Part shown: positions 1 to 64,000 of the stretch, in pieces | Layout of the letters: each line of letters begins with the position of its first letter | How positions within the stretch are numbered: position 1 is the stretch's first letter | From: Bacteroidia bacterium | GTDB lineage: Bacteria; Bacteroidota; Bacteroidia; Bacteroidales; Prolixibacteraceae | Length of the DNA stretch: 64,000 nucleotides | Direction: 5' to 3' | NCBI GenBank assembly: GCA_026391655.1 | Contig: JAPLDR010000019.1 | Span: forward strand, 138,880 to 202,879 | Program-made: the position numbers and the translations under genes | The notes under the pieces: generated by a model | Database searches by the model: none | Seen by the model: the letters and a program-made list of their open reading frames with translations, nothing else | Told to the model about the DNA's origin: nothing

Positions 1-372
1 ATTGTTCGCAATAGGACAAAGCTTCTATGCGCCGTAATATCTCAAACCACGAAATGAAAATCCGACAAATAGCAAATTCATTTTTTATTTGCCTCTGCTA
101 TACGGCGCATAGAACCGAACCTCTTTGTATGATTTTTCAAGTTGCGCCGCTTTTCGTTGGAAATCCTTCTTTCTACCAATATGTCGCACCTACGGCGCTT
201 TGATTTTGGTACAAGAATGGGTGTTCTCCAAGTATTAATTTTGTGTAAAACTCAGCAGGTAACTCAAAGTCACCTGCAAAGTAGAAACGACAATCAACTC
301 CTATTATGACCAATCCCCCGAAGAATCTGGTTCTTCGGGGGATTGATTAAAAATGATGGTTCGAAAATCGGC
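1..372. repeat. Gene-free left edge with REP-like nested inverted repeat
   Basis: No convincing gene is present. A perfect 14-bp inverted repeat (TTCTATGCGCCGTA at 23-36, its complement at 101-114) encloses a smaller GCAAAT/ATTTGC pair (72-77, 87-92). It is followed by a GC-rich palindromic motif near 187-200 (around CGCACCTACGGCGC). A related arrangement recurs near 42770-42880. This pattern resembles the interspersed palindromic elements common in Bacteroidetes; the family assignment is an inference. Confidence 0.5.
311..345 (-). terminator. Strong hairpin downstream of the DUF1080 gene
   Basis: A perfect 15-bp stem (311-325 with 331-345) and a 5-nt loop lie 28 bp past the stop of the leftward DUF1080 gene. 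The expected U-tract is poor on both strands, so it may act as a processing or stability hairpin as much as an intrinsic terminator. Confidence 0.6.
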
Positions 373-1110
373 TTATAATTCGCGGATCTTGATATTGCGG
401 AACCAGATCGGGAATCCGTGATCCTGAAGACCAATATATCCTTCTTTGGCAATCCCTTCTGTAAACCCAGGAAACGATTTAAATTTGCTTTTGGCAACAA
501 GGGCATCCCACTCAGGAGTCCACATAGTATAAGAGAGTACCTTTACACCGTTTTGTGTATGAGTTACATGACCATCTTTTACTTTAATCACAATAGTATT
601 CCACGAACCTGCCGGATGCACTGTCTTAGGATCGGCAGCAATCATATCGTAGAGCGAACCTGCAAGGTGATTGTCGATTTTATTGTCAGTAGCGTCCACA
701 TTGTCAAGCACCTGAACTTCGGGTGCAGCATAATAAATCGGTTGTCCGGGGACTTCGCGCACATTAAAGAATATACCGGAATTACCCATCTTGCTTGCCT
801 TCCAATCAACCGAAAGTTCGAAGTTTTTAAATTTCTTTGTTGCGAAAAGAATATCGCCATTGGCACCCTGACCCGGATTCTTCCCTTCGCCCGTGAATAC
901 TTTCATTGCGTTCTCGTCGACTACCCAGTTTTTAGGCATCGCGGTACCGTTACATTGCCGCCATCCGTCAAAGTTTTTGCCGTTAAACAGCAGAACCCAA
1001 CCCTCTTTTTTCTCTTTTTGCGAGACCTTGTTCACTTCCTGTGCAAACGTGGGAAGTGCGATCAACAGCGAAGCTGTTACTAATAAAGTCAAAAAAATGT
1101 TCTTTCTCAT
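373..1110 (-). CDS. Secreted DUF1080 (3-keto-disaccharide hydrolase fold) protein
   Basis: A 245-residue protein with a clear Sec signal peptide (residues 1-23, cleaved after the FAQ triplet), followed by one DUF1080 domain (about 36-245). The domain is a concanavalin-like beta sandwich used in glycan or keto-disaccharide processing. The family opening motif (LLFNGKNFDGWR), the central GNSGIFFNVREVPGQP stretch and the C-terminal EGYIGLQDHG motif are all visible. Full length for a single-domain member, probably periplasmic or outer-membrane facing. It lies downstream of rsmI on the same strand, but a short hairpin (1126-1139) separates them, so it is probably its own unit. The substrate cannot be read from the sequence. 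Confidence 0.88.
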   Translation of the reverse strand: MRKNIFLTLLVTASLLIALPTFAQEVNKVSQKEKKEGWVLLFNGKNFDGWRQCNGTAMPKNWVVDENAMKVFTGEGKNPGQGANGDILFATKKFKNFELSVDWKASKMGNSGIFFNVREVPGQPIYYAAPEVQVLDNVDATDNKIDNHLAGSLYDMIAADPKTVHPAGSWNTIVIKVKDGHVTHTQNGVKVLSYTMWTPEWDALVAKSKFKSFPGFTEGIAKEGYIGLQDHGFPIWFRNIKIREL

Positions 1111-1168
1111 GATTTGATTTTTTAGACACCAAGGGGTGTAATTGATTATAATTCAACAAATATAATTA

Positions 1169-1876
1169 TTACTCTTCTTCTTCCTCACGTCCATTCGATT
1201 TCAGTTCTGGTTTACCTTCCAGAACAATAACAATCTCCCCTTTTACAGTTTTAGATTGAAAGTGTGCCAATACTTCGGCTACTGTACCACGAAAATTCTC
1301 TTCAAATAATTTTGATAACTCACGTGAAACTGACACATTTCTGTCGGAACCAAAATATTCGGCGAACTGCTCAAGGGCTTTAACCAGGCGAAAAGGTGAT
1401 TCGTAAAAGATCATTGTCCGGGTTTCACCGGCTAATTCCTTCAACTTCTTTTGCCTCCCTTTCTTTTGCGGTAAAAATCCCTCGAAACAAAATCTGTCAC
1501 TCGGAAATCCGGAATTGACCAAAGCAGGAACAAAAGCGGTAGCGCCAGGAAGACACTCTACCTCAACGCCCATACTCAGACATGTTCGGGTAAGCAGGAA
1601 TCCGGGATCAGATATTGAAGGAGTGCCCGCATCGGAGATCAACGCGATATTGTCTCCGGCAAGTATTTGTTCCGCAATATGTTCTACAGTGCGGTGTTCA
1701 TTAAATTTGTGGTGTGACGAGAGGCGTGTTGCAATACTGTAGTGTTTCAATAAAACAGCTGAAGTACGTGTATCCTCAGCCAAAATAAGATCCACTTCTT
1801 TTAAGATTCTTATAGCCCTGAATGTTATGTCTTCGAGGTTCCCAATCGGAGTTGGTACAATATACAATTTCCCCAT
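1169..1876 (-). CDS. rsmI: 16S rRNA (cytidine-1402 2'-O)-methyltransferase RsmI
   Basis: A 235-residue tetrapyrrole-methylase-fold enzyme that 2'-O-methylates C1402 in the ribosomal decoding centre. Diagnostic motifs: the N-terminal VPTPIGNLEDIT, AEDTRTS, and the SAM-binding SDAGTPSISDPG segment. Length matches the shorter Bacteroidetes members. The C-terminus ends in a run of glutamates, which is unusual but probably disordered. It starts 3 nt after the stop of the upstream acidic protein gene, so the two are almost certainly cotranscribed and perhaps translationally coupled. Confidence 0.95.
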   Translation of the reverse strand: MGKLYIVPTPIGNLEDITFRAIRILKEVDLILAEDTRTSAVLLKHYSIATRLSSHHKFNEHRTVEHIAEQILAGDNIALISDAGTPSISDPGFLLTRTCLSMGVEVECLPGATAFVPALVNSGFPSDRFCFEGFLPQKKGRQKKLKELAGETRTMIFYESPFRLVKALEQFAEYFGSDRNVSVSRELSKLFEENFRGTVAEVLAHFQSKTVKGEIVIVLEGKPELKSNGREEEEE

Positions 1877-1879
1877 CGC

Positions 1880-2815
1880 TTATTTTATAAAGCGGCGTTT
1901 AACTAAAACCAGAAATTTCTGACTGGCTTCGGTCTTGTTCCATTTAAAGTTCATTTTTAAATAATTGACCGCATCCTGAATGGTGGCTAATTTATCAAGT
2001 GCATAAATTGTGGTCTCGAACTTTGCACTGCTATTCGCAAACAATTCACGAATAAAAAGAAACCTGTCATTGATCCCGATACCATCCCAGATACTATTGA
2101 TCGGGATAATCTGGTATCCGGGTTCGCTTTTTTCGGGCGAAAGAATGTCATTAACCAATTGATGTGAGTCGCCCAAAGTCTCATTAAGCGTTTTCTTTAC
2201 TTCACTAAACTCCTCAGCAAGTATTTCCTCTTTGTGATCCGGAATATCCGAAACAATCAAGATTTCATCCTTAGTGGTCTCCTCTGCGACCGGGACTTCC
2301 GGTTCAACAGCAGCCTCTTCATTATTTTCAATTAATTCATTTTGAATTTCATCACCGGATGCACCAGATTCATCAGGTTCAATTACGGCTGTGAAGTGCT
2401 CTTCAGTTGGAGAGGCATCGATTAAAACTTCTGGTGATTCTTCAATACCGGGCTGAACGTTAAGGTGCAATTCAGTATCCTGAACTTCCTCTAATGGAAT
2501 AAAGTCCTCCTGACCCGGGATTACCATCACCTCCTGTTCATTGTCACTAGTCTCTCTATCAAATAATTCGAATGGTTCTTGTTCTGAATGGTACACTGTC
2601 GGAGCCTTAGCCGTGCTAATCATTTTAGAACTGTTTTCGTGCAGAACCGCTAATTTGTGGAGTAATTCAAGTTCCCTCAGTAACGCCTTTGCCCGAACGA
2701 GGGACAATTCAACTTCATCAGATGAAGGCAGTGATTCCAAAATAAATTCACCTGTAATCTCCTCAAGATGTGTAATATCGTCTTTGATCAACCTAAGTAT
2801 TGTTTTTGCTTCCAT
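1880..2815 (-). CDS. Acidic conserved protein of unknown function
   Basis: 311 residues in three parts: a helical N-terminus (1-65), a long, very acidic low-complexity middle (about 75-215, rich in Glu, Asp, Pro and Val, likely disordered), and a compact C-terminal region (about 235-311) containing NSIWDGIGINDRFLFIREL and ending in lysines and arginines. No catalytic motif is recognised. It is the first gene of an operon with rsmI and is divergent from tdk, with 63 bp between the starts. The conserved C-terminus suggests a binding module. I do not recognise the family by name. Confidence 0.7.
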   Translation of the reverse strand: MEAKTILRLIKDDITHLEEITGEFILESLPSSDEVELSLVRAKALLRELELLHKLAVLHENSSKMISTAKAPTVYHSEQEPFELFDRETSDNEQEVMVIPGQEDFIPLEEVQDTELHLNVQPGIEESPEVLIDASPTEEHFTAVIEPDESGASGDEIQNELIENNEEAAVEPEVPVAEETTKDEILIVSDIPDHKEEILAEEFSEVKKTLNETLGDSHQLVNDILSPEKSEPGYQIIPINSIWDGIGINDRFLFIRELFANSSAKFETTIYALDKLATIQDAVNYLKMNFKWNKTEASQKFLVLVKRRFIK

Positions 2816-2866
2816 CGGCTTATTATTTCGATAGTAAAAATACTAAAACCAGTTGATTAATTTAGT

Positions 2867-2874
2867 TATTTTTG
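2867..2874 (+). promoter_or_regulatory. Bacteroidetes -7 box of tdk
   Basis: TATTTTTG matches the TAnnTTTG consensus of the primary Bacteroidetes sigma factor. It ends only 4 nt before the tdk start codon, so the transcript would have almost no leader. No good TTTG -33 box is seen at the expected distance. Confidence 0.4.
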
Positions 2875-2878
2875 TTCT

Positions 2879-3463
2879 ATGTTTATCGAAAGTAATCTCC
2901 CAAACAGTCGCAAACGCGGATGGATCGAAGTGATCGCAGGATCAATGTTCTCAGGTAAAACCGAAGAGTTGATCCGAAGGTTACGCCGTGCAGAAATCGC
3001 CCGGCAAAAGGTTGAAATATTCAAACCGACCATCGATACCCGGTATTCAACAACAGAAGTGGTTTCGCACGACGAGAATACCATTCGTTCGACAGCAATT
3101 GATAATTCGGCAACTATATTGCTCTTAACCGGAGATGTTGAAGTTATTGGAATAGATGAAGCACAGTTTTTTGATCTTGGTTTGATTGATGTTTGCAATA
3201 AATTGGCAGACATGGGAATTCGTGTTATTGTTGCTGGTCTTGATATGGATTTCAGGGGAAAGCCCTTCGGTCCAATGCCCGGATTAATGGCAAGTGCCGA
3301 ATATGTTACAAAAGTACATGCTATTTGTATGCGATGCGGCAACCTTGCCCATTTTAGTCACCGGCTCAGTGATACTGAAAAACTGGTTCTACTGGGCGAA
3401 AAAGGGGCTTATGAACCACTTTGCCGTGAATGTTTCTTTGATTTGGGACATACTCAGGAATGA
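2879..3463 (+). CDS. tdk: Thymidine kinase (type II)
   Basis: 194 residues. It phosphorylates thymidine to dTMP in the salvage pathway. The P-loop [15 protein letters not shown] (about residues 21-35), the DEAQFFD Walker-B-like segment and the structural zinc cysteines (CMRCG and CRECF near the C-terminus) are all present. Length is normal for the small tetrameric type II enzyme. The ATG at 2879 is chosen because it directly precedes the family N-terminus and follows a -7 promoter box. Confidence 0.95.
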
Positions 3464-3581
3464 GACAGAAGGCAGAAGACAATCGCCTTTTGTTGATAGC
3501 CATTAGTTGTAGGTCTTACACTTATTTGAACATAAATTTAATCGATTTATAATGCTTGGCAAAAACTTTTAACTGAATATT

Positions 3582-4163
3582 ATGAAAGCAATTTATATTC
3601 TTTGTTTGCTGTTTTTAAACTACAGTAGCTACAATAATACAAAGCATAAGGATAATTGTGGTTTGCTGAAATCCAAGTATTTTGAAACTGAATTTCTAAA
3701 TAAGTTTAAAATTCTTCAACTTCCTTGCGTAATTGGTGAGGCTAAAAACATTGATTTAAAAAGTCTTATCAAAACAGATCCAGCATCTCTTGATTCCTTA
3801 ATAACTCTTTCTGAAAAGATGTTTTGTTATGGAATGTTAGCCGATACATCAAAATTTATAACTCTCATTTTTTACGCACAAGCTGAAAAATACATACCAG
3901 TACTAATTACTTATGACAAGCATGGAAACGAGATTAGTAATGAAGGAATAGATTTTGGATGTTGGGATGGTGGTCCTTGTATCTACAAATGTGATGGGCA
4001 CATAAGAATTACTAAAAGCTTGACAATAAACATAGAACATGTGACAACTTGTTTTAGCTGTAACGATTCCGTTTACAAAAAACCATTAAGATATCCTGAA
4101 TCAAGGAATGGCAAAATATTGAAAAATGGAAGTATCGTAATTGAGAAACAGAAATACAAATAA
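3582..4163 (+). CDS. Hypothetical cysteine-containing exported protein
   Basis: 193 residues with a short hydrophobic N-terminus (about 3-14) that may be a weak signal sequence. The rest has several cysteines (for example a CWDGGPCIYKC cluster and CFSC later) and looks like a small exported domain. Base use is more AT-rich than in the flanking tdk and murF-alr genes, which fits a recent insertion between them. The stop is 17 nt before murF-alr. No family recognised. Confidence 0.6.
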   Translation: MKAIYILCLLFLNYSSYNNTKHKDNCGLLKSKYFETEFLNKFKILQLPCVIGEAKNIDLKSLIKTDPASLDSLITLSEKMFCYGMLADTSKFITLIFYAQAEKYIPVLITYDKHGNEISNEGIDFGCWDGGPCIYKCDGHIRITKSLTINIEHVTTCFSCNDSVYKKPLRYPESRNGKILKNGSIVIEKQKYK

Positions 4164-4180
4164 ACGGCTTACCCCAAGAT

Positions 4181-6670
4181 ATGATTTCGTATTCGCTTAA
4201 TGAGATTATTGCAATTATTGATGGTCAATTAACAGGTTCGATTATTGCAATTGATCAACCAATCAGATTTTTATCCTTTGACAGCCGCACTATCCTTTCC
4301 GGCAAAGAGACACTCTTTTTTGCTCTTAAAAGCGATCGTAACAATGGTCACCATTTTATTGAGGATGCTATTAACAAAGAGGTTACAGCATTTGTAGTTG
4401 AAGAATTACCGGAAAACACACAACTGAATAGTGCAGTGCATTTTATTGTCGTAAAAAGTTCGATCGAGGCGCTTCAAAAATTAGCCGCTTTCCATCGCCG
4501 CCGGTTTACTTATCCCGTGGTCGGAATTACAGGAAGCAATGGTAAAACAATAGTAAAAGAATGGCTTAGTGAATTATTAAGTCCCGAATTAAAGATTATC
4601 AGAAGTCCGCGCAGCTACAATTCTCAGATCGGAAATCCGCTTTCAGTCTGGTTAATGGATCACCGGTTCGATCTTGCAATTTTCGAAGCTGGAATCTCAA
4701 AACCTGGTGAGATGGAGAAACTGGAAGCAATTCTGAAACCCGATCACGGAATTTTTACACACCTGGGGAAGGCCCATCTCGAAAATTTTAGTTCAATCGA
4801 AGAGCTTGTCAAAGAAAAGATCAAACTGTTTGTTAATTGCTCGTTGCTTGTATATTGCAAAGATTTTGAATCGCTAAGCCAGGCAATTGACAAGACTGTT
4901 TTTACAAAGGAAGTCAGGCTTTTTAATTGGTCTTCAAACGATTCTTCGTCTAATTTGCTGATCAAAAATAAAACCAAAAGCTTAGAATCGACACAGATTG
5001 AAGGTGTTCATTTATTGGAAAAAATCTCCATTACAATTCCTTTTACTGACGATGCAAGTATCGAAAATGCCATCCATTGCTGGGCCTATCTGCTGGCAAC
5101 AAATTGTAATACAGAGGCCTGCAAGAATAAGTTTTTAAAAATTACGCCGATTGCCATGCGGCTTGAGATGAAGAAAGGGATTAATGGCTGCACGGTAATT
5201 AATGATTCCTACAACTCCGATACTGCATCTCTTGTTAATGCATTGGATTTCATTAATCAACAGTCGGATAGCCGGAAAAAGCGCTGCACAGTAATCATTT
5301 CCGATATTCTGCAATCGGGTGAAAATCCAGAAATTCTGTACCGCGAAATTGCTGATTACATTCAAATGCGCCATATTGACCGGCTCATTGGTATAGGACC
5401 AGAAATTTGTCGGTTCAACATGATGTTCACCACGAGTGAAAAACTCTTTTTCCCTTCCTCCGATGAGTTTTTACTCCATTTCAAGGAGGGAGATTTCAAT
5501 CATGAGGTGATTCTTTTAAAGGGTGCACGTCAATTCCGCTTCGACAGAATATCAACTTTACTTCAGGAGAAAGCACACCAGACCGTGATGGAAATTGATC
5601 TTGACGCAATGGTTTTTAATCTTAACTTTTATCGCAAAAAGTTGAGTCCGACAACCAAAGTGATGGCCATGGTAAAAGCTTTTTCGTATGGCACCGGATC
5701 AGTTGAGGTTGCGAAAGCTTTACAATACAGAAGAATAGATTATCTGGCAGTTGCCATTGCCGACGAAGGGGTCGAACTCCGAAATAACGGAATTGAGGTT
5801 CCCATCGTGGTGATGAATCCCGAAGAACATGGTTTTGATTCCATGATCGAAAACCGGCTTGAACCAAATATTTACCGCTTTGAACTGCTTCAGAAATTTG
5901 ATCAGGCTTTAAGGCGAAATGCTGTGAACAATTTTCCGGTTCACCTGAAAGTGGATACCGGAATGAAACGTCTCGGTTTCGATGATCCCGCTGAGATGAC
6001 CAAGATCGCAGAATACATCAGAATACACGACACCATGTATATTCGCTCGGTGTTTTCGCATCTCGCGGTGAGTGATGATCCCGGGAATGATATGTTTACG
6101 TATTTGCAGTTCAAGCGATTCACCGCTTATTGCAATATTATAACTAACTTATTCGATTACAAGATATTAAGGCATATTTTAAATTCCTCAGGGATTGAGC
6201 GCTTTCCCGAAATGGAATTGGACATGGTTCGTCTTGGAATTGGTCTGTATGGCGTAAGTCCGAACTGCCAGAACGAATTACGTAATGTCGCCACGCTTAA
6301 AACAACTATATCTCAAATCAGAACGGTCGATTCAGGTGAAACAATCGGTTATGGTAGAAGGGGCGTTGCCGACAAAACGCTGACTATAGCCATTTTACCA
6401 ATCGGATATGCCGACGGACTAAACAGAAGACTCAGTAATGGTGTCGGCAAGGTATTGATTAGCGGATCGAAAGCTCCTATTATTGGAACCATTTGCATGG
6501 ATATGTGCATGGTTGATATTACAGGGATTGCTGCCCATGAAGGTGGCAGAGCTGTTATTTTTGGCGAAGATTTGCCCGTCAGTGAAGTTGCCACAACTTT
6601 GGGAACAATTTCTTACGAAATTCTTACCTCGATCGGACAAAGGGTGAAACGGGTGTATTTTAAGGAATAG
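4181..6670 (+). CDS. murF-alr: Bifunctional MurF ligase / alanine racemase
   Basis: 829 residues with two cell-wall enzymes in one chain. Residues 1 to about 455 are MurF, which adds D-Ala-D-Ala to UDP-MurNAc-tripeptide, with ATP loop GITGSNGKT near 116. Residues about 467-829 are a PLP-dependent alanine racemase, with the Schiff-base lysine in VMAMVKAFSYG and the second catalytic tyrosine in IGYGRRG. The lysine motif reads AFSYG rather than the usual ANAYG. The fusion is a known Bacteroidetes arrangement that supplies D-Ala directly to the D-Ala-D-Ala branch. Both halves look intact. Confidence 0.94.
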   Translation: MISYSLNEIIAIIDGQLTGSIIAIDQPIRFLSFDSRTILSGKETLFFALKSDRNNGHHFIEDAINKEVTAFVVEELPENTQLNSAVHFIVVKSSIEALQKLAAFHRRRFTYPVVGITGSNGKTIVKEWLSELLSPELKIIRSPRSYNSQIGNPLSVWLMDHRFDLAIFEAGISKPGEMEKLEAILKPDHGIFTHLGKAHLENFSSIEELVKEKIKLFVNCSLLVYCKDFESLSQAIDKTVFTKEVRLFNWSSNDSSSNLLIKNKTKSLESTQIEGVHLLEKISITIPFTDDASIENAIHCWAYLLATNCNTEACKNKFLKITPIAMRLEMKKGINGCTVINDSYNSDTASLVNALDFINQQSDSRKKRCTVIISDILQSGENPEILYREIADYIQMRHIDRLIGIGPEICRFNMMFTTSEKLFFPSSDEFLLHFKEGDFNHEVILLKGARQFRFDRISTLLQEKAHQTVMEIDLDAMVFNLNFYRKKLSPTTKVMAMVKAFSYGTGSVEVAKALQYRRIDYLAVAIADEGVELRNNGIEVPIVVMNPEEHGFDSMIENRLEPNIYRFELLQKFDQALRRNAVNNFPVHLKVDTGMKRLGFDDPAEMTKIAEYIRIHDTMYIRSVFSHLAVSDDPGNDMFTYLQFKRFTAYCNIITNLFDYKILRHILNSSGIERFPEMELDMVRLGIGLYGVSPNCQNELRNVATLKTTISQIRTVDSGETIGYGRRGVADKTLTIAILPIGYADGLNRRLSNGVGKVLISGSKAPIIGTICMDMCMVDITGIAAHEGGRAVIFGEDLPVSEVATTLGTISYEILTSIGQRVKRVYFKE

Positions 6671-6890
6671 GGAAAGCAGGCTTCGGGCTTTTAGCGGCTG
6701 GCTTCTGGCAGATTGTGCTTCAAAAATAAAAAGTTATCCTAAAAAATCCAAAAATCCTACTTTTAAAGATAAATAGGAAAGGTATTCAATGTTCTTAATT
6801 GCGTTTAACCAGAAGCCAGTTGCCAATAGCCAGCAGCTTTTGTTTTGCCAAATTATATTATAGAACCAGTATAAATCAATTTTGCGTTTG
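6671..6890. repeat. Intergenic spacer with degenerate GGCTTCTGGC-type repeats
   Basis: A 220-bp gap between convergent genes. It holds two oppositely oriented copies of a loose repeat (GGCTGGCTTCTGGCAG near 6699 and CCAGAAGCCAGTTGCC near 6810). Similar clusters occur near 14820, 37270-37440 and 48425. No gene seen. Confidence 0.4.
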
Positions 6891-8252
6891 TCAGCCTCTT
6901 ACAAGATTGTACTTTTCAATTTTCGCATTTAAAGTCGGACGAGTAATGTCCAGAATATGTGAAGCTTCCAGCTTATTCCAGTTCACTTCATCAAGTATTC
7001 GCTTGATATGATATTTCTCCATATCTGCCATGGAACGGTAATTAGGAATTTCCTGTTTAGTCTCTACAACCTTATTTTGCCTGGAATTCAGTGTGATATA
7101 CTCCTTTTCGAGAACATCGCTTTTCGACATGATTATTGCCTGTAGAATCGTATTCTCGAGTTCACGAACATTTCCAAGCCAGTCATGAGCCTTCAGCATC
7201 TCGACCACTCCATCCCCAATCTTTACAACATTTTTATTGAATCTTTTATTCAGTTTATTCAGAAAATGGATCACAAGATCGCGAATATCATCTTTTCTAT
7301 CGCGAAGCGGTGGAAGATCAATAGTGAAAACTTTTAACCTGTAATACAGATCTTCACGGAATTTTCCCTCTTTAATTAAAGCCTCCAGATTTTTGTTAGT
7401 AGCTGCTATGATGCGAGCATTCATGGGCATAACTTCTTCACCACCAACCCGTTCGAACTCCAACTCTTGAATAACCCGTAACAACTTCACCTGAGTATTG
7501 AGAGATATTTCTGAAACTTCGTCGAGAAAGACTGAACCTTCACCAGCCAATTCAAATTTACCTTTTTTATCACGAACCGAACCTGTAAAAGATCCTTTTA
7601 CATGTCCGAAAAGCTCGCTCTCGAGAAGTGTTTCAGTCAGGGCGCTGCAATTGACTATAACCAATGGTTGATTATTGGTGATTCCTGAATAATGTATCAA
7701 TCGCGCAATAAGCTCTTTGCCTGTACCTGTATCCCCTTGGATCAATATATTTACCTTGTTCAGGGAAATACGTCCAATATTTTTGAAAATTTCTTTCATC
7801 TGAGAAGTCTTCCCCACCAGAATATTGTCCTCAAGCATACTCTCGCTCGATACATCCTGGTGTGTTACCTCGTTCAGACTATTGCTGACTCTTACAGAAT
7901 TAAGCGCCAATTGAACCGTTGATTTGAGCTGTATCGGATCAATTGGTTTTTCAAGAAAGTCAAAAGCTCCGAGCTGAATTGATTTGATCGTTAATACGAC
8001 ATCCCCGAAAGCGGTAAGTAATATTACAGGAAGTGCAATATTTAATTTACGTATTTCAGCGAGGACTTCAAGTCCATCAATTCCAGGCATCTGAAAATCG
8101 GTAATTACAAGATCAGGGTGTTCTGAACGAACAAGAAGTAATCCTGCCTCACCATCTTCTGCCTCAATCGTTTTGTATCCAACCTTGCTTAGTATGTCTC
8201 TTAATGTCTTGCAAATAAGCTTGTTGTCATCAATGATTAAAATTTTTTCCAT
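6891..8252 (-). CDS. Sigma-54-dependent response regulator (NtrC type)
   Basis: 453 residues. Receiver domain 1-120 with the phospho-acceptor aspartate in LVITDFQMPG. AAA+ domain about 143-375 with Walker A GDTGTGKE and Walker B VFLDE. Fis-type helix-turn-helix about 405-453 ending in LNAKIEKYNLVRG. The sigma-54 contact loop reads GSFTGS instead of the canonical GAFTGA; the key threonine is kept. No histidine kinase is adjacent, so the partner is encoded elsewhere. An inverted repeat (ATGCAAC 8295-8301, GTTGCAT 8313-8319) and a minus-strand -7 box (8341-8348) lie in its 5' region and could be its own control. Confidence 0.93.
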   Translation of the reverse strand: MEKILIIDDNKLICKTLRDILSKVGYKTIEAEDGEAGLLLVRSEHPDLVITDFQMPGIDGLEVLAEIRKLNIALPVILLTAFGDVVLTIKSIQLGAFDFLEKPIDPIQLKSTVQLALNSVRVSNSLNEVTHQDVSSESMLEDNILVGKTSQMKEIFKNIGRISLNKVNILIQGDTGTGKELIARLIHYSGITNNQPLVIVNCSALTETLLESELFGHVKGSFTGSVRDKKGKFELAGEGSVFLDEVSEISLNTQVKLLRVIQELEFERVGGEEVMPMNARIIAATNKNLEALIKEGKFREDLYYRLKVFTIDLPPLRDRKDDIRDLVIHFLNKLNKRFNKNVVKIGDGVVEMLKAHDWLGNVRELENTILQAIIMSKSDVLEKEYITLNSRQNKVVETKQEIPNYRSMADMEKYHIKRILDEVNWNKLEASHILDITRPTLNAKIEKYNLVRG

Positions 8253-8511
8253 GAATCTAGTAGGTTAATGCAATTTAGTTTGGCTTTCACATCAATGCAA
8301 CGATGGATACTTGTTGCATCAGATATCATATAAAAGGTAACAAAGATACAATAAATATTCAAAAATAAAAATTTTTTACTCTCTTTGTGTAAAAAAATTG
8401 TAATATTTATTTTATCCACAGAAAAAACTACTTTTGCCTTGGCAGGTTGAAGGATTTGTTTGTGAGCTGACAACATGTAAAGTAGGGTATAATTAATTAA
8501 AAGGAGTATCT
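8253..8511. promoter_or_regulatory. Divergent promoter region between the NtrC-type regulator and the rlmL-like gene
   Basis: Gene-free and AT-rich. On the minus strand TATCTTTG (8341-8348) is a good -7 box for the regulator, giving a leader of about 80 nt that contains the 7-bp inverted repeat at 8295-8319. On the plus strand a clear Shine-Dalgarno AAGGAG (8501-8506) sits 5 nt before a GTG start. Confidence 0.45.
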
Positions 8512-9675
8512 GTGAGTAAGTTCAAAATAGTTGCCAAAACATTAGCCGGGCTTGAAAACGTCTTGGCAGATGAAATCAGGGTATTAGGTGCAGAATCGGT
8601 TTTAGCCGAAAGACGTGCAGTATCCTTTGTTGGTGATCAGGAGATGATGTACAAGGCTAATTTTCATCTCCGTACAGCTATAAAAATTCTCAAGCCAATT
8701 GCCGAATTTGAAGTTACAAATCGCGACGAGCTCTACGATCACGCAAAAAAAATTCCCTGGACTAATTATCTTGCTCTTGGAAAAACATTTGCGATCGATA
8801 GCACAGTACAGTCCGAAATGTTTGTTAACTCGATGTTTGCTTCACTGAGAGTGAAAGATGCAATTGCGGATCAGTTCCGGGAAGCAACGGGAAAGCGTCC
8901 TTCAGTTAATTCTGAAGATCCTGATGTTCGGATCAATGTGTACCTGATGAATAATCACTGTATTCTGTCGCTCGACAGTTCAGGCGAATCACTTCACAAA
9001 CGCGGTTATCGGATTGGACAAGGCGAAGCTCCTATTAATGAGGTTCTCGCTGCCGGGATGATTCTTTTAACCGGTTGGCATGGCGAAAAAGACTTCCTGG
9101 ATCCGATGTGCGGATCGGGTACATTGCTAATCGAAGCTGCCATGATTGCCAAAGGAATACCTCCTGGCATGTACCGTAAGTCTTTTGGCTTTGAACTGTG
9201 GCCTGATTTTAATGAAAAGATGTTTGCCGAAATCTACAATGGAGACTACGAAAAGGAGTTCAATGGCAAAATATTCGGTTCGGATATTTCGATGAAGGAC
9301 ATTACAATTGCGAGGGCCAATATTAAAAATGCAAGCCTGACTAAAGTAATAGAGCTTCAGGTTCAGGATATTATCAAGCTGGAGCCGCCTTTCCAAAATG
9401 GAATAATTGTAACAAATCCTCCATATGGTGAACGAATGAAACCCCAATCAATCAATGAATTATACACGTCGATTGGTAATACCCTGAAAAACAAGTATAC
9501 AGGTTTTGAAGCATGGATTATCTCCAGCTCTTTGGATGGATTTAAGAGTATCGGTTTAAAACCGGCTAAAAAAATTGATCTTTTCAATGGAGCGCTGGCA
9601 TGTAGTTACAGATGCTACGAATTATTCCATGGCACTCATAAACAGTCAGTTATTATTAAAAAGCAACTCGTTTAA
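8512..9675 (+). CDS. THUMP-domain 23S rRNA guanine-N2 methyltransferase (RlmL N-half type)
   Basis: 387 residues with an N-terminal ferredoxin-like region and THUMP domain (about 45-155), then a Rossmann methyltransferase. SAM motif DPMCGSGTLLIEAAMIA (about 198-214) and the catalytic TNPPYGERM motif (about 301-309) are intact. It corresponds to the N-terminal half of E. coli RlmL, which makes m2G2445 in 23S rRNA; the RlmK half is absent, as usual in Bacteroidetes. The start is GTG with an unusually strong upstream AAGGAG. Confidence 0.9.
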   Translation: MSKFKIVAKTLAGLENVLADEIRVLGAESVLAERRAVSFVGDQEMMYKANFHLRTAIKILKPIAEFEVTNRDELYDHAKKIPWTNYLALGKTFAIDSTVQSEMFVNSMFASLRVKDAIADQFREATGKRPSVNSEDPDVRINVYLMNNHCILSLDSSGESLHKRGYRIGQGEAPINEVLAAGMILLTGWHGEKDFLDPMCGSGTLLIEAAMIAKGIPPGMYRKSFGFELWPDFNEKMFAEIYNGDYEKEFNGKIFGSDISMKDITIARANIKNASLTKVIELQVQDIIKLEPPFQNGIIVTNPPYGERMKPQSINELYTSIGNTLKNKYTGFEAWIISSSLDGFKSIGLKPAKKIDLFNGALACSYRCYELFHGTHKQSVIIKKQLV

Positions 9676-9777
9676 AGTTGTTAGCGATATTTTTAGGCTG
9701 CCTTCTTTATTGATAGAAATCGGTTTGGAAGTCTTATCCCTTTTTGTTTTATATGGGATGAATTTGTTAGAACAACC

Positions 9778-11793
9778 TCATTGATAAAGAATTTCCTGAG
9801 GTTTACCCCCTAAAAAATCATCAAATCGGGCTTTTGGTTGTCCAAAAGCATTAAAGATGAATGGATTGTTGTTTTTTGGGGCAATCGGAATCCAGCTCAA
9901 CCTGACTTCAAGGACATTGAATACCAACGATTCATTATGAACCCGAATACCAAGTCCGATTCCTGCATAGAAATTGTCATTGAATATTTTACGCAACTCG
10001 TTCGAAAGGAAAGCTGCATCAGCAAAAAAATAGTTCGCAAACCTGAAGCCAGAGTTGTTCCATCCCCAGAACCGAACGGATTCTATATTGATTTTTAATC
10101 GATTAGTACCTTTAGTATCAAGCGAGAAATAGTCACGAATGCCAAACTTCCTATTAATCACCAGGTACTCCTCTTTAAAGCGATTGATTCCGCTCAATAG
10201 TTCCATATTGACGAAAAATCGATATGGATGCCTATTTAGGTAAATATAATTGGTAAAATAGTTGGTACTTAATAATATAGCTCCCTGTTCCACTTGCGAA
10301 TCACAGAAATAACCACCAATACCGATCTGCCATTTAAAGTATGATCCTCCTTTCAGAATATTGGCTTTCGAATAGCGGAATTGGAGGTAGGGGCGGCTTC
10401 GGTTGGCCTCAATATCGCATCCCATTGCCAGCTCAGCAAATCGGCCATAAGGAATATCCTCGGTAATTCCATAACCGTAGATTTGGTTATTTTTAAATAG
10501 ATAGCGTTTGCTAATTCCTATTGAACCAAGAATAAAATCGTGATTTCTGAATAAGCTGTTTGCAAAATGGTCGGATGCTTCATTGTAGAAATTTTGATGA
10601 AAATAGCGGCCAGCGATAATTATATTTCCAATAGGTGAATAGAAATTCTGGTTCTTTAGTTGCCGGCCAAACCAGATATCCGAGTTTAAGTAGGCGGCTG
10701 CAGTATCTAACCTGGTGTAGGAATAAGGAGTCAGATAACGATCGGAAAAAACCCTTTCGAGTGAAATTCCACCAGCCCAATCTATTGTCGAAGCAATAAA
10801 TTTTTTGTCGAGAAAAGCATTCCATCCTTTTTTACGATAGGTATTTGTATAACCTAAACCCGATCTTATGAATTTCCCGCCTAAATCACTGATTTCGTAA
10901 TTTAAACTACCTCCAAAATTGGGTTTTTCAGGCTGATAATAATCCATATTCGCCGAAAACTGATGGCCGATGCCAAACATATTTTGATCGATAACCGCCA
11001 GTTCGGAAGAGTTTGAACTCAGGTTTCCACTTATGGCATATTCAAATCGTTCTTTAATAATTATCAGTACATCCACCATATCAGTTTCATTTTCTGAATT
11101 GGAAAGGTTGAAAGCTACATCCTGAATATAAGGGAGATCACGAATAACCTTCTCATTTTCTGCCATTAATTGAGGATTCACGGTTTCGCCGGAATTGAAA
11201 AGCAATTGCATTCTGAGTTTTTGTTCTGTTGTTTTCAGATGAATAGCATTTCCGGTTTTTTCGATCCATCCCGAAGCTTGCCTTAAGGTGTCCAGTAAGG
11301 TCGGTCCGAAAACATCGAGCTGCTGAATGCGTATTTTTCTGATTCTTTTGTTGGCAAAGTGTGCAAAATAGAGCGAACTGTTTACCCCCAATTGTCCTTT
11401 GTATGGTTGGTTTTCTTTGATGATCAGAGAAAATAAATTTCTGGTTATAAAATTGTTATCGGCTTTACTTTTCAACGTGGACAATGTGGTTCTTTTAGAT
11501 AAATCAATGCTCTTGTCTGAGGATTTATGGATAGTATCAGTGCCGGTAATAATAGGTTTCAATTTGGGATAGTGCATTTCAAGATAATCGTTATCAAGTT
11601 TGGCATCAATAGGTAAACTATCTTTTGGACCAGATCCAGTATATGGGTTAATGTGATCCATGTCACTGCAATATAGAGACTTATGTGGACGTACAGCTAC
11701 AAATGCTTCTGAGGTTAAAGCAAAAACTAATTGGCCGGAAACCATAATTATGATCAAGGCTAAAAATGGATATATCAGTAGCGAGGATTTCAA
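9778..11793 (-). CDS. BamA/TamA-like outer-membrane protein with one POTRA domain
   Basis: 671 residues. It has an N-terminal membrane or signal segment (about 1-30), a Ser/Thr/Lys-rich linker, one POTRA-like repeat (about 150-260, with the GETVNPQLMAENEKVIRDLP signature of Omp85 POTRAs), then a C-terminal beta-barrel region of alternating aromatic strands ending in an FLGG.. tail. This is the architecture of Bacteroidetes Omp85-superfamily proteins. A role in outer-membrane protein or lipid handling is inferred. It is the only gene on its strand between two plus-strand units and probably has its own promoter. Confidence 0.72.
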   Translation of the reverse strand: MKSSLLIYPFLALIIIMVSGQLVFALTSEAFVAVRPHKSLYCSDMDHINPYTGSGPKDSLPIDAKLDNDYLEMHYPKLKPIITGTDTIHKSSDKSIDLSKRTTLSTLKSKADNNFITRNLFSLIIKENQPYKGQLGVNSSLYFAHFANKRIRKIRIQQLDVFGPTLLDTLRQASGWIEKTGNAIHLKTTEQKLRMQLLFNSGETVNPQLMAENEKVIRDLPYIQDVAFNLSNSENETDMVDVLIIIKERFEYAISGNLSSNSSELAVIDQNMFGIGHQFSANMDYYQPEKPNFGGSLNYEISDLGGKFIRSGLGYTNTYRKKGWNAFLDKKFIASTIDWAGGISLERVFSDRYLTPYSYTRLDTAAAYLNSDIWFGRQLKNQNFYSPIGNIIIAGRYFHQNFYNEASDHFANSLFRNHDFILGSIGISKRYLFKNNQIYGYGITEDIPYGRFAELAMGCDIEANRSRPYLQFRYSKANILKGGSYFKWQIGIGGYFCDSQVEQGAILLSTNYFTNYIYLNRHPYRFFVNMELLSGINRFKEEYLVINRKFGIRDYFSLDTKGTNRLKINIESVRFWGWNNSGFRFANYFFADAAFLSNELRKIFNDNFYAGIGLGIRVHNESLVFNVLEVRLSWIPIAPKNNNPFIFNAFGQPKARFDDFLGGKPQEILYQ

Positions 11794-11915
11794 TCAGGAG
11801 TAAAATTTCAATATGAACGATTTATTAACTTTATCGGGCAAAGTTAAAATTTAATGGAAAAATCCGAAACTTATGCACTAATTTGGCCGATATAAAATTG
11901 CATTTTAATGAAGTC

Positions 11916-12611
11916 ATGAGAAAACCGGAAGCCGTAATATTTGACATGGATGGCGTATTAGTTGACAGCGAGCCTATCCATGTCGAAATTGAGAAAAAAC
12001 TTTTCGACAATCTGGGAATTGATGTGGCAGATGTAGTGCATCGGAGTTATATGGGTGCTTCAAATGAATTTATGTACCTTGATCTTAAAACGAGGTTTAA
12101 CCTGCAGGAATCGATTGGAGAACTGATAGAACACGATGAAGTATTCCGATGTGATTATTTAAAGCATACTACTGTAATAAAAATTAACGAGGGTGTGATC
12201 AGCCTGCTCGGGGAGATTAAAACTGCGGGCTTAAAACTTGCTGTGGCTACCTCCTCATCTCCTGCAATCGCTTTGATTATTTTGAACAGGTGTGAAATTT
12301 TATCCTATTTTGATACAATCATCACCACAAGTGAAGCCGGAAAAAGTAAACCCTCACCTGATGTTTATTTACTCGCGGCACAGAGAATAGGTGTGGCACC
12401 AGCAAATTGTATAGTTTTTGAGGATTCACCGAACGGCCTTTTGGCTGCCAAAAGTGCAGGAATGTATTGTGTTGCTATTCAGCCTGACGGCGAGTTTAAT
12501 CAGGCACTATCCGAGGCTGATTATCAGATTCGAACGTTCAGAGAGATGACACTGAATCGACTATTTGAAATTTTCTCTTTCAATCAGGATGTGGTAAAGC
12601 CAACAAATTAA
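11916..12611 (+). CDS. HAD hydrolase, beta-phosphoglucomutase-like
   Basis: 231 residues. All four HAD motifs are visible: nucleophile DMDGVLVDSEP near the N-terminus, the TSSS motif II, the lysine in AGKSKPSPDVYL, and EDSPNG as motif IV, with a helical cap between I and II. Members act as phosphosugar phosphatases or mutases; the substrate is unknown. I start at the ATG at 11916 (residues MRKPEAVIFDMDG) rather than an in-frame TTG at 11883, because the family begins right at this point. The MFS gene begins 2 nt after its stop, so they form an operon. Confidence 0.86.
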   Translation: MRKPEAVIFDMDGVLVDSEPIHVEIEKKLFDNLGIDVADVVHRSYMGASNEFMYLDLKTRFNLQESIGELIEHDEVFRCDYLKHTTVIKINEGVISLLGEIKTAGLKLAVATSSSPAIALIILNRCEILSYFDTIITTSEAGKSKPSPDVYLLAAQRIGVAPANCIVFEDSPNGLLAAKSAGMYCVAIQPDGEFNQALSEADYQIRTFREMTLNRLFEIFSFNQDVVKPTN

Positions 12612-12613
12612 TC

Positions 12614-13906
12614 ATGATGAAATTTTTATCAGGCGAGGCATTTGAGGTAGTTCATAACCGAAATTTCAGACTCTTTCTGATCTATCGGTTTCTATTGACT
12701 TCGGCCTCATTAATGCAATCGGTAATTGTTGGCTGGCAGTTGTACAACATCACTAAAGATGTGCTTTCGCTTGGAATGATTGGCCTTACCGAAGTCATCC
12801 CTCAAGTGAGCATTGCATTGTTTGCAGGACATTTTGTTGACATCTGGGATCGAAAAAAAATCATATTGTACACGACGTCACTCCTTTTATTGGGCTCTTC
12901 ATTATTGACCTTTTATAGTGTTCCATCCCTGAACATGCAGCAATTATGGGGAGTTGCACCCATTTTTGTAACGATATTCATAACTGGATTAGTTCGGGGA
13001 ATTTTAATGCCGGCTCACACGGCCTTGCTTGGTCAGCTTGTTCGTCGCGATTTGCTTACGGGAGCAGCAACCTGGAGCAGTACGGTCTGGCATATTGCCG
13101 CCGTTACAGGACCGGCAATGGGTGGATTGGTTTATGGATTCTTTGGAATTGTTCCTGCCTATTCGCTTGTATTTATATTTTATCTGCTTTGTTCGATAAT
13201 CCTGTTGTTTATTAAAAGTCCGGGTAAAGTCGCCCTTGTTGCCGGAGCCGCTGAAGGAATTTTCGTTAGGATTAAAGAGGGTATTTCCTATGTTTTTCGT
13301 AATAAGGTGTTATTAAGCGCTTTTGCACTCGATATGTTTGCTGTCCTGTTTGGTGGTGCAGTAGCGATGCTTCCGGTTTTTGCTTCCGATATTTTAAAAG
13401 TTGGTCCTGAGGGCCTTGGTTTTTTAAGGGCTTGTCCGGCTATCGGAGCGATATTGATGTCGGTTATCCTCACCTTCAAACCACCGGTGTCACGTTCGGG
13501 GCCTCAATTACTTTACAGCGTGTTTGGATTCGGAGTTTGCATGATCGTATTTGCCATTTCTAAAAGTTTTCTTCTCTCATCGTTTTGTCTTTTCATGAGT
13601 GGCGTTTTCGACAATGTTAGTGTGATTATTCGGGCAAGCATACTGCAGCTATATACCTCTGATGAGATGAAAGGAAGGGTAGCTGCTGTAAACAGCATCT
13701 TTATTGGATCTTCGAACGAACTGGGTGCTTTCGAATCGGGAGTTGCCGCCCGTATTATGGGACTGATACCTTCGGTTGTTTTTGGCGGTGTGATGACCTT
13801 AATTATCGTTTCGGTTGCGGCATTGAAGTCACCAGCTTTGCGAAACCTCGCACTTAAAGATAGTACTCTGAATGATATTTTGATTGATGAAATTGAAGAA
13901 ATTTAG
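12614..13906 (+). CDS. MFS transporter (EntS-like exporter family)
   Basis: 430 residues, about 12 predicted membrane helices. It has the MFS loop signature GHFVDIWDRKKII between helices 2 and 3 and the NRNFRLFLIYRFL N-terminal motif of the MFS_3/enterobactin-exporter-like group. Directly follows the HAD hydrolase with 2 nt between them. Export of a small molecule is the family expectation; the substrate cannot be told. Confidence 0.86.
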   Translation: MMKFLSGEAFEVVHNRNFRLFLIYRFLLTSASLMQSVIVGWQLYNITKDVLSLGMIGLTEVIPQVSIALFAGHFVDIWDRKKIILYTTSLLLLGSSLLTFYSVPSLNMQQLWGVAPIFVTIFITGLVRGILMPAHTALLGQLVRRDLLTGAATWSSTVWHIAAVTGPAMGGLVYGFFGIVPAYSLVFIFYLLCSIILLFIKSPGKVALVAGAAEGIFVRIKEGISYVFRNKVLLSAFALDMFAVLFGGAVAMLPVFASDILKVGPEGLGFLRACPAIGAILMSVILTFKPPVSRSGPQLLYSVFGFGVCMIVFAISKSFLLSSFCLFMSGVFDNVSVIIRASILQLYTSDEMKGRVAAVNSIFIGSSNELGAFESGVAARIMGLIPSVVFGGVMTLIIVSVAALKSPALRNLALKDSTLNDILIDEIEEI

Positions 13907-13942
13907 TTGAAAACCTTCCTCCGAAGTTCAGGACATGAAATA

Positions 13943-14143
13943 GTGAAGGCTTGAATGTTTATGACATGAACATTGAGTCCACTCCGAAAAGTCTATTTCT
14001 GCCACAAAGTCACAAAGTCACTAAGATTCACTAAGATTATAGCGCTGATATTTAAAACTTTGTGCAACTTGGTGTCTTGGTGTCTTCGTGGCATTTTTGT
14101 TTCTTTTGACTTTTCGGAGTAGACTCAACATTCAAGCCTTCAC
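13943..14143. repeat. 200-bp inverted-repeat element between convergent genes
   Basis: The outer arms are a perfect 17-bp pair (13943-13959 with 14127-14143). Inner arms of 21 bp match at 20 positions (13973-13993 with 14108-14128). The centre carries the CCACAAAGTCACAAAG / CTTGGTGTCTTCGTGG type sequence often seen in Bacteroidetes genomes. It resembles a MITE-like or bidirectional-terminator hairpin separating the MFS gene from cutC. No coding capacity. Confidence 0.7.
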
Positions 14144-14161
14144 TTTTATTCCAGTTAGTAA

Positions 14162-14782
14162 TTAGTATTTCACCAATCTGCGACCATGGTATTCTCCACC
14201 TGGAATAAGTCGGGTGACTTCATCAAAATTTCCCCAGGTAACTTTTCCTGCCACAATAATCTTTATGCGATCACCGGCAATTTCAATCATCTTTCGGAGC
14301 GTTTTGAATCCTTCAATTGCAGTTTCCCGTCCACCCGACGAGAGAATCCGATCAATACCAATTGTTTTTAACTGATTTACAGACAGAAGTATATCATCGG
14401 TTAAATCTATTGCCTTGTGAAATGTTATCAGCAATGGATGAGCAATATTCACCAATTCGGAGGTTCTTTCAATATCGATTGTGTCATCGAGATTCAGCAT
14501 TCCAAAAACCACTCCGGTAACTCCAAGTTCGCGACATATCTGAATATCATTGCGCATGATCTCAAACTCATCTTTCGTGTAAACAAAGTCCCCTCCACGT
14601 GGCCGGATCATGACCATCACCGGGATATGCAATTTATCGATCGTCTTCCTGATCGTTCCATACGAGGGCGTCGTTCCTCCGTATGACAAATTATCGCAAA
14701 GCTCAATACGCGAAGCGCCAGCCGCTTCTGCCAATACTGCTTCCTGAAATGATTCGACACACACCTCTCTTACCAGATTCAT
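14162..14782 (-). CDS. cutC: CutC family protein
   Basis: 206 residues of TIM-barrel CutC fold. The family N-terminus (REVCVESFQEAVLAEAAGASRIELC), the MIRPRGGDFVY motif, TFHKAIDL and the C-terminal GGEYHGRRLVKY are all present. It is shorter than the about 240-residue E. coli protein but has both ends of the family. CutC was first linked to copper tolerance; its biochemical role is not settled. Stands alone, convergent with the MFS gene. Confidence 0.9.
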   Translation of the reverse strand: MNLVREVCVESFQEAVLAEAAGASRIELCDNLSYGGTTPSYGTIRKTIDKLHIPVMVMIRPRGGDFVYTKDEFEIMRNDIQICRELGVTGVVFGMLNLDDTIDIERTSELVNIAHPLLITFHKAIDLTDDILLSVNQLKTIGIDRILSSGGRETAIEGFKTLRKMIEIAGDRIKIIVAGKVTWGNFDEVTRLIPGGEYHGRRLVKY

Positions 14783-14988
14783 CTTTTGCTAATTTTGAAG
14801 TAAAAATAAGAAAAATATGCTGGCGGCTGGCATCTGGCAGACCGCTGTACGCAGTTTGTTGAAGTTCCGAAAATAGAAATCCTTTTAACCTTTCATCTTT
14901 TGTATTGAAAATTTGAATAGTTTTAACACATAAATTCTTGTTGATGGAAAGAAGAAAGCGACTTTAAGTCAATTTAGATTCAGATATT

Positions 14989-15450
14989 ATGGGAATGGAG
15001 ATTGAACGTAAATATTTAGTCCACAATGACGATTGGCGTGCTTTAGGAATACCGATGCATTATGTGCAGGGATATCTTGTGTCCGACGGTGAGAGGACTG
15101 TCCGGGTCAGGGTGGCTGGCGCGAATGGTTTCATTACCATCAAAGGACAATCGCAGGGGATTAGCCGGTTGGAATTTGAATACCTGATTCCCCGGGAAGA
15201 AGCGCTCGAAATGCTTCAGCTCAGTGCTATTCCGTTAATAGAAAAGTACCGGACTAAGGTCCGCTATGAAGGAAAGATATGGGAAATCGATGAATTTGAA
15301 GGGGAGAATAAGGGTTTAATCATGGCCGAAATTGAATTGAAATCGGAAGATGAAACTTTCTCAGTTCCTGACTGGATCGGCCAGGAAGTTACAGGTGATA
15401 TTCGGTATTACAACTCATCTCTCGCACGAAATCCATATAAAAACTGGTAG
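14989..15450 (+). CDS. CYTH-domain phosphatase / adenylate-cyclase-like protein
   Basis: 153 residues, the whole protein being one CYTH tunnel domain. The hallmark ExExK motif appears as EIERKYLV at the N-terminus, followed by TVRVRVAG, FITIKG, and the paired acidic WEIDEFEGENKGLIMAEIEL. Bacterial stand-alone members are usually inorganic triphosphatases. The first ATG (14989) and the one at 14995 are equally possible starts. Confidence 0.88.
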   Translation: MGMEIERKYLVHNDDWRALGIPMHYVQGYLVSDGERTVRVRVAGANGFITIKGQSQGISRLEFEYLIPREEALEMLQLSAIPLIEKYRTKVRYEGKIWEIDEFEGENKGLIMAEIELKSEDETFSVPDWIGQEVTGDIRYYNSSLARNPYKNW

Positions 15451-15518
15451 TTTAAAAAGTTAACTTTCGCAAAGTAAAACAACAAAATATTTCTATTTTT
15501 AGCCAAAATATTCAGATA

Positions 15519-17159
15519 ATGTTTAAAAAGTTTTTGACGCTCCTTTCAGGATTCTGCATCCCCCTTTTTATTCTTGCACAAGGACATACAACCATATCAG
15601 CCAACACTCCACGGATAGTTATCGGAATTGTTATCGAAGATTTTAACCCCGATTATATTGAACGCTACTGGGAGAAATTTGGCGACGGGGGGTTTCAACG
15701 ATTATATTCGAAAGGATATATATGCGCAAATCATCACTATGATAATTTATTGCAGCGTCCATCGGTGAATATGGCGACACTTTCAACAGGAACAACTCCG
15801 TCACGACATGGGATTGTAAATGACTTTTGGATTGATCGTTTAAAGAAGAAAGAGGTGAATGCTGTCAACGACGATACTTATACTACCGTTGGATCTGATT
15901 CCAAAGAGGGTGAGCGATCGGCAATGAAGCTCATGTCACCAACCTTAGGTGATCAGCTAAAACTTATAACAAAAGGTAAATCAAGGGTTTTCAGCATCGC
16001 TTTAAATGATATTTCTGCAGTTTTTGCAGCCGGTCATGCAGCAGATGGCGCTTATTGGTTTGATTCAAGTTCGGGTAAAATGATTTCCAGCTCCTATTTT
16101 GTCGGAACCTTTCCCAAATGGGCTTTTGATTATAACGGCTTAAAAATGGCCGATTCCTATTTTCGATTGAATTGGACACCCTTTAAAGAACAAATTTCTT
16201 ATACGGAAAGTATTTCGGATTTATACCTCAAAGAAACGGGATACCTCGGGAAATACAATACGTTTCCGTTCGATATGAGCAAACTGAAAAGGGAATCGGG
16301 CGGAAGTTATAAAATACTGAAAACCACTCCCTGGGGAAATACCATTGTAAAGGATTTTGCAATTCAGATGATACCCAAGGAACGACTTGGCTATGACCTT
16401 ATTCCTGATCTGCTCACAGTGGTCTTTTCCTCAATGGATTATGAAAGATACTCATTTGGACCTTTCTCAGCCGAGATGCAGGATACCTACTTACGTCTGG
16501 ATAAGGACATCGCAGAGTTACTGAAATACCTTGAAGATGGCTACGGAACCGACAATATTCTGGTTTACCTGACTGGCTTGACAAGTATCTCATATCCTGC
16601 TGAATACCTAAAAGAAAAATATCGTATGACCGCAGGGATCTTCAATCCGGAGAGTTCAATTGCCTTGCTGAAATCGTACCTGAATATTAAATATGGCGAT
16701 GGAAACTGGATCGAACTATTTACGAATCAGCAGATTTATCTTGATCATGAACTGATCGAAAAGCAGAAGGTAAATCTTCTGGAGATACAGGTGACTGTTG
16801 CATCATTTTTAAATCAGTTTGAGGGAATAGCCTACGCGAAGGCGGCAAAAGAAATTGAAGCCGATAATTTTCCGGGCGGATTACTCGAACCATTTCAAAA
16901 CAATTATCACATCAAACGATCAGGTGATGTGCTGATCAAATATGAAGATGGATGGCAGCCAAAAGATAAGTTCAGTCCTGTTGATTATACCGATAATACC
17001 CAGGTTCCTTTGGTCTGGTTCGGTAACGGAATCACCAAGGGAACCACCCTTCGCAGAACAAACGCAACTGATATAGTGCCTACCATAGCCGCTTTTTTGG
17101 GGATTGCACCACCTTCCTCTGTTACGGGAAAGGTGATTGATGAGTTGATTAAGCATTGA
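15519..17159 (+). CDS. Alkaline-phosphatase-superfamily protein with degenerate metal site
   Basis: 546 residues with a signal peptide (1-20) and the fold of the PafA/type I phosphodiesterase family: IERYWEKFGDGGFQRLY, TGTTPSRHGI, the RLDKDIAELLKYLE helix and the closing TDIVPTIAAFLGI are conserved. However, the usual first aspartate is glutamate (GIVIEDF), the nucleophile segment reads QRPSVNMATL, the D..GH.FGP metal motif reads DYERYSFGP, the T.DHG motif reads TGLTSI, and the late histidine ligand (D.HVP) is Gln in NTQVP. This points to a pseudo-enzyme or binding protein in the periplasm. Confidence 0.8.
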   Translation: MFKKFLTLLSGFCIPLFILAQGHTTISANTPRIVIGIVIEDFNPDYIERYWEKFGDGGFQRLYSKGYICANHHYDNLLQRPSVNMATLSTGTTPSRHGIVNDFWIDRLKKKEVNAVNDDTYTTVGSDSKEGERSAMKLMSPTLGDQLKLITKGKSRVFSIALNDISAVFAAGHAADGAYWFDSSSGKMISSSYFVGTFPKWAFDYNGLKMADSYFRLNWTPFKEQISYTESISDLYLKETGYLGKYNTFPFDMSKLKRESGGSYKILKTTPWGNTIVKDFAIQMIPKERLGYDLIPDLLTVVFSSMDYERYSFGPFSAEMQDTYLRLDKDIAELLKYLEDGYGTDNILVYLTGLTSISYPAEYLKEKYRMTAGIFNPESSIALLKSYLNIKYGDGNWIELFTNQQIYLDHELIEKQKVNLLEIQVTVASFLNQFEGIAYAKAAKEIEADNFPGGLLEPFQNNYHIKRSGDVLIKYEDGWQPKDKFSPVDYTDNTQVPLVWFGNGITKGTTLRRTNATDIVPTIAAFLGIAPPSSVTGKVIDELIKH

Positions 17160-17210
17160 TTGCTTTGCATTAATACAAACTGTAGGTCGGTTAGATGCTT
17201 CAGCCAACCT

Positions 17211-17567
17211 GTTAGAAACATCACAACCGTAGTTGGAACTATCACAACCGTAGTTGGAATAATCACAACCGTTGTTGGAGACATCATAATTGTTGTTGGA
17301 ATAATCATGCACATGGTTGGAGACATCATAACCGTAGTTAGAGATATCATAATTGTAGTTGAAGACATCACAACCGCTGTTGAAATAATCATGCACATGG
17401 TTGGAGTCATCACAACCGCTGTTGGAATAATCATAATCGTTGTTGAAATAATTATGCATCTGGTTGGAGTCATCACAATCGCGGTTATAGATATCATAAA
17501 TGTAGTTGGAGACATCACAAATGCAGTTAGAGATATCAGACATCCGGTTGGAGGTCTCTGAAACATG
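17211..17567. repeat. Seventeen 21-bp tandem repeats
   Basis: Seventeen consecutive units of exactly 21 bp, beginning GTTGGA and centred on ATCACAACC or variants (CATAATTG, CATGCACATG). Units diverge by substitution with no insertions or deletions. Stop-free frames run through on both strands (heptads such as SNYGCDV on the minus strand), but the minus-strand frame starts inside the array and overlaps the phosphatase-fold gene, so coding is doubtful. Confidence 0.85.
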
Positions 17568-17638
17568 ATTAGAGCATCGTGGCAATCAGTAATAGAAGTA
17601 ACAGACAACACACAATTCCTTGCTGATAACACATCCTG

Positions 17639-17777
17639 CTCCCCCTCGTTTGCAACGAGGGGTAATTGGTTAGTCGTTTGAAACGATAAATGTTGAAAAT
17701 TTGTAGGACAGTGAAATCTATTCATATATGAGTTAAAAACTCAATTCAACTAACCCCTCGTTGCAAACGAGGGGGAG
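17639..17777. repeat. REPIN-like pair of inverted palindromes
   Basis: Two perfect 24-bp inverted copies (17639-17662 and 17754-17777). Each is itself a hairpin built on CCCCTCGTT/AACGAGGGG. They flank a 91-bp AT-rich spacer. Two REP hairpins in opposite orientation are the structure of a REPIN, which is normally mobilised in trans by a RAYT transposase. None is encoded here. Confidence 0.75.
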
Positions 17778-17797
17778 ATACTTCTAATATGCCGTTG

Positions 17798-17978
17798 GAA
17801 AAATGGTTTAATTAAATTTTTTATGTATATCTTTGTTAAAAGAGAAAAGATGTAAGAACTATAGATAATTGGATGAAGACACAGATAATCTGTTCCGAAA
17901 CTATTATTCCGAAATGTTTAACGCATTTTCTCCTTCGTGTAAATCAGAAATATACGGTATAGTGGCGTTTCCACAGTC
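17798..17978 (+). repeat. Promoter-leader block, copy 1
   Basis: About 180 bp that recurs at 19300-19480. It carries a -7 box TATCTTTG (17828-17835) and the start of a conserved reading frame. Homology to copy 2 stops exactly after CCACAGTC, where a different cassette begins in each copy. It behaves like an attI/Pc-type landing site feeding transcription into the cassettes. This is an inference from the two copies. Confidence 0.65.
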
Positions 17979-18012
17979 GTTGTGGGTAATGCAAGAAAAG
18001 ACTCAGAAATAA
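17869..18012 (+). other. Leader reading frame, copy 1 (47 codons, TTG start)
   Basis: The frame TTG-GAT-GAA-GAC... encodes a peptide with NLFRNYYSEMFN and KSEIYGIVAFPQSL, collinear with the peptide of copy 2 (19371-19547). Differences between the two copies are substitutions without frameshift up to the break point, so the frame has been under, or derived from, coding selection. After 17978 it reads into cassette DNA and stops at 18012. Either a leader peptide or the 5' end of a gene cut by insertion. Confidence 0.45.
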
Positions 18013-18023
18013 CAAATATTTAA

Positions 18024-18677
18024 ATGAAATACTCAGAAGGCATAGTAAAAAAAGCTGCGACGGATGCATATTTAAATGGCGATGTTAAATTTGAGATTAT
18101 TGCTAATAAATGTGCATTGATTGTGATTGACATGCAAGATGAATTTGGCAAACCTGAGTGGACTTCATCTTGGATTCCTGAAGCTACAAAACAAGTACCT
18201 AAAATAAAAAAACTGATAGAGGTCTGTAGAGGTAAAAATATCCCGGTGATTTATACAGCTTTCAAAGACACACATTTATTTAAAGACAGACCAAAGACAG
18301 GAGATTTAATGCCAAATAGATATCCTCTGTTAGGAAATGAACCAACTTGGTTTAGAAAAGGGGAGATATGGCACGAATTAAAACCTAATGAAAATGAAAT
18401 TGTTATTTTCAAGCCTTCTTATGGCGCTTTCTATGATACTCCTCTGGAAACTATACTTAAAAACCTAGAAAAGGATACAATAATAATATGTGGCACGCTA
18501 ACTAATTATTGCTGTGGGACAACTGCAAGACAGGGATATGAAAGAGGATTTAAAGTTATTTTTGGAAGTGATATAACTTCAACTGATGATCCAAAAATGC
18601 AAGAACCAGAATTAAAAGTATTGAGAAAAGGATTTGCTAAAGTTATGACTTTAGGTGATATAATAAACAATTTATAA
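18024..18677 (+). CDS. Isochorismatase-like cysteine hydrolase
   Basis: 217 residues of the cysteine-hydrolase fold used by nicotinamidases, N-carbamoyl hydrolases and isochorismatases. The catalytic triad is visible: Asp in ALIVIDMQDEF (about 36-46), Lys in IFKPSYGAF, and Cys in TNYCCGTTARQGYERG. The substrate is not determined by these motifs. It is the single gene of the first cassette: its DNA starts at the leader junction (17979) and an attC-like repeat begins 10 nt after the stop. AT-rich relative to the core genes. Confidence 0.85.
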   Translation: MKYSEGIVKKAATDAYLNGDVKFEIIANKCALIVIDMQDEFGKPEWTSSWIPEATKQVPKIKKLIEVCRGKNIPVIYTAFKDTHLFKDRPKTGDLMPNRYPLLGNEPTWFRKGEIWHELKPNENEIVIFKPSYGAFYDTPLETILKNLEKDTIIICGTLTNYCCGTTARQGYERGFKVIFGSDITSTDDPKMQEPELKVLRKGFAKVMTLGDIINNL

Positions 18678-18687
18678 TAATGCACAT

Positions 18688-18770
18688 ACCCACAACATGC
18701 AATATAGCCCAAAAGGGTTTTAGTGGTATGCGAAGTTCATCGTCCGCATCAATTTCATTGTATTTCCTCG
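18688..18770 (+). repeat. attC-like repeat, truncated copy
   Basis: Begins ACCCACAAC (complement of the cassette start at 17979-17987). It matches the first part of the other three repeats (GCAATATAGCCC, GGTTTTAGTGG, GAAGTTCATCG) but ends abruptly where the next gene begins. The missing right half suggests deletion or fusion with chromosomal DNA. Confidence 0.5.
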
Positions 18771-19226
18771 ATGTCTATGCCACGTTTAAGTGAAGCCGAT
18801 TCGAAAGAGATCACACGTCAGCTGACCGGCCATTTTGTCGGTGCCGATAAATCGCTTATGCAGATTGACGCGTTGATTGAAATCCTCCGTAATTCTGATC
18901 CCAACACTTATAAGGCCTATAAACTGGCGCGTAAGACGATTGATTACGGTACACGTTCGATTGCGGTTCGTGGTAAAATCATCGATGCCATAACTAAAGA
19001 AGGTGTTAAAGGAGTTATTATTGGTTTTCTGAATGCTGATGGTACAAGTTTAGTCTCCCCGATTGTGAAGAAAACCGCCGACAAAGGTGGCTTTAATGTG
19101 AAATCGCTTGCCGAAGGGATCTACAAGCTTAAACTGACTAAAGTTGGTTACGTTGATCAGATGATTACGATCACGGTTACCAGTGAAGAGCTTTGTAATA
19201 TTAAGGTGGAAATGAGCAAAATTTGA
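18771..19226 (+). CDS. Protein with C-terminal carboxypeptidase-regulatory-like domain, possibly 5'-truncated
   Basis: 151 residues from the ATG at 18771. The N-terminal half is helical; the C-terminal half (about 72-151) is a transthyretin-like/CarboxypepD regulatory domain, seen from GKIIDAITKEGVKGVIIGFLN and AEGIYKLKLTKVGY. The same frame is open back to a GTG at 18723, but that stretch lies within the truncated attC-like repeat, so the upstream part of the original gene is probably missing. More GC-rich than its neighbours, suggesting native chromosomal DNA caught in the island. Function unknown. Confidence 0.6.
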   Translation: MSMPRLSEADSKEITRQLTGHFVGADKSLMQIDALIEILRNSDPNTYKAYKLARKTIDYGTRSIAVRGKIIDAITKEGVKGVIIGFLNADGTSLVSPIVKKTADKGGFNVKSLAEGIYKLKLTKVGYVDQMITITVTSEELCNIKVEMSKI

Positions 19227-19262
19227 TTTGTTTAGGTTGGTTTTCGAGTATTTCAGAGAAGA

Positions 19263-19284
19263 GGCCCTGTGAAAGCGGGGCTTC
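19263..19284 (+). terminator. Weak hairpin after the regulatory-domain gene
   Basis: A 7-bp stem with one wobble (GAGGCCC with GGGGCTTC) around 19261-19284, about 35 nt past the stop codon. No strong U-tract. Confidence 0.3.
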
Positions 19285-19299
19285 GGATTTAGAAAAAGT

Positions 19300-19480
19300 G
19301 AAAAATGGTTTAATTAAATTTTTTATGAATACCTTTGTTAAAAGAGAAAAGATTTAAGAACTAAAGACAAATGGAAGAAGACGTAATTAATCTGTTCCGA
19401 AACTATTATTCCGAAATGTTTAACACATCTTCGCTTTCAGCTAAGTCAGAAATATACGCCACAGTGGCGTATCCACAGTC
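19300..19480 (+). repeat. Promoter-leader block, copy 2
   Basis: Second copy of the block at 17798-17978, with -7 box TACCTTTG (19330-19337). Homology to copy 1 ends at CCACAGTC (19473-19480), and ATTAGTGGC of the next cassette follows. Confidence 0.65.
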
Positions 19481-19547
19481 ATTAGTGGCAACCATAATAG
19501 AGGACATTAACAGCATTAAATACAGAAAAGATGAACGGACAAATTAA
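19371..19547 (+). other. Leader reading frame, copy 2 (58 codons, ATG start)
   Basis: Encodes a 58-residue peptide beginning MEEDVINLFRNYYSEMFN. The part up to about residue 37 is shared with copy 1; the rest derives from cassette DNA. Its stop overlaps the start of the next gene (ATG 19531) by 17 nt, so translational coupling is possible. Confidence 0.45.
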
Positions 19548-20772
19548 ATTTCACAAGCCACTTGAGTTTTGGGGCAAAATCAATGTTGACGGACAGACAA
19601 AAGATTTGTATTTCAATTATCAAAATGTTCAAGGAGAGTTAAAAACATTATTTGAATTTGACAAGTTTAAAGACGAACCTATCACATTTGAGATTAATGA
19701 ATCGTCAAAAAGAACTGGAGAAAAAGAGGCTATCAATATAAGGCTTGACCTCACAAAACGACAAGTAGGACACATTTTTTCATTTGACCAAGAAAGAGGT
19801 ATTGGAAACATTCAAGACTTTAATAGTAAAGAAAAGATATTTTTTCATTTTTCAGGCATACGAAAAGCATTTGCAAACAAATATGAGAGAGTTGAAGTGG
19901 GTGAACCTGTTATATTTTCAATTGGTAACAACGACAAAGGCAAATATGCTATTGACATTGTGAAAATCGACGACCGTTATCACATTGAAGAATTTGCAAA
20001 CTTCACGAACCTAAGAACAAGTCTTTTAGATTTAAAAAGTTTGGCGGAAACTGAAAATTGGGACTATTTAAAAAAGCCAACAAGAGGCGTTCCTGTTTTA
20101 TTTAGTTATCTTAACCAAACTTGCATTCGTTTAATTAAACAAGGTAAAGTAGAAAGAGGTAAATCTACAAAGGATAAAATGGAATATGCGTATTTTAATA
20201 CTGGTCTTGTGACCCCTCAACAAGACGAAATATTTGCTTATTTTATTAAAAACCCAAACTATTCTGCACTGACAGGTTGGGGTGTTCAATCTGCTGAATG
20301 GAATTTTATTGAATTTAATACAGAGCAATCTGTTTATAGAAGATATTTTATTGTAGTTCCAGATATAGCAACATACTTTTCAGAAGCAGAAGTTGCGGAC
20401 TTGATTTTTGATACAAGAGTTCCTATTATTCCCGACAAAGAGCATTTGTTAAAAAGAAAAACACGAATTGAATCAGAAAGAATCAGAAATCTTGACGACG
20501 AGGCATTCATTGAAGAAATTAAGGACGCAATTGAACTTGCAAAGAAACGTATCAAGAGAAATTATAAGACTGCAATACCGCATTTCTATGATAACAGAAT
20601 TCAGTTTTTATTACCACTCTGTTTTAGGTCAAATAAAGCTGAAGCTGTTGCAGCATTAGTAGTAAATAAAAATGAAAACATACACGAAGCGCATACCATT
20701 TTAAGTCTTGACCAAGCATACAATAACGCAAGACTTTTAGCAAGACCAGACAGAGAATGGTTGAACCCTTAA
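19531..20772 (+). CDS. Cold-shock-like plus DUF3825 protein
   Basis: 413 residues. Two OB-fold/cold-shock-like segments occupy the N-terminal 150 residues, the second with the typical FDQERGIGNIQDF, KIFFHFSGI and VIFSIGNNDKGKYAIDIV pattern of nucleic-acid-binding CSD domains. A DUF3825 region follows (about 170-290; YLKKPTRGVPVLFSYLNQT, FNTGLVTPQQDEIFAYF), then a helical basic tail. An RNA-binding or stress role is plausible from the cold-shock fold but not shown. It is the only gene of its cassette, starts inside the leader frame, and ends 11 nt before an attC-like repeat. Confidence 0.72.
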   Translation: MNGQIKFHKPLEFWGKINVDGQTKDLYFNYQNVQGELKTLFEFDKFKDEPITFEINESSKRTGEKEAINIRLDLTKRQVGHIFSFDQERGIGNIQDFNSKEKIFFHFSGIRKAFANKYERVEVGEPVIFSIGNNDKGKYAIDIVKIDDRYHIEEFANFTNLRTSLLDLKSLAETENWDYLKKPTRGVPVLFSYLNQTCIRLIKQGKVERGKSTKDKMEYAYFNTGLVTPQQDEIFAYFIKNPNYSALTGWGVQSAEWNFIEFNTEQSVYRRYFIVVPDIATYFSEAEVADLIFDTRVPIIPDKEHLLKRKTRIESERIRNLDDEAFIEEIKDAIELAKKRIKRNYKTAIPHFYDNRIQFLLPLCFRSNKAEAVAALVVNKNENIHEAHTILSLDQAYNNARLLARPDREWLNP

Positions 20773-20783
20773 AAGGAATGGCC

Positions 20784-20918
20784 GCTGCTAACAGCAAAAT
20801 ACCCGACAAATCGGGTTTTGGTGCTTCGTTGACATGAAATTAGTACATTTAAAAGCAGTACTTCGCAGGAAGGTCATCGGTTAAATTCCACCCTGCATAT
20901 ATTTGCGAAACGATGGGC
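20784..20918 (+). repeat. attC-like repeat 1
   Basis: 135 bp from GCTGCTAAC to GATGGGC. It contains the shared core: AGCAAA ... ATCGGGTTTTGG ... ATTTAAAAGCAGTACTTCG ... GGAAGGTCATCGG ... TATATTTGCGAAACG. The left end pairs (with wobbles) with ATTAGTGGC at the start of its own cassette (19481-19489). GCAAA near the left end pairs with TTTGC near the right end. Confidence 0.6.
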
Positions 20919-20978
20919 GAAATATTGATTTCTTCTGGAAACTTAATATTGTGACACATAAAAAATAAATTAATAAAT

Positions 20979-21833
20979 ATGACAACGACACCAAAGAAAT
21001 TTTGCTTCATACTTATGCCATTTGATAATGATTTTGACGATATCTATAAACTTGGAATAAAACAAAGTTGTATTGATGCTGGAGCATATTGCGAAAGAGT
21101 AGATGAGCAAATTTATAATGAATCGATATTAGATAGAATTTACAATCAGATTTCAAAGGCTGATATTGTCATAGCTGACATGACTGGTAGAAATTCAAAT
21201 GTTTTCTATGAGGTTGGATATGCTCATGCTTTGGGTAAGACAACCATACTTTTGACAAAGAATTCTGATGATATTCCTTTTGACTTAAAACATTATCCGC
21301 ATATAATTTATAATAACAAAATCACTCAATTAAAAGAAGAATTAACGACTAGAGTGAAATGGTGTGTAGAGAATGACACTGCCAGCCAAAATAATCAGAA
21401 TATTGATATTGATGTCTTTTTAGGTGATAAAAGTTTAACTAATAAAAACGTTGAATTCTTTTTCGAAAAAAACAAGTTCCCATCTCCAACTTTTACACTA
21501 CACAATAAGACTTTTGAAACGTTTAGTCCCGGAGATTACAGTGTAGGTATTATTACTGATACAAATTACCCATTTATTGGAAATCCAAGAAACTGTAAAA
21601 CAACTAAGTGGCCCTACGGACGTCTTATTCATGTACATCCAATTATTGAAGATATTTTATATCCAAACTCATACTATAGTTTTACCGTTTCATTACAACC
21701 TAAAGTATTAGAATACGAGGATTCTCCGTTGGTACGACCAAAAATTAGATATAGCGAAGACCAAGAAATTACAATACGAATTTTTACACCCAAGGGGACA
21801 CGAGACTATTTTCTGTGGATTAAAAGTAAATAA
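20979..21833 (+). CDS. Nucleoside deoxyribosyltransferase/TIR-like N-terminal domain protein
   Basis: 284 residues. The N-terminal 125 residues have the CFILMPFDNDFDDIY, AGAYCERVDEQIY, IVIADMTGRNSNVFYEVGYA and LGKTTILLT motifs of a Rossmann-like family related to nucleoside 2-deoxyribosyltransferases. The conserved Glu in VFYEVGYAHA is the position used as catalytic glutamate in that superfamily. The C-terminal half (about 135-284) is an unrecognised beta-rich domain, perhaps a sensor. Such domains occur as base-releasing or NAD-cleaving effectors in phage defence, so a defence role is possible but inferred. Single gene of its cassette; AT-rich. Confidence 0.65.
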   Translation: MTTTPKKFCFILMPFDNDFDDIYKLGIKQSCIDAGAYCERVDEQIYNESILDRIYNQISKADIVIADMTGRNSNVFYEVGYAHALGKTTILLTKNSDDIPFDLKHYPHIIYNNKITQLKEELTTRVKWCVENDTASQNNQNIDIDVFLGDKSLTNKNVEFFFEKNKFPSPTFTLHNKTFETFSPGDYSVGIITDTNYPFIGNPRNCKTTKWPYGRLIHVHPIIEDILYPNSYYSFTVSLQPKVLEYEDSPLVRPKIRYSEDQEITIRIFTPKGTRDYFLWIKSK

Positions 21834-21839
21834 TACTAT

Positions 21840-21968
21840 GCCCAACAGCAAACTACAAGTCGGGCAGCCAGCTTCCTTGACAGGGAAGTAACAAATTTAA
21901 AAGCAGCACTTCGTAGGAAGTTCATCGGGAAACTCCTGCCCTCCGTATATTTGCGAGACATTGTGCAC
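21840..21968 (+). repeat. attC-like repeat 2
   Basis: 129 bp from GCCCAAC, which fits the RYYYAAC core of attC sites, to ATTGTGCAC. GCCCAAC pairs at six of seven positions with GATGGGC at the start of this cassette (20912-20918). The internal sequence is about the same as in repeats 1 and 3. Confidence 0.65.
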
Positions 21969-22031
21969 AATTTTAGGGAGACGTGATTTTGAAATTAATA
22001 ATGGATTACATCATAATAGTAAATAATTGAT

Positions 22032-23924
22032 ATGAAAACAATTGGCATCTTGATACTAGGTCTGATTTTCAGCAACCTATTATTCTCACAAGAGATTAAA
22101 GTAGTAGAAATTAAAACCGATGTAAATGAGGTAACTGTGTTTATTTCAGGAGCTCAGGTTATTCGAAAGAAGAGTGTTGATATCACTCAGGGAAAATCAA
22201 TCCTAAAGTTTGTAAACCTATCACCATTCATTGATCCAAAGAGTGTTCAGGTAAAAGTCGAAGGAGAATTAACAGTATTATCGGTTAATCATCAGCAGAA
22301 TTATCTCGACAAGATGGAAAAACCCAAAGAACTTCAGGATTTGGAAAAATCTATTGATGCCATTGAATCCAAAATCAAACAAGAGAACACTTATCTGTCG
22401 ATTATCAAGGAAGAATTGGCATTTCTTCAGGAGAATAGAACCATTGGCGGAAGAAACGAGCAGATAAGCGTTACCAATCTTCAACAAGTGTCGGATTTTT
22501 ACAGTAACAAGCTTACCGCTTTAAAATTAAAGGAGATAGAAAGAAACAACACCCTTGAAGATTTGAATAAACAAAAAACTGATATCCAAAACCAGATTAA
22601 AACATTGACAAGTAAAAAGGAATTTCCGACCGGAGAAATACTCGTTAAAGTTGATGCTAAGAAAAACGGTAATTTTTCGTTTGAGATTTCGTATGTTGTT
22701 GGCAATGCCGGATGGTTTCCTTCTTATGATATCAGGGCAAAAAATATCAATGAACCGGTTCAGTTGATTTACAAGGCCAATGTAAAACAAGACACAAAAG
22801 AAGACTGGAACAATGTAAATTTAAAATTTTCATCTTCCGATCCGAATGTTTCAGGAGTGGCACCCGAATTAAAAACTTACTTTTTGAATTATAATACTTT
22901 ACCTCCTACTTACAAACTTACGGCGAATGGTGTAAGTGGAAAAGTAACCGATACCAAAGGAGTACCATTGCCAGGTACAAACGTAGTCGTTCAGGGAACT
23001 ACAATCGGAACAGTAACCGACATGGAGGGAAATTATTCAATTACAATCCCAAACAATGCAATTCAGATCAGTTTTTCATTTGTCGGGTTTAATTCACAAA
23101 CAATTCCTATAAATGGCAGCGTAATGAATGTTGCTTTGGAGGAAAATACCATGGCTTTGGAAGAAGTTGTAACCGTTGGTTACGGTTCACAAAAAAAGCT
23201 TTCACTTTCAAATGTTTTTCAGGGAAGGGTTGCAGGGCTAGCAGTTGGTGGTAAATCTGATATTAAAATACGCGGAACAAGTAGTCTGGCCATACCAACA
23301 GCGCAGGTTGAGAAACAGACTACCGTGAATTTTGAAATTAAAACGCCCTATACAATTAAATCTGACAACAAAAACTATACTGTTGATATTGAGTTTTATG
23401 ATCTGCCTGCCATCTATCAATACTATTGTGTTCCCAAGATTGATAAAGATGCTTTCTTAATTGCAAAGATCATTGATTGGGAGAAATATAGCCTTCTGGA
23501 GGGTGAAGCCAATGTTTTCTTTGAGGAAACCTATGTAGGCAAAACTCTTTTAGATGTTCGTTACGCTTCGGATACTTTAGAGATTTCATTGGGTAGAGAC
23601 AAAAAGGTGTCAGTCAATAGAGAAAAGATCAAAGACTTCACTACCAAACAATTCATAGGCAATAAAAAAGAGGAAACACGAACATGGAAAACAACGGTGA
23701 AAAACAATAAAAATCAGGAAATTAATATGATTGTTCTTGACCAGGTTCCTGTTTCAACGGCAGAGGATATAGAAGTAAATGTGTTAAATATTTCTGGGGC
23801 AAAACATGATTTAGAAACTGGCGAAATAAAGTGGGAGTTTTCATTAAATCCAGTGGACAAAAAGGAATTAGATTTAAAATATTCGGTTAAATATCCTAAA
23901 TACAGAAACTTGATTATCGAATAA
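22032..23924 (+). CDS. MuiA-family (DUF4139) protein with embedded CarboxypepD/SusC-plug-like segment
   Basis: 630 residues. A signal peptide (1-19) precedes a DUF4140 N-terminus, a coiled-coil (about 95-200), the first part of DUF4139 (to about 290), and an inserted carboxypeptidase-regulatory-like domain (about 300-375, GKVTDTKGVPLPGTNVVVQG). A stretch copying the start of a SusC TonB-dependent receptor follows (EEVVTVGYGSQKK, FQGRVAGLAVGG, IKIRGTSS; about 380-425). DUF4139 then resumes to the end. MuiA-type proteins are envelope proteins of unclear role. The receptor piece lacks any barrel. Single gene of its cassette, with complementary cassette ends. Confidence 0.8.
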   Translation: MKTIGILILGLIFSNLLFSQEIKVVEIKTDVNEVTVFISGAQVIRKKSVDITQGKSILKFVNLSPFIDPKSVQVKVEGELTVLSVNHQQNYLDKMEKPKELQDLEKSIDAIESKIKQENTYLSIIKEELAFLQENRTIGGRNEQISVTNLQQVSDFYSNKLTALKLKEIERNNTLEDLNKQKTDIQNQIKTLTSKKEFPTGEILVKVDAKKNGNFSFEISYVVGNAGWFPSYDIRAKNINEPVQLIYKANVKQDTKEDWNNVNLKFSSSDPNVSGVAPELKTYFLNYNTLPPTYKLTANGVSGKVTDTKGVPLPGTNVVVQGTTIGTVTDMEGNYSITIPNNAIQISFSFVGFNSQTIPINGSVMNVALEENTMALEEVVTVGYGSQKKLSLSNVFQGRVAGLAVGGKSDIKIRGTSSLAIPTAQVEKQTTVNFEIKTPYTIKSDNKNYTVDIEFYDLPAIYQYYCVPKIDKDAFLIAKIIDWEKYSLLEGEANVFFEETYVGKTLLDVRYASDTLEISLGRDKKVSVNREKIKDFTTKQFIGNKKEETRTWKTTVKNNKNQEINMIVLDQVPVSTAEDIEVNVLNISGAKHDLETGEIKWEFSLNPVDKKELDLKYSVKYPKYRNLIIE

Positions 23925-23928
23925 AAAC

Positions 23929-24059
23929 TGTGCACAATAGCAAGCTACCCGGCAAGTTGGGTTTGGTTGCATCGTTGATAGGAAAGTAATAAATTTAAAG
24001 CAACTCTTCGTAGGAAGTTTATCGGGAAACTCCTGCTCTGTATTTGCGGGACGTTGGGG
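23929..24059 (+). repeat. attC-like repeat 3
   Basis: 131 bp from TGTGCACAAT to GTTGGGG. Its left end is the exact complement of ATTGTGCACA at the start of this cassette (21960-21969). The GTTGGGG end fits the GTTRRR core of attC sites. Confidence 0.65.
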
Positions 24060-24138
24060 GCAAGTTTAAGGAATCGCACTTTGCATTTATAAATTGACAA
24101 TCATAACAAAATATATTAATCAATAAAACTAAATCCGC

Positions 24139-24696
24139 GTGAAAAAATTAATTTTAGTCTTGACAATTTTCAGTTTATTTTCTTGCAAAAAAGAGAATCC
24201 AACTCCTGTATTCACCCACTATGTAGGTGAACTTAATGGTGGAGGAATTGTTGTATCAGTTTGGAAAATAGATGGAGTTGAACACGGATTAATTGCCTCA
24301 TTAACAGACATAAGTACAAGTTCTGTATGGAGCAATGTATCCACAACTCTTATAGGTGTGACAGCACAAAACCCAAGAGACGGACAAGCCAATTCAAATA
24401 GTATTATTGCTCAAACAGGGCATACCACAAGTGCAGCACAATTGTGTAGCTCATATACATCTGGTGGTTACAGCGATTGGTATTTACCAGCCGGTTGGGA
24501 ATTAAATTTATGTTACTATGCGGCAACTATTGTGAACGAAGTTTTAGGAGATACAAACGGGTTTCACTCGTCCTACTACTGGGCTTCAAGCGAATATGAT
24601 GCTAACAATGGGTGGATTCAGACCTTTCCTTATGGAGGCACAGCCGCTACCTCAAAGGCCAGTAATCATTTTGTTCGAGCAGTCAGGAGATTTTAA
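24139..24696 (+). CDS. Small DUF1566-like lipoprotein
   Basis: 185 residues, starting with GTG. A lipoprotein signal ends at the LFSC lipobox (Cys16). The mature part contains the HTTSAAQLC, GYSDWYLPAGWELNLCY and YYWASSEYD motifs of the DUF1566/Lcl C-terminal fold, and closes with NHFVRAVRRF. Surface or periplasmic attachment is expected; the function is unknown. It is the last cassette gene, and no attC-like repeat follows, so the array is truncated here. Confidence 0.75.
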   Translation: MKKLILVLTIFSLFSCKKENPTPVFTHYVGELNGGGIVVSVWKIDGVEHGLIASLTDISTSSVWSNVSTTLIGVTAQNPRDGQANSNSIIAQTGHTTSAAQLCSSYTSGGYSDWYLPAGWELNLCYYAATIVNEVLGDTNGFHSSYYWASSEYDANNGWIQTFPYGGTAATSKASNHFVRAVRRF

Positions 24697-24737
24697 ATAT
24701 TACAGCTTTGTGGAGCAATTTTCTCGTAGTAAGAATG

Positions 24738-24764
24738 GAGATTGATGAGGTGATTAAACGCTGA
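24738..24764 (+). pseudogene. 3'-end remnant of a phosphatase-fold gene
   Basis: These 27 bases match the last nine codons of the phosphatase-fold gene (17133-17159) at 22 positions and encode EIDEVIKR-stop against VIDELIKH-stop. They suggest that a paralogue, or the original gene end, once lay on the right side of the island. Confidence 0.35.
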
Positions 24765-24769
24765 GGGTT

Positions 24770-25339
24770 TTATAGAGCAATTTCTTCCCTTTTTGAATTG
24801 CCATAACCATTGTACGAAACAATCTTATCGATTGACTTACGAATTTTTGTCCGCGTCTTTTGATCAGAATATCCCAGTGTGATAATTAATTGGACACGTT
24901 TTGAAGATGGAACATTGAGTAATTTCTTCACCTTGGTTTCATCGAACCAGCCGATCATACAACTTCCAAGACCTTCATTGGCTGCTGCCAGACAAATATG
25001 TGAAGCAATAATTCCGATATCAATTAATGGGAAGTGCTTCCTCTTTACCCAACTCCCAAAGTTAGAAGTGAGATTTGCAGCCTCTTCAACAATCACCAAA
25101 TGGATCGGCGCTTGTTTAGTGAAGTGATTCATTCCAAGTATTTTCTCTGAGGTAGCATCAGCAATTTTGTTTTTTATCTCAGGATCATCAACGACAATAA
25201 TATGCCACGGTTGGGCATTGCATGCCGAAGGAGACAACCGGGCACATTCCAGAATTCGTGCGAGTTTATCGTTCTCAACAGGTCGGTCAAGATAACTCCG
25301 GTCGCTTTGACGGGTTAATACTAGTGATTTGAAATCCAT
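24770..25339 (-). CDS. Nitroreductase-family FMN oxidoreductase
   Basis: 189 residues. N-terminal RQSDRSYLDRPV carries the phosphate-binding arginines, SACNAQPWHIIVVDD is the central family motif, and EGLGSCMIGWFDETKVKKLL precedes the C-terminal FMN-contacting region (ITLGYSD). Uses NAD(P)H to reduce nitro, quinone or enone substrates. It lies at the right border of the accessory island, downstream of the Kdo8N operon on the same strand but beyond a terminator. Confidence 0.88.
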   Translation of the reverse strand: MDFKSLVLTRQSDRSYLDRPVENDKLARILECARLSPSACNAQPWHIIVVDDPEIKNKIADATSEKILGMNHFTKQAPIHLVIVEEAANLTSNFGSWVKRKHFPLIDIGIIASHICLAAANEGLGSCMIGWFDETKVKKLLNVPSSKRVQLIITLGYSDQKTRTKIRKSIDKIVSYNGYGNSKREEIAL

Positions 25340-25508
25340 GATAAATGATAATTAAACAATGTGACAATTCGGCAATTCGACAATTCGTATTTGTCAGACG
25401 TTTCGTTTTGTGATTGCAATCCAATGTATTATGCTTTTAACACTTAGTCTCTTCATATTTTCTCATCTTCTCTCCCTCACAAAATCTCTCCCTCTTCTTA
25501 ATCAAACT

Positions 25509-25540
25509 ACAAAGGCGGAACATAACTGCTCCGCCTTTGT
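25509..25540 (-). terminator. Terminator of the kdn/kds operon
   Basis: A perfect 11-bp stem (ACAAAGGCGGA with TCCGCCTTTGT) and a 10-nt loop lie 18 bp beyond the stop of the last operon gene. The flanks are AT-rich but without a long U-tract. Confidence 0.65.
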
Positions 25541-25557
25541 ATGTATATTGCTTACAA

Positions 25558-26547
25558 TTAATTTATTAAATCAAGCTTAATCATGTCCTGAACGTCGAGC
25601 ATTCCGATGGGAAGTCCGTTTTCAGTTACGATGATATTATCGACCTGGTTGGCATTAAAAATTTCGGCAGCTTTCTGAAGAAATGCGTCACCTTCAATCG
25701 AAATAGGATTGGTTGTCATACATTCTCCTACGGATGCGGTATGGATATGTTCCCCTAATTTACGCATCTGACGGCGCAGATCACCATCGGTGAATATGCC
25801 GGTAAGTTTACCATTGGGGGTCACAACAGAAACAGCACCCATTCCTGAGTCGGTCATTTTCAGTAGCGCATCAAGCACTTTGCAGTCGATGTCGACTACG
25901 GGGTTGGCATCCGAAATAACACTTTTTACCTGAATGGTCATCAGTCGTGTATGTTGAAAGAACTGATCGGTCCCCAATTTTGTCAGGTGATTATCAGCCA
26001 GCTTTTTCATAATGCTCCATGGAAGTGTAATATTGTGTGCTCCCAGCATCAGCGCATCCTTCACATGTTCCGGATACCGTACCGACGAAAACATCACTTT
26101 GCAATCGTATTTGTATTCTTTAATGACATCGACAATTTGTTTGACCAAACCAAGTGCATCATGACCCTGATCCTGCATCCGGCCTACCAGGACACAAACA
26201 TAGTTTGCTCCGGCTGTTAATGCCATGTATGCTTGCTGAATGTTGTAAACAAGATGCAAATTGACTAAAAACCCTTCATTATGAAGCTTTTTACATGCTT
26301 TTACCCCTTCGAAATTGACCGGGATTTTAAATACTGTTTTTTTCTTGTCCAGTCCAAGGTCAAGCAGACGATGTGCTTCGGTAACAATTTGTTCGGAAGT
26401 TTCACCCAACGCTTCTATCATCAGCACCGGGACCATTTTTGACAATTTAATGATCGCACCATCGATATCAGTAATACCGTTTTTGTGCATAAATGTAGGT
26501 GTAGTGGTAACACCATCAATGATCCCCAGTTTTTTGACTGGCGGCAT
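25558..26547 (-). CDS. Transaldolase-like (FSA/TalC) domain fused to a CBS pair
   Basis: 329 residues from the ATG at 26547. Residues about 1-205 are a small transaldolase/fructose-6-phosphate aldolase barrel: LGIIDGVTTTPTF, Schiff-base lysine in VFKIPVNFEG, NLHLVYNIQQA, and VLVGRMQDQGHDALG. The first strand, which carries the usual catalytic Asp, is missing, and VTTNP reads VTTTP. Residues about 210-329 are two CBS repeats very like those of arabinose-5-phosphate isomerase KdsD (GIFTDGDLRRQM). The gene overlaps kdsA by 32 nt in another frame. A role in supplying or regulating arabinose-5-phosphate for Kdo synthesis is inferred. Confidence 0.72.
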   Translation of the reverse strand: MPPVKKLGIIDGVTTTPTFMHKNGITDIDGAIIKLSKMVPVLMIEALGETSEQIVTEAHRLLDLGLDKKKTVFKIPVNFEGVKACKKLHNEGFLVNLHLVYNIQQAYMALTAGANYVCVLVGRMQDQGHDALGLVKQIVDVIKEYKYDCKVMFSSVRYPEHVKDALMLGAHNITLPWSIMKKLADNHLTKLGTDQFFQHTRLMTIQVKSVISDANPVVDIDCKVLDALLKMTDSGMGAVSVVTPNGKLTGIFTDGDLRRQMRKLGEHIHTASVGECMTTNPISIEGDAFLQKAAEIFNANQVDNIIVTENGLPIGMLDVQDMIKLDLIN

Positions 26548-27286
26548 CACATAATGCCCGCGTTGGATCGGGATGCACCTCAATAAACAGTCCATCAATT
26601 CCGGCTGCTACTCCGGCACGTGCCAAAGTCGGAATAAACTCCCGTGAACCACCCGCTGGATCTGAACTCGGAATCCCATATTTGCGAATGGAGTGCGTCA
26701 CATCGAAAACGACGGGATAACCCGTGGTCCGCAAATGGTAAAAACTTCGCGGATCAACAATCAGGTCGTTGTATCCAAAAGTATAACCTCTTTCCGTGAC
26801 CAAAATATTAGTGTTTCCGGCTTGTTCTACTTTACGTACCGGTTTAATCATGTTCTCGGGAGCCAGAAACTGTCCGTGTTTAAGATTGATCACCTTCCCC
26901 GTTTTTGCTGCTTCAACAACGAGTGTGGTTTGCATTACAAGGTAAGCCGGTATCTGTATCACGTCAACAACTGCTGCTGCGGCTTTAATCTGATCGGGAT
27001 AATGAATATCGGTAAGTATCGGAACTTTGAATTGTTTTTTAATTTTTTGAAGTATTGCAAGACCTTTCTCTATCCCTGGTCCGGAATAAAAATCGGCTGA
27101 ACTGCGATTATCTTTCTGAAATGAAGATTTGAAAATCAGCGGAAGATCAAGCTTTTGCGATAGTTCCACCAAAAATTCGGCAGTATCCATCATCGTTTTC
27201 TCATCTTCAACTACACATGGTCCGGCAATCAGAAAAAGTTTGTCAGCGCCACATTCAACATTTCCTACTCTAACTATTTTCTTCAT
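26516..27286 (-). CDS. kdsA: 3-deoxy-8-phosphooctulonate synthase KdsA, C-terminally shortened
   Basis: 256 residues. It condenses arabinose-5-phosphate with phosphoenolpyruvate to Kdo-8-phosphate. Family motifs are intact: IAGPCVVEDE, FKSSFQKDNRSS, GPGIEKGL, DIHYPDQ, GYTFGYNDL, VFDVTHS and GLFIEVHPDPTRALCDAAS. The protein ends five residues later, losing the last helix (about 20-30 residues) found in E. coli and Aquifex enzymes. Skipping one A of the six-A run at 26530-26535 would carry the frame directly into the transaldolase-CBS protein. It lies 10 nt downstream of kdnB. Confidence 0.9.
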   Translation of the reverse strand: MKKIVRVGNVECGADKLFLIAGPCVVEDEKTMMDTAEFLVELSQKLDLPLIFKSSFQKDNRSSADFYSGPGIEKGLAILQKIKKQFKVPILTDIHYPDQIKAAAAVVDVIQIPAYLVMQTTLVVEAAKTGKVINLKHGQFLAPENMIKPVRKVEQAGNTNILVTERGYTFGYNDLIVDPRSFYHLRTTGYPVVFDVTHSIRKYGIPSSDPAGGSREFIPTLARAGVAAGIDGLFIEVHPDPTRALCDAASQKTGDH

Positions 27287-27296
27287 TATAAGTATT

Positions 27297-28373
27297 TTAC
27301 ATTTTCAATAGCAGGCCACGGAGTTTTTCCCGCGTGATAATTTTCTCCCAATCGGGGCCGCAAACATGTGCCCACATGAATACAAGTGTGAGCGTTACAT
27401 CGATCATCCGATCAATCTCTTCAGGAGTACATTTAACTGTTACGCCTTTGGGAAGTTCTATATTATTGACCCTCATCATCTCTTTGAACTCTTTCACTCC
27501 TTCAGGATAAAATTCTTCGAGTTGATTGAAAACCACACAATTGCCAACGCCATGATGGATTCCTGTAACAGTGGCCAATCCATACGAAATCGCGTGGCAA
27601 GCCCCGACCTCCGAATAGGTCAACGAAAGTCCGCCAAGATATGAGGCGATCATCAGTTTCTCTTCGTTTTCGGGTGAGCGGCTGTCGTTACTAAGATAGA
27701 TATCCCTGCAAAGACGAAGCGATTCAGCTCCTAAAGAATCTCCCATTACAGTTTTGCGGTGACCCGTAGATGCTTCAATATTATGAATATAGCAATCCAT
27801 TGCCGTATAGAATCTTTGTGGTTCAGGTACTGAAGTAATCAATTCCGGATCGATCACCAGCTGATCGGCAGGTGTAAAATTACCTTTAATTCCAAGCTTC
27901 TTCACTGGCCCGGTCAAAACAGTGGTCATTGATACTTCTGCACCTGTGCCCGAAATTGTGGGGACGACTGTGCAATGAACTCCCTTGTTTTTTATAAGAT
28001 CAAGTCCCTGATATAATGCGGATGAACCCTCGTTGGTAAACATGAGTCGGATTGCCTTGGCGTAATCCATCACAGTGCCACCTCCGATTCCAACAACCGA
28101 AACGGGCAAACCTGAACGAAGGCTTTTTACCCCGGCAACAATTGCATCAACAGTTTTGGTTTTGGGCTCGTCTGTAACATCAATAATTTTCAAAATATCC
28201 TGTGAATGAAGCGGAATCCGTTTCATAAAATCTTTGCCTTCAAAATATTCATCAACAAGAAAAAGAACATATGAATCCTTTTCAATGCGCAATTCGCCGA
28301 GTACATCCCCTAATTGGTCAAAGCTGTTTCGACCATAAAGAATCCGTCCGATTGCCTTTAAATTTCTGAACAT
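27297..28373 (-). CDS. kdnB: Kdo 8-oxidase-like iron alcohol dehydrogenase (KdnB)
   Basis: 358 residues. It is an iron-dependent alcohol dehydrogenase closely resembling Shewanella KdnB, which oxidises C8 of Kdo. NAD motif GIGGGTVMDYAKA; substrate/metal region PTISGTGAEVSMT; metal histidines in DCYIHNIEASTGH and GIHHGVGNC; conserved QLEEFYPEGVKEF. The operon position between kdnA (7 nt) and kdsA (10 nt) supports the specific assignment over a generic alcohol dehydrogenase. Confidence 0.88.
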   Translation of the reverse strand: MFRNLKAIGRILYGRNSFDQLGDVLGELRIEKDSYVLFLVDEYFEGKDFMKRIPLHSQDILKIIDVTDEPKTKTVDAIVAGVKSLRSGLPVSVVGIGGGTVMDYAKAIRLMFTNEGSSALYQGLDLIKNKGVHCTVVPTISGTGAEVSMTTVLTGPVKKLGIKGNFTPADQLVIDPELITSVPEPQRFYTAMDCYIHNIEASTGHRKTVMGDSLGAESLRLCRDIYLSNDSRSPENEEKLMIASYLGGLSLTYSEVGACHAISYGLATVTGIHHGVGNCVVFNQLEEFYPEGVKEFKEMMRVNNIELPKGVTVKCTPEEIDRMIDVTLTLVFMWAHVCGPDWEKIITREKLRGLLLKM

Positions 28374-28380
28374 ACGCTAA

Positions 28381-29574
28381 TTATTTAAGTACTTTTTTAA
28401 GTGCCGAACGCATTTTAACTGCCAGCATGTTTAATTCCTCTTCGCTCCATGTTACCATAATCTGAATCATCATCAATTTCTGCATAATTGCATCCGATTG
28501 AGGGACCTGCATATTCCGATAGTCAGGAGCATTGTTCATCTTCATTATTGGAAGATTGTAGATTGATTTCATCTCTTTCAAATGTCCCCATTGGCGATGG
28601 AAATGGAAATTATTCCGGTACCAATACGAGGCACTAAGTCCTTCTTTCTGAAACTCGTCAAAAGCTTTCACTGCTTTGTCAGGATCGGGAAGAAAGAACG
28701 AAAGGAATGTTGCTGAATCTCCTTCTTCGTCGGGGACATGTCTCAATTTTATTTCGGGAAACTCCTGCAAAACCTGTTTAAGAACTTTCTGGTGGGCCTT
28801 TTGTTTTTCGATCATATAGGGCAACTTGCGAAGTTGTGCCAAAACGACCGCAGCGCCAAGTTCCGATCCGCGGAAATTGTATCCGAGAATAGGATGCTGT
28901 TCAGCTCCCCTGGCATTTCCAATGTGGTCGTGACCATGATCGGAAAATTTATGCGCCTTTTCGTATAATTCGTCGTCATTTGTCGCTACAGCACCACCTT
29001 CGCCGGCGGTAATAATTTTGTAAAAGTCGAACGAGAAAGCTGACATTTTACCAAAATTACCGAGCATTTTACCTTTATAACTTCCTCCAAGTGCAGGCGC
29101 AGCATCTTCAATCAATATAAGATTGTGTTTCCTGCAAACTGCAAGTATTTCATCCATTCTGCCCATAGATCCGAAAACCTGAATAAGCAAAACCGCCTTT
29201 GTTCGGGGTGTTATCGCTTTCTCAATCCCTTCAGGGCTCAAACACAATGTTTCGTCAATTTCTGCAAATACGGGAACCGCCCCCGCTACCAGTACTGCTT
29301 CAATAGGTGCGATAAATGTATAAGGAGGAACAATTACTTCGTCGCCATAACCTATGCCACAACATGCAAGAGACAATGAATCAGCTGCTGTTCCGCTTGC
29401 GCAGAAATGGGTGTGCTTTGCACCTAGATAAACGCTGAATTCCTGTTCGAATGTTTTGGCTTTCCAAACGCCATTACGTTGTGCATCATGATTATATCGA
29501 AACAGTATTCCTGTTTCGAGCACGTCCATTACTTCTTTTCGTTCTTCATTTCCGAAAAGTTCAGTACCTGCCAT
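28381..29574 (-). CDS. kdnA: 8-amino-3,8-dideoxy-octulosonate transaminase (KdnA)
   Basis: 397 residues. A DegT/DnrJ/EryC1-type PLP aminotransferase. The lysine for PLP is in FSFDFYKIITAGEGGAVATN; FAEIDETLCLSPEGIEKAIT and HKFSDHGHDHIGNARGAEQH match the Shewanella KdnA pattern I remember. It transfers an amino group to the C8 aldehyde made by KdnB, giving 8-amino-Kdo, which replaces Kdo in the lipopolysaccharide inner core and raises polymyxin resistance in Shewanella. First gene of the operon. Confidence 0.87.
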   Translation of the reverse strand: MAGTELFGNEERKEVMDVLETGILFRYNHDAQRNGVWKAKTFEQEFSVYLGAKHTHFCASGTAADSLSLACCGIGYGDEVIVPPYTFIAPIEAVLVAGAVPVFAEIDETLCLSPEGIEKAITPRTKAVLLIQVFGSMGRMDEILAVCRKHNLILIEDAAPALGGSYKGKMLGNFGKMSAFSFDFYKIITAGEGGAVATNDDELYEKAHKFSDHGHDHIGNARGAEQHPILGYNFRGSELGAAVVLAQLRKLPYMIEKQKAHQKVLKQVLQEFPEIKLRHVPDEEGDSATFLSFFLPDPDKAVKAFDEFQKEGLSASYWYRNNFHFHRQWGHLKEMKSIYNLPIMKMNNAPDYRNMQVPQSDAIMQKLMMIQIMVTWSEEELNMLAVKMRSALKKVLK

Positions 29575-29738
29575 AATAAATTTGTTAATCTATTAAAAAT
29601 CAAACAATTTAATAAAAATACGAAAATCATACCAAAGTATGGCAAAAATTCCCGACAAGAGATTATATATTATTTCTAATACTGCTTTTCTCCTGTTTCT
29701 TTAAAACCCGTAAAATTACACTTATTTTGAGAATAAAT

Positions 29739-30638
29739 TTAAAGAAAAAAGATGGCCATTCCGGCAACCGCCAGAAATGCGCCGGCAACCTCTTTCCAGT
29801 TGAGTTTTTCGTGAAATATAATTACAGATGGGATTAATATAAACACAGGAACTGTTGCGATTAGTGTTGAGGCAATTCCGACCGAAGTGTGTTGAAAAGC
29901 GAAAAGGCTGAGCGATACACCCAGAAATGGACCAAAGAATGAACCAATTAAAAGTGGTGTCATCGCTTTGTTGTTTTTTAATGAAAAACTAATTGAACGC
30001 CATTCTTTTGCCAGAGAGATAATTACAACGAAGCCAAGAATTCCTGTGATTACCCTGATCTGCGAGGAAGCAAACGGATCGTAATTCCCCATTCCAAGTT
30101 TTGAAAAGACAGCACCAACTCCCTGGCCAACCGCTCCCCCAAATGCCAGTAAGAGTCCTTTTACAGGATAATTAAAACGCGATTTATTGGTTTCAGATTC
30201 GGGTCGTTTCAGGATAACAATGGCAATCCCCAAAAGCACCAATATCATACCCAATCCATTTAACCAGGTGAGTCTTTCGTGAAGAATTATTGCACCGGCC
30301 AGTGCTGCTGTGGGTGGAGCAAGCGACATGATTAGCATCGACAACTTGGCCGATTGATATGAATATGACTTAAAAAGACAATAATCGCCTGCAACAAAAC
30401 CTATTAAACCGGAAACAGACAACCATTTCCATGCTTCGGGTGATGCATCAGAGGGTGTCCATAACCCGCGCATTACCTTCGACCAAATCATAAACATTCC
30501 CATCGCGAGGACTAGTCTTGTGATATTGACTGCCAGCGAACCTGCACGACGTGTTGCTAATGAAAAAGTTAAAGCTGATGCGGTCCAGCATATTGCGGTT
30601 AATATTCCCGTTATTTCCCCTAAATGACCTATTTGCAT
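29739..30638 (-). CDS. EamA/DMT-family transporter
   Basis: 299 residues from the ATG at 30638 (MQIGHLGEITGILTAICW); an in-frame TTG 42 nt upstream is less likely. Ten predicted membrane helices form two EamA repeats (about 5-140 and 155-299), the second ending FHEKLNWKEVAGAFLAVAGM. Such drug/metabolite transporters export amino acids, nucleosides or metabolites; the substrate cannot be told. It stands alone. Confidence 0.85.
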   Translation of the reverse strand: MQIGHLGEITGILTAICWTASALTFSLATRRAGSLAVNITRLVLAMGMFMIWSKVMRGLWTPSDASPEAWKWLSVSGLIGFVAGDYCLFKSYSYQSAKLSMLIMSLAPPTAALAGAIILHERLTWLNGLGMILVLLGIAIVILKRPESETNKSRFNYPVKGLLLAFGGAVGQGVGAVFSKLGMGNYDPFASSQIRVITGILGFVVIISLAKEWRSISFSLKNNKAMTPLLIGSFFGPFLGVSLSLFAFQHTSVGIASTLIATVPVFILIPSVIIFHEKLNWKEVAGAFLAVAGMAIFFL

Positions 30639-30728
30639 GCATCTAATTAATTGGCGGCAAAAGTAGCGATACCAATCCAAAAATTATCGAAAAGAATAAT
30701 AATTGTCGGGTTCTGCGATTGCCTGAAA

Positions 30729-31079
30729 TCAGTTGTTTTTCTTATTAAAGCTATTGATGCCCAGCAATCCGTTAATCAACGACACCAATAAACTGAAAAT
30801 TATAGCTGTAAATAGACTTGAAACAGAAAAACCATTGATAAAATGGTGAGCAATCAATACAATTATGCCGTTTATTACGAGCAGAAAAAGTCCTAATGTG
30901 ATTATTGTAACCGGCAAAGTCAGAATAATCAGAATCGGTTTAACGATTGAATTAAGAAGAGCAAGAACTATGGCAACTACAAATGCCGTATATACCGAGG
31001 AGACCACAACTCCCGGCAGAATATAGCCTACAACCATGATCGATATGGTGCTGATAATGATGCGCGTGAGCAAATTCAT
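30729..31079 (-). CDS. Phage-holin-4-2-like small membrane protein
   Basis: 116 residues from the ATG at 31079 (MNLLTRIIISTISIMVVGYILPGV). Four hydrophobic segments and the LALLNSIVKPILIILTLPVT motif identify the family called phage holin 4-2. This is a chromosomal membrane protein in many bacteria and not evidence of a prophage. Function unknown. Confidence 0.83.
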   Translation of the reverse strand: MNLLTRIIISTISIMVVGYILPGVVVSSVYTAFVVAIVLALLNSIVKPILIILTLPVTIITLGLFLLVINGIIVLIAHHFINGFSVSSLFTAIIFSLLVSLINGLLGINSFNKKNN

Positions 31080-31267
31080 ATTACTTTGAATTAAAGGTTG
31101 AAGATTTTTTAAAAGTAGTAATAATCCGGGCAAAAAGAATCGCGGGTCCCTTGATTTCTGTTCCTTTAAAAGAGACTTTTCCTGTACAATAGCGTCAGAT
31201 GATTAATATCAATGAATTATATGAAAAAAATAACCAATTTTGAGAATTCAAAATCAATCATAAAAAT

Positions 31268-32101
31268 ATGAGACTTATTATTCAGTCAGAGGCAGTTAAC
31301 GTAGCAAAATGGTCTGCGGTCTACATTGCCAGAAGGATTAATGAATTGACTAAATCGTCCGATAAACCTTTTGTGCTGGGACTTCCTACAGGGAGTACGC
31401 CCCTTGGTACGTACAAAGAGTTGATCCGCATTTACCGCGAGGGGAAGGTTTCATTTAAAAATGTGGTCACTTTTAATATGGATGAATATGTAGGAATCCC
31501 CAAAGATCATCCGCAGAGTTATCACTCGTTTATGTGGAATAATTTCTTCGGCCACATCGATATACTGCCCTCAAATGTCAACATTCTTAACGGAAATGCT
31601 AAAGATTTAAAGGTCGAATGTGCCGATTATGAAGCGCGTATCAAGGCTGTCGGCGGTATCGATCTGTTTTTGGGTGGTGTTGGCGCTGATGGACACATTG
31701 CTTTTAATGAACCCGGTTCAAGCCTTTCGTCACGGACAAGAGATAAAGCATTGAATCAGGATACTAAACTGGTTAACAGTCGTTTTTTTGATGATGATGT
31801 AAATAAGGTTCCCAAATTTGCCCTTACTGTTGGCGTAGGAACGGTAATGGATTCGCGTGAGGTACTTATTCTTGTAACCGGTCATAATAAATCACGTGCA
31901 TTGCACAAGGCCATCGAAGGCGGAGTAAATCACATGTGGACCATCTCTGCTCTTCAACTCCACCCTAATGGTTTGATAGTTTGTGACGAAGCGTCAACAA
32001 TTGATCTTAAAGTGGGAACTTACCGCTATTTCAGGGATATCGAGAAAGACCATCTCGATCCTGACTCTTTATGGAGTGACGATAAATATCTTGGGTGGTA
32101 G
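31268..32101 (+). CDS. nagB: Glucosamine-6-phosphate deaminase
   Basis: 277 residues. It converts glucosamine-6-phosphate to fructose-6-phosphate and ammonia. Motifs: [17 protein letters not shown] (phosphate loop), FNMDEYVGI, and [17 protein letters not shown] with the catalytic Asp/His. Full length. Stands alone on the plus strand, in keeping with amino-sugar catabolism. Confidence 0.95.
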
Positions 32102-32247
32102 CAGCTGGCAATTAGTCAATTCGACGATTAGCCAATTCGACAATTAGTCAAATAGTGACACAACTCGTATGATACTTTACAAATTTGAACTTCTAATAAA
32201 AGTAATTGCCGAATCGTCGAATTGTCACATTGTCGAATTACTTTTTG
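32102..32247. repeat. Inverted CAATTCGAC-type repeats between nagB and galM
   Basis: Clustered copies of CAATTCGAC(A/G)ATT are followed by their complements (CGAATCGTCGAATTGTC, TTGTCGAATTAC), forming a potential large hairpin between convergent genes. The same motif recurs at about 25355-25390. Likely a bidirectional terminator or repeat element. Confidence 0.5.
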
Positions 32248-33396
32248 TTATTTGACCGAAAATTTAAAGACTGTCGTTGAATTAAAAGTCTCGCCCGGGC
32301 GTAGAACAGTCGTTGGAAAATTAGGATGGTTGGGTGAATCGGCCGCATGTTGTGTTTCGAAGCAGAAGCCGGTTCTTTTTGCATAACCAACTCCGCTCTT
32401 CCCGATCTGACTGCCGTTTAATGAATTGCCCGTGAAGAATTGTACGGATGGTTCAGTCGTAAATACCTCCATAAATCTACCACTTTCGGGTTCGTAAGCG
32501 CTTGCTGCAAACGATAATTCCCCTTTCTCTTTTTTATTCAGAATCCAGGCATGGTCGTAACCGCCACCGTATTTTAACTGGTCGTAATCGGCGTCAATAT
32601 CTTTGCTGACAAGTCGGGGCGCCTTAAAATCCATCGGCGTACCCAAAATATTGCGATAAATACCTGTCGGAATCATTTCATTATTTGCCACTTCGGCAAT
32701 ACTATCTGCATTAACGACAACCTCAATTCCTGTGATCGCTCCCTTTCCTTCCCCTTTCAGATTAAAATAGGAGTGATTTGTAACATTCAGAACGGTCGGT
32801 TTGTCGGTAGTTGCTTTGTAATTGATGACAAGCTCGTTTTTATCGGTCAGTTTAAAAGTAACATAGAAATCAAGCGTTCCAGGAAATCCGTTTTCACCAT
32901 CCGGACTCATGTAATGCATCTCTACCGCTTTTCCCTCGGGGGTTTCAATGGCTTTGGCATCGAAAACTTTCGAATAAAATCCATCGGGGCCGCTATGAAT
33001 GCAATTAGGACCGTTATTAACAGGAAGATGATAGGCAACACTATCAAGCGTAAACGTTGCTTTTGCAATGCGATTGGCATAACGTCCGACAGTTGCGCCA
33101 AAACTCTTCGAACCTTTCACGTACTCATCAATTGTATTGAATCCAAGGATTATATCTGCAAGTTTGCCATTCTTGTCAGGAAGCCAAATATTTACAATTT
33201 TACCACCATAGTTTGTGAGCATAACTTTCACCCCATTGCTATTTTTCAAAGTAAATAGCGTCACTTGTTTTCCGCCAATTTCTTTTTCGAATAGTTTTTT
33301 TTGTTTATCGTTATTTTTCATGTTGGAACATGAAATTGATAAAAGCATTCCGGGAATGAATGCAAGGGCAAACAGGTATTTGGTTAATCTGCTCAT
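32248..33396 (-). CDS. galM: Aldose 1-epimerase, lipoprotein form
   Basis: 382 residues. The lipoprotein signal ends at SISC (Cys23). The galactose mutarotase barrel contains LTNYGGKIVNIWLPDK, GATVGRYANRIA, the catalytic His in NVTNHSYFNLKG, and the C-terminal glutamate region GFCFETQHAADSPNHPNFP. Predicted to interconvert sugar anomers in the periplasm. It lies 30 nt downstream of araD in one operon. Confidence 0.93.
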   Translation of the reverse strand: MSRLTKYLFALAFIPGMLLSISCSNMKNNDKQKKLFEKEIGGKQVTLFTLKNSNGVKVMLTNYGGKIVNIWLPDKNGKLADIILGFNTIDEYVKGSKSFGATVGRYANRIAKATFTLDSVAYHLPVNNGPNCIHSGPDGFYSKVFDAKAIETPEGKAVEMHYMSPDGENGFPGTLDFYVTFKLTDKNELVINYKATTDKPTVLNVTNHSYFNLKGEGKGAITGIEVVVNADSIAEVANNEMIPTGIYRNILGTPMDFKAPRLVSKDIDADYDQLKYGGGYDHAWILNKKEKGELSFAASAYEPESGRFMEVFTTEPSVQFFTGNSLNGSQIGKSGVGYAKRTGFCFETQHAADSPNHPNFPTTVLRPGETFNSTTVFKFSVK

Positions 33397-33426
33397 AAGT
33401 AATTAGATATAGAAACTGCCAGATGT

Positions 33427-34086
33427 TTATTTAAAGAAATGGTGGTCAAGAAATTCTTTCTCAACAGGATTCACCTTGTTCAATACCAATGTACGATAGG
33501 CCATTCGCGCAACTTGCTCAATCACGACAGTATGGTCAAAAGCGCTGCTCACATCCTTTCCCCAGCAGAAAGGGCCGTGTCCATAAACAAGTACGCCGGG
33601 AATTCGCATCGGATCAATACCACGCGACTGGAAAGTATTTACGATCATCTTTCCCGTTTCGTATTCGAGATTGTTCTCTACCTGTTCAATGCTCATCGGA
33701 GAGGTACAAGGGATTTCTCCATTAAAAAAATTGGCATGAGTAATACCGAGTGGCGGAATTCCCCTTCCGGCCTGCGCCCAGCAGGTGGCAAATTCGGAAT
33801 GAGAATGGAGGATTGCTCCTATCTGTGGAAAGCTTTTGTACAAGACGAGATGTGTATTGGTATCTGTTGAAGGCTTTAGGCTCCCTTCAACAATATTTCC
33901 ATCAAGATCCATCACGACCATATCGGCCGGTATCATCTCTTCGTATAAAACACCCGATGGTTTAATCACCACCAGACCACTCACCCTGTCGATGGTACTG
34001 ACATTTCCCCAGGAATAGATGACAAGACCTTGCTCTACAAGCTTTAAACTTGCTTTGTAGACCTGATGTTTGAGGTTTTCGAGCAT
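33427..34086 (-). CDS. araD: L-ribulose-5-phosphate 4-epimerase
   Basis: 219 residues of the class II aldolase fold. Zinc ligands in LHSHSEFATCWAQAG and the later VYGHGPFCWG; WGNVSTIDRVSGLVVIKPSG is the substrate-binding N-terminus. It converts L-ribulose-5-P to D-xylulose-5-P in arabinose use. First gene of an operon with galM. Confidence 0.92.
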   Translation of the reverse strand: MLENLKHQVYKASLKLVEQGLVIYSWGNVSTIDRVSGLVVIKPSGVLYEEMIPADMVVMDLDGNIVEGSLKPSTDTNTHLVLYKSFPQIGAILHSHSEFATCWAQAGRGIPPLGITHANFFNGEIPCTSPMSIEQVENNLEYETGKMIVNTFQSRGIDPMRIPGVLVYGHGPFCWGKDVSSAFDHTVVIEQVARMAYRTLVLNKVNPVEKEFLDHHFFK

Positions 34087-34214
34087 AATAGGTATCGTAT
34101 TTTCGTTGATATTTAATTCAGAACTTAAAGATCGTAATTATATTCCATTTTATTCAGAAAACCAATAGGATTATTTATAATCGTAGGCAATACCCTGAAA
34201 ATGGTTACGAATGC

Positions 34215-34245
34215 ACTGTAGAGACAAGGCATTGCCTTGTCTCTG
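34215..34245. repeat. Palindrome in the araD upstream spacer
   Basis: AGAGACAAGGC-ATT-GCCTTGTCTCT forms a perfect 11-bp stem. This is a type of interspersed hairpin found throughout Bacteroidetes. The spacer 34087-34348 holds no gene. Confidence 0.5.
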
Positions 34246-34298
34246 CAACCCGTTAACGGCAAAACATTCAACAATCCATGATCTTCCATTAACAAAAA

Positions 34299-34327
34299 AG
34301 AGCCGAATCTGTTTAGAATTCGGCTCT
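34299..34327 (-). terminator. Intrinsic terminator of the M13 peptidase gene
   Basis: Stem AGAGCCGAAT (34299-34308) with ATTCGGCTCT (34318-34327), followed on the minus strand by CTTTTTTGTT. It lies 22 bp after the stop codon. Confidence 0.85.
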
Positions 34328-34348
34328 GATTGTATTGTTTGCAGGTAA

Positions 34349-36391
34349 TTACCAAATTTTAGCACGTTTCGACTCGTCGAGGTACATCGGTTGTCCTGGC
34401 TTTACATTGAAAGCCATATAAAACTCGGGAATATTCTTTAAAGGACCAATCACGCGTAAATTTCCTAATGAATGCGGATCTTCTTTGGTGCGGCGAAGAA
34501 TCTCTTTGTCGCGGATATTCTGTGCCCATACATGTGCATAAGCCAGATAGAATCGTTGATCAGGTGTAAATCCATCGATTGGTTTTGTTTCTTTATTTGC
34601 CAATTTAAATGCCTGATAAGAGATATTTAAACCGCCAAAATCTGCAATATTTTCACCCAAACTTAGTTTACCATCGGCATGAATGGAATCAATCACCACG
34701 AAACTACTAAACTGATCGACCAATACCTTTGTCCGTTCGTCGAAAAGTTTAGAATCTTCGGCTGTCCACCAGTCGGTAAGATTACCAACTTTATCAAATT
34801 TGCGACCTTCATCGTCAAAACCGTGTGTCATCTCATGTCCGATTACGACACCAATTGCACCATAGTTGACCGCGTCATCGCCTTTTAGAAAAAAGAACGG
34901 TGGTTGCAAAATTGCAGCCGGAAATACGATCTCATTCATATCTGGTGCATAGTAGGCATTCACCGTTTGAGGCGACATAAACCATTGCATTTTATCAACA
35001 GGTTTGTTGATCTTCGCGTAGTTAAATGCAGTTTCGAATTTATTCGAACGAATCACATTCTCAACATACGAATCATCCGAAATTTCAAGACCCGAGTAAT
35101 CGCGCCATTTGTCTGGATATCCAATCTTTACATTGATGGCATTCAATTTTTCCAATGCTTTTACTTTGGTATCAGCACCCATCCACCCGAGGTTTTTAAT
35201 CCTTTCGCCAAGCGAAATACGCAGATTTTCTACCAGTTTAAGCATTCGTTCTTTTGCCTCAGCAGGAAAATACTTCGCAACATACAGTTGACCGATGGCT
35301 TCGCTGAGTGCGTCACTTGTTACACCAAGAACGCGTTTCCAGCGGGGACGCATTTTTTCTGTTCCCGACATTGCCCTGCCGTAGAAATCAAATTTTGTAT
35401 TGACAAAATCATCCGAAAGATATGAAGCAGTGCCATTGATCAGGTTCCAGCGCAAATAAACTTTCCAGTCAGCAACGGGAACTTCTTTGAGCATCTTACT
35501 TACCTCAACGATGAATAAAGGTTGGTTCAAATTGATCTCACCCGGATCGCCAACACCCTGCGAAACGAAGTAACGGTTCCAGTTAAATGCCGGAGAGAGT
35601 TCGATCAACCCTTTTGTTGTGGTTTTATTGTAAGTCTTGTTTGGATCGCGTTGTTCGAGACGTGTCATTGAAGCTTTTGCAAGACGAGTTTCGAGATTCA
35701 TGATGATTTCGGCATTTTTCTTCGCTGTTGCCTCATCATCACCAAGCAGTTTAAACATCTTTTCGACGTAAATCACATACTTTGTCCTTAAATCCTTCGA
35801 CCGGTCATCATCATTCACGTAATAATCGCGGTCGGGCATCCCAATTCCTGACTGGGTCAGCTGTGCAATGACCATCGAACTGTTTTTTGCATCCGACGAA
35901 CCGTAAAATCCGAACAATGGATTGAATCCGTAAGTGTGAAACTTCGCAATTTCGATCTCAACATCGTCCATTGTCGCCAGTTTACCAATCTCTTCGAAGT
36001 AAGGAGTCAAAGGCTTGATCCCTTGTTGTCCAATCTTTACCGAATCCATCCCAAGATTGAAAAGTGTTGCTGTTTTATCGGCAATAGAACCCTTTTCATT
36101 CTTGGTCGAAGCGGTTTCCTTGACCAATTCATTCAATTGTTTTTCGGCAACCTCGGCTAATTTGTCGAATGAACCATATCGCGCGCGGTCGGCAGGCAAC
36201 GGATTCAATTTTTTCCAGCCATTATTGGCATAAGCATCGAAATCCTGTCCCGGATCGACTTTTGTATCCATATCCGCTACATTAATAGCCGGTTCTGCAG
36301 GTTTTTTCTGCTCTTTCCCGTTACAGGCGATAAATGTTCCTGTTGTCATTCCGCACAAGAATAGTGAAATTAATAGTGATTTATTTTTCAT
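34349..36391 (-). CDS. M13-family (neprilysin/PepO) metallopeptidase lipoprotein
   Basis: 680 residues, starting at the ATG at 36391 (MKNKSLLISLFLCG). The lipobox FIAC anchors it to the membrane. The M13 N-domain starts at DMDTKVDPGQDFDAYANNGW. The catalytic part has the substrate motif VNAYYAPDMNEIVFPA, the zinc site VIGHEMTHGFDDEG, the third ligand in ENIADFGGL, and closes with KRAKIW where the family has CxVW. Cleaves peptides in the periplasm or at the surface. Its terminator is at 34299-34327. Confidence 0.94.
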   Translation of the reverse strand: MKNKSLLISLFLCGMTTGTFIACNGKEQKKPAEPAINVADMDTKVDPGQDFDAYANNGWKKLNPLPADRARYGSFDKLAEVAEKQLNELVKETASTKNEKGSIADKTATLFNLGMDSVKIGQQGIKPLTPYFEEIGKLATMDDVEIEIAKFHTYGFNPLFGFYGSSDAKNSSMVIAQLTQSGIGMPDRDYYVNDDDRSKDLRTKYVIYVEKMFKLLGDDEATAKKNAEIIMNLETRLAKASMTRLEQRDPNKTYNKTTTKGLIELSPAFNWNRYFVSQGVGDPGEINLNQPLFIVEVSKMLKEVPVADWKVYLRWNLINGTASYLSDDFVNTKFDFYGRAMSGTEKMRPRWKRVLGVTSDALSEAIGQLYVAKYFPAEAKERMLKLVENLRISLGERIKNLGWMGADTKVKALEKLNAINVKIGYPDKWRDYSGLEISDDSYVENVIRSNKFETAFNYAKINKPVDKMQWFMSPQTVNAYYAPDMNEIVFPAAILQPPFFFLKGDDAVNYGAIGVVIGHEMTHGFDDEGRKFDKVGNLTDWWTAEDSKLFDERTKVLVDQFSSFVVIDSIHADGKLSLGENIADFGGLNISYQAFKLANKETKPIDGFTPDQRFYLAYAHVWAQNIRDKEILRRTKEDPHSLGNLRVIGPLKNIPEFYMAFNVKPGQPMYLDESKRAKIW

Positions 36392-36697
36392 GATTTTAAA
36401 GGATTTACAAAGTTCCAAAAATATCTTTTTTTGTTGAACGACAATATGACTAAAAAGGTTTTCAAAACAGAAGATTTTTAATATTTTGCAGGAAATTCTA
36501 TATCTGCTTCCGCTAGTTGGCGGAGGGCCTCCGGAACGATCTTAATTAACGGAATAGCGATAGTTTAAAAATGGAATAATATTTCCGAATAAAATTTAAA
36601 CAATCTCTAAATTAATCACGAAATTTGTGACGCTCAGACGTCTATAAATAATTGGATTTGCCCTTAATCAGGGGTTTAACAATAAAAACCAAATATC
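36392..36697. other. Gene-free spacer between divergent genes
   Basis: 306 bp, AT-rich. Only a GC-rich palindromic patch (CCGCTAGTTGGCGG and GGAGGGCCTCC, about 36510-36532) stands out. It should contain both promoters, but I cannot place them with confidence. Confidence 0.4.
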
Positions 36698-37225
36698 ATG
36701 TGGAATACATTGAGACATCTTGCCGGATTTGCTCTTGGGATTGCCATCTTTATTTTGGCGATTCCATTCGGATTGGTTGAATTATCGAAAGTAGATCAGC
36801 TGATCTTTAAGTTTACTCTTATTGACCTGTCAAAAATACGTTTGATTGTGTCAGTGCTCCTGTTTATTTTAGGTATCTCCTTTATGATCTGGTCGAATAT
36901 TTTCCTCTTACGGATTGGGAAAGGTGGGCCGGCTGATCTGTTTAATGTTTCAATCAGCCCGCAGACAAAAAAACTTGTTGTGATCGGGCCATACCGGTAT
37001 AGCAGGAACCCGATGGTATTTGGAGTATTCACCTTATATCTTTCAATTGCCTTATTTTTAAATTCAATCATCGATATGATCGTGATATTGGCTTTCATTT
37101 TTATTGTAGCTCAATACCTGAGATTTTACGAAGAAAAAAGATTGCATAAGGATTTTGGCGATGAGTATCTCGAATACAAAAAGAGCGTTTCGATGATTTT
37201 TCCGAGAGGAAGAAAGAGAAATTAG
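36698..37225 (+). CDS. Isoprenylcysteine/phospholipid methyltransferase-like membrane protein
   Basis: 175 residues with four to five hydrophobic helices. The C-terminal half has the ICMT/PEMT signature GPYRYSRNPMVFGVF, followed by the acidic-basic EEKRLHKDFGDEYLEYKKSV. Such proteins methylate lipids or small molecules in the membrane using SAM; the real substrate is unknown. Alone, plus strand. Confidence 0.82.
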   Translation: MWNTLRHLAGFALGIAIFILAIPFGLVELSKVDQLIFKFTLIDLSKIRLIVSVLLFILGISFMIWSNIFLLRIGKGGPADLFNVSISPQTKKLVVIGPYRYSRNPMVFGVFTLYLSIALFLNSIIDMIVILAFIFIVAQYLRFYEEKRLHKDFGDEYLEYKKSVSMIFPRGRKRN

Positions 37226-37490
37226 GGCACTGTGACGCTCTGTGTGGATATGTAGTAATTGAGCGACTTGCCGCTTGCAATTGGCAGTTTGCAACCTTGC
37301 TTCCCTTTATGTTGTTAATCGCGAAAGGGTTATTCATTATTATCATTCTACATTAAGAAGATAAATATTCAATTTGCATCCAGGGATTGAATATTTGCGC
37401 TTAGTTGAAACAAAAGCCAGCAGCAAGTTGCTAATTGCCAGCCGCAGATTAATAACTACTTTTATCGGAATATCAAATCTTTCAAAAGCA

Positions 37491-38000
37491 ATGAAGACAA
37501 AAATCATTTTAACCATCGCATTATTCGGAATATTAACGACCAGCTTCGGGCAACAGAGTCCAAACTGGGACAAATGGAGCTGGTTAATGGGTGAATGGGC
37601 CGGTGAGGGAACCGGACAACCAGGTGTAGGTGGTGGAACCTTCACTTTTAAAACCGATCTCAACAAAAAGATTCTTGTAAGGAAGGGCCAAACCGAATTC
37701 CCGGCAACAGGCGATAAACCAGCGGTTATTCACAAAGATTTAATGATCATTTATCCCGATTACAAAGGGAATCCTTCAAAAGCCATCTATTTTGACAACG
37801 AAGGACATACTATCAATTATTCAATTACTTACGCTGACAAGTCGATTTCATTAACCAGCGACAAAACTCCAAACGTTCCCGTTTTTCGTCTGACTTATAC
37901 CTTACTCAATAACGAAATGGTGAATACTAAATTTGAAATGTCGCAGGATGGCGAGAAATTTTCGACCTATATTGAGGGAAAAAGTAAAAAAACGAAATAA
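37491..38000 (+). CDS. Conserved secreted protein
   Basis: 169 residues from the ATG at 37491. The open frame extends 117 nt further upstream but through repeat sequence. Signal peptide 1-20 (ends SFGQ). The mature domain begins WLMGEWAGEGTGQPG, a pattern seen in small lipocalin-like beta barrels of the DUF1579/THAP4 type, and is all beta. Function unknown. mscS-like follows 29 nt after its stop, so it may share a transcript. Confidence 0.68.
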   Translation: MKTKIILTIALFGILTTSFGQQSPNWDKWSWLMGEWAGEGTGQPGVGGGTFTFKTDLNKKILVRKGQTEFPATGDKPAVIHKDLMIIYPDYKGNPSKAIYFDNEGHTINYSITYADKSISLTSDKTPNVPVFRLTYTLLNNEMVNTKFEMSQDGEKFSTYIEGKSKKTK

Positions 38001-38029
38001 ACCGGATTGATAATCTTAAAATAGTTTCT

Positions 38030-38863
38030 ATGCAAGATTTTAAAACCACTACCGATCAATTGGTTTCCATTTTGATTAATTATGCGCCGAGGATCGTGTC
38101 GGCAATCGTCATTTTAATATTGGGTTTTTGGATTATAAAACTAATCGTCAGAAAATTACGATCTGTTTTAGTGAAAGGGGAAATGGATTCTTCATGGGCT
38201 CCTTTTTTTGCTTCGGCGACCAACGTTATATTGTACATTCTGTTGATTCTTTCTGTTGCCTCAATCATTGGAATCCAGACAGCCTCTTTTGTTGCCATTC
38301 TTGGTGCTATAGGTTTGGCCATTGGTTTAGCCTTGCAGGGAAGTTTCAGTAATTTTGCCGGAGGCGTAATGATTCTCATGTTTAAACCGATAAAGTTAGG
38401 AGAGTATATCGAATCAAATGGTGTAGCAGGTAAGGTCAATGATATTCATCTTTTCAACACCACATTACAGAGTTACGATAATAAAATCATCATGGTGCCT
38501 AATGGCGTTTTGTCCAACAATGTTATTATCAATTACTCCAGGGCAAAGACCCGTTTTGTGGAGTGGACTTTCGGTATTGGTTATGATGACAGCATCGAGC
38601 AGGTCAGGAAACTTATTATTGAAGAGATATTTACCGACGACAGGGTTATAAACAAAGCGAAGCCGTTTGTAAGTGTTGCAGATTTAGCCTCAAGTTCTGT
38701 AAATATTCTGGTACGTGCCGAAGTAAAGCAGAAAGATTACTGGGATGTTTTATACATCGGTTTCGAAAGGGTGAAAGAGCGGTTCGATAAGGAAGGAATT
38801 CATATCCCATTTCCGCAACAGGATATTCACATCATTGAACAGGTTAAGGCGGCGAAGAAATAA
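38030..38863 (+). CDS. MscS-family mechanosensitive channel
   Basis: 277 residues. Three membrane helices (about 15-110) are followed by the pore-helix and beta-domain signature LGAIGLAIGLALQGSFSNFA, GGVMILMFKPIKLGEYIE and the C-terminal cytoplasmic domain. Normal small-conductance MscS length. It opens under osmotic downshock. Confidence 0.93.
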   Translation: MQDFKTTTDQLVSILINYAPRIVSAIVILILGFWIIKLIVRKLRSVLVKGEMDSSWAPFFASATNVILYILLILSVASIIGIQTASFVAILGAIGLAIGLALQGSFSNFAGGVMILMFKPIKLGEYIESNGVAGKVNDIHLFNTTLQSYDNKIIMVPNGVLSNNVIINYSRAKTRFVEWTFGIGYDDSIEQVRKLIIEEIFTDDRVINKAKPFVSVADLASSSVNILVRAEVKQKDYWDVLYIGFERVKERFDKEGIHIPFPQQDIHIIEQVKAAKK

Positions 38864-38878
38864 ACGTTTTGGGATTGA

Positions 38879-38910
38879 ACACCTGACAGTTTTCCGAAAC
38901 CGTCAGGTGT
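38879..38910. terminator. Bidirectional hairpin with REP-like sequence
   Basis: ACACCTGAC with GTCAGGTGT around an inner GTTTT/AAAC pair, between convergent mscS-like and pepP genes. The same palindrome type (CCTGACAGGTTTT) is found inside the restriction gene at 53893-53923. Confidence 0.7.
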
Positions 38911-38919
38911 AATCAGTTA

Positions 38920-40308
38920 TTATTTCAATTGTAACGATTCAACCTCATCCGGATTGATCGGAATCCGGTTACCCAGAATTCTTGATCCGGTTGCAGTGAC
39001 GAGAATATCGTCTTCGAGACGGATTCCACCGAAATCGAGGTATTTTTTGGCCTCATCGAAATTAATAAACGCGTGATTGATCTTCTCGTTGTACCATTTC
39101 TCAATCAAAGCCGGAATAAAATAGAGACCAGGTTCATTCGTAATCACAAAACCCTCCTGAAGACGGCGCCCTAATCTTAAATAAGCGGTTCCAAACTGAT
39201 TGACGGGACGTATTTCATCGTCGTATCCGACATATATCTGCCCGTAATTTTCCATATCATGTACATCAAGCCCCATCATATGGCCCAATCCATGCGGAAA
39301 GAAAAGGGCATGAGCGCCATTGGCAACTGCCTCTTGAATATCGCCTTTCATTAATCCAAGATCCTTCAATCCTGAAGTAATTACTTCCGCTACTTTGAGA
39401 TGGATACTCAGATAGGTTTCACCGGGTTTGATTAATGAAGTCGCAGAATTGTTTGCTTCCAAAACAATATTGTAAATATCGAGTTGTTTTTGCGAAAATT
39501 TTCCGCCCACAGGAACTGTCCGCGTAAAATCGGAAGCATAATGACTATTCGATTCGGCACCGGCATCTATAATCATCAATCTCCCTTTCTCAAGTTTAAA
39601 AGAATGATCGTGATTGTGAAGTGTTTGTCCGTTTTGGGTTAAAATAGTTGGAAATGAAGTGCCACCGCCCGTTGCCAGCGCGATTCCTTCAATCGTACCG
39701 GCAATTTCCTGCTCCATCACGCCAGGTTTTGCCATTTTCATGGCAGTCACGTGCATTTGATAACCAGTTTCGCAAGCTTTTTCAATTTCGGCTATTTCAA
39801 ACTCGTCTTTTATTGATCGCATTCCGACAAGCGCATGAATTAAATCAAGCGAAGCGTGATTTGCAAGATGCGAAGCTTGTATTCCTGTTAATTCCTCAAG
39901 CAAAAGCTTAATTTCAGCACGATATGGTGGGATAAAATGAACAGGATTTGCTTTGCTTACTGATTGACGGACCTTTATACTAATTTCTTTAAACGGAGAA
40001 GTATTTACAACACCGACCGACGCTGCCAAATCTTTAATAGTGGGTTTTATTCCCGACCAGATGATATCTTCAATGGAATTATTGTTGCCGAACAGCATAT
40101 CGTTTCCTGTATTTGCGTCAATAACTCCGAATAACCCGGGCATATCGAGGCCGAAAAGGTATAAAAAGGTGCTGTCCTGCCTGAAATGGTAAGTGTTCTC
40201 AGGATAATTCATTGGAGATTCCGTATTCCCGGGAATCAAAATAATTCCGCTCCCCATTTTTTCACGAAGTCGGTTTCTTCGTTCTGTATATACTTGTTTA
40301 TCGAACAT
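38920..40308 (-). CDS. pepP: Aminopeptidase P (Xaa-Pro aminopeptidase)
   Basis: 462 residues: AMP_N domain (about 1-130) plus M24 pita-bread domain. Metal ligands in DAGAESNSHYASDFTRTVPV, HGLGHMMGLDVHD, EPGLYFI and the final GGIRLEDDILVT glutamate. Removes N-terminal residues preceding proline. Full length; convergent with the MscS gene across a hairpin. Confidence 0.94.
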   Translation of the reverse strand: MFDKQVYTERRNRLREKMGSGIILIPGNTESPMNYPENTYHFRQDSTFLYLFGLDMPGLFGVIDANTGNDMLFGNNNSIEDIIWSGIKPTIKDLAASVGVVNTSPFKEISIKVRQSVSKANPVHFIPPYRAEIKLLLEELTGIQASHLANHASLDLIHALVGMRSIKDEFEIAEIEKACETGYQMHVTAMKMAKPGVMEQEIAGTIEGIALATGGGTSFPTILTQNGQTLHNHDHSFKLEKGRLMIIDAGAESNSHYASDFTRTVPVGGKFSQKQLDIYNIVLEANNSATSLIKPGETYLSIHLKVAEVITSGLKDLGLMKGDIQEAVANGAHALFFPHGLGHMMGLDVHDMENYGQIYVGYDDEIRPVNQFGTAYLRLGRRLQEGFVITNEPGLYFIPALIEKWYNEKINHAFINFDEAKKYLDFGGIRLEDDILVTATGSRILGNRIPINPDEVESLQLK

Positions 40309-40339
40309 ATCTTCTTATTTATATGATTTGTTTATATGA

Positions 40340-41779
40340 TCAGCCCGTAATTTTTGAAGGCAACCCCGATTTCATCACCTTCTTATCCTTTGCAGAACGT
40401 GGAAGAAAGATATCATCGGTGGTTAAACCTAGTTCTTTAATTGCTTTCAGACAATATTCAAGTTGACCAAGATCATTGTTGGAAGTATTATTGGTTCCGA
40501 ATGTGAATTTCAGACCTGCTTCCTTTGCCCGCTTCAGAAAGGCGATGCTGGGTATTTTATATCTTGCATTTATTTCTAAAGCAACATCATTGTTTTTTAG
40601 AACTTTGATGACGCGGTCCATTCTTTCGGGTGTCCATAAGCGATCGTAATCGGCGGCAATCTTTGCGGGAAGAAAAGTTGGATTAACATAGATGTCGACA
40701 GGCTCATTTCCTATGATTGCCTCAATTTTACCTACAAGCATATCCATAAACTGTTGTTCATCATCTACAAATGTCTCAGCCGGCATCCACAATCTCAGGC
40801 GGCGACCTTTGTGATCGGTCCATGTCATCGCATCGGTGAAAATATAATCGAAACGTGCAACGGCTGCCGGCGAAAATAGCGTTACCCATTCACGACCTTC
40901 ACATTGCATCACTTTAAAAACAGGTTCGTTAATGATCTTATCAAGATAGGCATTCAGCGTTGAATCGTTCGTAACCGGAAATTTCAATCCGCAATTGGCT
41001 GCGATACCGTAATTATATCCATTGATACGAGCATACTGACAAGCCTGATCCATTGTGAGACCACCTTTGAGATGTCCGTGAAAATCGATTAGCGGAAACT
41101 CTTGTTGATTAAGTGAATCAACCACTTCCCCAGCATTGTATATGACGAGTGAAGTTTTTAAAACGTCTTCCAGCGGAAGTATGGTTATCTCCCCAATTAT
41201 TAGTTCTCCTTCAGCATTTGATTTTATGATCGACAGAAAGCCATTCGCTAAAACATGATCCGTAAGTTCGGCGGGTCTTTTAAGATTATCAGGCTCGGTA
41301 TATTCGCTTGTAATTTTATTATTGACACTTACTTTGATGTAATTTCCCTTTACAATGACAGAAAGATTAAACCATTCGTTGTCAATAGCCGTTCGGACGA
41401 AATTATTCCTGATTTTGGATAAACTTCCGGTCTTTTGCGGATTCCCAACTCGGTAGTCGCTGTTGTTAATTTTTACAATATATCCTTTATCCGGTGAGCT
41501 AACTTCGGGAGCTGCAAAAACAAGAATACCTTCAGCTCCAGCAGTAGTCTTAACTTTCGCCGAAAACTCAAAATTGCGCACTTTAAATTTCGAAGTAAAT
41601 CCGGATGACTGATTTTTTAGCAGAAATCCTTCACTTGAAGTGGTTACATCATTCTGAGTCAGGTATTTTCCGGCGTTGGATGTGTCAATTTTTGTGATTT
41701 CTCCCTTTTTAGGTCCTGTCTTACATGAGCAAAATACAAACGCGATTAGAATTAAGTGCAATAAATAGGTGAAGCGCAT
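40340..41779 (-). CDS. Lipoprotein with LamG/DUF1080-like and PHP-like domains
   Basis: 479 residues. The lipobox is FCSC (Cys19). The N-terminal half (about 35-215) resembles the DUF1080/LamG-type sandwich (FEFSAKVKTTAGAEGILVFAA, WFNLSVIVKGNYIKVSVN). The C-terminal half (about 228-479) is a PHP-type metal-dependent hydrolase: DFHGHLKGG opening, NCGLKFPVTND, and a late TFGTNNTSNNDLGQLEYC. Probably acts on a surface glycan or phosphoester; the substrate is unknown. It lies 31 nt downstream of pepP. Confidence 0.72.
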   Translation of the reverse strand: MRFTYLLHLILIAFVFCSCKTGPKKGEITKIDTSNAGKYLTQNDVTTSSEGFLLKNQSSGFTSKFKVRNFEFSAKVKTTAGAEGILVFAAPEVSSPDKGYIVKINNSDYRVGNPQKTGSLSKIRNNFVRTAIDNEWFNLSVIVKGNYIKVSVNNKITSEYTEPDNLKRPAELTDHVLANGFLSIIKSNAEGELIIGEITILPLEDVLKTSLVIYNAGEVVDSLNQQEFPLIDFHGHLKGGLTMDQACQYARINGYNYGIAANCGLKFPVTNDSTLNAYLDKIINEPVFKVMQCEGREWVTLFSPAAVARFDYIFTDAMTWTDHKGRRLRLWMPAETFVDDEQQFMDMLVGKIEAIIGNEPVDIYVNPTFLPAKIAADYDRLWTPERMDRVIKVLKNNDVALEINARYKIPSIAFLKRAKEAGLKFTFGTNNTSNNDLGQLEYCLKAIKELGLTTDDIFLPRSAKDKKVMKSGLPSKITG

Positions 41780-41887
41780 AAATTATTGATTTTAGCTGGT
41801 TAATTTGATTGCCGAAAGTACCAAGATTATTGGTTGGCTAGCTAAAAATAGGAACATTTTTAAAACCGTATTCCTCCTATTCATAAT

Positions 41888-41932
41888 AGTGACATGGTGA
41901 CTGTTCATGTCCCGGACTGTCACCCCGTCACT
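41888..41932 (-). terminator. Hairpin downstream of the DUF2442 gene
   Basis: Stem AGTGACATGGTGAC (41888-41901) with GTCACCCCGTCACT (41919-41932), a degenerate version of the perfect hairpin at 42673-42751. Confidence 0.45.
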
Positions 41933-41968
41933 TGCCGGGAATCAGCCATGTCATATCCGGAAATAGCA

Positions 41969-42193
41969 TTAAAGGCTGTAATAGAGTGTATCCGCGCTTA
42001 ATTCCTGATCGTTTGGCCATGCAATAAAATATCCATTATTTTTCACAAGTTCAAAATAGCCTGGATCTTTAAGCTGTGAGAAAATACCCTTGGTAAAATA
42101 CGACTTAAGGTTGACCAATTTTGTTATACCATCTGAAAACTCAATAAAAAGAGTGTTTTCGCTTGCAACCTGTATGTTTCGAATTGTGTTCAT
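41969..42193 (-). CDS. DUF2442 protein
   Basis: 74 residues forming the compact DUF2442 fold: IRNIQVASENTLFIEFSDG, VNLKSYF, and YFIAWPNDQELSADTLY. Usually found beside DUF4160, as here: the start overlaps the DUF4160 stop in a TAATG junction. The pair behaves like a small toxin-antitoxin-type module in many genomes, but the activity is not established. Its 3' end is duplicated at 42498-42557. Confidence 0.85.
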   Translation of the reverse strand: MNTIRNIQVASENTLFIEFSDGITKLVNLKSYFTKGIFSQLKDPGYFELVKNNGYFIAWPNDQELSADTLYYSL

Positions 42194-42462
42194 TATTTTA
42201 GCGGTTTAATTTTAAATGTACTCTTGCCTTCGGTTGCCAATTTCCAGTCAGCTTTCAATTCATCACGATGAATTTCGATCCATGCTTGTACCAGCCGTAA
42301 TTTTTTAGGAGGTATTTCTCCTGCTATAATTTCAGCAGTTTCAATATCGATCACGGCCACATCTCCCTGATATTCCGCATGAATGTGGGGTAAACTGTGT
42401 CTCTTATCATCAAAATGGAACATCCGCACGATGATTCCATAAAACATAGATATGACAGGCAT
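42193..42462 (-). CDS. DUF4160 protein
   Basis: 89 residues. The family core is clear: VRMFHFDDKRHSLPHIHAEY followed by VAVIDIETAEIIAGEIPPKKLRLVQAWIEIH. It precedes DUF2442 with coupled stop/start. A second DUF4160 gene occurs at 50215. Function unproven; often annotated as a candidate toxin or its partner. Confidence 0.85.
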   Translation of the reverse strand: MPVISMFYGIIVRMFHFDDKRHSLPHIHAEYQGDVAVIDIETAEIIAGEIPPKKLRLVQAWIEIHRDELKADWKLATEGKSTFKIKPLK

Positions 42463-42497
42463 TTTTTTTTGTAAAATTAGAAAATAAGTCCATCGTT

Positions 42498-42557
42498 TAC
42501 AATAGTGTATCCGCGCTTAGTTCCTGATCGTTTGATCATGTAATACGAAATTTCATT
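42498..42557 (-). pseudogene. Duplicated 3'-end of a DUF2442 gene
   Basis: Matches the last about 18 codons of the gene at 41969 (SNDQELSADTL readable), with an in-frame TGA in place of the Trp codon and a shortened end. It lies just upstream of the intact DUF4160-DUF2442 pair. Confidence 0.6.
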
Positions 42558-42672
42558 AATGATAATGCCATTGTAGGCAGTAACATTGCCCTTGTAACCG
42601 ATGAACTTGGCGTTTCCAAATTATATAAAAATCTTATTTTCAGTACTTAACCTTATTCACCTTATTCATAAT

Positions 42673-42751
42673 AGTGACCGGGTGACTGCGCTCTGAAGAT
42701 AAGAAAATCATCGGGCAACCGGCCATCCTTTTGATAAGTCACCCGGTCACT
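42673..42751. repeat. Perfect 15-bp inverted repeat
   Basis: AGTGACCGGGTGACT (42673-42687) with AGTCACCCGGTCACT (42737-42751). Together with the similar hairpin at 41888-41932 it brackets the DUF4160/DUF2442 pair and its remnant. Confidence 0.65.
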
Positions 42752-42769
42752 AAGAACCAGGAAACATTT

Positions 42770-42955
42770 GCTATGCGGTGCATACAACCTTACATTTCTG
42801 TTGAACCTTTCCGGTTGCACCTTTGTTTTTCGTCAACTTTTTCTTTCTATAAATATATTGCTCCTCTGGAGCAATTGGCTGTGTCAGAAGAATTTATCAG
42901 CATATTTTTCGCCCCATCGCTCTCTCAATTTCTCACTTCTCAATTTCCTATCCTC
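42770..42955. repeat. REP-like element and pyrimidine-rich stretch
   Basis: TATGCGGTGCATA (from 42772), CTATAAATATATTGCTCC, and a perfect hairpin TTGCTCC-TCT-GGAGCAA (42858-42874) repeat the layout of the left-edge element (1-240). A CT-rich stretch follows (42905-42980), similar to ones at about 25450 and 61680. The gap 42463-42955 holds no intact gene. Confidence 0.45.
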
Positions 42956-43969
42956 TCACCTTCCCATCTTCTCATTTTCATTCCCTTCCTTTCCCATTAC
43001 ATTTGCAATAGTACTTCCCACCATTAGCTGAAGGGCGTGATAAAGCATTAATGGGAGTAAAACTACACCAAGGATTGCCTGGTCGGGAAATAAAACTTTT
43101 CCCATCACTGCTCCCTGCATCAGCGATTTTTTTGAGCCACAGAAAATAACGGTGATTCGATCTTCACGTTTAAATTTCATCCAAACCGACAGCTGGTACA
43201 TCAAGGAAAAAACCAATAAAAAGAGTGTAAGCATCATTGCACCAAGCAAAAATATTTCAGAAATTGCAAAGTTATTGAACATGTTACCCGAAAAAGATTC
43301 GCAGAAGGAGGTAAAAACAATTAGTAAAATGATCAGCTGATCGAATTTTCCAAGTGTTTTTTTGTAACGTGTGACCCATTCCCCAAGTTTGTGATGAAGT
43401 AATAAACCAATTATAACCGGTAACAATACCTGTAAACAGAGTTGAAAAATAGTATGTCCCATATCAAAGCCAGCTTGTGATTTGCCAAGTACGCTGCTCA
43501 TCCACAGTGGAGTAATAAATATTCCAAGGATACTCGATATACTGGCATTAAAGATTGCGGCAGCAATATTTCCTCGGGCAATTGAAATCATCACCACCGA
43601 TGACGAAACTGTCGATGGCAATGCTGCAAGGTAAAAGATACCCAATCCAATATTGGTTGAAAAGTAATCTTTGAAAAACAGACGCAAGCCAATGATTATC
43701 AACGGGAAAAGCAGAAACGTCGATAATTGCACCACCAGATGAAGCCTCCAATGGCTTAATCCGCGAAGAAGGCTTTCAGGACTTAACTTTGCGCCGTAGA
43801 AAAAAAAGATCACCGAAACGCCGTATCCCGCTATCGCAGGCAGGTGGAGCGGACTTTCAGCAATCCCAAACGAAGGATGTAACCAGGCTAAAAAAATAGC
43901 TCCGATCATCAGAAAAAAGAAAGCATTTAGTCCTACTTTTGAAAGCGTATTGATCAGACGTTTAATCAT
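42956..43969 (-). CDS. SBF-like (bile acid:sodium symporter family) transporter
   Basis: 337 residues, ten predicted helices. FFFYGAKLSPESLLRGLSHWRLH, LPSTVSSSVVMISIARGNIAAAIFN and the GSKKSLMQGAVMG motif identify the SBF-like branch. The last residues (KEGNENEKMGR) read into the CT-rich repeat, so the native end may have been altered. The start overlaps the stop of the aldolase gene by 1 nt (TAATG), so it probably imports the substrate that the adjacent aldolases degrade. Confidence 0.85.
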   Translation of the reverse strand: MIKRLINTLSKVGLNAFFFLMIGAIFLAWLHPSFGIAESPLHLPAIAGYGVSVIFFFYGAKLSPESLLRGLSHWRLHLVVQLSTFLLFPLIIIGLRLFFKDYFSTNIGLGIFYLAALPSTVSSSVVMISIARGNIAAAIFNASISSILGIFITPLWMSSVLGKSQAGFDMGHTIFQLCLQVLLPVIIGLLLHHKLGEWVTRYKKTLGKFDQLIILLIVFTSFCESFSGNMFNNFAISEIFLLGAMMLTLFLLVFSLMYQLSVWMKFKREDRITVIFCGSKKSLMQGAVMGKVLFPDQAILGVVLLPLMLYHALQLMVGSTIANVMGKEGNENEKMGR

Positions 43970-45264
43970 TAGCTCAGGAATTTCTTTCTGAGATCCTCGA
44001 TCTCCTGTTCTCCAATCGGTTTAAGTTCTCCTATCGGGACACCCATAGTTAGCGATTTTGCACTGAATTCAGCAACTTCCAGACGGTCGAATGTCTGAAG
44101 CAGTTTATCGCCTGTGATCAGAATTGAGTCATTTTCAATAATTACAGCAGGCGTATCTTTGGAAATAAGGTTCAGAATCGTCTCTTCTCCCTGAAAATGA
44201 CTTCCAAACGGAACATTAAAGACATCCTGAAGGAAAATCCAACTTTCGGGAATTGTCCGGACATCGAATTTGCTTCCCGTAACACCAAATGCCATCAAAT
44301 AAGGTGATTGGGTTAGAATTATTGAGTTGACATGCGGATTACGCCGATAGATCTCCTGGTGCAGCCAGGTTGCCCGGCTTGGAATTTTTCCCGGTTCCCG
44401 TTTTCCGTCTTTGATCTGAACAATATCATCAAGTGTAATATTCCATCTGAGAACATTGGTCGGGGTAATCAGAAAATCGTTGTTACGCCAACGGATCGAC
44501 ACCGTTCCATACGAGCTGATCATCAATCCCTGGTCGCATGCCCGGCGGACAATCCGCATAATCTCCTCACGACGTTCGCGTTCGTCAGAAGGGTGACTTA
44601 CTTCTGTCATTTCGGGTAAAAGTCCGGGAATCTGTGCCTCGAAAGCTTCAATTTGCTCATCGGTAAGCGATTTTACTTTCCCGATGGTTTTGGCATTGAT
44701 GATGGTTTTGGCACAAAATTCCAAAGTTTCGAAACGCTGATAGGCATCTTTCATATCGGTACCGCCAACAACTGTTCCATGGTTTTCCATAATTACTGCG
44801 TCATACTTTTCAGCAAAAACAGCTGCAATTTTTTCGCCCAACTCTTCACTGCCAGGGATCGCATATCCGGCGTAACCGATTGGTCCGCAAATATATTTAG
44901 CCTGAGGAATCACATTGGTGTCGGGTATAACATGTGCAATGCTGAAAGACACCAATGCCGGTGGATGCGCATGAATAATCGCTCTGATATCGGGACGGAT
45001 CTTGTAAATAGCAGAGTGAAAAGGATACTCTGAGGATGGTTTGTGTTTTCCAAGGACTGTTCCGTCGGCTTTGATACAATTGATATCATCCGGACCTAGG
45101 GTACCTTTGTCAATTCCTGACGGAGTCACCCAAATATCACCCTGATCGTCAATGATCGAAACGTTCCCACCTGAGGTGGTTGTCATCCCGTTGCGATAGA
45201 TTCTGCTAATAATCAGCACTATCTGATTACGGGGATGCATAAGGTTGATGTCAAGTAAATTCAT
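43969..45264 (-). CDS. Tandem class II aldolase/adducin-domain protein
   Basis: 431 residues from the ATG at 45264. Domain 1 (about 1-205) is complete, with IHAHPPALVSFS and MENHGTVVGG carrying the zinc histidines. Domain 2 (about 225-431) keeps the fold (SSYGTVSIRW, LITPTNV, RLEVAEFSAKSL), but HAHP has become LTQSP and ENHG has become ENDS, so it cannot bind zinc the same way. It is probably a catalytic domain paired with a structural or regulatory pseudo-domain. In an operon with the upstream aldolase (11 nt) and the transporter. Confidence 0.82.
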   Translation of the reverse strand: MNLLDINLMHPRNQIVLIISRIYRNGMTTTSGGNVSIIDDQGDIWVTPSGIDKGTLGPDDINCIKADGTVLGKHKPSSEYPFHSAIYKIRPDIRAIIHAHPPALVSFSIAHVIPDTNVIPQAKYICGPIGYAGYAIPGSEELGEKIAAVFAEKYDAVIMENHGTVVGGTDMKDAYQRFETLEFCAKTIINAKTIGKVKSLTDEQIEAFEAQIPGLLPEMTEVSHPSDERERREEIMRIVRRACDQGLMISSYGTVSIRWRNNDFLITPTNVLRWNITLDDIVQIKDGKREPGKIPSRATWLHQEIYRRNPHVNSIILTQSPYLMAFGVTGSKFDVRTIPESWIFLQDVFNVPFGSHFQGEETILNLISKDTPAVIIENDSILITGDKLLQTFDRLEVAEFSAKSLTMGVPIGELKPIGEQEIEDLRKKFLS

Positions 45265-45275
45265 AAAATGTAATT

Positions 45276-46406
45276 TTAGGATTTTGCCATTTTTCGACGA
45301 TAATTTTCGACTTCCCAATTGTCGATAAACTCAATCTGAGAACGGGTCATAAACTTTGGACCACCAAAGTTTTCAGATAGAAAGCTGATCTTTAAAATGT
45401 TCGAATAGACTTCGAGAACATTTAATACCGATTTAAGACTGTCTTCAACTGCAATCACTCCATGTCCTTCAAGTACTAAAACTTTTGGAAGGTAGCCATA
45501 AGAACGGAAATAGCCATCGATTAGTTTTTTGGCCGATTCAAGTTGTTCATTTTTGCCTTTAAAAGCCGGAAGAAACAGATAATGTGCTTTGCAATAGACG
45601 ATATCATCAGGGGTGAAAGCGGTAGCAGCTTTTGAAAAGGTGATATGATCTTTTGCAAAATGGTGGATTAAACCGCTCTCAATTCCCATTGCTGCGAAAG
45701 TTTTGAATCCCGGATGCAAATCCTGAATTTTGTCGATTATTGGAGACTTAAAAGATTTCGAATCATCCGCCGGAAGAGCTTCTTTGATTTTTTGATTAAT
45801 CTTTTCAATGATCGCGGAATACAAGTCATTAATCTCTGAAACAGAATTGGCTGCGACAAATACCCCATGGTTTTCAAGGAAAATCATTTGTGGCGCTTTC
45901 CTGAATTTTGCTGTAAACAGGCCAATTTCAGTCTCCACCTTTTTGAAAAGGATATAACCAGGGTCGGTATAGGGAATAAATAGCGACTGATCGCCAAATA
46001 GTTCGCGACATACACTTTCGGCATTGGTCGAACACATTAGCGCATTGACTTTTGTCGGATGCGTATGAATCACAAATTGATAATCGATAATTTCGTGCAT
46101 CGAAGTTTCAACTGAGGGACGATTATTCCCTTCAGAAACGATTGCATTCGCGAGATCGGCTTTTACTTCAGCCTCACGCTGAACCGATTCCTGACTATAG
46201 ATTTTGGATGAAACAACTTTTAGTTTTGCGCGCGAAAGGGAAACAAAACCACTCTCATCTATTGTCTCAAGCGCGACCCCGCTGGCTTTGACCCAGATAT
46301 GGTCGTCATCCTTAAATGATGTATTTCCACCTCCTGCAATTACAAAAGTTTTGTCTTTTCCGTAAAACCGTGACGCTTCGATTAATTCTGTAAGATTTTG
46401 ATTCAT
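45276..46406 (-). CDS. Class II aldolase family protein (RhaD N-half-like)
   Basis: 376 residues from the ATG at 46406 (MNQNLTELIEASRFYG). An aldolase/adducin domain with FVIAGGGNTSFKDDDHIWVKASG, VIHTHPTKVNALMC and LENHGVFVAANS. A C-terminal part follows with VLEGHGVIAVEDS, resembling the aldolase half of bifunctional rhamnulose-1-phosphate aldolase/dehydrogenase proteins but without the dehydrogenase. First gene of the aldolase-transporter operon. The sugar phosphate is unknown. Confidence 0.82.
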   Translation of the reverse strand: MNQNLTELIEASRFYGKDKTFVIAGGGNTSFKDDDHIWVKASGVALETIDESGFVSLSRAKLKVVSSKIYSQESVQREAEVKADLANAIVSEGNNRPSVETSMHEIIDYQFVIHTHPTKVNALMCSTNAESVCRELFGDQSLFIPYTDPGYILFKKVETEIGLFTAKFRKAPQMIFLENHGVFVAANSVSEINDLYSAIIEKINQKIKEALPADDSKSFKSPIIDKIQDLHPGFKTFAAMGIESGLIHHFAKDHITFSKAATAFTPDDIVYCKAHYLFLPAFKGKNEQLESAKKLIDGYFRSYGYLPKVLVLEGHGVIAVEDSLKSVLNVLEVYSNILKISFLSENFGGPKFMTRSQIEFIDNWEVENYRRKMAKS

Positions 46407-46518
46407 TGTTGACTTATTTCTACTTATTACCTTATTCTGTTTTTCAATATTCAAAAGTAGATGAAAATAAGATGATGGCTGTTATAAATTCTGATAATTG
46501 ATTTACACTATTTGTTAT

Positions 46519-46526
46519 TACCTTTG
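46519..46526 (+). promoter_or_regulatory. -7 box of the queuosine operon
   Basis: TACCTTTG fits TAnnTTTG; an ATTG 18 nt upstream (46497-46500) can serve as the -33 box. Transcription would begin just before the riboswitch-like element. Confidence 0.5.
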
Positions 46527-46549
46527 CGGCCTAAACCGAGGTTAAACTC

Positions 46550-46579
46550 CGTGTGCTTGAACACCACGTAAAAAACAAG
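46550..46579 (+). promoter_or_regulatory. preQ1-I-type riboswitch
   Basis: CGTG (46550-46553) pairs with CACG (46565-46568) as P1. CTTG in the loop (46556-46559) pairs with CAAG (46576-46579) as the pseudoknot P2, across an A-rich TAAAAAA linker. This is the H-type pseudoknot plan of the small preQ1-I aptamer. The last aptamer base is 4 nt before the ATG of yhhQ, so ligand binding would bury the ribosome site. The downstream genes make and import preQ0/preQ1, which fits. Confidence 0.7.
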
Positions 46580-46583
46580 TAAG

Positions 46584-47264
46584 ATGAAAAAGACCGTTTC
46601 TGTTTTGTTTATGTTTGCAGGCATCCTGTTTGCAATATGTTTGTTGATTTCCAATATTTTAGCCACCAAAATTATTTTAATTGGTTCATGGGCTGCCCCG
46701 GCTGGTGTGCTGATTTTCCCCATTGCCTATATCATAAATGATGTGATTGTTGAGGTTTGGGGATATCAAAAAGCCCGGCTGATTATCTGGTCAGGTTTTG
46801 CAGTAAATTTATTGGCTGCATTGTTCTTTACGCTGGCCATTATTGTGCCTGCCGCTCCTTTCTGGCAAAATCAGGTAGCCTTTTCGACCATTTTAGGAAG
46901 TACTCCCCGAATTATTATTGCCAGTTTATTGGCCTATCTTACAGGGTCTTTCTTAAACGCTTTTGTGATGAGCAAGGTGAAGGTGTTAATGAAAGGGAGA
47001 GACTTTTCGGTCAGGGCCATTCTCTCAACCTTAGTTGGTGAAACCGCAGACTCCTTTATCTTTATCGTAATCGCGTTCGCCGGAAACCTGCCGTTGAACG
47101 TGTTAATAGGCATGATCTTCACACAGGCATGCATCAAAACTGTCTATGAGATTGTGATATTGCCATTTACAATTCTGGTTGTCAAATGGGTTAAGAAAGT
47201 TGAAGGCACCGACACATACGACGAGGCAATTTCGTACAACCCGTTTTCAATTAATCAAATCTGA
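46584..47264 (+). CDS. yhhQ: Queuosine precursor transporter YhhQ
   Basis: 226 residues, six predicted helices. FPIAYIINDVIVEVWGYQKAR and the GSFLNAFVMSKVK and GETADSFIFI motifs are the hallmarks of the DUF165/YhhQ family, which takes up preQ0 or preQ1. First gene of a yhhQ-queC-queF operon and placed directly after a preQ1-I-like riboswitch, so it is expected to be switched off when preQ1 is plentiful. Confidence 0.93.
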   Translation: MKKTVSVLFMFAGILFAICLLISNILATKIILIGSWAAPAGVLIFPIAYIINDVIVEVWGYQKARLIIWSGFAVNLLAALFFTLAIIVPAAPFWQNQVAFSTILGSTPRIIIASLLAYLTGSFLNAFVMSKVKVLMKGRDFSVRAILSTLVGETADSFIFIVIAFAGNLPLNVLIGMIFTQACIKTVYEIVILPFTILVVKWVKKVEGTDTYDEAISYNPFSINQI

Positions 47265-47269
47265 TTTCT

Positions 47270-47926
47270 ATGTCTAAGGCATTGGTTGTTTATTCAGGTG
47301 GACAGGACTCGACAACCTGTCTTTTCTGGGCAAAAAAGCATTTTGACGAGGTTCTGGCTATTGCTTTTAATTATGGGCAGCGGCATATTTCGGAACTCAC
47401 TGCCGCAACCCGGATTGCCGGAGAAGCAAATGTCAATCTGAAAATCTTTGAAATCAATCTTCTTAGCGAAGTGTCTCATAATTCTTTAACGGATAAAGCG
47501 ATCGAAGTTGAAACGAATCAGCCTGATCACCGTCCTCCAAACACGCTGGTTGAGGGAAGAAATATGTTGTTTCTCACTTATGCAGCTATTTATGCAAAAG
47601 CTAATGGAATCAGCGACATTATCACGGGAGTCGGTCAGGCCGATTACAGTGGTTATCCCGATTGCCGGAATGAATTTATTTTGTCTCTTAATCAAACACT
47701 TAATCTTTCGATGGATTATGAATACCACATTCATACTCCATTAATGTGGCTCGACAAATCGGAAATCTGGCAATTAGCCGATGAACTTGGTGTATTTGAA
47801 ATTGTAAGAAATCAAACAATAACTTGCTATCATGGGATTCCAGGTAATGGTTGTGGAATATGCCCGTCGTGCAAATTACGAAACAAAGGGTTGTTAAATT
47901 ATTTAAAATCAAAGGATAATGGATGA
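47270..47926 (+). CDS. queC: 7-cyano-7-deazaguanine synthase QueC
   Basis: 218 residues. PP-loop [16 protein letters not shown] at the N-terminus, [26 protein letters not shown], and the C-terminal zinc cysteines [19 protein letters not shown]. It turns carboxy-deazaguanine into preQ0 with ATP and ammonia. It starts 5 nt after yhhQ and overlaps queF by 8 nt. Confidence 0.96.
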
Positions 47927-48389
47927 TTTAAAAAGTTTGGGAAAACCTACGGGATATGAATTCAATTATTCTCCCGAAATGCTGGAAACATTTGAAAACC
48001 GGCATCCTGGAAACGATTACTGGGTCAAATTCAATTGTCCGGAATTCACTTCGTTATGCCCGATAACAGGTCAACCCGATTTTGCTGCTATCTACATCAG
48101 TTATATCCCGGATCTGAAGATGGTTGAAAGCAAAAGTCTTAAGCTTTACCTTTTCAGCTTCCGCAACCACGGTGGATTTCACGAAGATTGTGTCAATATC
48201 ATTATGAAAGATCTGATCAAACTGATGGAACCCCGGTATATTGAGGTTTGGGGAAAATTCACGCCGCGTGGTGGTATCAGCATCGATCCTTATTGCAATT
48301 ATGGGAAACCCGAGACCAGGTTTGTGGCAATGGCAGAATTTAGGACGATGAACCACGATCTTTATCCTGAAAAGGTGGGTAACAGGTAG
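47919..48389 (+). CDS. queF: NADPH-dependent 7-cyano-7-deazaguanine reductase QueF
   Basis: 156 residues, the short unimodular type. The catalytic cysteine is in [34 protein letters not shown] is the QueF signature, and [16 protein letters not shown] follows. It reduces preQ0 to preQ1 in queuosine synthesis. Overlapping start with queC. Confidence 0.96.
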
Positions 48390-48588
48390 ATTGGTTCAGC
48401 TTAATATTAGCTATAAATAATTGAGCTACTGGCCGTTTGCAACTTGCAACTGGCTGACATAGATGCTTCATTATTTTATTTTTTGCAAGCAAATTCACTT
48501 AAACGAACTCCCCCTTTCTCAAAAGGGGGGCAGGGGGGATTTGCAAGTTTAACATTCAAACACAATAAAAGATCATTTTATTTTATAT

Positions 48589-48619
48589 AGAAAAGGTGTC
48601 CGTTTGGAGCACCTTTTCT
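48589..48619 (-). terminator. Terminator between queF and eno
   Basis: Stem AGAAAAGGTG (48589-48598) with CACCTTTTCT (48610-48619). AT-rich flanks on both sides allow it to work in both directions. The spacer also holds a GGCCGTTTGC/GCAACTTGC repeat patch and a CCCCCTTT/AAAGGGGGG hairpin. Confidence 0.75.
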
Positions 48620-48645
48620 GTTATAAATATAAATCGTAAAAGTAA

Positions 48646-49959
<1,314 letters not shown>

Positions 49960-50164
49960 TTAATACGATTAAACATTTATGTTTCTGTCAGACTGACAGT
50001 GTAATATAAAATTTTATTCTAAGTCTTTCAACAAAACAAAGATAATCATTTCTGACTCTAAAAGCCGTAAAATAGCTGAACTGCTGTTAAGAAGAGGTTA
50101 AATTTAGGAAAGGTAATTCAAAAGGCAAAAGATGTCTTAAAAATAAAAATGAAAACGATCAACA

Positions 50165-50203
50165 GTAACAAATTTGTTACTATATTTGTATTGCAATAAC
50201 AAA
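50165..50203 (+). promoter_or_regulatory. Promoter with palindromic operators for the DUF4160/DUF2442-HTH pair
   Basis: A perfect 16-bp palindrome GTAACAAATTTGTTAC (50165-50180) abuts the -7 box TATATTTG (50181-50188). A second, imperfect palindrome, TTTGTATTGCAATAACAAA, spans 50185-50203. A repressor bound here would block RNA polymerase, consistent with self-regulation by the HTH protein. Confidence 0.6.
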
Positions 50204-50214
50204 TCGAAAACACT

Positions 50215-50457
50215 ATGCCGGAAGTTTTCAGAATGTTTGGAATGCGTTTTTTCTTTTTTGCCAATGAGCATTTGCCCATACATATTCATGTTCAGAATGC
50301 AGACGGAAGAGCCAAATTTCAAGTTTCACCAAAAGTAAAGTTATTGTCAAACAAAGGATTAAAGTCCTCTGATATAAAACTGGCAGAAGCGGTTATTGAA
50401 GAAAACGAAACAACCATTATTAAAGCATGGGAGGTATTTCATGGAAAGGCAGAGTAA
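50215..50457 (+). CDS. DUF4160 protein
   Basis: 80 residues: PEVFRMFGMRFFFFANEH and LPIHIHVQNADGRAKF form the DUF4160 core, followed by VKLLSNKGLKSSDIKLAEAVIEEN. Its 3' end overlaps the start of the next gene by 17 nt. The pair looks like an autoregulated toxin-antitoxin-type module; no biochemical activity is known to me. Confidence 0.85.
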   Translation: MPEVFRMFGMRFFFFANEHLPIHIHVQNADGRAKFQVSPKVKLLSNKGLKSSDIKLAEAVIEENETTIIKAWEVFHGKAE

Positions 50458-50887
50458 TTTGAAAATAGAAAAAGTATGGTTTGATGACGAAAACATCTAC
50501 ATCCTTACTAACGATGGAACACAAAAAAGTCATCCTCTGCGTTGGTTCGATAGGCTATGGAATGCAACCCCCGAACAACGCGAACAATATGAGGTAGGCA
50601 GTTGGGGTGATTCTATTCATTGGCCGGAATTGGATGAGGATTTAAGTCTGGAAGGTTTTTACACCTTTAACAAGGATGAGATAGAAGATCAAAAAAACGA
50701 GGTATCACGAGTGTTTGACAAATTTCCGGCAATAAACGTTACACGGTTTGCCGAACGCGTTAAAATTAATCGCAGTCTGCTGGCAAGCTACGTGTGCAAC
50801 GAAAAGAAACCCGGTATCAAAAATAAGAAACAAATAGAAGCAGCCTTACACCAACTCGGCAGAGATCTTTTAGCGGTAAAATTGTAA
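50441..50887 (+). CDS. DUF2442 domain fused to a helix-turn-helix domain
   Basis: 148 residues from the ATG at 50441, chosen over the in-frame TTG at 50396, which lies deep in the DUF4160 gene. Residues 1-78 are DUF2442 (IEKVWFDDENIYILTNDG, HPLRWFDRL, IHWPELDEDLSLEGFY). Residues about 95-148 are an XRE-like HTH (FAERVKINRSLLASYV) ending IEAALHQLGRDLLAVKL. The same C-terminal module is attached to a HicB-like domain at 57889. The DNA-binding half is likely the repressor of the palindromes at 50165-50203. Confidence 0.85.
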   Translation: MERQSNLKIEKVWFDDENIYILTNDGTQKSHPLRWFDRLWNATPEQREQYEVGSWGDSIHWPELDEDLSLEGFYTFNKDEIEDQKNEVSRVFDKFPAINVTRFAERVKINRSLLASYVCNEKKPGIKNKKQIEAALHQLGRDLLAVKL

Positions 50888-50930
50888 TTCACACTTTGGA
50901 ATAACCGGAATAAAAAATAGGCTAAAAAAG

Positions 50931-50961
50931 AAAAAGTAATCCAAACCAGGTTACTTTTTTT
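50931..50961 (+). terminator. Terminator of the DUF4160/DUF2442-HTH operon
   Basis: AAAAAGTAA-CC and GG-TTACTTTTTTT form a stem with a U-tract 44 nt after the stop. Confidence 0.8.
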
Positions 50962-51029
50962 GTGCCTACCTAAAGAGTGTAAACAAAATTGTTTCCAAAC
51001 ATTTTCCTGCCATCAGGAAAATGATACCT

Positions 51030-51170
51030 ATGCCAAAAGGTGATGAAAAAGAGATTGTTGACAATAGCGCTGCTGTAAGAAAAATGCTGGTCGAAAGAGG
51101 TATACAACCCGAAAACCTTCCTCCTTTTTTTGTCTTTTTTATAATTTGTGATTTCCATAAAATTGATTAA
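51030..51170 (+). pseudogene. C-terminal fragment of a dinD-like gene
   Basis: A 46-codon frame whose first 33 residues (MPKGDEKEIVDNSAAVRKML, VERGIQPENLPP) match the region near the C-terminus of DNA-damage-inducible protein D. It then runs into unrelated sequence (FFVFFIICDF). The large N-terminal Kila/BRO-type part is missing, so this is a remnant. Confidence 0.6.
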
Positions 51171-51210
51171 AAGAAAAAACTAACTTTGAGCTAATCCTAA
51201 TAACCAGAAT

Positions 51211-54200
51211 ATGACTATTGATCAGTATATTCAAAATATTAATGCGGCTTACCAAAGGGGCAACGCAACAGAGCATACTTATCGTGGCGATCTAAAACAA
51301 TTAATCGAATCATTGGTGGTCGACATTGTTGTAACCAATGAACCGTCAAGGCAGTCTTGCGGAGCTCCCGACTATATCTTGACCAAAAAAGACATACCTG
51401 TCGGTTTTATCGAGGCCAAAGATATTGGTGATAAAGACCTTGAAGGAGCAAAGAAAATTGGTAACAAAGAGCAGTTCGACCGTTATAAAGCTTCGTTACA
51501 CAACTTAATATTTACGGATTATCTGGATTTTTACCTTTATCGTGCCGGACAGTTTGTTTTAAAAATAGCTATTGGAGAGATTACACCCAAAGGAATTAAG
51601 CCAATCCATGCCAATTTTTGTGCCTTCACAGATATGATCAAAGATTTTTGTTCTTATATCGGACAAACGATTACAAGTTCAAAAAAATTGGCTGAAATGA
51701 TGGCCGGGAAAGCAAGGTTACTCTCTGTCATTATCGAAAAGGCACTAACCAGTGACGAAAGCAATAATGAGGACAGTACACTAAAAGACCAGATGATCGC
51801 TTTTAGAGAGATACTCATTCACGATATAACTCCTAAAGGTTTTGCCGACGTGTACGCTCAAACAATTGCATACGGAATGTTTGCCGCTCGTACGCACGAT
51901 AAAACAATTGATACTTTTAGTCGAAATGAAGCAGCCGAACTGATACCAAAATCAAATCCATTCTTACGCCGTTTGTTTGGATATATAGCCGGACCGGATA
52001 TTGACGACCGAATCAAATGGATTGTTGATAGTCTGGCAGAGATATTTCTGGCTTGCAACGTGATGGAATTGTTAAAGGATTACGGAAAGGCTACTAAGAT
52101 GGAAGACCCCATAATCCATTTTTATGAAACCTTCTTAAGTGAGTACGATCCTGCTTTGCGCAAAGCGAGAGGTGTTTGGTACACGCCGCAACCAGTAGTA
52201 AATTTCATAGTACGTGCTGTTGATGATATTTTAAAAACAGAATTCGATTTGCCTAATGGCTTAGCCGACACTTCAAAAACAAAGATAAAAGTACAGGATG
52301 TTGGTAAAGCGACAGCAGATTTACGATCAAAAACGGAACCGATTGAAAGGGAAGTCGAAGTACATAAAGTTCAAATTCTTGATCCGGCAACCGGTACTGG
52401 AACGTTCCTCGCCGAAGTGATAAAACTAATACATGATAAGTTTAAAGACCAGCAAGGAATCTGGAGCAATTACGTGGAGACACATTTACTCCCAAGACTG
52501 AACGGTTTTGAACTACTGATGGCAAGTTACGCTATGGCACATTTGAAGCTTGATTTGCTTTTAACCGAGACAGGATATAAACCAACTTCTGACCAACGAT
52601 TTAGAGTTTATTTAACGAATAGCCTAGAAGAGAACCACCCAGACACTAATAGTTTACACTTTGCAAAATGGTTAAGTTCTGAAGCAAATGAGGCTAATCA
52701 AGTAAAAAGAGATACACCCGTAATGTGCGTTATAGGTAATCCTCCTTACAGTGTAAGTAGCACAAATAAAGGTGAATGGATAGAAAAATTAACAGCCGAC
52801 TATAAGAAGGATTTAAACGAAAGAAATATCCAACCACTTTCTGACGATTACATCAAATTTATTCGTTATGGACAGCATTTTATTGATAAAAATGGAAGTG
52901 GTGTATTGGCTTATATTTCTAATAACAGTTTTATTGACGGTATCATTCATCGTCAAATGCGAAAAAATCTTTTAGAGAGTTTCGATAAAATATATATTTT
53001 GGATTTGCATGGTAGTGCTAAGAAAAAAGAAGTGTGTTCTGATGGTACAGTAGACCAAAATGTATTTGATATTATGCAAGGTGTTTCCATCAATCTTTTT
53101 GTGAAAACCGGAAAGAAAATGAATAATGAATTAGGACAGATATTTCAATTCGATTTGTTTGGAAAGAGAGAATTCAAGTATGATTTTTTGAATCAGAATT
53201 CTTTGAGGAATATTGAGTGGAATACATTGGAATACAATATTCCTAATTACTTTTTTACTCATAAAAATTTCATCTCAAAAGATGATTATTTAAAAGGATT
53301 TAAACTCGACGAACTTTTTGTAATTCAATCTCTAGGAATAGAATTTGGATCAAAAGAATACTTTTTAGATGATTCAAAAAGTAAGATAATAGATTTCATT
53401 AAAGGGGTAATAATTAATCCATTAGTTACTGATCAAGAGATTGAGAGCAAATATGAGATTAAAACAACTAGCGGTTGGAAGTTTGGTAATCTAAGACGAA
53501 AGGAAACATTATCAGGCTTTCAAAACAAAAGAATTAAGAAATGTATAAATGCACCTTTTGATATAAAATACACCTATCATTCAGATATTTTAAGGCGGCC
53601 TCAAATAGAAGTACTTCAGCATTTACATCAAGACAATATAGCATTAATCACACTGCGCCAATCTAGAGCAATCAATTCTTTTTGCTATTTTTTGGCTGAT
53701 AATGTTTATAGTAAAGATGTCATTTCAATTTTAGATAGAGCCACAGGATTTCCCCTCTACCTTTATCCCGAACCCTCTGCCCAGCAAACGATAGAGCCAG
53801 CCGCAACACGTTCGCCCAATCTAAATGCAGAAATTGTAAAACAAATAGCAGAGGGTTTGGGGTTGGAATTTGTGGCGGAGAAAGATACGAAAGACCTGAC
53901 AGGTTTTGAAAACCGGTCAGGTCTGGCAACCAGCTTCGCCCCTATCGATCTGTTGGATTACATCTACGCAGTACTGCACTCGCCAACATATCGCGAGAAA
54001 TACAAAGAGTTCTTAAAGATTGACTTTCCAAGAGTGCCTTATCCAAAAGATCGGGATACATTCTGGCAATTGGTAAAGTTGGGAGGAGAATTAAGGCAAA
54101 TACATTTATTGGAAAGCCTGGTGGTTAATCGGTATATTACACAATATCCGGTAGATGGAGATAATATGGTAGGAAGAATAAAATACCAGAATGGAAAGGT

Positions 54201-54408
54201 TTTTATAAACGATGCTCAATACTTCGACAATGTACCGGAAGTAGCATGGAACTTTTACATAGGAGGATACCAACCAGCACAGAAATGGCTCAAAGACCGG
54301 AAGAATAGAAAGCTTGAATTTGATGATATACTACATTATCAGAAGATTGTAGTTGCTTTAACAGAGACGGGGAGGATTATGAAAGAGATTGATAAAATTG
54401 AAATATAA
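51211..54408 (+). CDS. Single-chain restriction-modification protein (type ISP/IIG-like)
   Basis: 1065 residues. N-terminal nuclease domain of PD-(D/E)XK type (PDYILTKKDIPVGFIEAKDI, about 50-70), a helical coupling region, then an N6-adenine methyltransferase: motif I ILDPATGTGTFLAEV and catalytic VIGNPPYSVSS. A target-recognition region and a C-terminal ISP-type region (VAWNFYIGGYQPAQKWLKDR) follow. No helicase block is visible, so it is closer to type IIG than to full-size ISP enzymes. Residues KDLTGFENRSGLA near 895-907 are encoded by a REP-like palindrome inserted in frame. AbiH follows 2 nt later. Confidence 0.87.
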   Translation: MTIDQYIQNINAAYQRGNATEHTYRGDLKQLIESLVVDIVVTNEPSRQSCGAPDYILTKKDIPVGFIEAKDIGDKDLEGAKKIGNKEQFDRYKASLHNLIFTDYLDFYLYRAGQFVLKIAIGEITPKGIKPIHANFCAFTDMIKDFCSYIGQTITSSKKLAEMMAGKARLLSVIIEKALTSDESNNEDSTLKDQMIAFREILIHDITPKGFADVYAQTIAYGMFAARTHDKTIDTFSRNEAAELIPKSNPFLRRLFGYIAGPDIDDRIKWIVDSLAEIFLACNVMELLKDYGKATKMEDPIIHFYETFLSEYDPALRKARGVWYTPQPVVNFIVRAVDDILKTEFDLPNGLADTSKTKIKVQDVGKATADLRSKTEPIEREVEVHKVQILDPATGTGTFLAEVIKLIHDKFKDQQGIWSNYVETHLLPRLNGFELLMASYAMAHLKLDLLLTETGYKPTSDQRFRVYLTNSLEENHPDTNSLHFAKWLSSEANEANQVKRDTPVMCVIGNPPYSVSSTNKGEWIEKLTADYKKDLNERNIQPLSDDYIKFIRYGQHFIDKNGSGVLAYISNNSFIDGIIHRQMRKNLLESFDKIYILDLHGSAKKKEVCSDGTVDQNVFDIMQGVSINLFVKTGKKMNNELGQIFQFDLFGKREFKYDFLNQNSLRNIEWNTLEYNIPNYFFTHKNFISKDDYLKGFKLDELFVIQSLGIEFGSKEYFLDDSKSKIIDFIKGVIINPLVTDQEIESKYEIKTTSGWKFGNLRRKETLSGFQNKRIKKCINAPFDIKYTYHSDILRRPQIEVLQHLHQDNIALITLRQSRAINSFCYFLADNVYSKDVISILDRATGFPLYLYPEPSAQQTIEPAATRSPNLNAEIVKQIAEGLGLEFVAEKDTKDLTGFENRSGLATSFAPIDLLDYIYAVLHSPTYREKYKEFLKIDFPRVPYPKDRDTFWQLVKLGGELRQIHLLESLVVNRYITQYPVDGDNMVGRIKYQNGKVFINDAQYFDNVPEVAWNFYIGGYQPAQKWLKDRKNRKLEFDDILHYQKIVVALTETGRIMKEIDKIEI
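53893..53923 (+). repeat. REP-like palindrome inside the restriction-modification gene
   Basis: A 31-bp palindrome, GACCTGACAGGTTTT then AAAACCGGTCAGGTC around one base, with one mismatched pair. The same palindrome type is an intergenic hairpin at 38879-38910. Translation continues through it without a stop. Confidence 0.75.
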
Positions 54409-54410
54409 TA

Positions 54411-55475
54411 ATGAATAAATTAGTCTTAATAGGAAATGGCTTTGATTTAGCTCATGGGTTAAAAACTTCTTACTCTGATTTTTTATTATGGTATTTAAAT
54501 GAAGCTTTTAAATCATTAAATAGGATAAAATCCTCTAATAGCATTGCAACACATGAGGATAAATTGATCCTACTCACTCCTATTATTAGAAGTAGTGGAT
54601 ATTCTATATTGGAATCTTTAGCTGATTTTAACAAATTTATTAACAATAATCATATTACTTTGAAAATAAAAAATGACTTCGCAAAAGCCATAATTTATCA
54701 AACAACAAATAATAAGTGGGTTGATATAGAATCGCTGTACTACTCTTCATTAATTAAAATTTACAAAAAACAGAAGACTAGTGGCACATTTTTAACGACA
54801 AATGAAATAGTTGATTTAAATGAATCTTTCACTTTTATGAAGTCTAAACTTAAAGAATACTTAGGAGCTTTTAAGATAAAACCAACGATAAATGAAGAAA
54901 TAAAGCAACATTTAGTTCAAGAGTTAATCAATGACCAAAAGGCTGTTATAGATTGCAATACGTTGTTTTTAAATTTTAATTATACAGATACTATTGAGCT
55001 ATATAAAGATTCTTTGCCAAATAGTAATTTTTCAGAGGTTAATTATATTCATGGTAATCTTAAAGATGAAAGTAATCCAATTATATTTGGATATGGAGAT
55101 GAAATGGATACATACTATGAAAAGATTGAACAGTTAAACAATAACGAGTACACTAAGAACATAAAATCATTTGACTATTTAAAAACAAGTAACTACCAAA
55201 ATTTTTCAAGATTTATTGACTCATCTCCTTTTGATGTCTACATAATGGGACATTCTTGTGGCCTTTCAGATAGAATACTACTCAATAGCATATTTGAGCA
55301 TAAGAATTGCGTAAAGATTAAAATCTTCTATTATCAGAAAACAAAAGATGAAAACGATTTTTTTGAGAAGACACAAGAAATATCTAGACATTTTAGACCA
55401 ATCAATAAAGGTAGGATGAGGAAAATAATAGTTCCTTATGAAGATTGTGTGCCATTAACAATATTTAAGTCTTAA
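54411..55475 (+). CDS. AbiH-family abortive-infection protein
   Basis: 354 residues. Family landmarks: KLVLIGNGFDLAHGLKTSYSDF at the N-terminus, the central FLNFNYTDTIELY, NYIHGNL and FGYGDE, and the late IMGHSCGLSDR. AbiH is a phage-exclusion protein of unknown mechanism, known from lactococci and common in Bacteroidetes. It is very AT-rich and joined to the restriction-modification gene with 2 nt spacing, so the two are cotranscribed and may back each other up. Confidence 0.88.
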   Translation: MNKLVLIGNGFDLAHGLKTSYSDFLLWYLNEAFKSLNRIKSSNSIATHEDKLILLTPIIRSSGYSILESLADFNKFINNNHITLKIKNDFAKAIIYQTTNNKWVDIESLYYSSLIKIYKKQKTSGTFLTTNEIVDLNESFTFMKSKLKEYLGAFKIKPTINEEIKQHLVQELINDQKAVIDCNTLFLNFNYTDTIELYKDSLPNSNFSEVNYIHGNLKDESNPIIFGYGDEMDTYYEKIEQLNNNEYTKNIKSFDYLKTSNYQNFSRFIDSSPFDVYIMGHSCGLSDRILLNSIFEHKNCVKIKIFYYQKTKDENDFFEKTQEISRHFRPINKGRMRKIIVPYEDCVPLTIFKS

Positions 55476-55533
55476 TGCAGAAATGCCCACAATTAACCCC
55501 ACAAAAAAAACCTGGATATTCTCCGGGGTTAAG

Positions 55534-55607
55534 TGGGAACTGATGGGTTCGAACCATCGACCCTCCTGACGTAAAGTCGGGATGTACTAAACCTGATTGG
55601 AGCTAAG
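55534..55607 (-). pseudogene. tRNA-Val 3'-half copy A joined to a GIY-YIG gene tail
   Basis: The T-arm and 3' acceptor strand are identical to the intact tRNA-Val at 57701-57775. The anticodon arm differs (loop CTTTACG), and the 5' half is replaced by a segment encoding LSSNQV-stop, the C-terminus of the GIY-YIG protein at 57400. The acceptor stem cannot form. Confidence 0.65.
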
Positions 55608-55750
55608 TACAAGTGTTTATAAAATTACTGCAACGTATTTGAGTTTTTTTCATTTTCTGCTTATAGGCATCACTTATTGATTTTGTCAGTTTATTTTGGT
55701 TGAAAGTGAATACATCTAACCTCACCAGTTAAAAATATTTGATTATACTA

Positions 55751-55809
55751 TAGATATATCTAAAATAATACACGATATTTGAATAATATTGCAGATATAT
55801 CTATATTTG
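55751..55809 (+). promoter_or_regulatory. hipB promoter with two palindromic operators
   Basis: -33 box TTTG (55778-55781), 20-nt spacer, -7 box TATATTTG (55802-55809). The 10-bp palindrome AGATATATCT occurs at 55752-55761 and again at 55793-55802, 41 bp apart (about four helical turns), one upstream of -33 and one overlapping -7. This fits cooperative autorepression by HipB. Confidence 0.65.
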
Positions 55810-55826
55810 TAAAAATATTTCTGAAA

Positions 55827-56120
55827 ATGTATAATGAACTATACGAACAGTCGGGTAGTGATATTATCCGACAGTTAGGGAAAAGATACAGTAAGTATCG
55901 TAAAAGGATGGGATATACTCAAAAGGAAGTAGCAGAGAAATCAGGATTGAGTGTATTTACAATTAGTTCTTTTGAGAATGGTTCTTCTACCGGGGTTACA
56001 TTGACTTCGTTTATCAAATTGCTACGAGCTATCGATAGCCTTGACGAAACTGAGAAACTGTTGCCTGAACTACCTGAAAGTCCTCGTGCATTATTTAAGA
56101 AACAGATGCAAGAACGGTAA
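55827..56120 (+). CDS. hipB: HipB-like XRE-family antitoxin/repressor
   Basis: 97 residues from the ATG at 55827, 17 nt after the -7 box. The HTH is at about 18-72 (LGKRYSKYRKRMGYTQKEVA, GLSVFTISSFENGSS). It sits 2 nt before the hipA-like gene, the standard order for hipBA. The C-terminal tail ends in a basic helix. It appears intact although its toxin partner is broken. Confidence 0.83.
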   Translation: MYNELYEQSGSDIIRQLGKRYSKYRKRMGYTQKEVAEKSGLSVFTISSFENGSSTGVTLTSFIKLLRAIDSLDETEKLLPELPESPRALFKKQMQER

Positions 56121-56122
56121 TT

Positions 56123-57287
56123 ATGGAAACGAATGTAGTAATGGTAAAGTTATGGGGGATGCCGGTTGGGTATCTTTCTTGGGATAAAAAATCGGAGGTG
56201 GCTTTTTTTGAATATGAATCGAAGTTCTTGGAAAGAGGCCTGGATATTGCTCCTCTAACGATGTCCATCAATTCCCCCCGTAGCAGGAAGCTTATACCCT
56301 GGACCGGTGATAAAGATAAATTATACATGGGACTTCCGCCGATGATTGCAGATTCGCTACACGACAAATGGGGGCATTCACTTTACAGAGCCTGGCTGCG
56401 TGATAATCATATTTCTGCAAAGAATGTAAGTCCGGTTGATCATCTTTCGTTTATTGGTAGTCGTGCATTGGGAGCACTTGAATATGAACCAGCTCAGAAA
56501 TTAGGTGACGATTCAGTTTTTTCGGTAGAAGTTGAGCATCTGTATGAATTTGCTAAACAAGAAACAACCGAAAGCAATTGTGGCGGTTAACAGGGCTACC
56601 GGAGAAGTAATATCAGGGCAAGGAAATATTCCTGAAGGGTTTGAACATTATATTCTTAAATATGATGATAATTCATCCTATCCTTTTGCCAGGTTGGAAT
56701 ATGTTTTTTATCTGATGGCTTTGGATGCCGGAATAAACATGATGCCTTCCGAATTACGATATTATGGAAATGTTACCCATTTTCTTACCCGTCGGTTTGA
56801 CCGTGTTGGTAATGACCGAATACATATACAAACATTTGCTGCTATATCGCCGGGAGGTGATAGCTATGAGGATTTATTTGCTGTAATACGCAGGCTTAAC
56901 TTGCCTTACATGGACAGCCGCCAATAATACCTGCGGATGGTGTTTAATGTACTTGCCCGTAATGTGGATGACCATTCAAAAAACTTCAGCTTCTGTATGG
57001 CATCCGATGGTATATGGCATTTATCCCCGGCTTATGATTTGACTTATGCCGTTGATCTTTCAGCACCTGCATTTTTAAACAGGCATTTAATAACCATAAA
57101 CGGTAAAAATGAAAATATAACGCGCAAAGATTTGGAAGTAGTAGCTCAGCGGAATGATATTCAGGATTATAAGTCACTAATTGATATGGTAAGCCATGCC
57201 GTAAATAAATTTAAGGGATATGCTACAGAATTGAAAATCGATCAACAGTTAATTGATAGTATTGAATCTGATTTTGTCAGAGTATAA
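56123..57287 (+). pseudogene. hipA: Disrupted HipA-like kinase toxin
   Basis: Pieces of a HipA serine/threonine kinase. The N-terminal part (56123-56590) has WGMPVGYLSWDKKSEVAFFE and GSRALGALEYEP. The middle part is in another frame (from about 56565) with PKAIVAVNRATGE and GFEHYILKYDD. The same frame has a TAA at 56925-56927, then continues with MVFNVLARNVDDHSKNFSF and LSPAYDLTYA. At the first junction about 30-50 residues with the AGGARPK motif seem deleted. The catalytic DDH segment is intact but cannot be joined to the N-terminus. Confidence 0.82.
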
Positions 57288-57317
57288 TTTTAAATCCAGC
57301 CATCTTGGGAATAAAAA

Positions 57318-57343
57318 AAAGTCACCTATATTAAGATGACTTT
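57318..57343 (-). terminator. Terminator-like hairpin beside tRNA copy B
   Basis: AAAGTCA (57318-57324) with TGACTTT (57337-57343) and an A8 run, which is a U-tract on the minus strand. Duplicate of the tRNA-Val terminator. Confidence 0.6.
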
Positions 57344-57346
57344 CTG

Positions 57347-57418
57347 TGGGAACTGATGGGTTCGAACCATCGACCCTCCCGACGTAAAGTCGGGATGCAC
57401 TAAACCTGATTGGAGCTA
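57347..57418 (-). pseudogene. tRNA-Val 3'-half copy B at the end of the GIY-YIG gene
   Basis: Nearly identical to copy A. The T-arm and acceptor 3' strand equal the intact tRNA; the 5' half is the 3' end of the GIY-YIG gene (HSSNQV-stop). A block of about 70 bp, including the downstream terminator, is duplicated from the real tRNA locus (57308-57378 against 57661-57732). Confidence 0.65.
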
Positions 57419-57657
57419 TGTATAAGTTTTTCTATCATCTTTCTGCTCTTCCAACCTTTGATAGTTTTTTCTTTTTCAGCAGCCTTCTCATAAGTATCAA
57501 AATGCTCGATGAAAACAACTTTCCAATCCTTTGCCTTTGCTGTAAATCCTTCATGATTGGACAGATGTTTTTCTAACCGTTCGTCCATCGAGTTACGAGT
57601 TGACCCAATATAATATTTGTTTAAATCTGCAGAAAAAAGAATGTAGGTAACAGCCAT
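57400..57657 (-). CDS. Small GIY-YIG nuclease-domain protein
   Basis: 85 residues, almost entirely one GIY-YIG domain. The two tyrosine motifs appear as YILFS and YYIGST, then the arginine helix RLEKH, the GFTAKAKDWKVVF segment and the glutamate in EKAAEKEKTIKGWKSR. It starts 43 nt after the 3' end of the intact tRNA-Val on the same strand and ends inside tRNA copy B, so it lies between two direct repeats of tRNA sequence. Small GIY-YIG proteins of this type often sit beside tRNA genes; a role in their own spread is an inference. Confidence 0.85.
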   Translation of the reverse strand: MAVTYILFSADLNKYYIGSTRNSMDERLEKHLSNHEGFTAKAKDWKVVFIEHFDTYEKAAEKEKTIKGWKSRKMIEKLIHSSNQV

Positions 57658-57670
57658 ATTGGAAATAAAA

Positions 57671-57698
57671 AAAAGTCACCTGTATTAAGATGACTTTT
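57671..57698 (-). terminator. tRNA-Val terminator
   Basis: AAAAGTCA (57671-57678) with TGACTTTT (57691-57698), followed on the minus strand by a run of T. Confidence 0.75.
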
Positions 57699-57700
57699 TG

Positions 57701-57775
57701 TGGGAACTGATGGGTTCGAACCATCGACCCTCTGCTTGTAAGGCAGATGCTCTGAACCAACTGAGCTAAGCTCCC
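57701..57775 (-). tRNA. tRNA-Val (anticodon TAC)
   Basis: 75 nt without encoded CCA. The acceptor GGGAGCT pairs with AGTTCCC (one G-U), the D-arm starts AGCTCAGTTGG, the anticodon stem TCTGC/GCAGA has loop CTTACAA (anticodon TAC), and the T-arm is GATGGTTCGAACCCATC. All stems form. It is the intact parent of the two 3'-half copies. Confidence 0.95.
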
Positions 57776-57888
57776 TTTCTCTTTTAACTTCGCATTAACT
57801 GCTTTATTCAAAAGTGTTGCAAAGATAGACCTTTTTTAATCCGCTCCAAATATTCGAAAGAAAAAAACAGTTTTTTGCCGAACAACAA

Positions 57889-58299
57889 TTATAACGCTAT
57901 CGACATCAATTCGGAGCCTAAGCTGTGCAATGCTTTTTCAATCTTTTCAATTTGTTGTTTTCGCGGCTTTGAGCGACCGTGTAAATAATTCCACAATTGC
58001 TTCTGGTGTATCCCCGATAACCGCTCCAAAGCGGCAGGTGTAATCACACCCGCATAGTATTGAAGCAAGCTCTCAGTATCAAACTTATACACCACTTCAA
58101 ATTCCTTATCCAAAAAAGCAGGATAGGAAAAGTTTTTCTCAATAGCCGTATCTTTGAAGAATTTCATTTGAAACAACATATCGGCTTTCGCTTCTTCTGG
58201 CGACTTGCCCACACCCGAAAACATTTCATTTTCGCAACAAATTGTACAGGAACCATCTGTTGATCTTTCGATAATCGCTTCTACTTTTCTCATCTTCAT
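57889..58299 (-). CDS. HicB-like domain fused to a helix-turn-helix domain, no HicA partner
   Basis: 136 residues. N-terminal 60 residues have the HicB pattern (VEAIIERSTDGSCTICCEN, FSGVGKSPEEAKADML). The C-terminal half is an XRE-like HTH (LERLSGIHQKQLWNYLHGRS) ending KIEKALHSLGSELMSIAL, the same module as in the DUF2442-HTH protein at 50441. No HicA-like frame lies on either side, so it is either an orphan or a stand-alone repressor. Two palindromes in its promoter suggest autoregulation. Confidence 0.78.
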   Translation of the reverse strand: MKMRKVEAIIERSTDGSCTICCENEMFSGVGKSPEEAKADMLFQMKFFKDTAIEKNFSYPAFLDKEFEVVYKFDTESLLQYYAGVITPAALERLSGIHQKQLWNYLHGRSKPRKQQIEKIEKALHSLGSELMSIAL

Positions 58300-58356
58300 T
58301 TTTTGAGTAATGAATGGGTTTATTTCAATCCCAACATTTTTTTAGGTTGGATGTCA

Positions 58357-58409
58357 CAAAGATAGATATATTTCTACTGTTTGCAATAGAATTAATAGAT
58401 ATATTTCTA
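58357..58409 (-). promoter_or_regulatory. Promoter and paired operators of the HicB-like gene
   Basis: On the minus strand, -7 box TATCTTTG (58357-58364) and ATTG about 19 nt upstream as -33. TAGAAATATATCTA, an imperfect palindrome, occurs exactly twice (58363-58376 and 58396-58409; 33 bp apart), on either side of the -33 box. Confidence 0.6.
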
Positions 58410-58410
58410 T

Positions 58411-59136
58411 TTATTTCATGGCCTTATCCAGCTCTTCGAACGATAAATCCATTAGCGGATAGCTTTCCCAACCGATAAAGTCGAAATGCCACCATTCGGT
58501 TGAAATAGGTTTAAATCCGAAGTGAGCCATCATATTAAACAAGAACTTGCGGTTGGTTAGCACCGTGTCGGGTAAGTTGGCATATCCGGGATTGGCTTTG
58601 GCACTGAATTCATCGAATGCAGAAGGCATTGGGATCTCTTTTCCTGTCTTTCTTTCCACGAGGGTTATATCAACAGCGCAACCCCTGTTGTGGCGCGAAC
58701 CCTTGCGTGGATTAGCTACAAAATTTGAATCGTGGTACACTTTATAAAAAAGTAGTGATGCAGCATAAGGGCGATAAGCATCGTAGATTTTCAGTCCGAG
58801 ATGGTAGTGCAACAACGAATCCTGTACTTTTTGAAGGGCATCGGCCACCGGTTTGCGTAGAAACGCCCTCGGAGCAGCATAAATTACTTCGTGTGTAAAG
58901 TTATTAGCTGTAGCGTAACGGATATCAAGCACAACCCCCTTGATCTTTTTTACCAAATCTACCATCAGCATTCCGGGATTTTCGGCTACCTGTTGCCGGT
59001 ACGCTTCCGAAGTTTGGGTTAGCGCTAAATGGAATGGATTGTGGTCGGCCGTAATATTCTGACTGTTACAGGTAGTTGTACGCAAAAAGAATATCAGCGC
59101 AATAGGAAAAAGGATAAGAAGGTTAAATCGTATCAT
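58411..59136 (-). CDS. D-alanyl-D-alanine dipeptidase (VanX/DdpX type, M15D)
   Basis: 241 residues with an N-terminal signal (about 1-25). Zinc site SRHNRGCAVDITL (SxHxxGxAxD) and the late EWWHFDF, plus the DAYRPYAAS arginine motif. It cleaves free D-Ala-D-Ala or muropeptides in the periplasm. No vanH/vanA neighbours, so this is the housekeeping recycling type and not a glycopeptide-resistance operon. Confidence 0.92.
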   Translation of the reverse strand: MIRFNLLILFPIALIFFLRTTTCNSQNITADHNPFHLALTQTSEAYRQQVAENPGMLMVDLVKKIKGVVLDIRYATANNFTHEVIYAAPRAFLRKPVADALQKVQDSLLHYHLGLKIYDAYRPYAASLLFYKVYHDSNFVANPRKGSRHNRGCAVDITLVERKTGKEIPMPSAFDEFSAKANPGYANLPDTVLTNRKFLFNMMAHFGFKPISTEWWHFDFIGWESYPLMDLSFEELDKAMK

Positions 59137-59311
59137 AAACTAAAGCAGGATGAATAGAACATCGCCAAAAGTATTAAGAATTTATTGTCATTTTTTAATC
59201 TGACTCATAAGTTATGGTTTTCCTGCTATTCAATCATCGTTTTAGAGGTTTTTTAACCAGATAATGAACCCAAATTTATCCGAAATCTTAATATTAAGAA
59301 CTTGACGATTG

Positions 59312-59343
59312 CTTCATTATATTTCTATTATTCCTTATATTTG
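59312..59343 (+). promoter_or_regulatory. Promoter of the AbiEi/AbiEii pair
   Basis: TTG (59312-59314), a 21-nt spacer, TATATTTG (59336-59343). The start codon of the first gene is 21 nt further on. Confidence 0.5.
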
Positions 59344-59364
59344 CGGAATTATTGGAATAAAACA

Positions 59365-59973
59365 ATGAATTTTCAGGAATTTAGGAACAAGTGGTTTGAT
59401 TTGGGATGTATCAATTCCAATCAGGTTTACACATGGCAACCAAACTTCGATAAAAACAACATGAGCCGCTGGACAGAGAAGGGTTTATTGCTAAAACTAC
59501 GCAATGGCTATTACACCTTTCCTGAATATAAGTCAAAGTCAGATTTCGCCTATTATATTGCTAATCGGATATATCGGCCATCCTACGTTAGCCTTCATTC
59601 AGCAATGGCTTTTCATGGAATGATACCGGAATCCATAGTACAGATTACGAGTGTTACATCACTTAAAACATTTGCTTTTACAAACGTCTTTGGCGAATTC
59701 TCCTATAAGTCTGTTCGACCTGATCTTATGTTTGGTTACGATGTTAAGACCATGTCGGATGGGCGTTCATTGCTTCTTGCAAAGCCTGAAAAAGCGCTGC
59801 TGGATTTGCTATATCTCTATCCTTTTTATAATACTGTCTTTGAAATCAATGAGTTACGCCTGGATGAGGATTATATACAGAAAGATTTGAATACGGAGTT
59901 ACTGAACAAATTTTCCCGGCAGTTTAAATGCAAAGCTCTCGAAAAAAGATTGAAATTGATTTTCAATGATTAA
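59365..59973 (+). CDS. AbiEi-type antitoxin/transcriptional regulator
   Basis: 202 residues from the ATG at 59365. It has an N-terminal winged-HTH (SNQVYTWQPNF, SRWTEKGLLLKLRNGYYTFP), then the AbiEi C-domain with YVSLHSAMAFHGMIPE and ALLDLLYLYP. It is the antitoxin of a type IV system that acts by repression and by protecting the target of AbiEii. The toxin gene follows after 20 nt. Confidence 0.86.
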   Translation: MNFQEFRNKWFDLGCINSNQVYTWQPNFDKNNMSRWTEKGLLLKLRNGYYTFPEYKSKSDFAYYIANRIYRPSYVSLHSAMAFHGMIPESIVQITSVTSLKTFAFTNVFGEFSYKSVRPDLMFGYDVKTMSDGRSLLLAKPEKALLDLLYLYPFYNTVFEINELRLDEDYIQKDLNTELLNKFSRQFKCKALEKRLKLIFND

Positions 59974-59993
59974 CGACAAATAACTAGTATTAT

Positions 59994-60779
59994 ATGCTGA
60001 ATTTAGAGCAAATAAAGAATTTCTTTCCACTTAGCTTGCGGGAGAATCCTATCTACAGTAAGTATCTGCTGAAAGAGTATTTGCAGCTGCTGATTCTTGA
60101 TTATTTAGCTACTACTCCATATATACGAAAAATCACATTCATTGGAGGAACATACTTGCATTTGATAAAAGGGATTGACCGGTTTTCTGAAGACCTTGAT
60201 TTCGATTGTAAACAGATGTCGATACAAGAATTTATAGAAATGACAGATTCCATTCTTCAATTTCTCTTGAAATTTGGATTGAAGACCGAAACACGGGACA
60301 AAGCAAACGATAAGTTGAAGGCATTTCGTAGAAATTTCTATTTCCCTGAATTACTTTTTGATTTGGGTTTGTCAGGATATAAGGAGGAGCGATTCCTGAT
60401 AAAGGTCGAGTGTCAGGATCAACAAATTGATTATAAACGAGAAATGATCAATGTAAAAGGATGTGGACTATTCTTCCCTTTTCCGGCACCAACTGATGGC
60501 GTATTATGCGGCATGAAAATATCAGCTCTTCTTTCAAGACAGAAAGGGAGGGATTTTTATGATGTTATGTTTCTGATGGGTCAAACCACACCCGATTACT
60601 CGTTCCTCTCATTAAAATGTGGTATTCACAATTTACCGGAATTGAAAACTGCCGTATCAGATATTTTAGCAAAAATTGATTTGAAGAATAAAACAAAAGA
60701 TTTTGAGCACCTGCTTTTTAACAAAGTAAGTAGCCAACGGATTCTCTCTTTCGGTGAATTTATTGAACAAATTAACTAA
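59994..60779 (+). CDS. AbiEii-type nucleotidyltransferase toxin
   Basis: 261 residues. Nucleotidyltransferase site FIGGTYLHLIKGIDRFSEDLD (GGT...R.SxDLDF), then KVECQDQQIDY and the ISALLSRQKGRDFYDVMFLM motif typical of AbiEii. It transfers nucleotides to an RNA target (tRNA in studied homologues), causing growth arrest on phage infection. All motifs are intact. The stop overlaps the end of ispE, on the other strand, by 4 nt. Confidence 0.9.
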   Translation: MLNLEQIKNFFPLSLRENPIYSKYLLKEYLQLLILDYLATTPYIRKITFIGGTYLHLIKGIDRFSEDLDFDCKQMSIQEFIEMTDSILQFLLKFGLKTETRDKANDKLKAFRRNFYFPELLFDLGLSGYKEERFLIKVECQDQQIDYKREMINVKGCGLFFPFPAPTDGVLCGMKISALLSRQKGRDFYDVMFLMGQTTPDYSFLSLKCGIHNLPELKTAVSDILAKIDLKNKTKDFEHLLFNKVSSQRILSFGEFIEQIN

Positions 60780-61594
60780 ATCCACTCTTTCCAAATAAAA
60801 CAATCGTGACTGAAATCCTCGTTTGTTAATTGTGGTTCACTTTTAAATAATCCAAATACTGAAGAGCCGCTGCCCGACATTGAAGCATAAACAGAACCAA
60901 GATTAAGTAATTTCGATTTAATTTTTGCAATTTCGGGATATAACTGAAATACAAACGCTTCAAAATCATTCATAATACAACTCTGCCATTTTTCGGGGGA
61001 TAAATGAATTGAATCAAGCATTGAGAACTTCGGGATTGATGGTATTATACCCGCATATGCTTCTTTTGTCCCGACACCAAATGTTGGTTTAACCAAAACA
61101 AGATAGTAACCATTTAAAGTGAAGTCTATCGTTTGGAGCTTTTCACCGATTCCGCTTGCAAAAGAGGGTTTATTTTCCAGAAAGAAAGAGCAATCGGCTC
61201 CCAATTTTACGGCATAAACCTTTAATTGATCAATAGTTAATCCCAATTCGAAATAATCATTTATACCTTTCAATAAAAATGCTGCGTCAGCCGATCCTCC
61301 TCCCAAACCGGCTCCAAATGGAATTACTTTATGCATATGGATATCAAGTCCCGGAATAGAAAAGTCAGCAGCCAGTAACCGGTAAGCTTTCACAACAATA
61401 TTCTCTTCTGAATCAATATTCAGCGGCAGACCCGAACTTGAAAAAGTAATTTTATTATTCTTGTTCTCAATAAATTCCAAACCATCCTTCAATCCAATGG
61501 GATAGAAGACCGTTTCAAGTTCGTGATAACCATCCTCCCTTTTTTGGAGAATATTCAGACCAAGGTTAATTTTTGCGTTTGGGAATAAGACCAT
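60776..61594 (-). CDS. ispE: 4-diphosphocytidyl-2-C-methyl-D-erythritol kinase
   Basis: 272 residues, GHMP-kinase fold. N-terminal FPNAKINLGLNILQKREDGYHELE, ATP motif PFGAGLGGGSADAAFLL and late ASMSGSGSSVFGLF are complete. Fourth step of the non-mevalonate isoprenoid pathway. It marks the right border of the defence island. Confidence 0.95.
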   Translation of the reverse strand: MVLFPNAKINLGLNILQKREDGYHELETVFYPIGLKDGLEFIENKNNKITFSSSGLPLNIDSEENIVVKAYRLLAADFSIPGLDIHMHKVIPFGAGLGGGSADAAFLLKGINDYFELGLTIDQLKVYAVKLGADCSFFLENKPSFASGIGEKLQTIDFTLNGYYLVLVKPTFGVGTKEAYAGIIPSIPKFSMLDSIHLSPEKWQSCIMNDFEAFVFQLYPEIAKIKSKLLNLGSVYASMSGSGSSVFGLFKSEPQLTNEDFSHDCFIWKEWI

Positions 61595-61748
61595 CTGACT
61601 GAATTAAAAATTATTCGTTGCGGAGAAGAACGGAGGAAAATGAGATGGTGGGAAAATTTGGGAAGGAAACATTTCTTCCTAATACAAATTCTCATCTTCT
61701 TATCTTCTCACCTTCACTCCATATCATATTCATTACCAGGCATATTCA

Positions 61749-64000
61749 TTACTGTTCATAATTCTCCAGCGGTTCGCAGGTACAGAACAAGTTACGGTCA
61801 CCCCAGGCATTATCGACACGTCCGACTGGTACCCAGAATTTATTCTCCCGAAGCCATTCGAGCGGATACGCTGCCTTTTCACGTGAATAAGCATGAGTCC
61901 ATTCGTTTGCAGTAAGCATTTCCGCCGTATGTGGTGCATTCATTAACACATTATCTGTTGCATCAGCAACTCCATTCTCAACTTCTTTAATCTCATCGAA
62001 AATTGCATTCATCGTATCTACAAAACGATCCAGCTCCTCTTTTGATTCACTTTCGGTAGGTTCAACCATCAATGTTCCATGAACCGGGAACGAAAGGGTA
62101 GGAGCATGGAAGCCATAATCCATCAATCGTTTAGAAATATCGGTTTCCGAAATACCGGCAGCAGTTTTGAGGTGGCGACATTCAAGAATCATCTCGTGAC
62201 CAACACGTCCATTTTCACCCGTATATAAAATTCCGTAATTATCTTTCAATCGTGCAGCAATGTAATTGGCATTCAGAATTGCTATTTTAGTTGCTTCTGT
62301 AAGACCATCAGCACCAAGCATTTTGATATAGCCATAAGTGATTGTCAAGACGGAAGCACTTCCCCATGGAGCAGAAGCAACTGCATGAATTCCAATATGT
62401 CCATTGTTCATCACGGAATGAGCTGGCAGAAATTCAACAAGGTGTTTAGCCACACAAATAGGTCCAACGCCTGGACCACCGCCACCATGCGGAATAGCAA
62501 ATGTTTTATGAAGGTTCAGGTGGCAAACATCAGCCCCGATCCGGCTTGGATTGGTCAAACCAACCTGGGCATTCATATTTGCTCCATCCATATAAACCTG
62601 ACCCCCAAACTGGTGGATAATGCTACACATTTCGGTAATCGACGATTCAAAGACACCGTGTGTGGATGGATAGGTCACCATAAAGCATGAAAGGTCATTT
62701 TTATACTCCTCCGCTTTTACCTTCAGTGCCTCTACATCAATATTACCACGTTCATCGCACGGGACAACCACCACTTTCATACCCGCCATCACGGCGCTAG
62801 CAGGGTTTGTTCCATGAGCAGAGGAGGGAATCAAAGCCACATTCCGGTGACCTTCTCCCCGGCTTTTGTGATATTCCCTGATCACAAGCAATCCTGCATA
62901 TTCGCCTGCAGCACCCGAATTTGGCTGAAGCGAAATATCGGCAAATCCGGTGATTTCAGCCAGATCACGGCGTAGTTCCTCCATTAATTCATGGTAACCC
63001 ATCGCCTGATTTTTAGGAACATAGGGATGTATTCCATTAAATTCGATCCAGCTGAGCGGTAACATTTCTGTTGCAGCATTCAGTTTCATCGTACACGATC
63101 CCAACGAAATCATCGAATGAACCAGCGATATGTCTTTCTTTTCGAGACGTTTGATATACCTTGCCATCTCAGTCTCTGAACGATATTTACTAAAAACGTT
63201 CTGCTTCATAAATTTCGATTTCCGGAGATACGCGGAATCAATAGTTATATTTTCAGTGATGGATGTAATAACCGGAACAGGTTTGTTTGCTGCTTTGGCA
63301 AAAACTTCGACTATCCAGTTAATATCTTCTATATTTGTTGTTTCGTCAATGCTTAGGCCGACTTGTCCGTTAGAAAAGTAGCGGAAATTCATTTCAAGAT
63401 CGAGCGACAGCCATTCGATATCTTCCCTCTTTACATGCCGGGGAAGATCAACTCTAATTGTATCGAAGAAATTTTTATTGACTTGTCTATAACCCAGCTT
63501 GGTGATCTCGTCGGATAGCATACCTGCGATATTATGCACCCTTTCTGCAATGGCTTTAATCCCTTCCGGACCATGATAAATGGCATACATCCCGGCCATT
63601 GTCGCTAAAAGGGCTTGCGCCGTACAAATATTTGAGGTTGCCTTTTCGCGTTTGATATGTTGTTCGCGTGTTTGAAGCGCAAGACGAAGAGCATTTTTAC
63701 CATTCACATCTTTCGAAACGCCGATAATCCTGCCAGGGATATCACGTTTAAATTCATCACGAGTAGCAAAGAAAGCCGCGACCGGTCCACCATATCCCAT
63801 TGAAACACCGAAACGTTGTGAAGAGCCAAAAACGATATCGGCACCCCATTTCCCCGGAGGTGTCAACAGTGCAAGTGCAAGTAAATCAGTAGCAACAGCA
63901 ACTTTGCACCCTTTCTCCTGAACAGCTTTTGTAAAACCGGAATAGTCTTCAATTTCGCCATTCGAGTCAGGGTACTGCAAAATAGCGCCGAACCACCTTT
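61749..64000 (-). CDS. gcvP: Glycine dehydrogenase (decarboxylating), partial
   Basis: The P-protein of the glycine cleavage system, cut by the right edge of the window: about 750 residues remain, and the N-terminal about 200 are outside. The frame is open to the last base ([20 protein letters not shown] at the edge). The PLP lysine is in [29 protein letters not shown] and [12 protein letters not shown] are the other landmarks, and it ends in the RNLFCTCEP.. motif. It decarboxylates glycine and transfers the aminomethyl group to GcvH. Confidence 0.95.

Follow-up and report, generated by a model that had tools for sequence, protein, structure and literature searches.

Most Gram-negative bacteria need Kdo for their outer membrane, and KdsD is regarded as the enzyme that supplies the arabinose 5-phosphate (A5P) for it. 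The pathway of Shewanella to the 8-amino form, Kdo8N, likewise rests on A5P made by KdsD. The window analysed here, a stretch of 64,000 nucleotides from a genome of the class Bacteroidia, contains an operon headed by orthologues of both KdnA and KdnB of Shewanella oneidensis, in which the place that KdsD has in the Shewanella oneidensis Kdo8N pathway is occupied by a fusion of a small transaldolase with a pair of CBS domains (TAL-CBS). The locus raises the question of what the fusion protein does in a Kdo operon, and whether it could supply A5P in place of KdsD.

Gene content of the operon

Four co-directional ORFs on the minus strand, kdnA, kdnB, kdsA and the TAL-CBS gene, were found at positions 25558 to 29574 (Table 1). 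The initial annotation had recognised kdnA and kdnB from motif agreement with the Shewanella enzymes, and comparison with the PDB agreed, with the Shewanella structures as best matches over nearly the full length of both proteins. KdnA (residues 1-382) matched Shewanella KdnA, 5k8b, with an E value of 8.8e-137, leading the next entry (1.3e-48) by 290 bits; KdnB (residues 2-355) matched Shewanella KdnB, 5k8c, with 7.6e-113, followed by 3rf7, an iron-type alcohol dehydrogenase that carries no specific name (1.3e-111), and by a third entry at 2.3e-21. The third gene was also correctly named as kdsA, its product scoring above the TIGR01362 cut-off of 314 bits despite being shortened. In all 18 loci from other genomes of the same family, kdnB, kdsA and the fusion gene are contiguous, and given this conservation the grouping of the genes is beyond chance.

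Table 1. Features of the operon and of the kdsA/TAL-CBS junction in the window
Feature	Position	Strand	Basis
kdnA, DegT-type, PLP-dependent homologue of Kdo 8-aminotransferase, 397 aa	28381..29574	-	PF01041; best PDB match 5k8b
kdnB, iron-type alcohol dehydrogenase, Kdo 8-oxidase homologue, 358 aa	27297..28373	-	PF00465/PF25137; best PDB match 5k8c
kdsA, TAL-linked type (KdsA'), C-terminus shortened by the junction gap	26516..27286	-	TIGR01362, 325.2 bits
Junction without 147 bp found in relatives	26532..26533		MAFFT alignment with three same-genus loci
TAL-CBS frame from in-frame ATG, minus the first 17 residues of relatives	25558..26547	-	Sequence; homology
Small transaldolase/fructose-6-phosphate aldolase barrel, incomplete in the window copy	25936..26535	-	PF00923, E 1.2e-33
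Schiff-base lysine codon (Lys86 of the intact protein)	26326..26328	-	Alignments with relatives
CBS pair, KdsD type	25558..25935	-	PF00571, two stretches; CBS part of TIGR00393

The junction between kdsA and the fusion gene

The four-gene operon described in the initial annotation stands as to its genes; the gap at the junction of the last two had been overlooked, and both kdsA and the fourth gene are incomplete. The three relatives aligned are intact at this point. The gap removes the last 25-27 residues of the window KdsA (counted as the extra length of the relatives) and deprives the fusion of its N-terminus, with the first strand of the barrel and the conserved Asp6; in the relatives, the intact TAL-CBS is 341 aa long. 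A 346-aa ORF with a TTG start was considered as the true protein and rejected, since the relatives begin with a strand that is absent here; homology to them starts only at residue 22-23 of the window ORF, and judged from the alignment the 346-aa ORF is an artefact, its frame reading back into kdsA. No second full-length TAL-CBS copy was found in the genome, which is rated 96% complete. The alignment fits either a real deletion or a fault in the assembly.

Domain structure and active site of TAL-CBS

The fourth protein gave no match to the SIS catalytic domain (PF01380); it carries TAL_FSA instead, followed by two CBS stretches, in keeping with the initial description of a transaldolase barrel joined to the CBS pair of KdsD. 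The KdsD model TIGR00393 aligned to it with 62.8 bits over model positions 154-259, which is the CBS part. A profile built from the CBS part of TAL-CBS relatives scored 63-79 bits on 15 KdsD records (some of them duplicates of one gene) and 42.7 bits on one 494-aa CBS protein, IMPDH-like by length. TAL-CBS has in common with KdsD/KpsF/GutQ the type of CBS pair and the place beside kdsA, but has a class I aldolase barrel where KdsD has its catalytic SIS domain.

The predicted model of an intact relative superimposed on the transaldolase of T. acidophilum with a Z score of 29.6 and an rmsd of 1.4 over 194 aligned residues. The fold is common to TAL-CBS and the small transaldolases (TIGR00875, MipB/TalC/FSA; Z about 27-30), as are the Schiff-base Lys86, Asp6, Glu57 and the phosphate-binding Arg/Ser residues. 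The title of PDB entry 3s1w names Lys86 among what was mutated, and that of 3upb describes a transaldolase covalently bound to A5P. TAL-CBS differs from TIGR00875 members in its fusion to CBS, in a uniformly altered donor pocket and in its score, which was 142.8 bits for the incomplete window copy and 163.8 bits for the intact relative against a curated cut-off of 245.95.

Among 70 TAL-CBS sequences, 18 of which are close relatives, D6, E57 and K86 are kept in 69, the remaining one being a fragment, and the phosphate site R135, S167 and R169 is kept in all. The change N28T was found in 69, and T110H, F113Y, S130C, F132L and A166S in all 70. In 35 control transaldolases, taken as the best ordinary matches of the searches and not as a random sample, N28, T110 and F113 are present in 35 and S130, F132 and A166 in 34. 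In transaldolases, N28 and S130 bind ketose donors at the hydroxymethyl end. Five loci of one further family encode a TAL domain without the lysine; they were kept apart in the residue and gene-context counts, and are included in the 56 TAL-CBS genomes considered below.

The altered pocket bears on the possibility that TAL-CBS is an isomerase, which would convert ribulose 5-phosphate to A5P with Lys86 and His110 as acid/base or imine catalysts and without an aldol step. Reuse of KdsD's own substrate would account for a simple swap of the two enzymes, the CBS type equals that of KdsD, and His110 is found in 70 of 70 TAL-CBS sequences and 0 of 35 controls. However, on chemical reasoning an imine formed by the lysine with C1 or C2 does not free the isomerised sugar unless the imine migrates, the two residues holding ketose donors have been lost, and we know of no isomerase in the transaldolase fold family. 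We consider an isomerase unlikely.

Distribution of TAL-CBS and exclusion with KdsD

No KdsD was recognised in the genome from which the window derives: the KdsD model gave three matches, none of them over the SIS part; four SIS-domain matches are present. In a draw of 395 genomes from the phylum, TAL-CBS was found in six, all of which have KdsA but no KdsD, and KdsD was found in 277 of the 282 other kdsA-bearing genomes (Fisher, 6e-10). A draw of 295 genomes from the class contained 56 with TAL-CBS, 167 with KdsD, three with both and 75 with neither, that is, KdsD in 3 of 56 TAL-CBS genomes versus 164 of 239 others (2.6e-19), the co-occurrence counts being phylogenetically non-independent. 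KdsD as counted here includes short forms under the family cut-off, with 277 of 283 in the phylum draw and 154 of 167 in the class draw above it; within the genus, neither the weak SIS-part matches of two genomes (39 bits, frames of 352 aa) nor frames of GlmS size were scored as KdsD. KdsD and TAL-CBS are thus nearly mutually exclusive across genomes. A survey of this kind had been proposed along with the initial suggestion that the fusion stands in for kdsD as a different source of A5P; with TAL-CBS occurring without KdsD in 6 of 6 (phylum) and 53 of 56 (class) genomes, it supports the stand-in, for which supply of A5P is the presumed role.

The three genomes with both enzymes carry TAL-CBS together with a full KdsD (G652 and G672) or a short form (G562). 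A short KdsD also accompanies TAL-CBS in G023, which indicates that the two can run in parallel. Incompleteness was set aside as a general cause of the missing KdsD, since completeness is rated at 90% or more, and contamination at 5% or less, in 48 of the 56 genomes with TAL-CBS. Members with KdsD only and members with TAL-CBS coexist in eight families, and the class-wide spread rules out that TAL-CBS is limited to the genus of the window. No TAL-CBS relatives were found in a scan of viral contigs. The 53 class genomes with TAL-CBS and without KdsD, four of which have a degenerate form, amount to roughly a sixth of the 295. Many Bacteroidia hence appear to make a Kdo-type anchor sugar without KdsD, with a CBS-tailed, aldolase-like putative enzyme instead. 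Neither a transaldolase-CBS protein nor a KdsD replacement was found among the titles and abstract openings listed for the relevant literature, which lay mostly outside subscription journals.

This distribution also bears on whether TAL-CBS is simply an ordinary transaldolase or fructose-6-phosphate aldolase with an incidental position in the operon. Its fold matches transaldolases, and the lysine, Asp6, Glu57 and the phosphate site are kept; yet N28, T110, F113, S130 and F132 are replaced in 69-70 of 70 sequences and kept in 34-35 of 35 controls, and the exclusion with KdsD would be left without a cause. Ordinary forms are moreover common in the phylum, to judge from more than 100 TAL-only matches among those listed. 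An ordinary enzyme in this position is very improbable.

Association of TAL-CBS with kdsA

In the class draw, kdsA is present in 49 of 56 TAL-CBS genomes (45 of 52, plus four others) and in 3 of 75 genomes that lack both TAL-CBS and KdsD (3 of 74, plus one without kdsA). Five of the seven TAL-CBS genomes without kdsA carry the degenerate form lacking Lys86, and the other two are rated 96% (G506) and 67% (G565) complete. Genomes having kdsA with neither KdsD nor TAL-CBS numbered five in the phylum draw, one of them 66% complete, and three in the class draw. Fifty-two loci outside the family of the window were screened for Kdo genes, with several stretches ending at contig edges and with tblastn context queries taken in part from three of the loci collected. 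A kdsA, kdsB or kdsC-like gene lies on the same strand near TAL-CBS in 44 of the 52, kdsA itself is at most 300 bp away in 27, and eight have none of these genes nearby.

The link to the Kdo8N operon drawn in the initial annotation is real in the window; as a specific one it is ruled out, KdnB being absent in three of eight TAL-CBS genomes tested. TAL-CBS travels with kdsA (and kdsC/kdsB), not with Kdo8N synthesis as such.

Proposed role of TAL-CBS

The KdsD exclusion, kdsA co-occurrence, gene context and kept residues together favour the reading that TAL-CBS is a replacement of KdsD. It is probably a non-orthologous one, which would supply A5P to KdsA' by Schiff-base chemistry of the aldolase type under KdsD-like CBS control. 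In this mechanism a two-carbon unit at the level of glycolaldehyde would be bound to Lys86 through C1, as enamine/imine. With the phosphate of glyceraldehyde 3-phosphate held in the pocket of Ser167, Arg169 and Arg135, formation of the C2-C3 bond would then yield A5P. The two-carbon unit could come from free glycolaldehyde, which to our knowledge is not an abundant metabolite and is to that extent disfavoured, or from ribose 5-phosphate through retro-aldol cleavage and re-addition in place; the substrate may be glycolaldehyde plus glyceraldehyde 3-phosphate, ribose 5-phosphate or some other compound. Feedback would act through the CBS pair, with CMP-Kdo or CMP-Kdo8N as its probable ligand.

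We know of the aldol route to A5P only from engineered pathways, and of no natural enzyme dedicated to it so far. In engineered glycolaldehyde assimilation, a class I aldolase, either FsaA or TalB F178Y in the role of 'Ara5P aldolase', joins glycolaldehyde and glyceraldehyde 3-phosphate to A5P, TalB F178Y also yielding ribose 5-phosphate; this route is synthetic, continues via KdsD towards ribulose 5-phosphate and, in the accessible parts of the two reports, comes with no natural dedicated enzyme named (PMC9947464, PMC6298115). If TAL-CBS does replace KdsD, the aldol route would gain a natural counterpart, pathway reconstructions and KdsD-based reasoning would overlook a whole branch, and the feedback question could be tested with a KdsD-type CBS pair on a different catalytic domain.

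The partner synthase KdsA'

The TAL-linked KdsAs of relatives form one separate clade with 100/100 support and a branch of 2.0. The tree comprised 57 sequences (six of the 18 family loci, 31 loci with kdsA in the stretch and 20 genes picked by hand, not at random), with the window's own KdsA outside it and several long branches flagged by the program. Of three sequences left ungrouped in the tree label test, L252 fell with the TAL-linked clade, and L250 and L251 with the canonical enzymes. In A. aeolicus numbering as read from the alignment, KdsA' has the fixed changes A47D, R106M, K125H and Q188R, near the substrate, against 19 uniform canonical KdsAs, and P190Y against 18 of the 19. D47, M106 and R188 occur in all 38 KdsAs that are linked to TAL-CBS or belong to the TAL-linked clade; A47, R106 and Q188 occur in all 19 canonical KdsAs, including two that are additional copies in genomes with TAL-CBS.

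Since the fixed changes lie near the substrate, the substrate of KdsA' may not be A5P. TAL-CBS could then make another aldose phosphate, from which KdsA' and a divergent KdsC-like phosphatase would produce a Kdo analogue, activated by KdsB, in a parallel pathway. Besides the separate KdsA' clade, two KdsC-like proteins of the cassettes point this way, scoring 54.6 and 63.4 bits, far under the KdsC cut-off of 208, as does the retention of both kdsA types in two Prolixibacter species, one of them G023. Against it, transaldolase stereochemistry with glycolaldehyde leads to the D-arabino configuration, and the one KdsB examined beside TAL-CBS scores as an ordinary KdsB. Moreover, 43 of the 45 kdsA-bearing TAL-CBS genomes have a single kdsA, so that the product of KdsA' would have to serve wherever Kdo is needed. 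The key KdsA residues Lys50, Lys55, Arg58, Lys133, Arg163 and His197, given in the accessible part of PMC6650799 in its own model numbering, are, as mapped in the alignment, all kept in KdsA'. A Kdo analogue made in parallel is accordingly improbable.

With A5P as the putative product of TAL-CBS, it is conceivable, and we put it forward tentatively, that a considerable part of the Bacteroidia have a second route to Kdo-type sugars, in which a dedicated, CBS-regulated class I aldolase builds A5P by forming a carbon-carbon bond. The aldolase, KdsA' and a phosphatase that co-evolved with it would make up a single cassette, inherited together, that has displaced kdsA and kdsD in several families. 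In two genomes (G568 and G534) a canonical kdsA is additionally present, with TAL-CBS and without KdsD; there the canonical enzyme would therefore also need A5P from another source.

Operon organization and the junction gap

The window carries a four-gene operon (kdnA, kdnB, kdsA and the transaldolase-CBS fusion, TAL-CBS), and domain and profile matches bear out the outline given in the initial annotation. The naming of the first two genes was also confirmed, their closest matches being the Shewanella proteins; by sequence, KdnA and KdnB are orthologues of the Shewanella enzymes converting Kdo to 8-amino-Kdo (Kdo8N).

Features of the window and of two related loci
Feature	Position	Strand	Description
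Operon, window	29574-25558	minus	four closely spaced, co-directional genes
Gene 1, kdnA		minus	best match 5k8b (KdnA), E 8.8e-137
Gene 2, kdnB		minus	best match 5k8c (KdnB), E 7.6e-113
Gene 3, kdsA		minus	TIGR01362 325.2 bits, cut-off 314
Gene 4, TAL-CBS		minus	small transaldolase/fructose-6-phosphate aldolase barrel, then two CBS domains
Junction gap, window	26532/26533		147 bp absent versus three relatives
630-aa protein, window	22032-23924		long N-terminal part with inserted carboxypeptidase-regulatory/TonB-plug-like stretch (by eye)
KdsC-like HAD phosphatase, locus L148	9063-9752		beside TAL-CBS; ~230 aa; far under KdsC cut-offs; no Pfam family at E 0.001
KdsC-like HAD phosphatase, locus L150	7170-7865		beside TAL-CBS; ~230 aa; far under KdsC cut-offs; no Pfam family at E 0.001

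The junction gap, overlooked earlier, takes away the KdsA tail (25-27 extra C-terminal residues in the three relatives) and TAL-CBS residues 1-17, including the conserved Asp6. Because of it a TTG-start ORF extends back into kdsA; this was excluded as the genuine start, since intact relatives begin MEFFLDSAN... Either a real deletion or an assembly error would give the gap, and the window's own genome (rated 96% complete) yielded no other full-length copy. Claims on TAL-CBS are based on intact relatives (341 aa), not on the window copy.

Distribution of TAL-CBS, KdsD and KdsA

The apparent replacement of KdsD, the textbook arabinose 5-phosphate (A5P) isomerase, by TAL-CBS is broad and has good support from genome comparison. 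A survey named beforehand as a check agreed with the proposal that the fusion stands in place of kdsD, finding KdsD in 0/6 TAL-CBS genomes of the phylum and 3/56 of the class. The phylum draw (395 genomes) had six genomes with full-length TAL-CBS (all at E 5e-133 or better, against 3e-47 for the next match), 283 with KdsD-model matches (277 above cut-off) and 288 with KdsA. All six TAL-CBS genomes had KdsA, and 277 of the remaining 282 KdsA genomes had KdsD (Fisher 6e-10, ignoring relatedness); five KdsA genomes had neither KdsD nor TAL-CBS. The class draw (295 genomes) had TAL-CBS in 56 (26/156 genera) and KdsD in 167 (154 above cut-off), co-occurring in G562 (short form), G652 and G672 (Fisher 2.6e-19, again ignoring relatedness). 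KdsD-only and TAL-CBS genomes stand side by side in eight families (f1, f21, f27, f29, f34, f79, f85 and f108).

KdsA was present in 49/56 class TAL-CBS genomes (45/52, plus four others from the phylum draw) and in 3/74 with neither TAL-CBS nor KdsD; it was also absent in G081, one more genome lacking both. The seven TAL-CBS genomes without KdsA are G565 (67% complete), G506 (96%) and five of family f77 (G612, G536, G477, G508, G562; loci L227, L228, L229, L230, L232), whose divergent TAL-CBS has lost its Schiff-base residue, Lys86, along with most residues of the active site. The joint loss of lysine and kdsA fits a role of Lys86 in making the KdsA substrate; judging from its residues, the f77 protein is possibly a pseudoenzyme or pure CBS sensor.

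The window's own genome has four SIS-domain matches, individually unassigned, and none of its three KdsD-model matches lies over the SIS part. TAL-CBS was found in 17/18 genomes of the genus (divided between two contigs in G014), the exception being G002 (68% complete), and in two other members of the family, G023 and G024. No KdsD-strength match was found in the genus or in G024; weak SIS-part matches in the genus occurred only in G009 and G011 (39 bits), plus GlmS-sized frames. G023 (locus L134; taken as Prolixibacter denitrificans DSM 27267) has KdsD and TAL-CBS together. Five family members without TAL-CBS (G018-G022) each have a short KdsD-like protein lacking CBS, which scores below the 203.7 cut-off (159-167 bits across model positions 1-153); this short form, also seen at L273 of G023, occupies open frames of ~200-235 aa.

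Genus g310 (L270/G652, L271/G672) has a normal KdsD alongside TAL-CBS. In G652, kdnA-kdnB-kdsA (L274) lies on a different contig from TAL-CBS, its kdsA sharing 80% identity with the TAL-linked type. A further A5P source or missed genes may account for G063, G240, G312 and G343 in the phylum draw and G663 in the class draw, which have kdsA without KdsD or TAL-CBS.

Gene neighbourhood

In the window's family, kdnB-kdsA-TAL-CBS was contiguous in 18/18 loci from other genomes and kdnA was visible in 17, the L065 contig starting within kdnB. Outside the family (52 loci, f77 set apart), 44 loci had one or more of three Kdo genes on the TAL-CBS strand: kdsA in 31 (no more than 300 bp away in 27), kdsB in 15 and a gene for a KdsC-like phosphatase in 41. 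kdsD lay beside TAL-CBS in 0/52. kdnA and kdnB each occurred in 11 (9 on the same strand). The order at L150 is kdnA-kdnB-(PIN-like, by eye)-kdsA-TAL-CBS-kdsC-kdsB, and L148 and L149 have kdsA-TAL-CBS-kdsC, with kdnAB absent. Among eight TAL-CBS genomes picked for kdnAB not near the fusion, KdnB was found elsewhere in five and not in G332, G614 and G501. Because kdnAB is missing at those two loci and KdnB in those three genomes, gene content ties TAL-CBS to Kdo synthesis in general, Kdo8N being frequent but not required; of the earlier Kdo8N-specific reading, the presence of kdnAB in the window stands and the specificity does not.

Active site of the transaldolase domain

The structure predicted for one intact relative (pTM 0.58, mean pLDDT 88.1) matched Thermoplasma transaldolase with Z 29.6 and rmsd 1.4 across 194 residues. 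Asp6, Glu57 and Lys86 are kept in 69/70 TAL-CBS sequences, the remaining one being a fragment, and all 70 have Arg135, Ser167 and Arg169. TAL-CBS thus has the fold, Lys86 and phosphate end of ordinary transaldolases but differs in the donor pocket: T28 (69/70) and H110, Y113, C130, L132 and S166 (each 70/70), against N28, T110 and F113 (each 35/35) and S130, F132 and A166 (each 34/35) in ordinary transaldolases. In TalB/FSA, dihydroxyacetone has its hydroxymethyl end bound by N28 and S130, and F132 forms part of the donor-side lining. These three are uniformly lost in TAL-CBS while the phosphate end stays, which speaks for a donor without the hydroxymethyl end, i.e. glycolaldehyde. FsaA makes A5P from glycolaldehyde and GAP, according to PMC9947464 and PMC6298115, and PDB entry 3upb is titled as a transaldolase with covalently bound A5P.

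A distinct KdsA and the proposed role

A tree of 57 KdsA sequences placed the 37 TAL-linked proteins and the unlinked L252 (from a TAL-CBS genome) on one side, and 17 canonical proteins and the second copies L250 and L251 on the other, separated by one branch (length 2.0, support 100/100), the program flagging some long branches. The 38 TAL-type proteins (KdsA') differ from the 19 canonical ones by fixed changes, among them A47D (KANRSS motif), R106M, K125H and Q188R, with a one-residue insertion just after the last and P190Y (18/19 on the canonical side), numbered from the A. aeolicus alignment; these stretches touch the substrate in KdsA. A pathway to a Kdo analogue is accordingly a live alternative to A5P supply. 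Both kdsA types occur in P. denitrificans, P. bellariivorans, G568 and G534. Since the latter two lack KdsD, canonical KdsA there would need A5P from elsewhere, an argument, from two genomes only, for A5P being what TAL-CBS makes.

TAL-CBS probably supplies A5P to KdsA' by Schiff-base aldol chemistry under CBS control: Lys86 would perform the chemistry, and the CBS pair, which is of the KdsD type, would restrain the enzyme. An isomerase acting on ribulose 5-phosphate is also a live reading. For aldol synthesis of A5P, the two-carbon unit could be free glycolaldehyde or be excised in place from ribose 5-phosphate; the latter would make free glycolaldehyde dispensable and has a precedent in kind in TalB F178Y, which also formed ribose 5-phosphate as a by-product (PMC9947464, PMC6298115). 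The open-access literature matches listed contained no description of the enzyme, the fusion or the co-inherited KdsA'; these, with the apparent replacement of the first step, seem new, the pathway itself being known.

Other cassette proteins

Two cassette KdsC-like proteins are divergent (54.6 and 63.4 bits versus a cut-off of 208), and the one cassette KdsB checked is ordinary.
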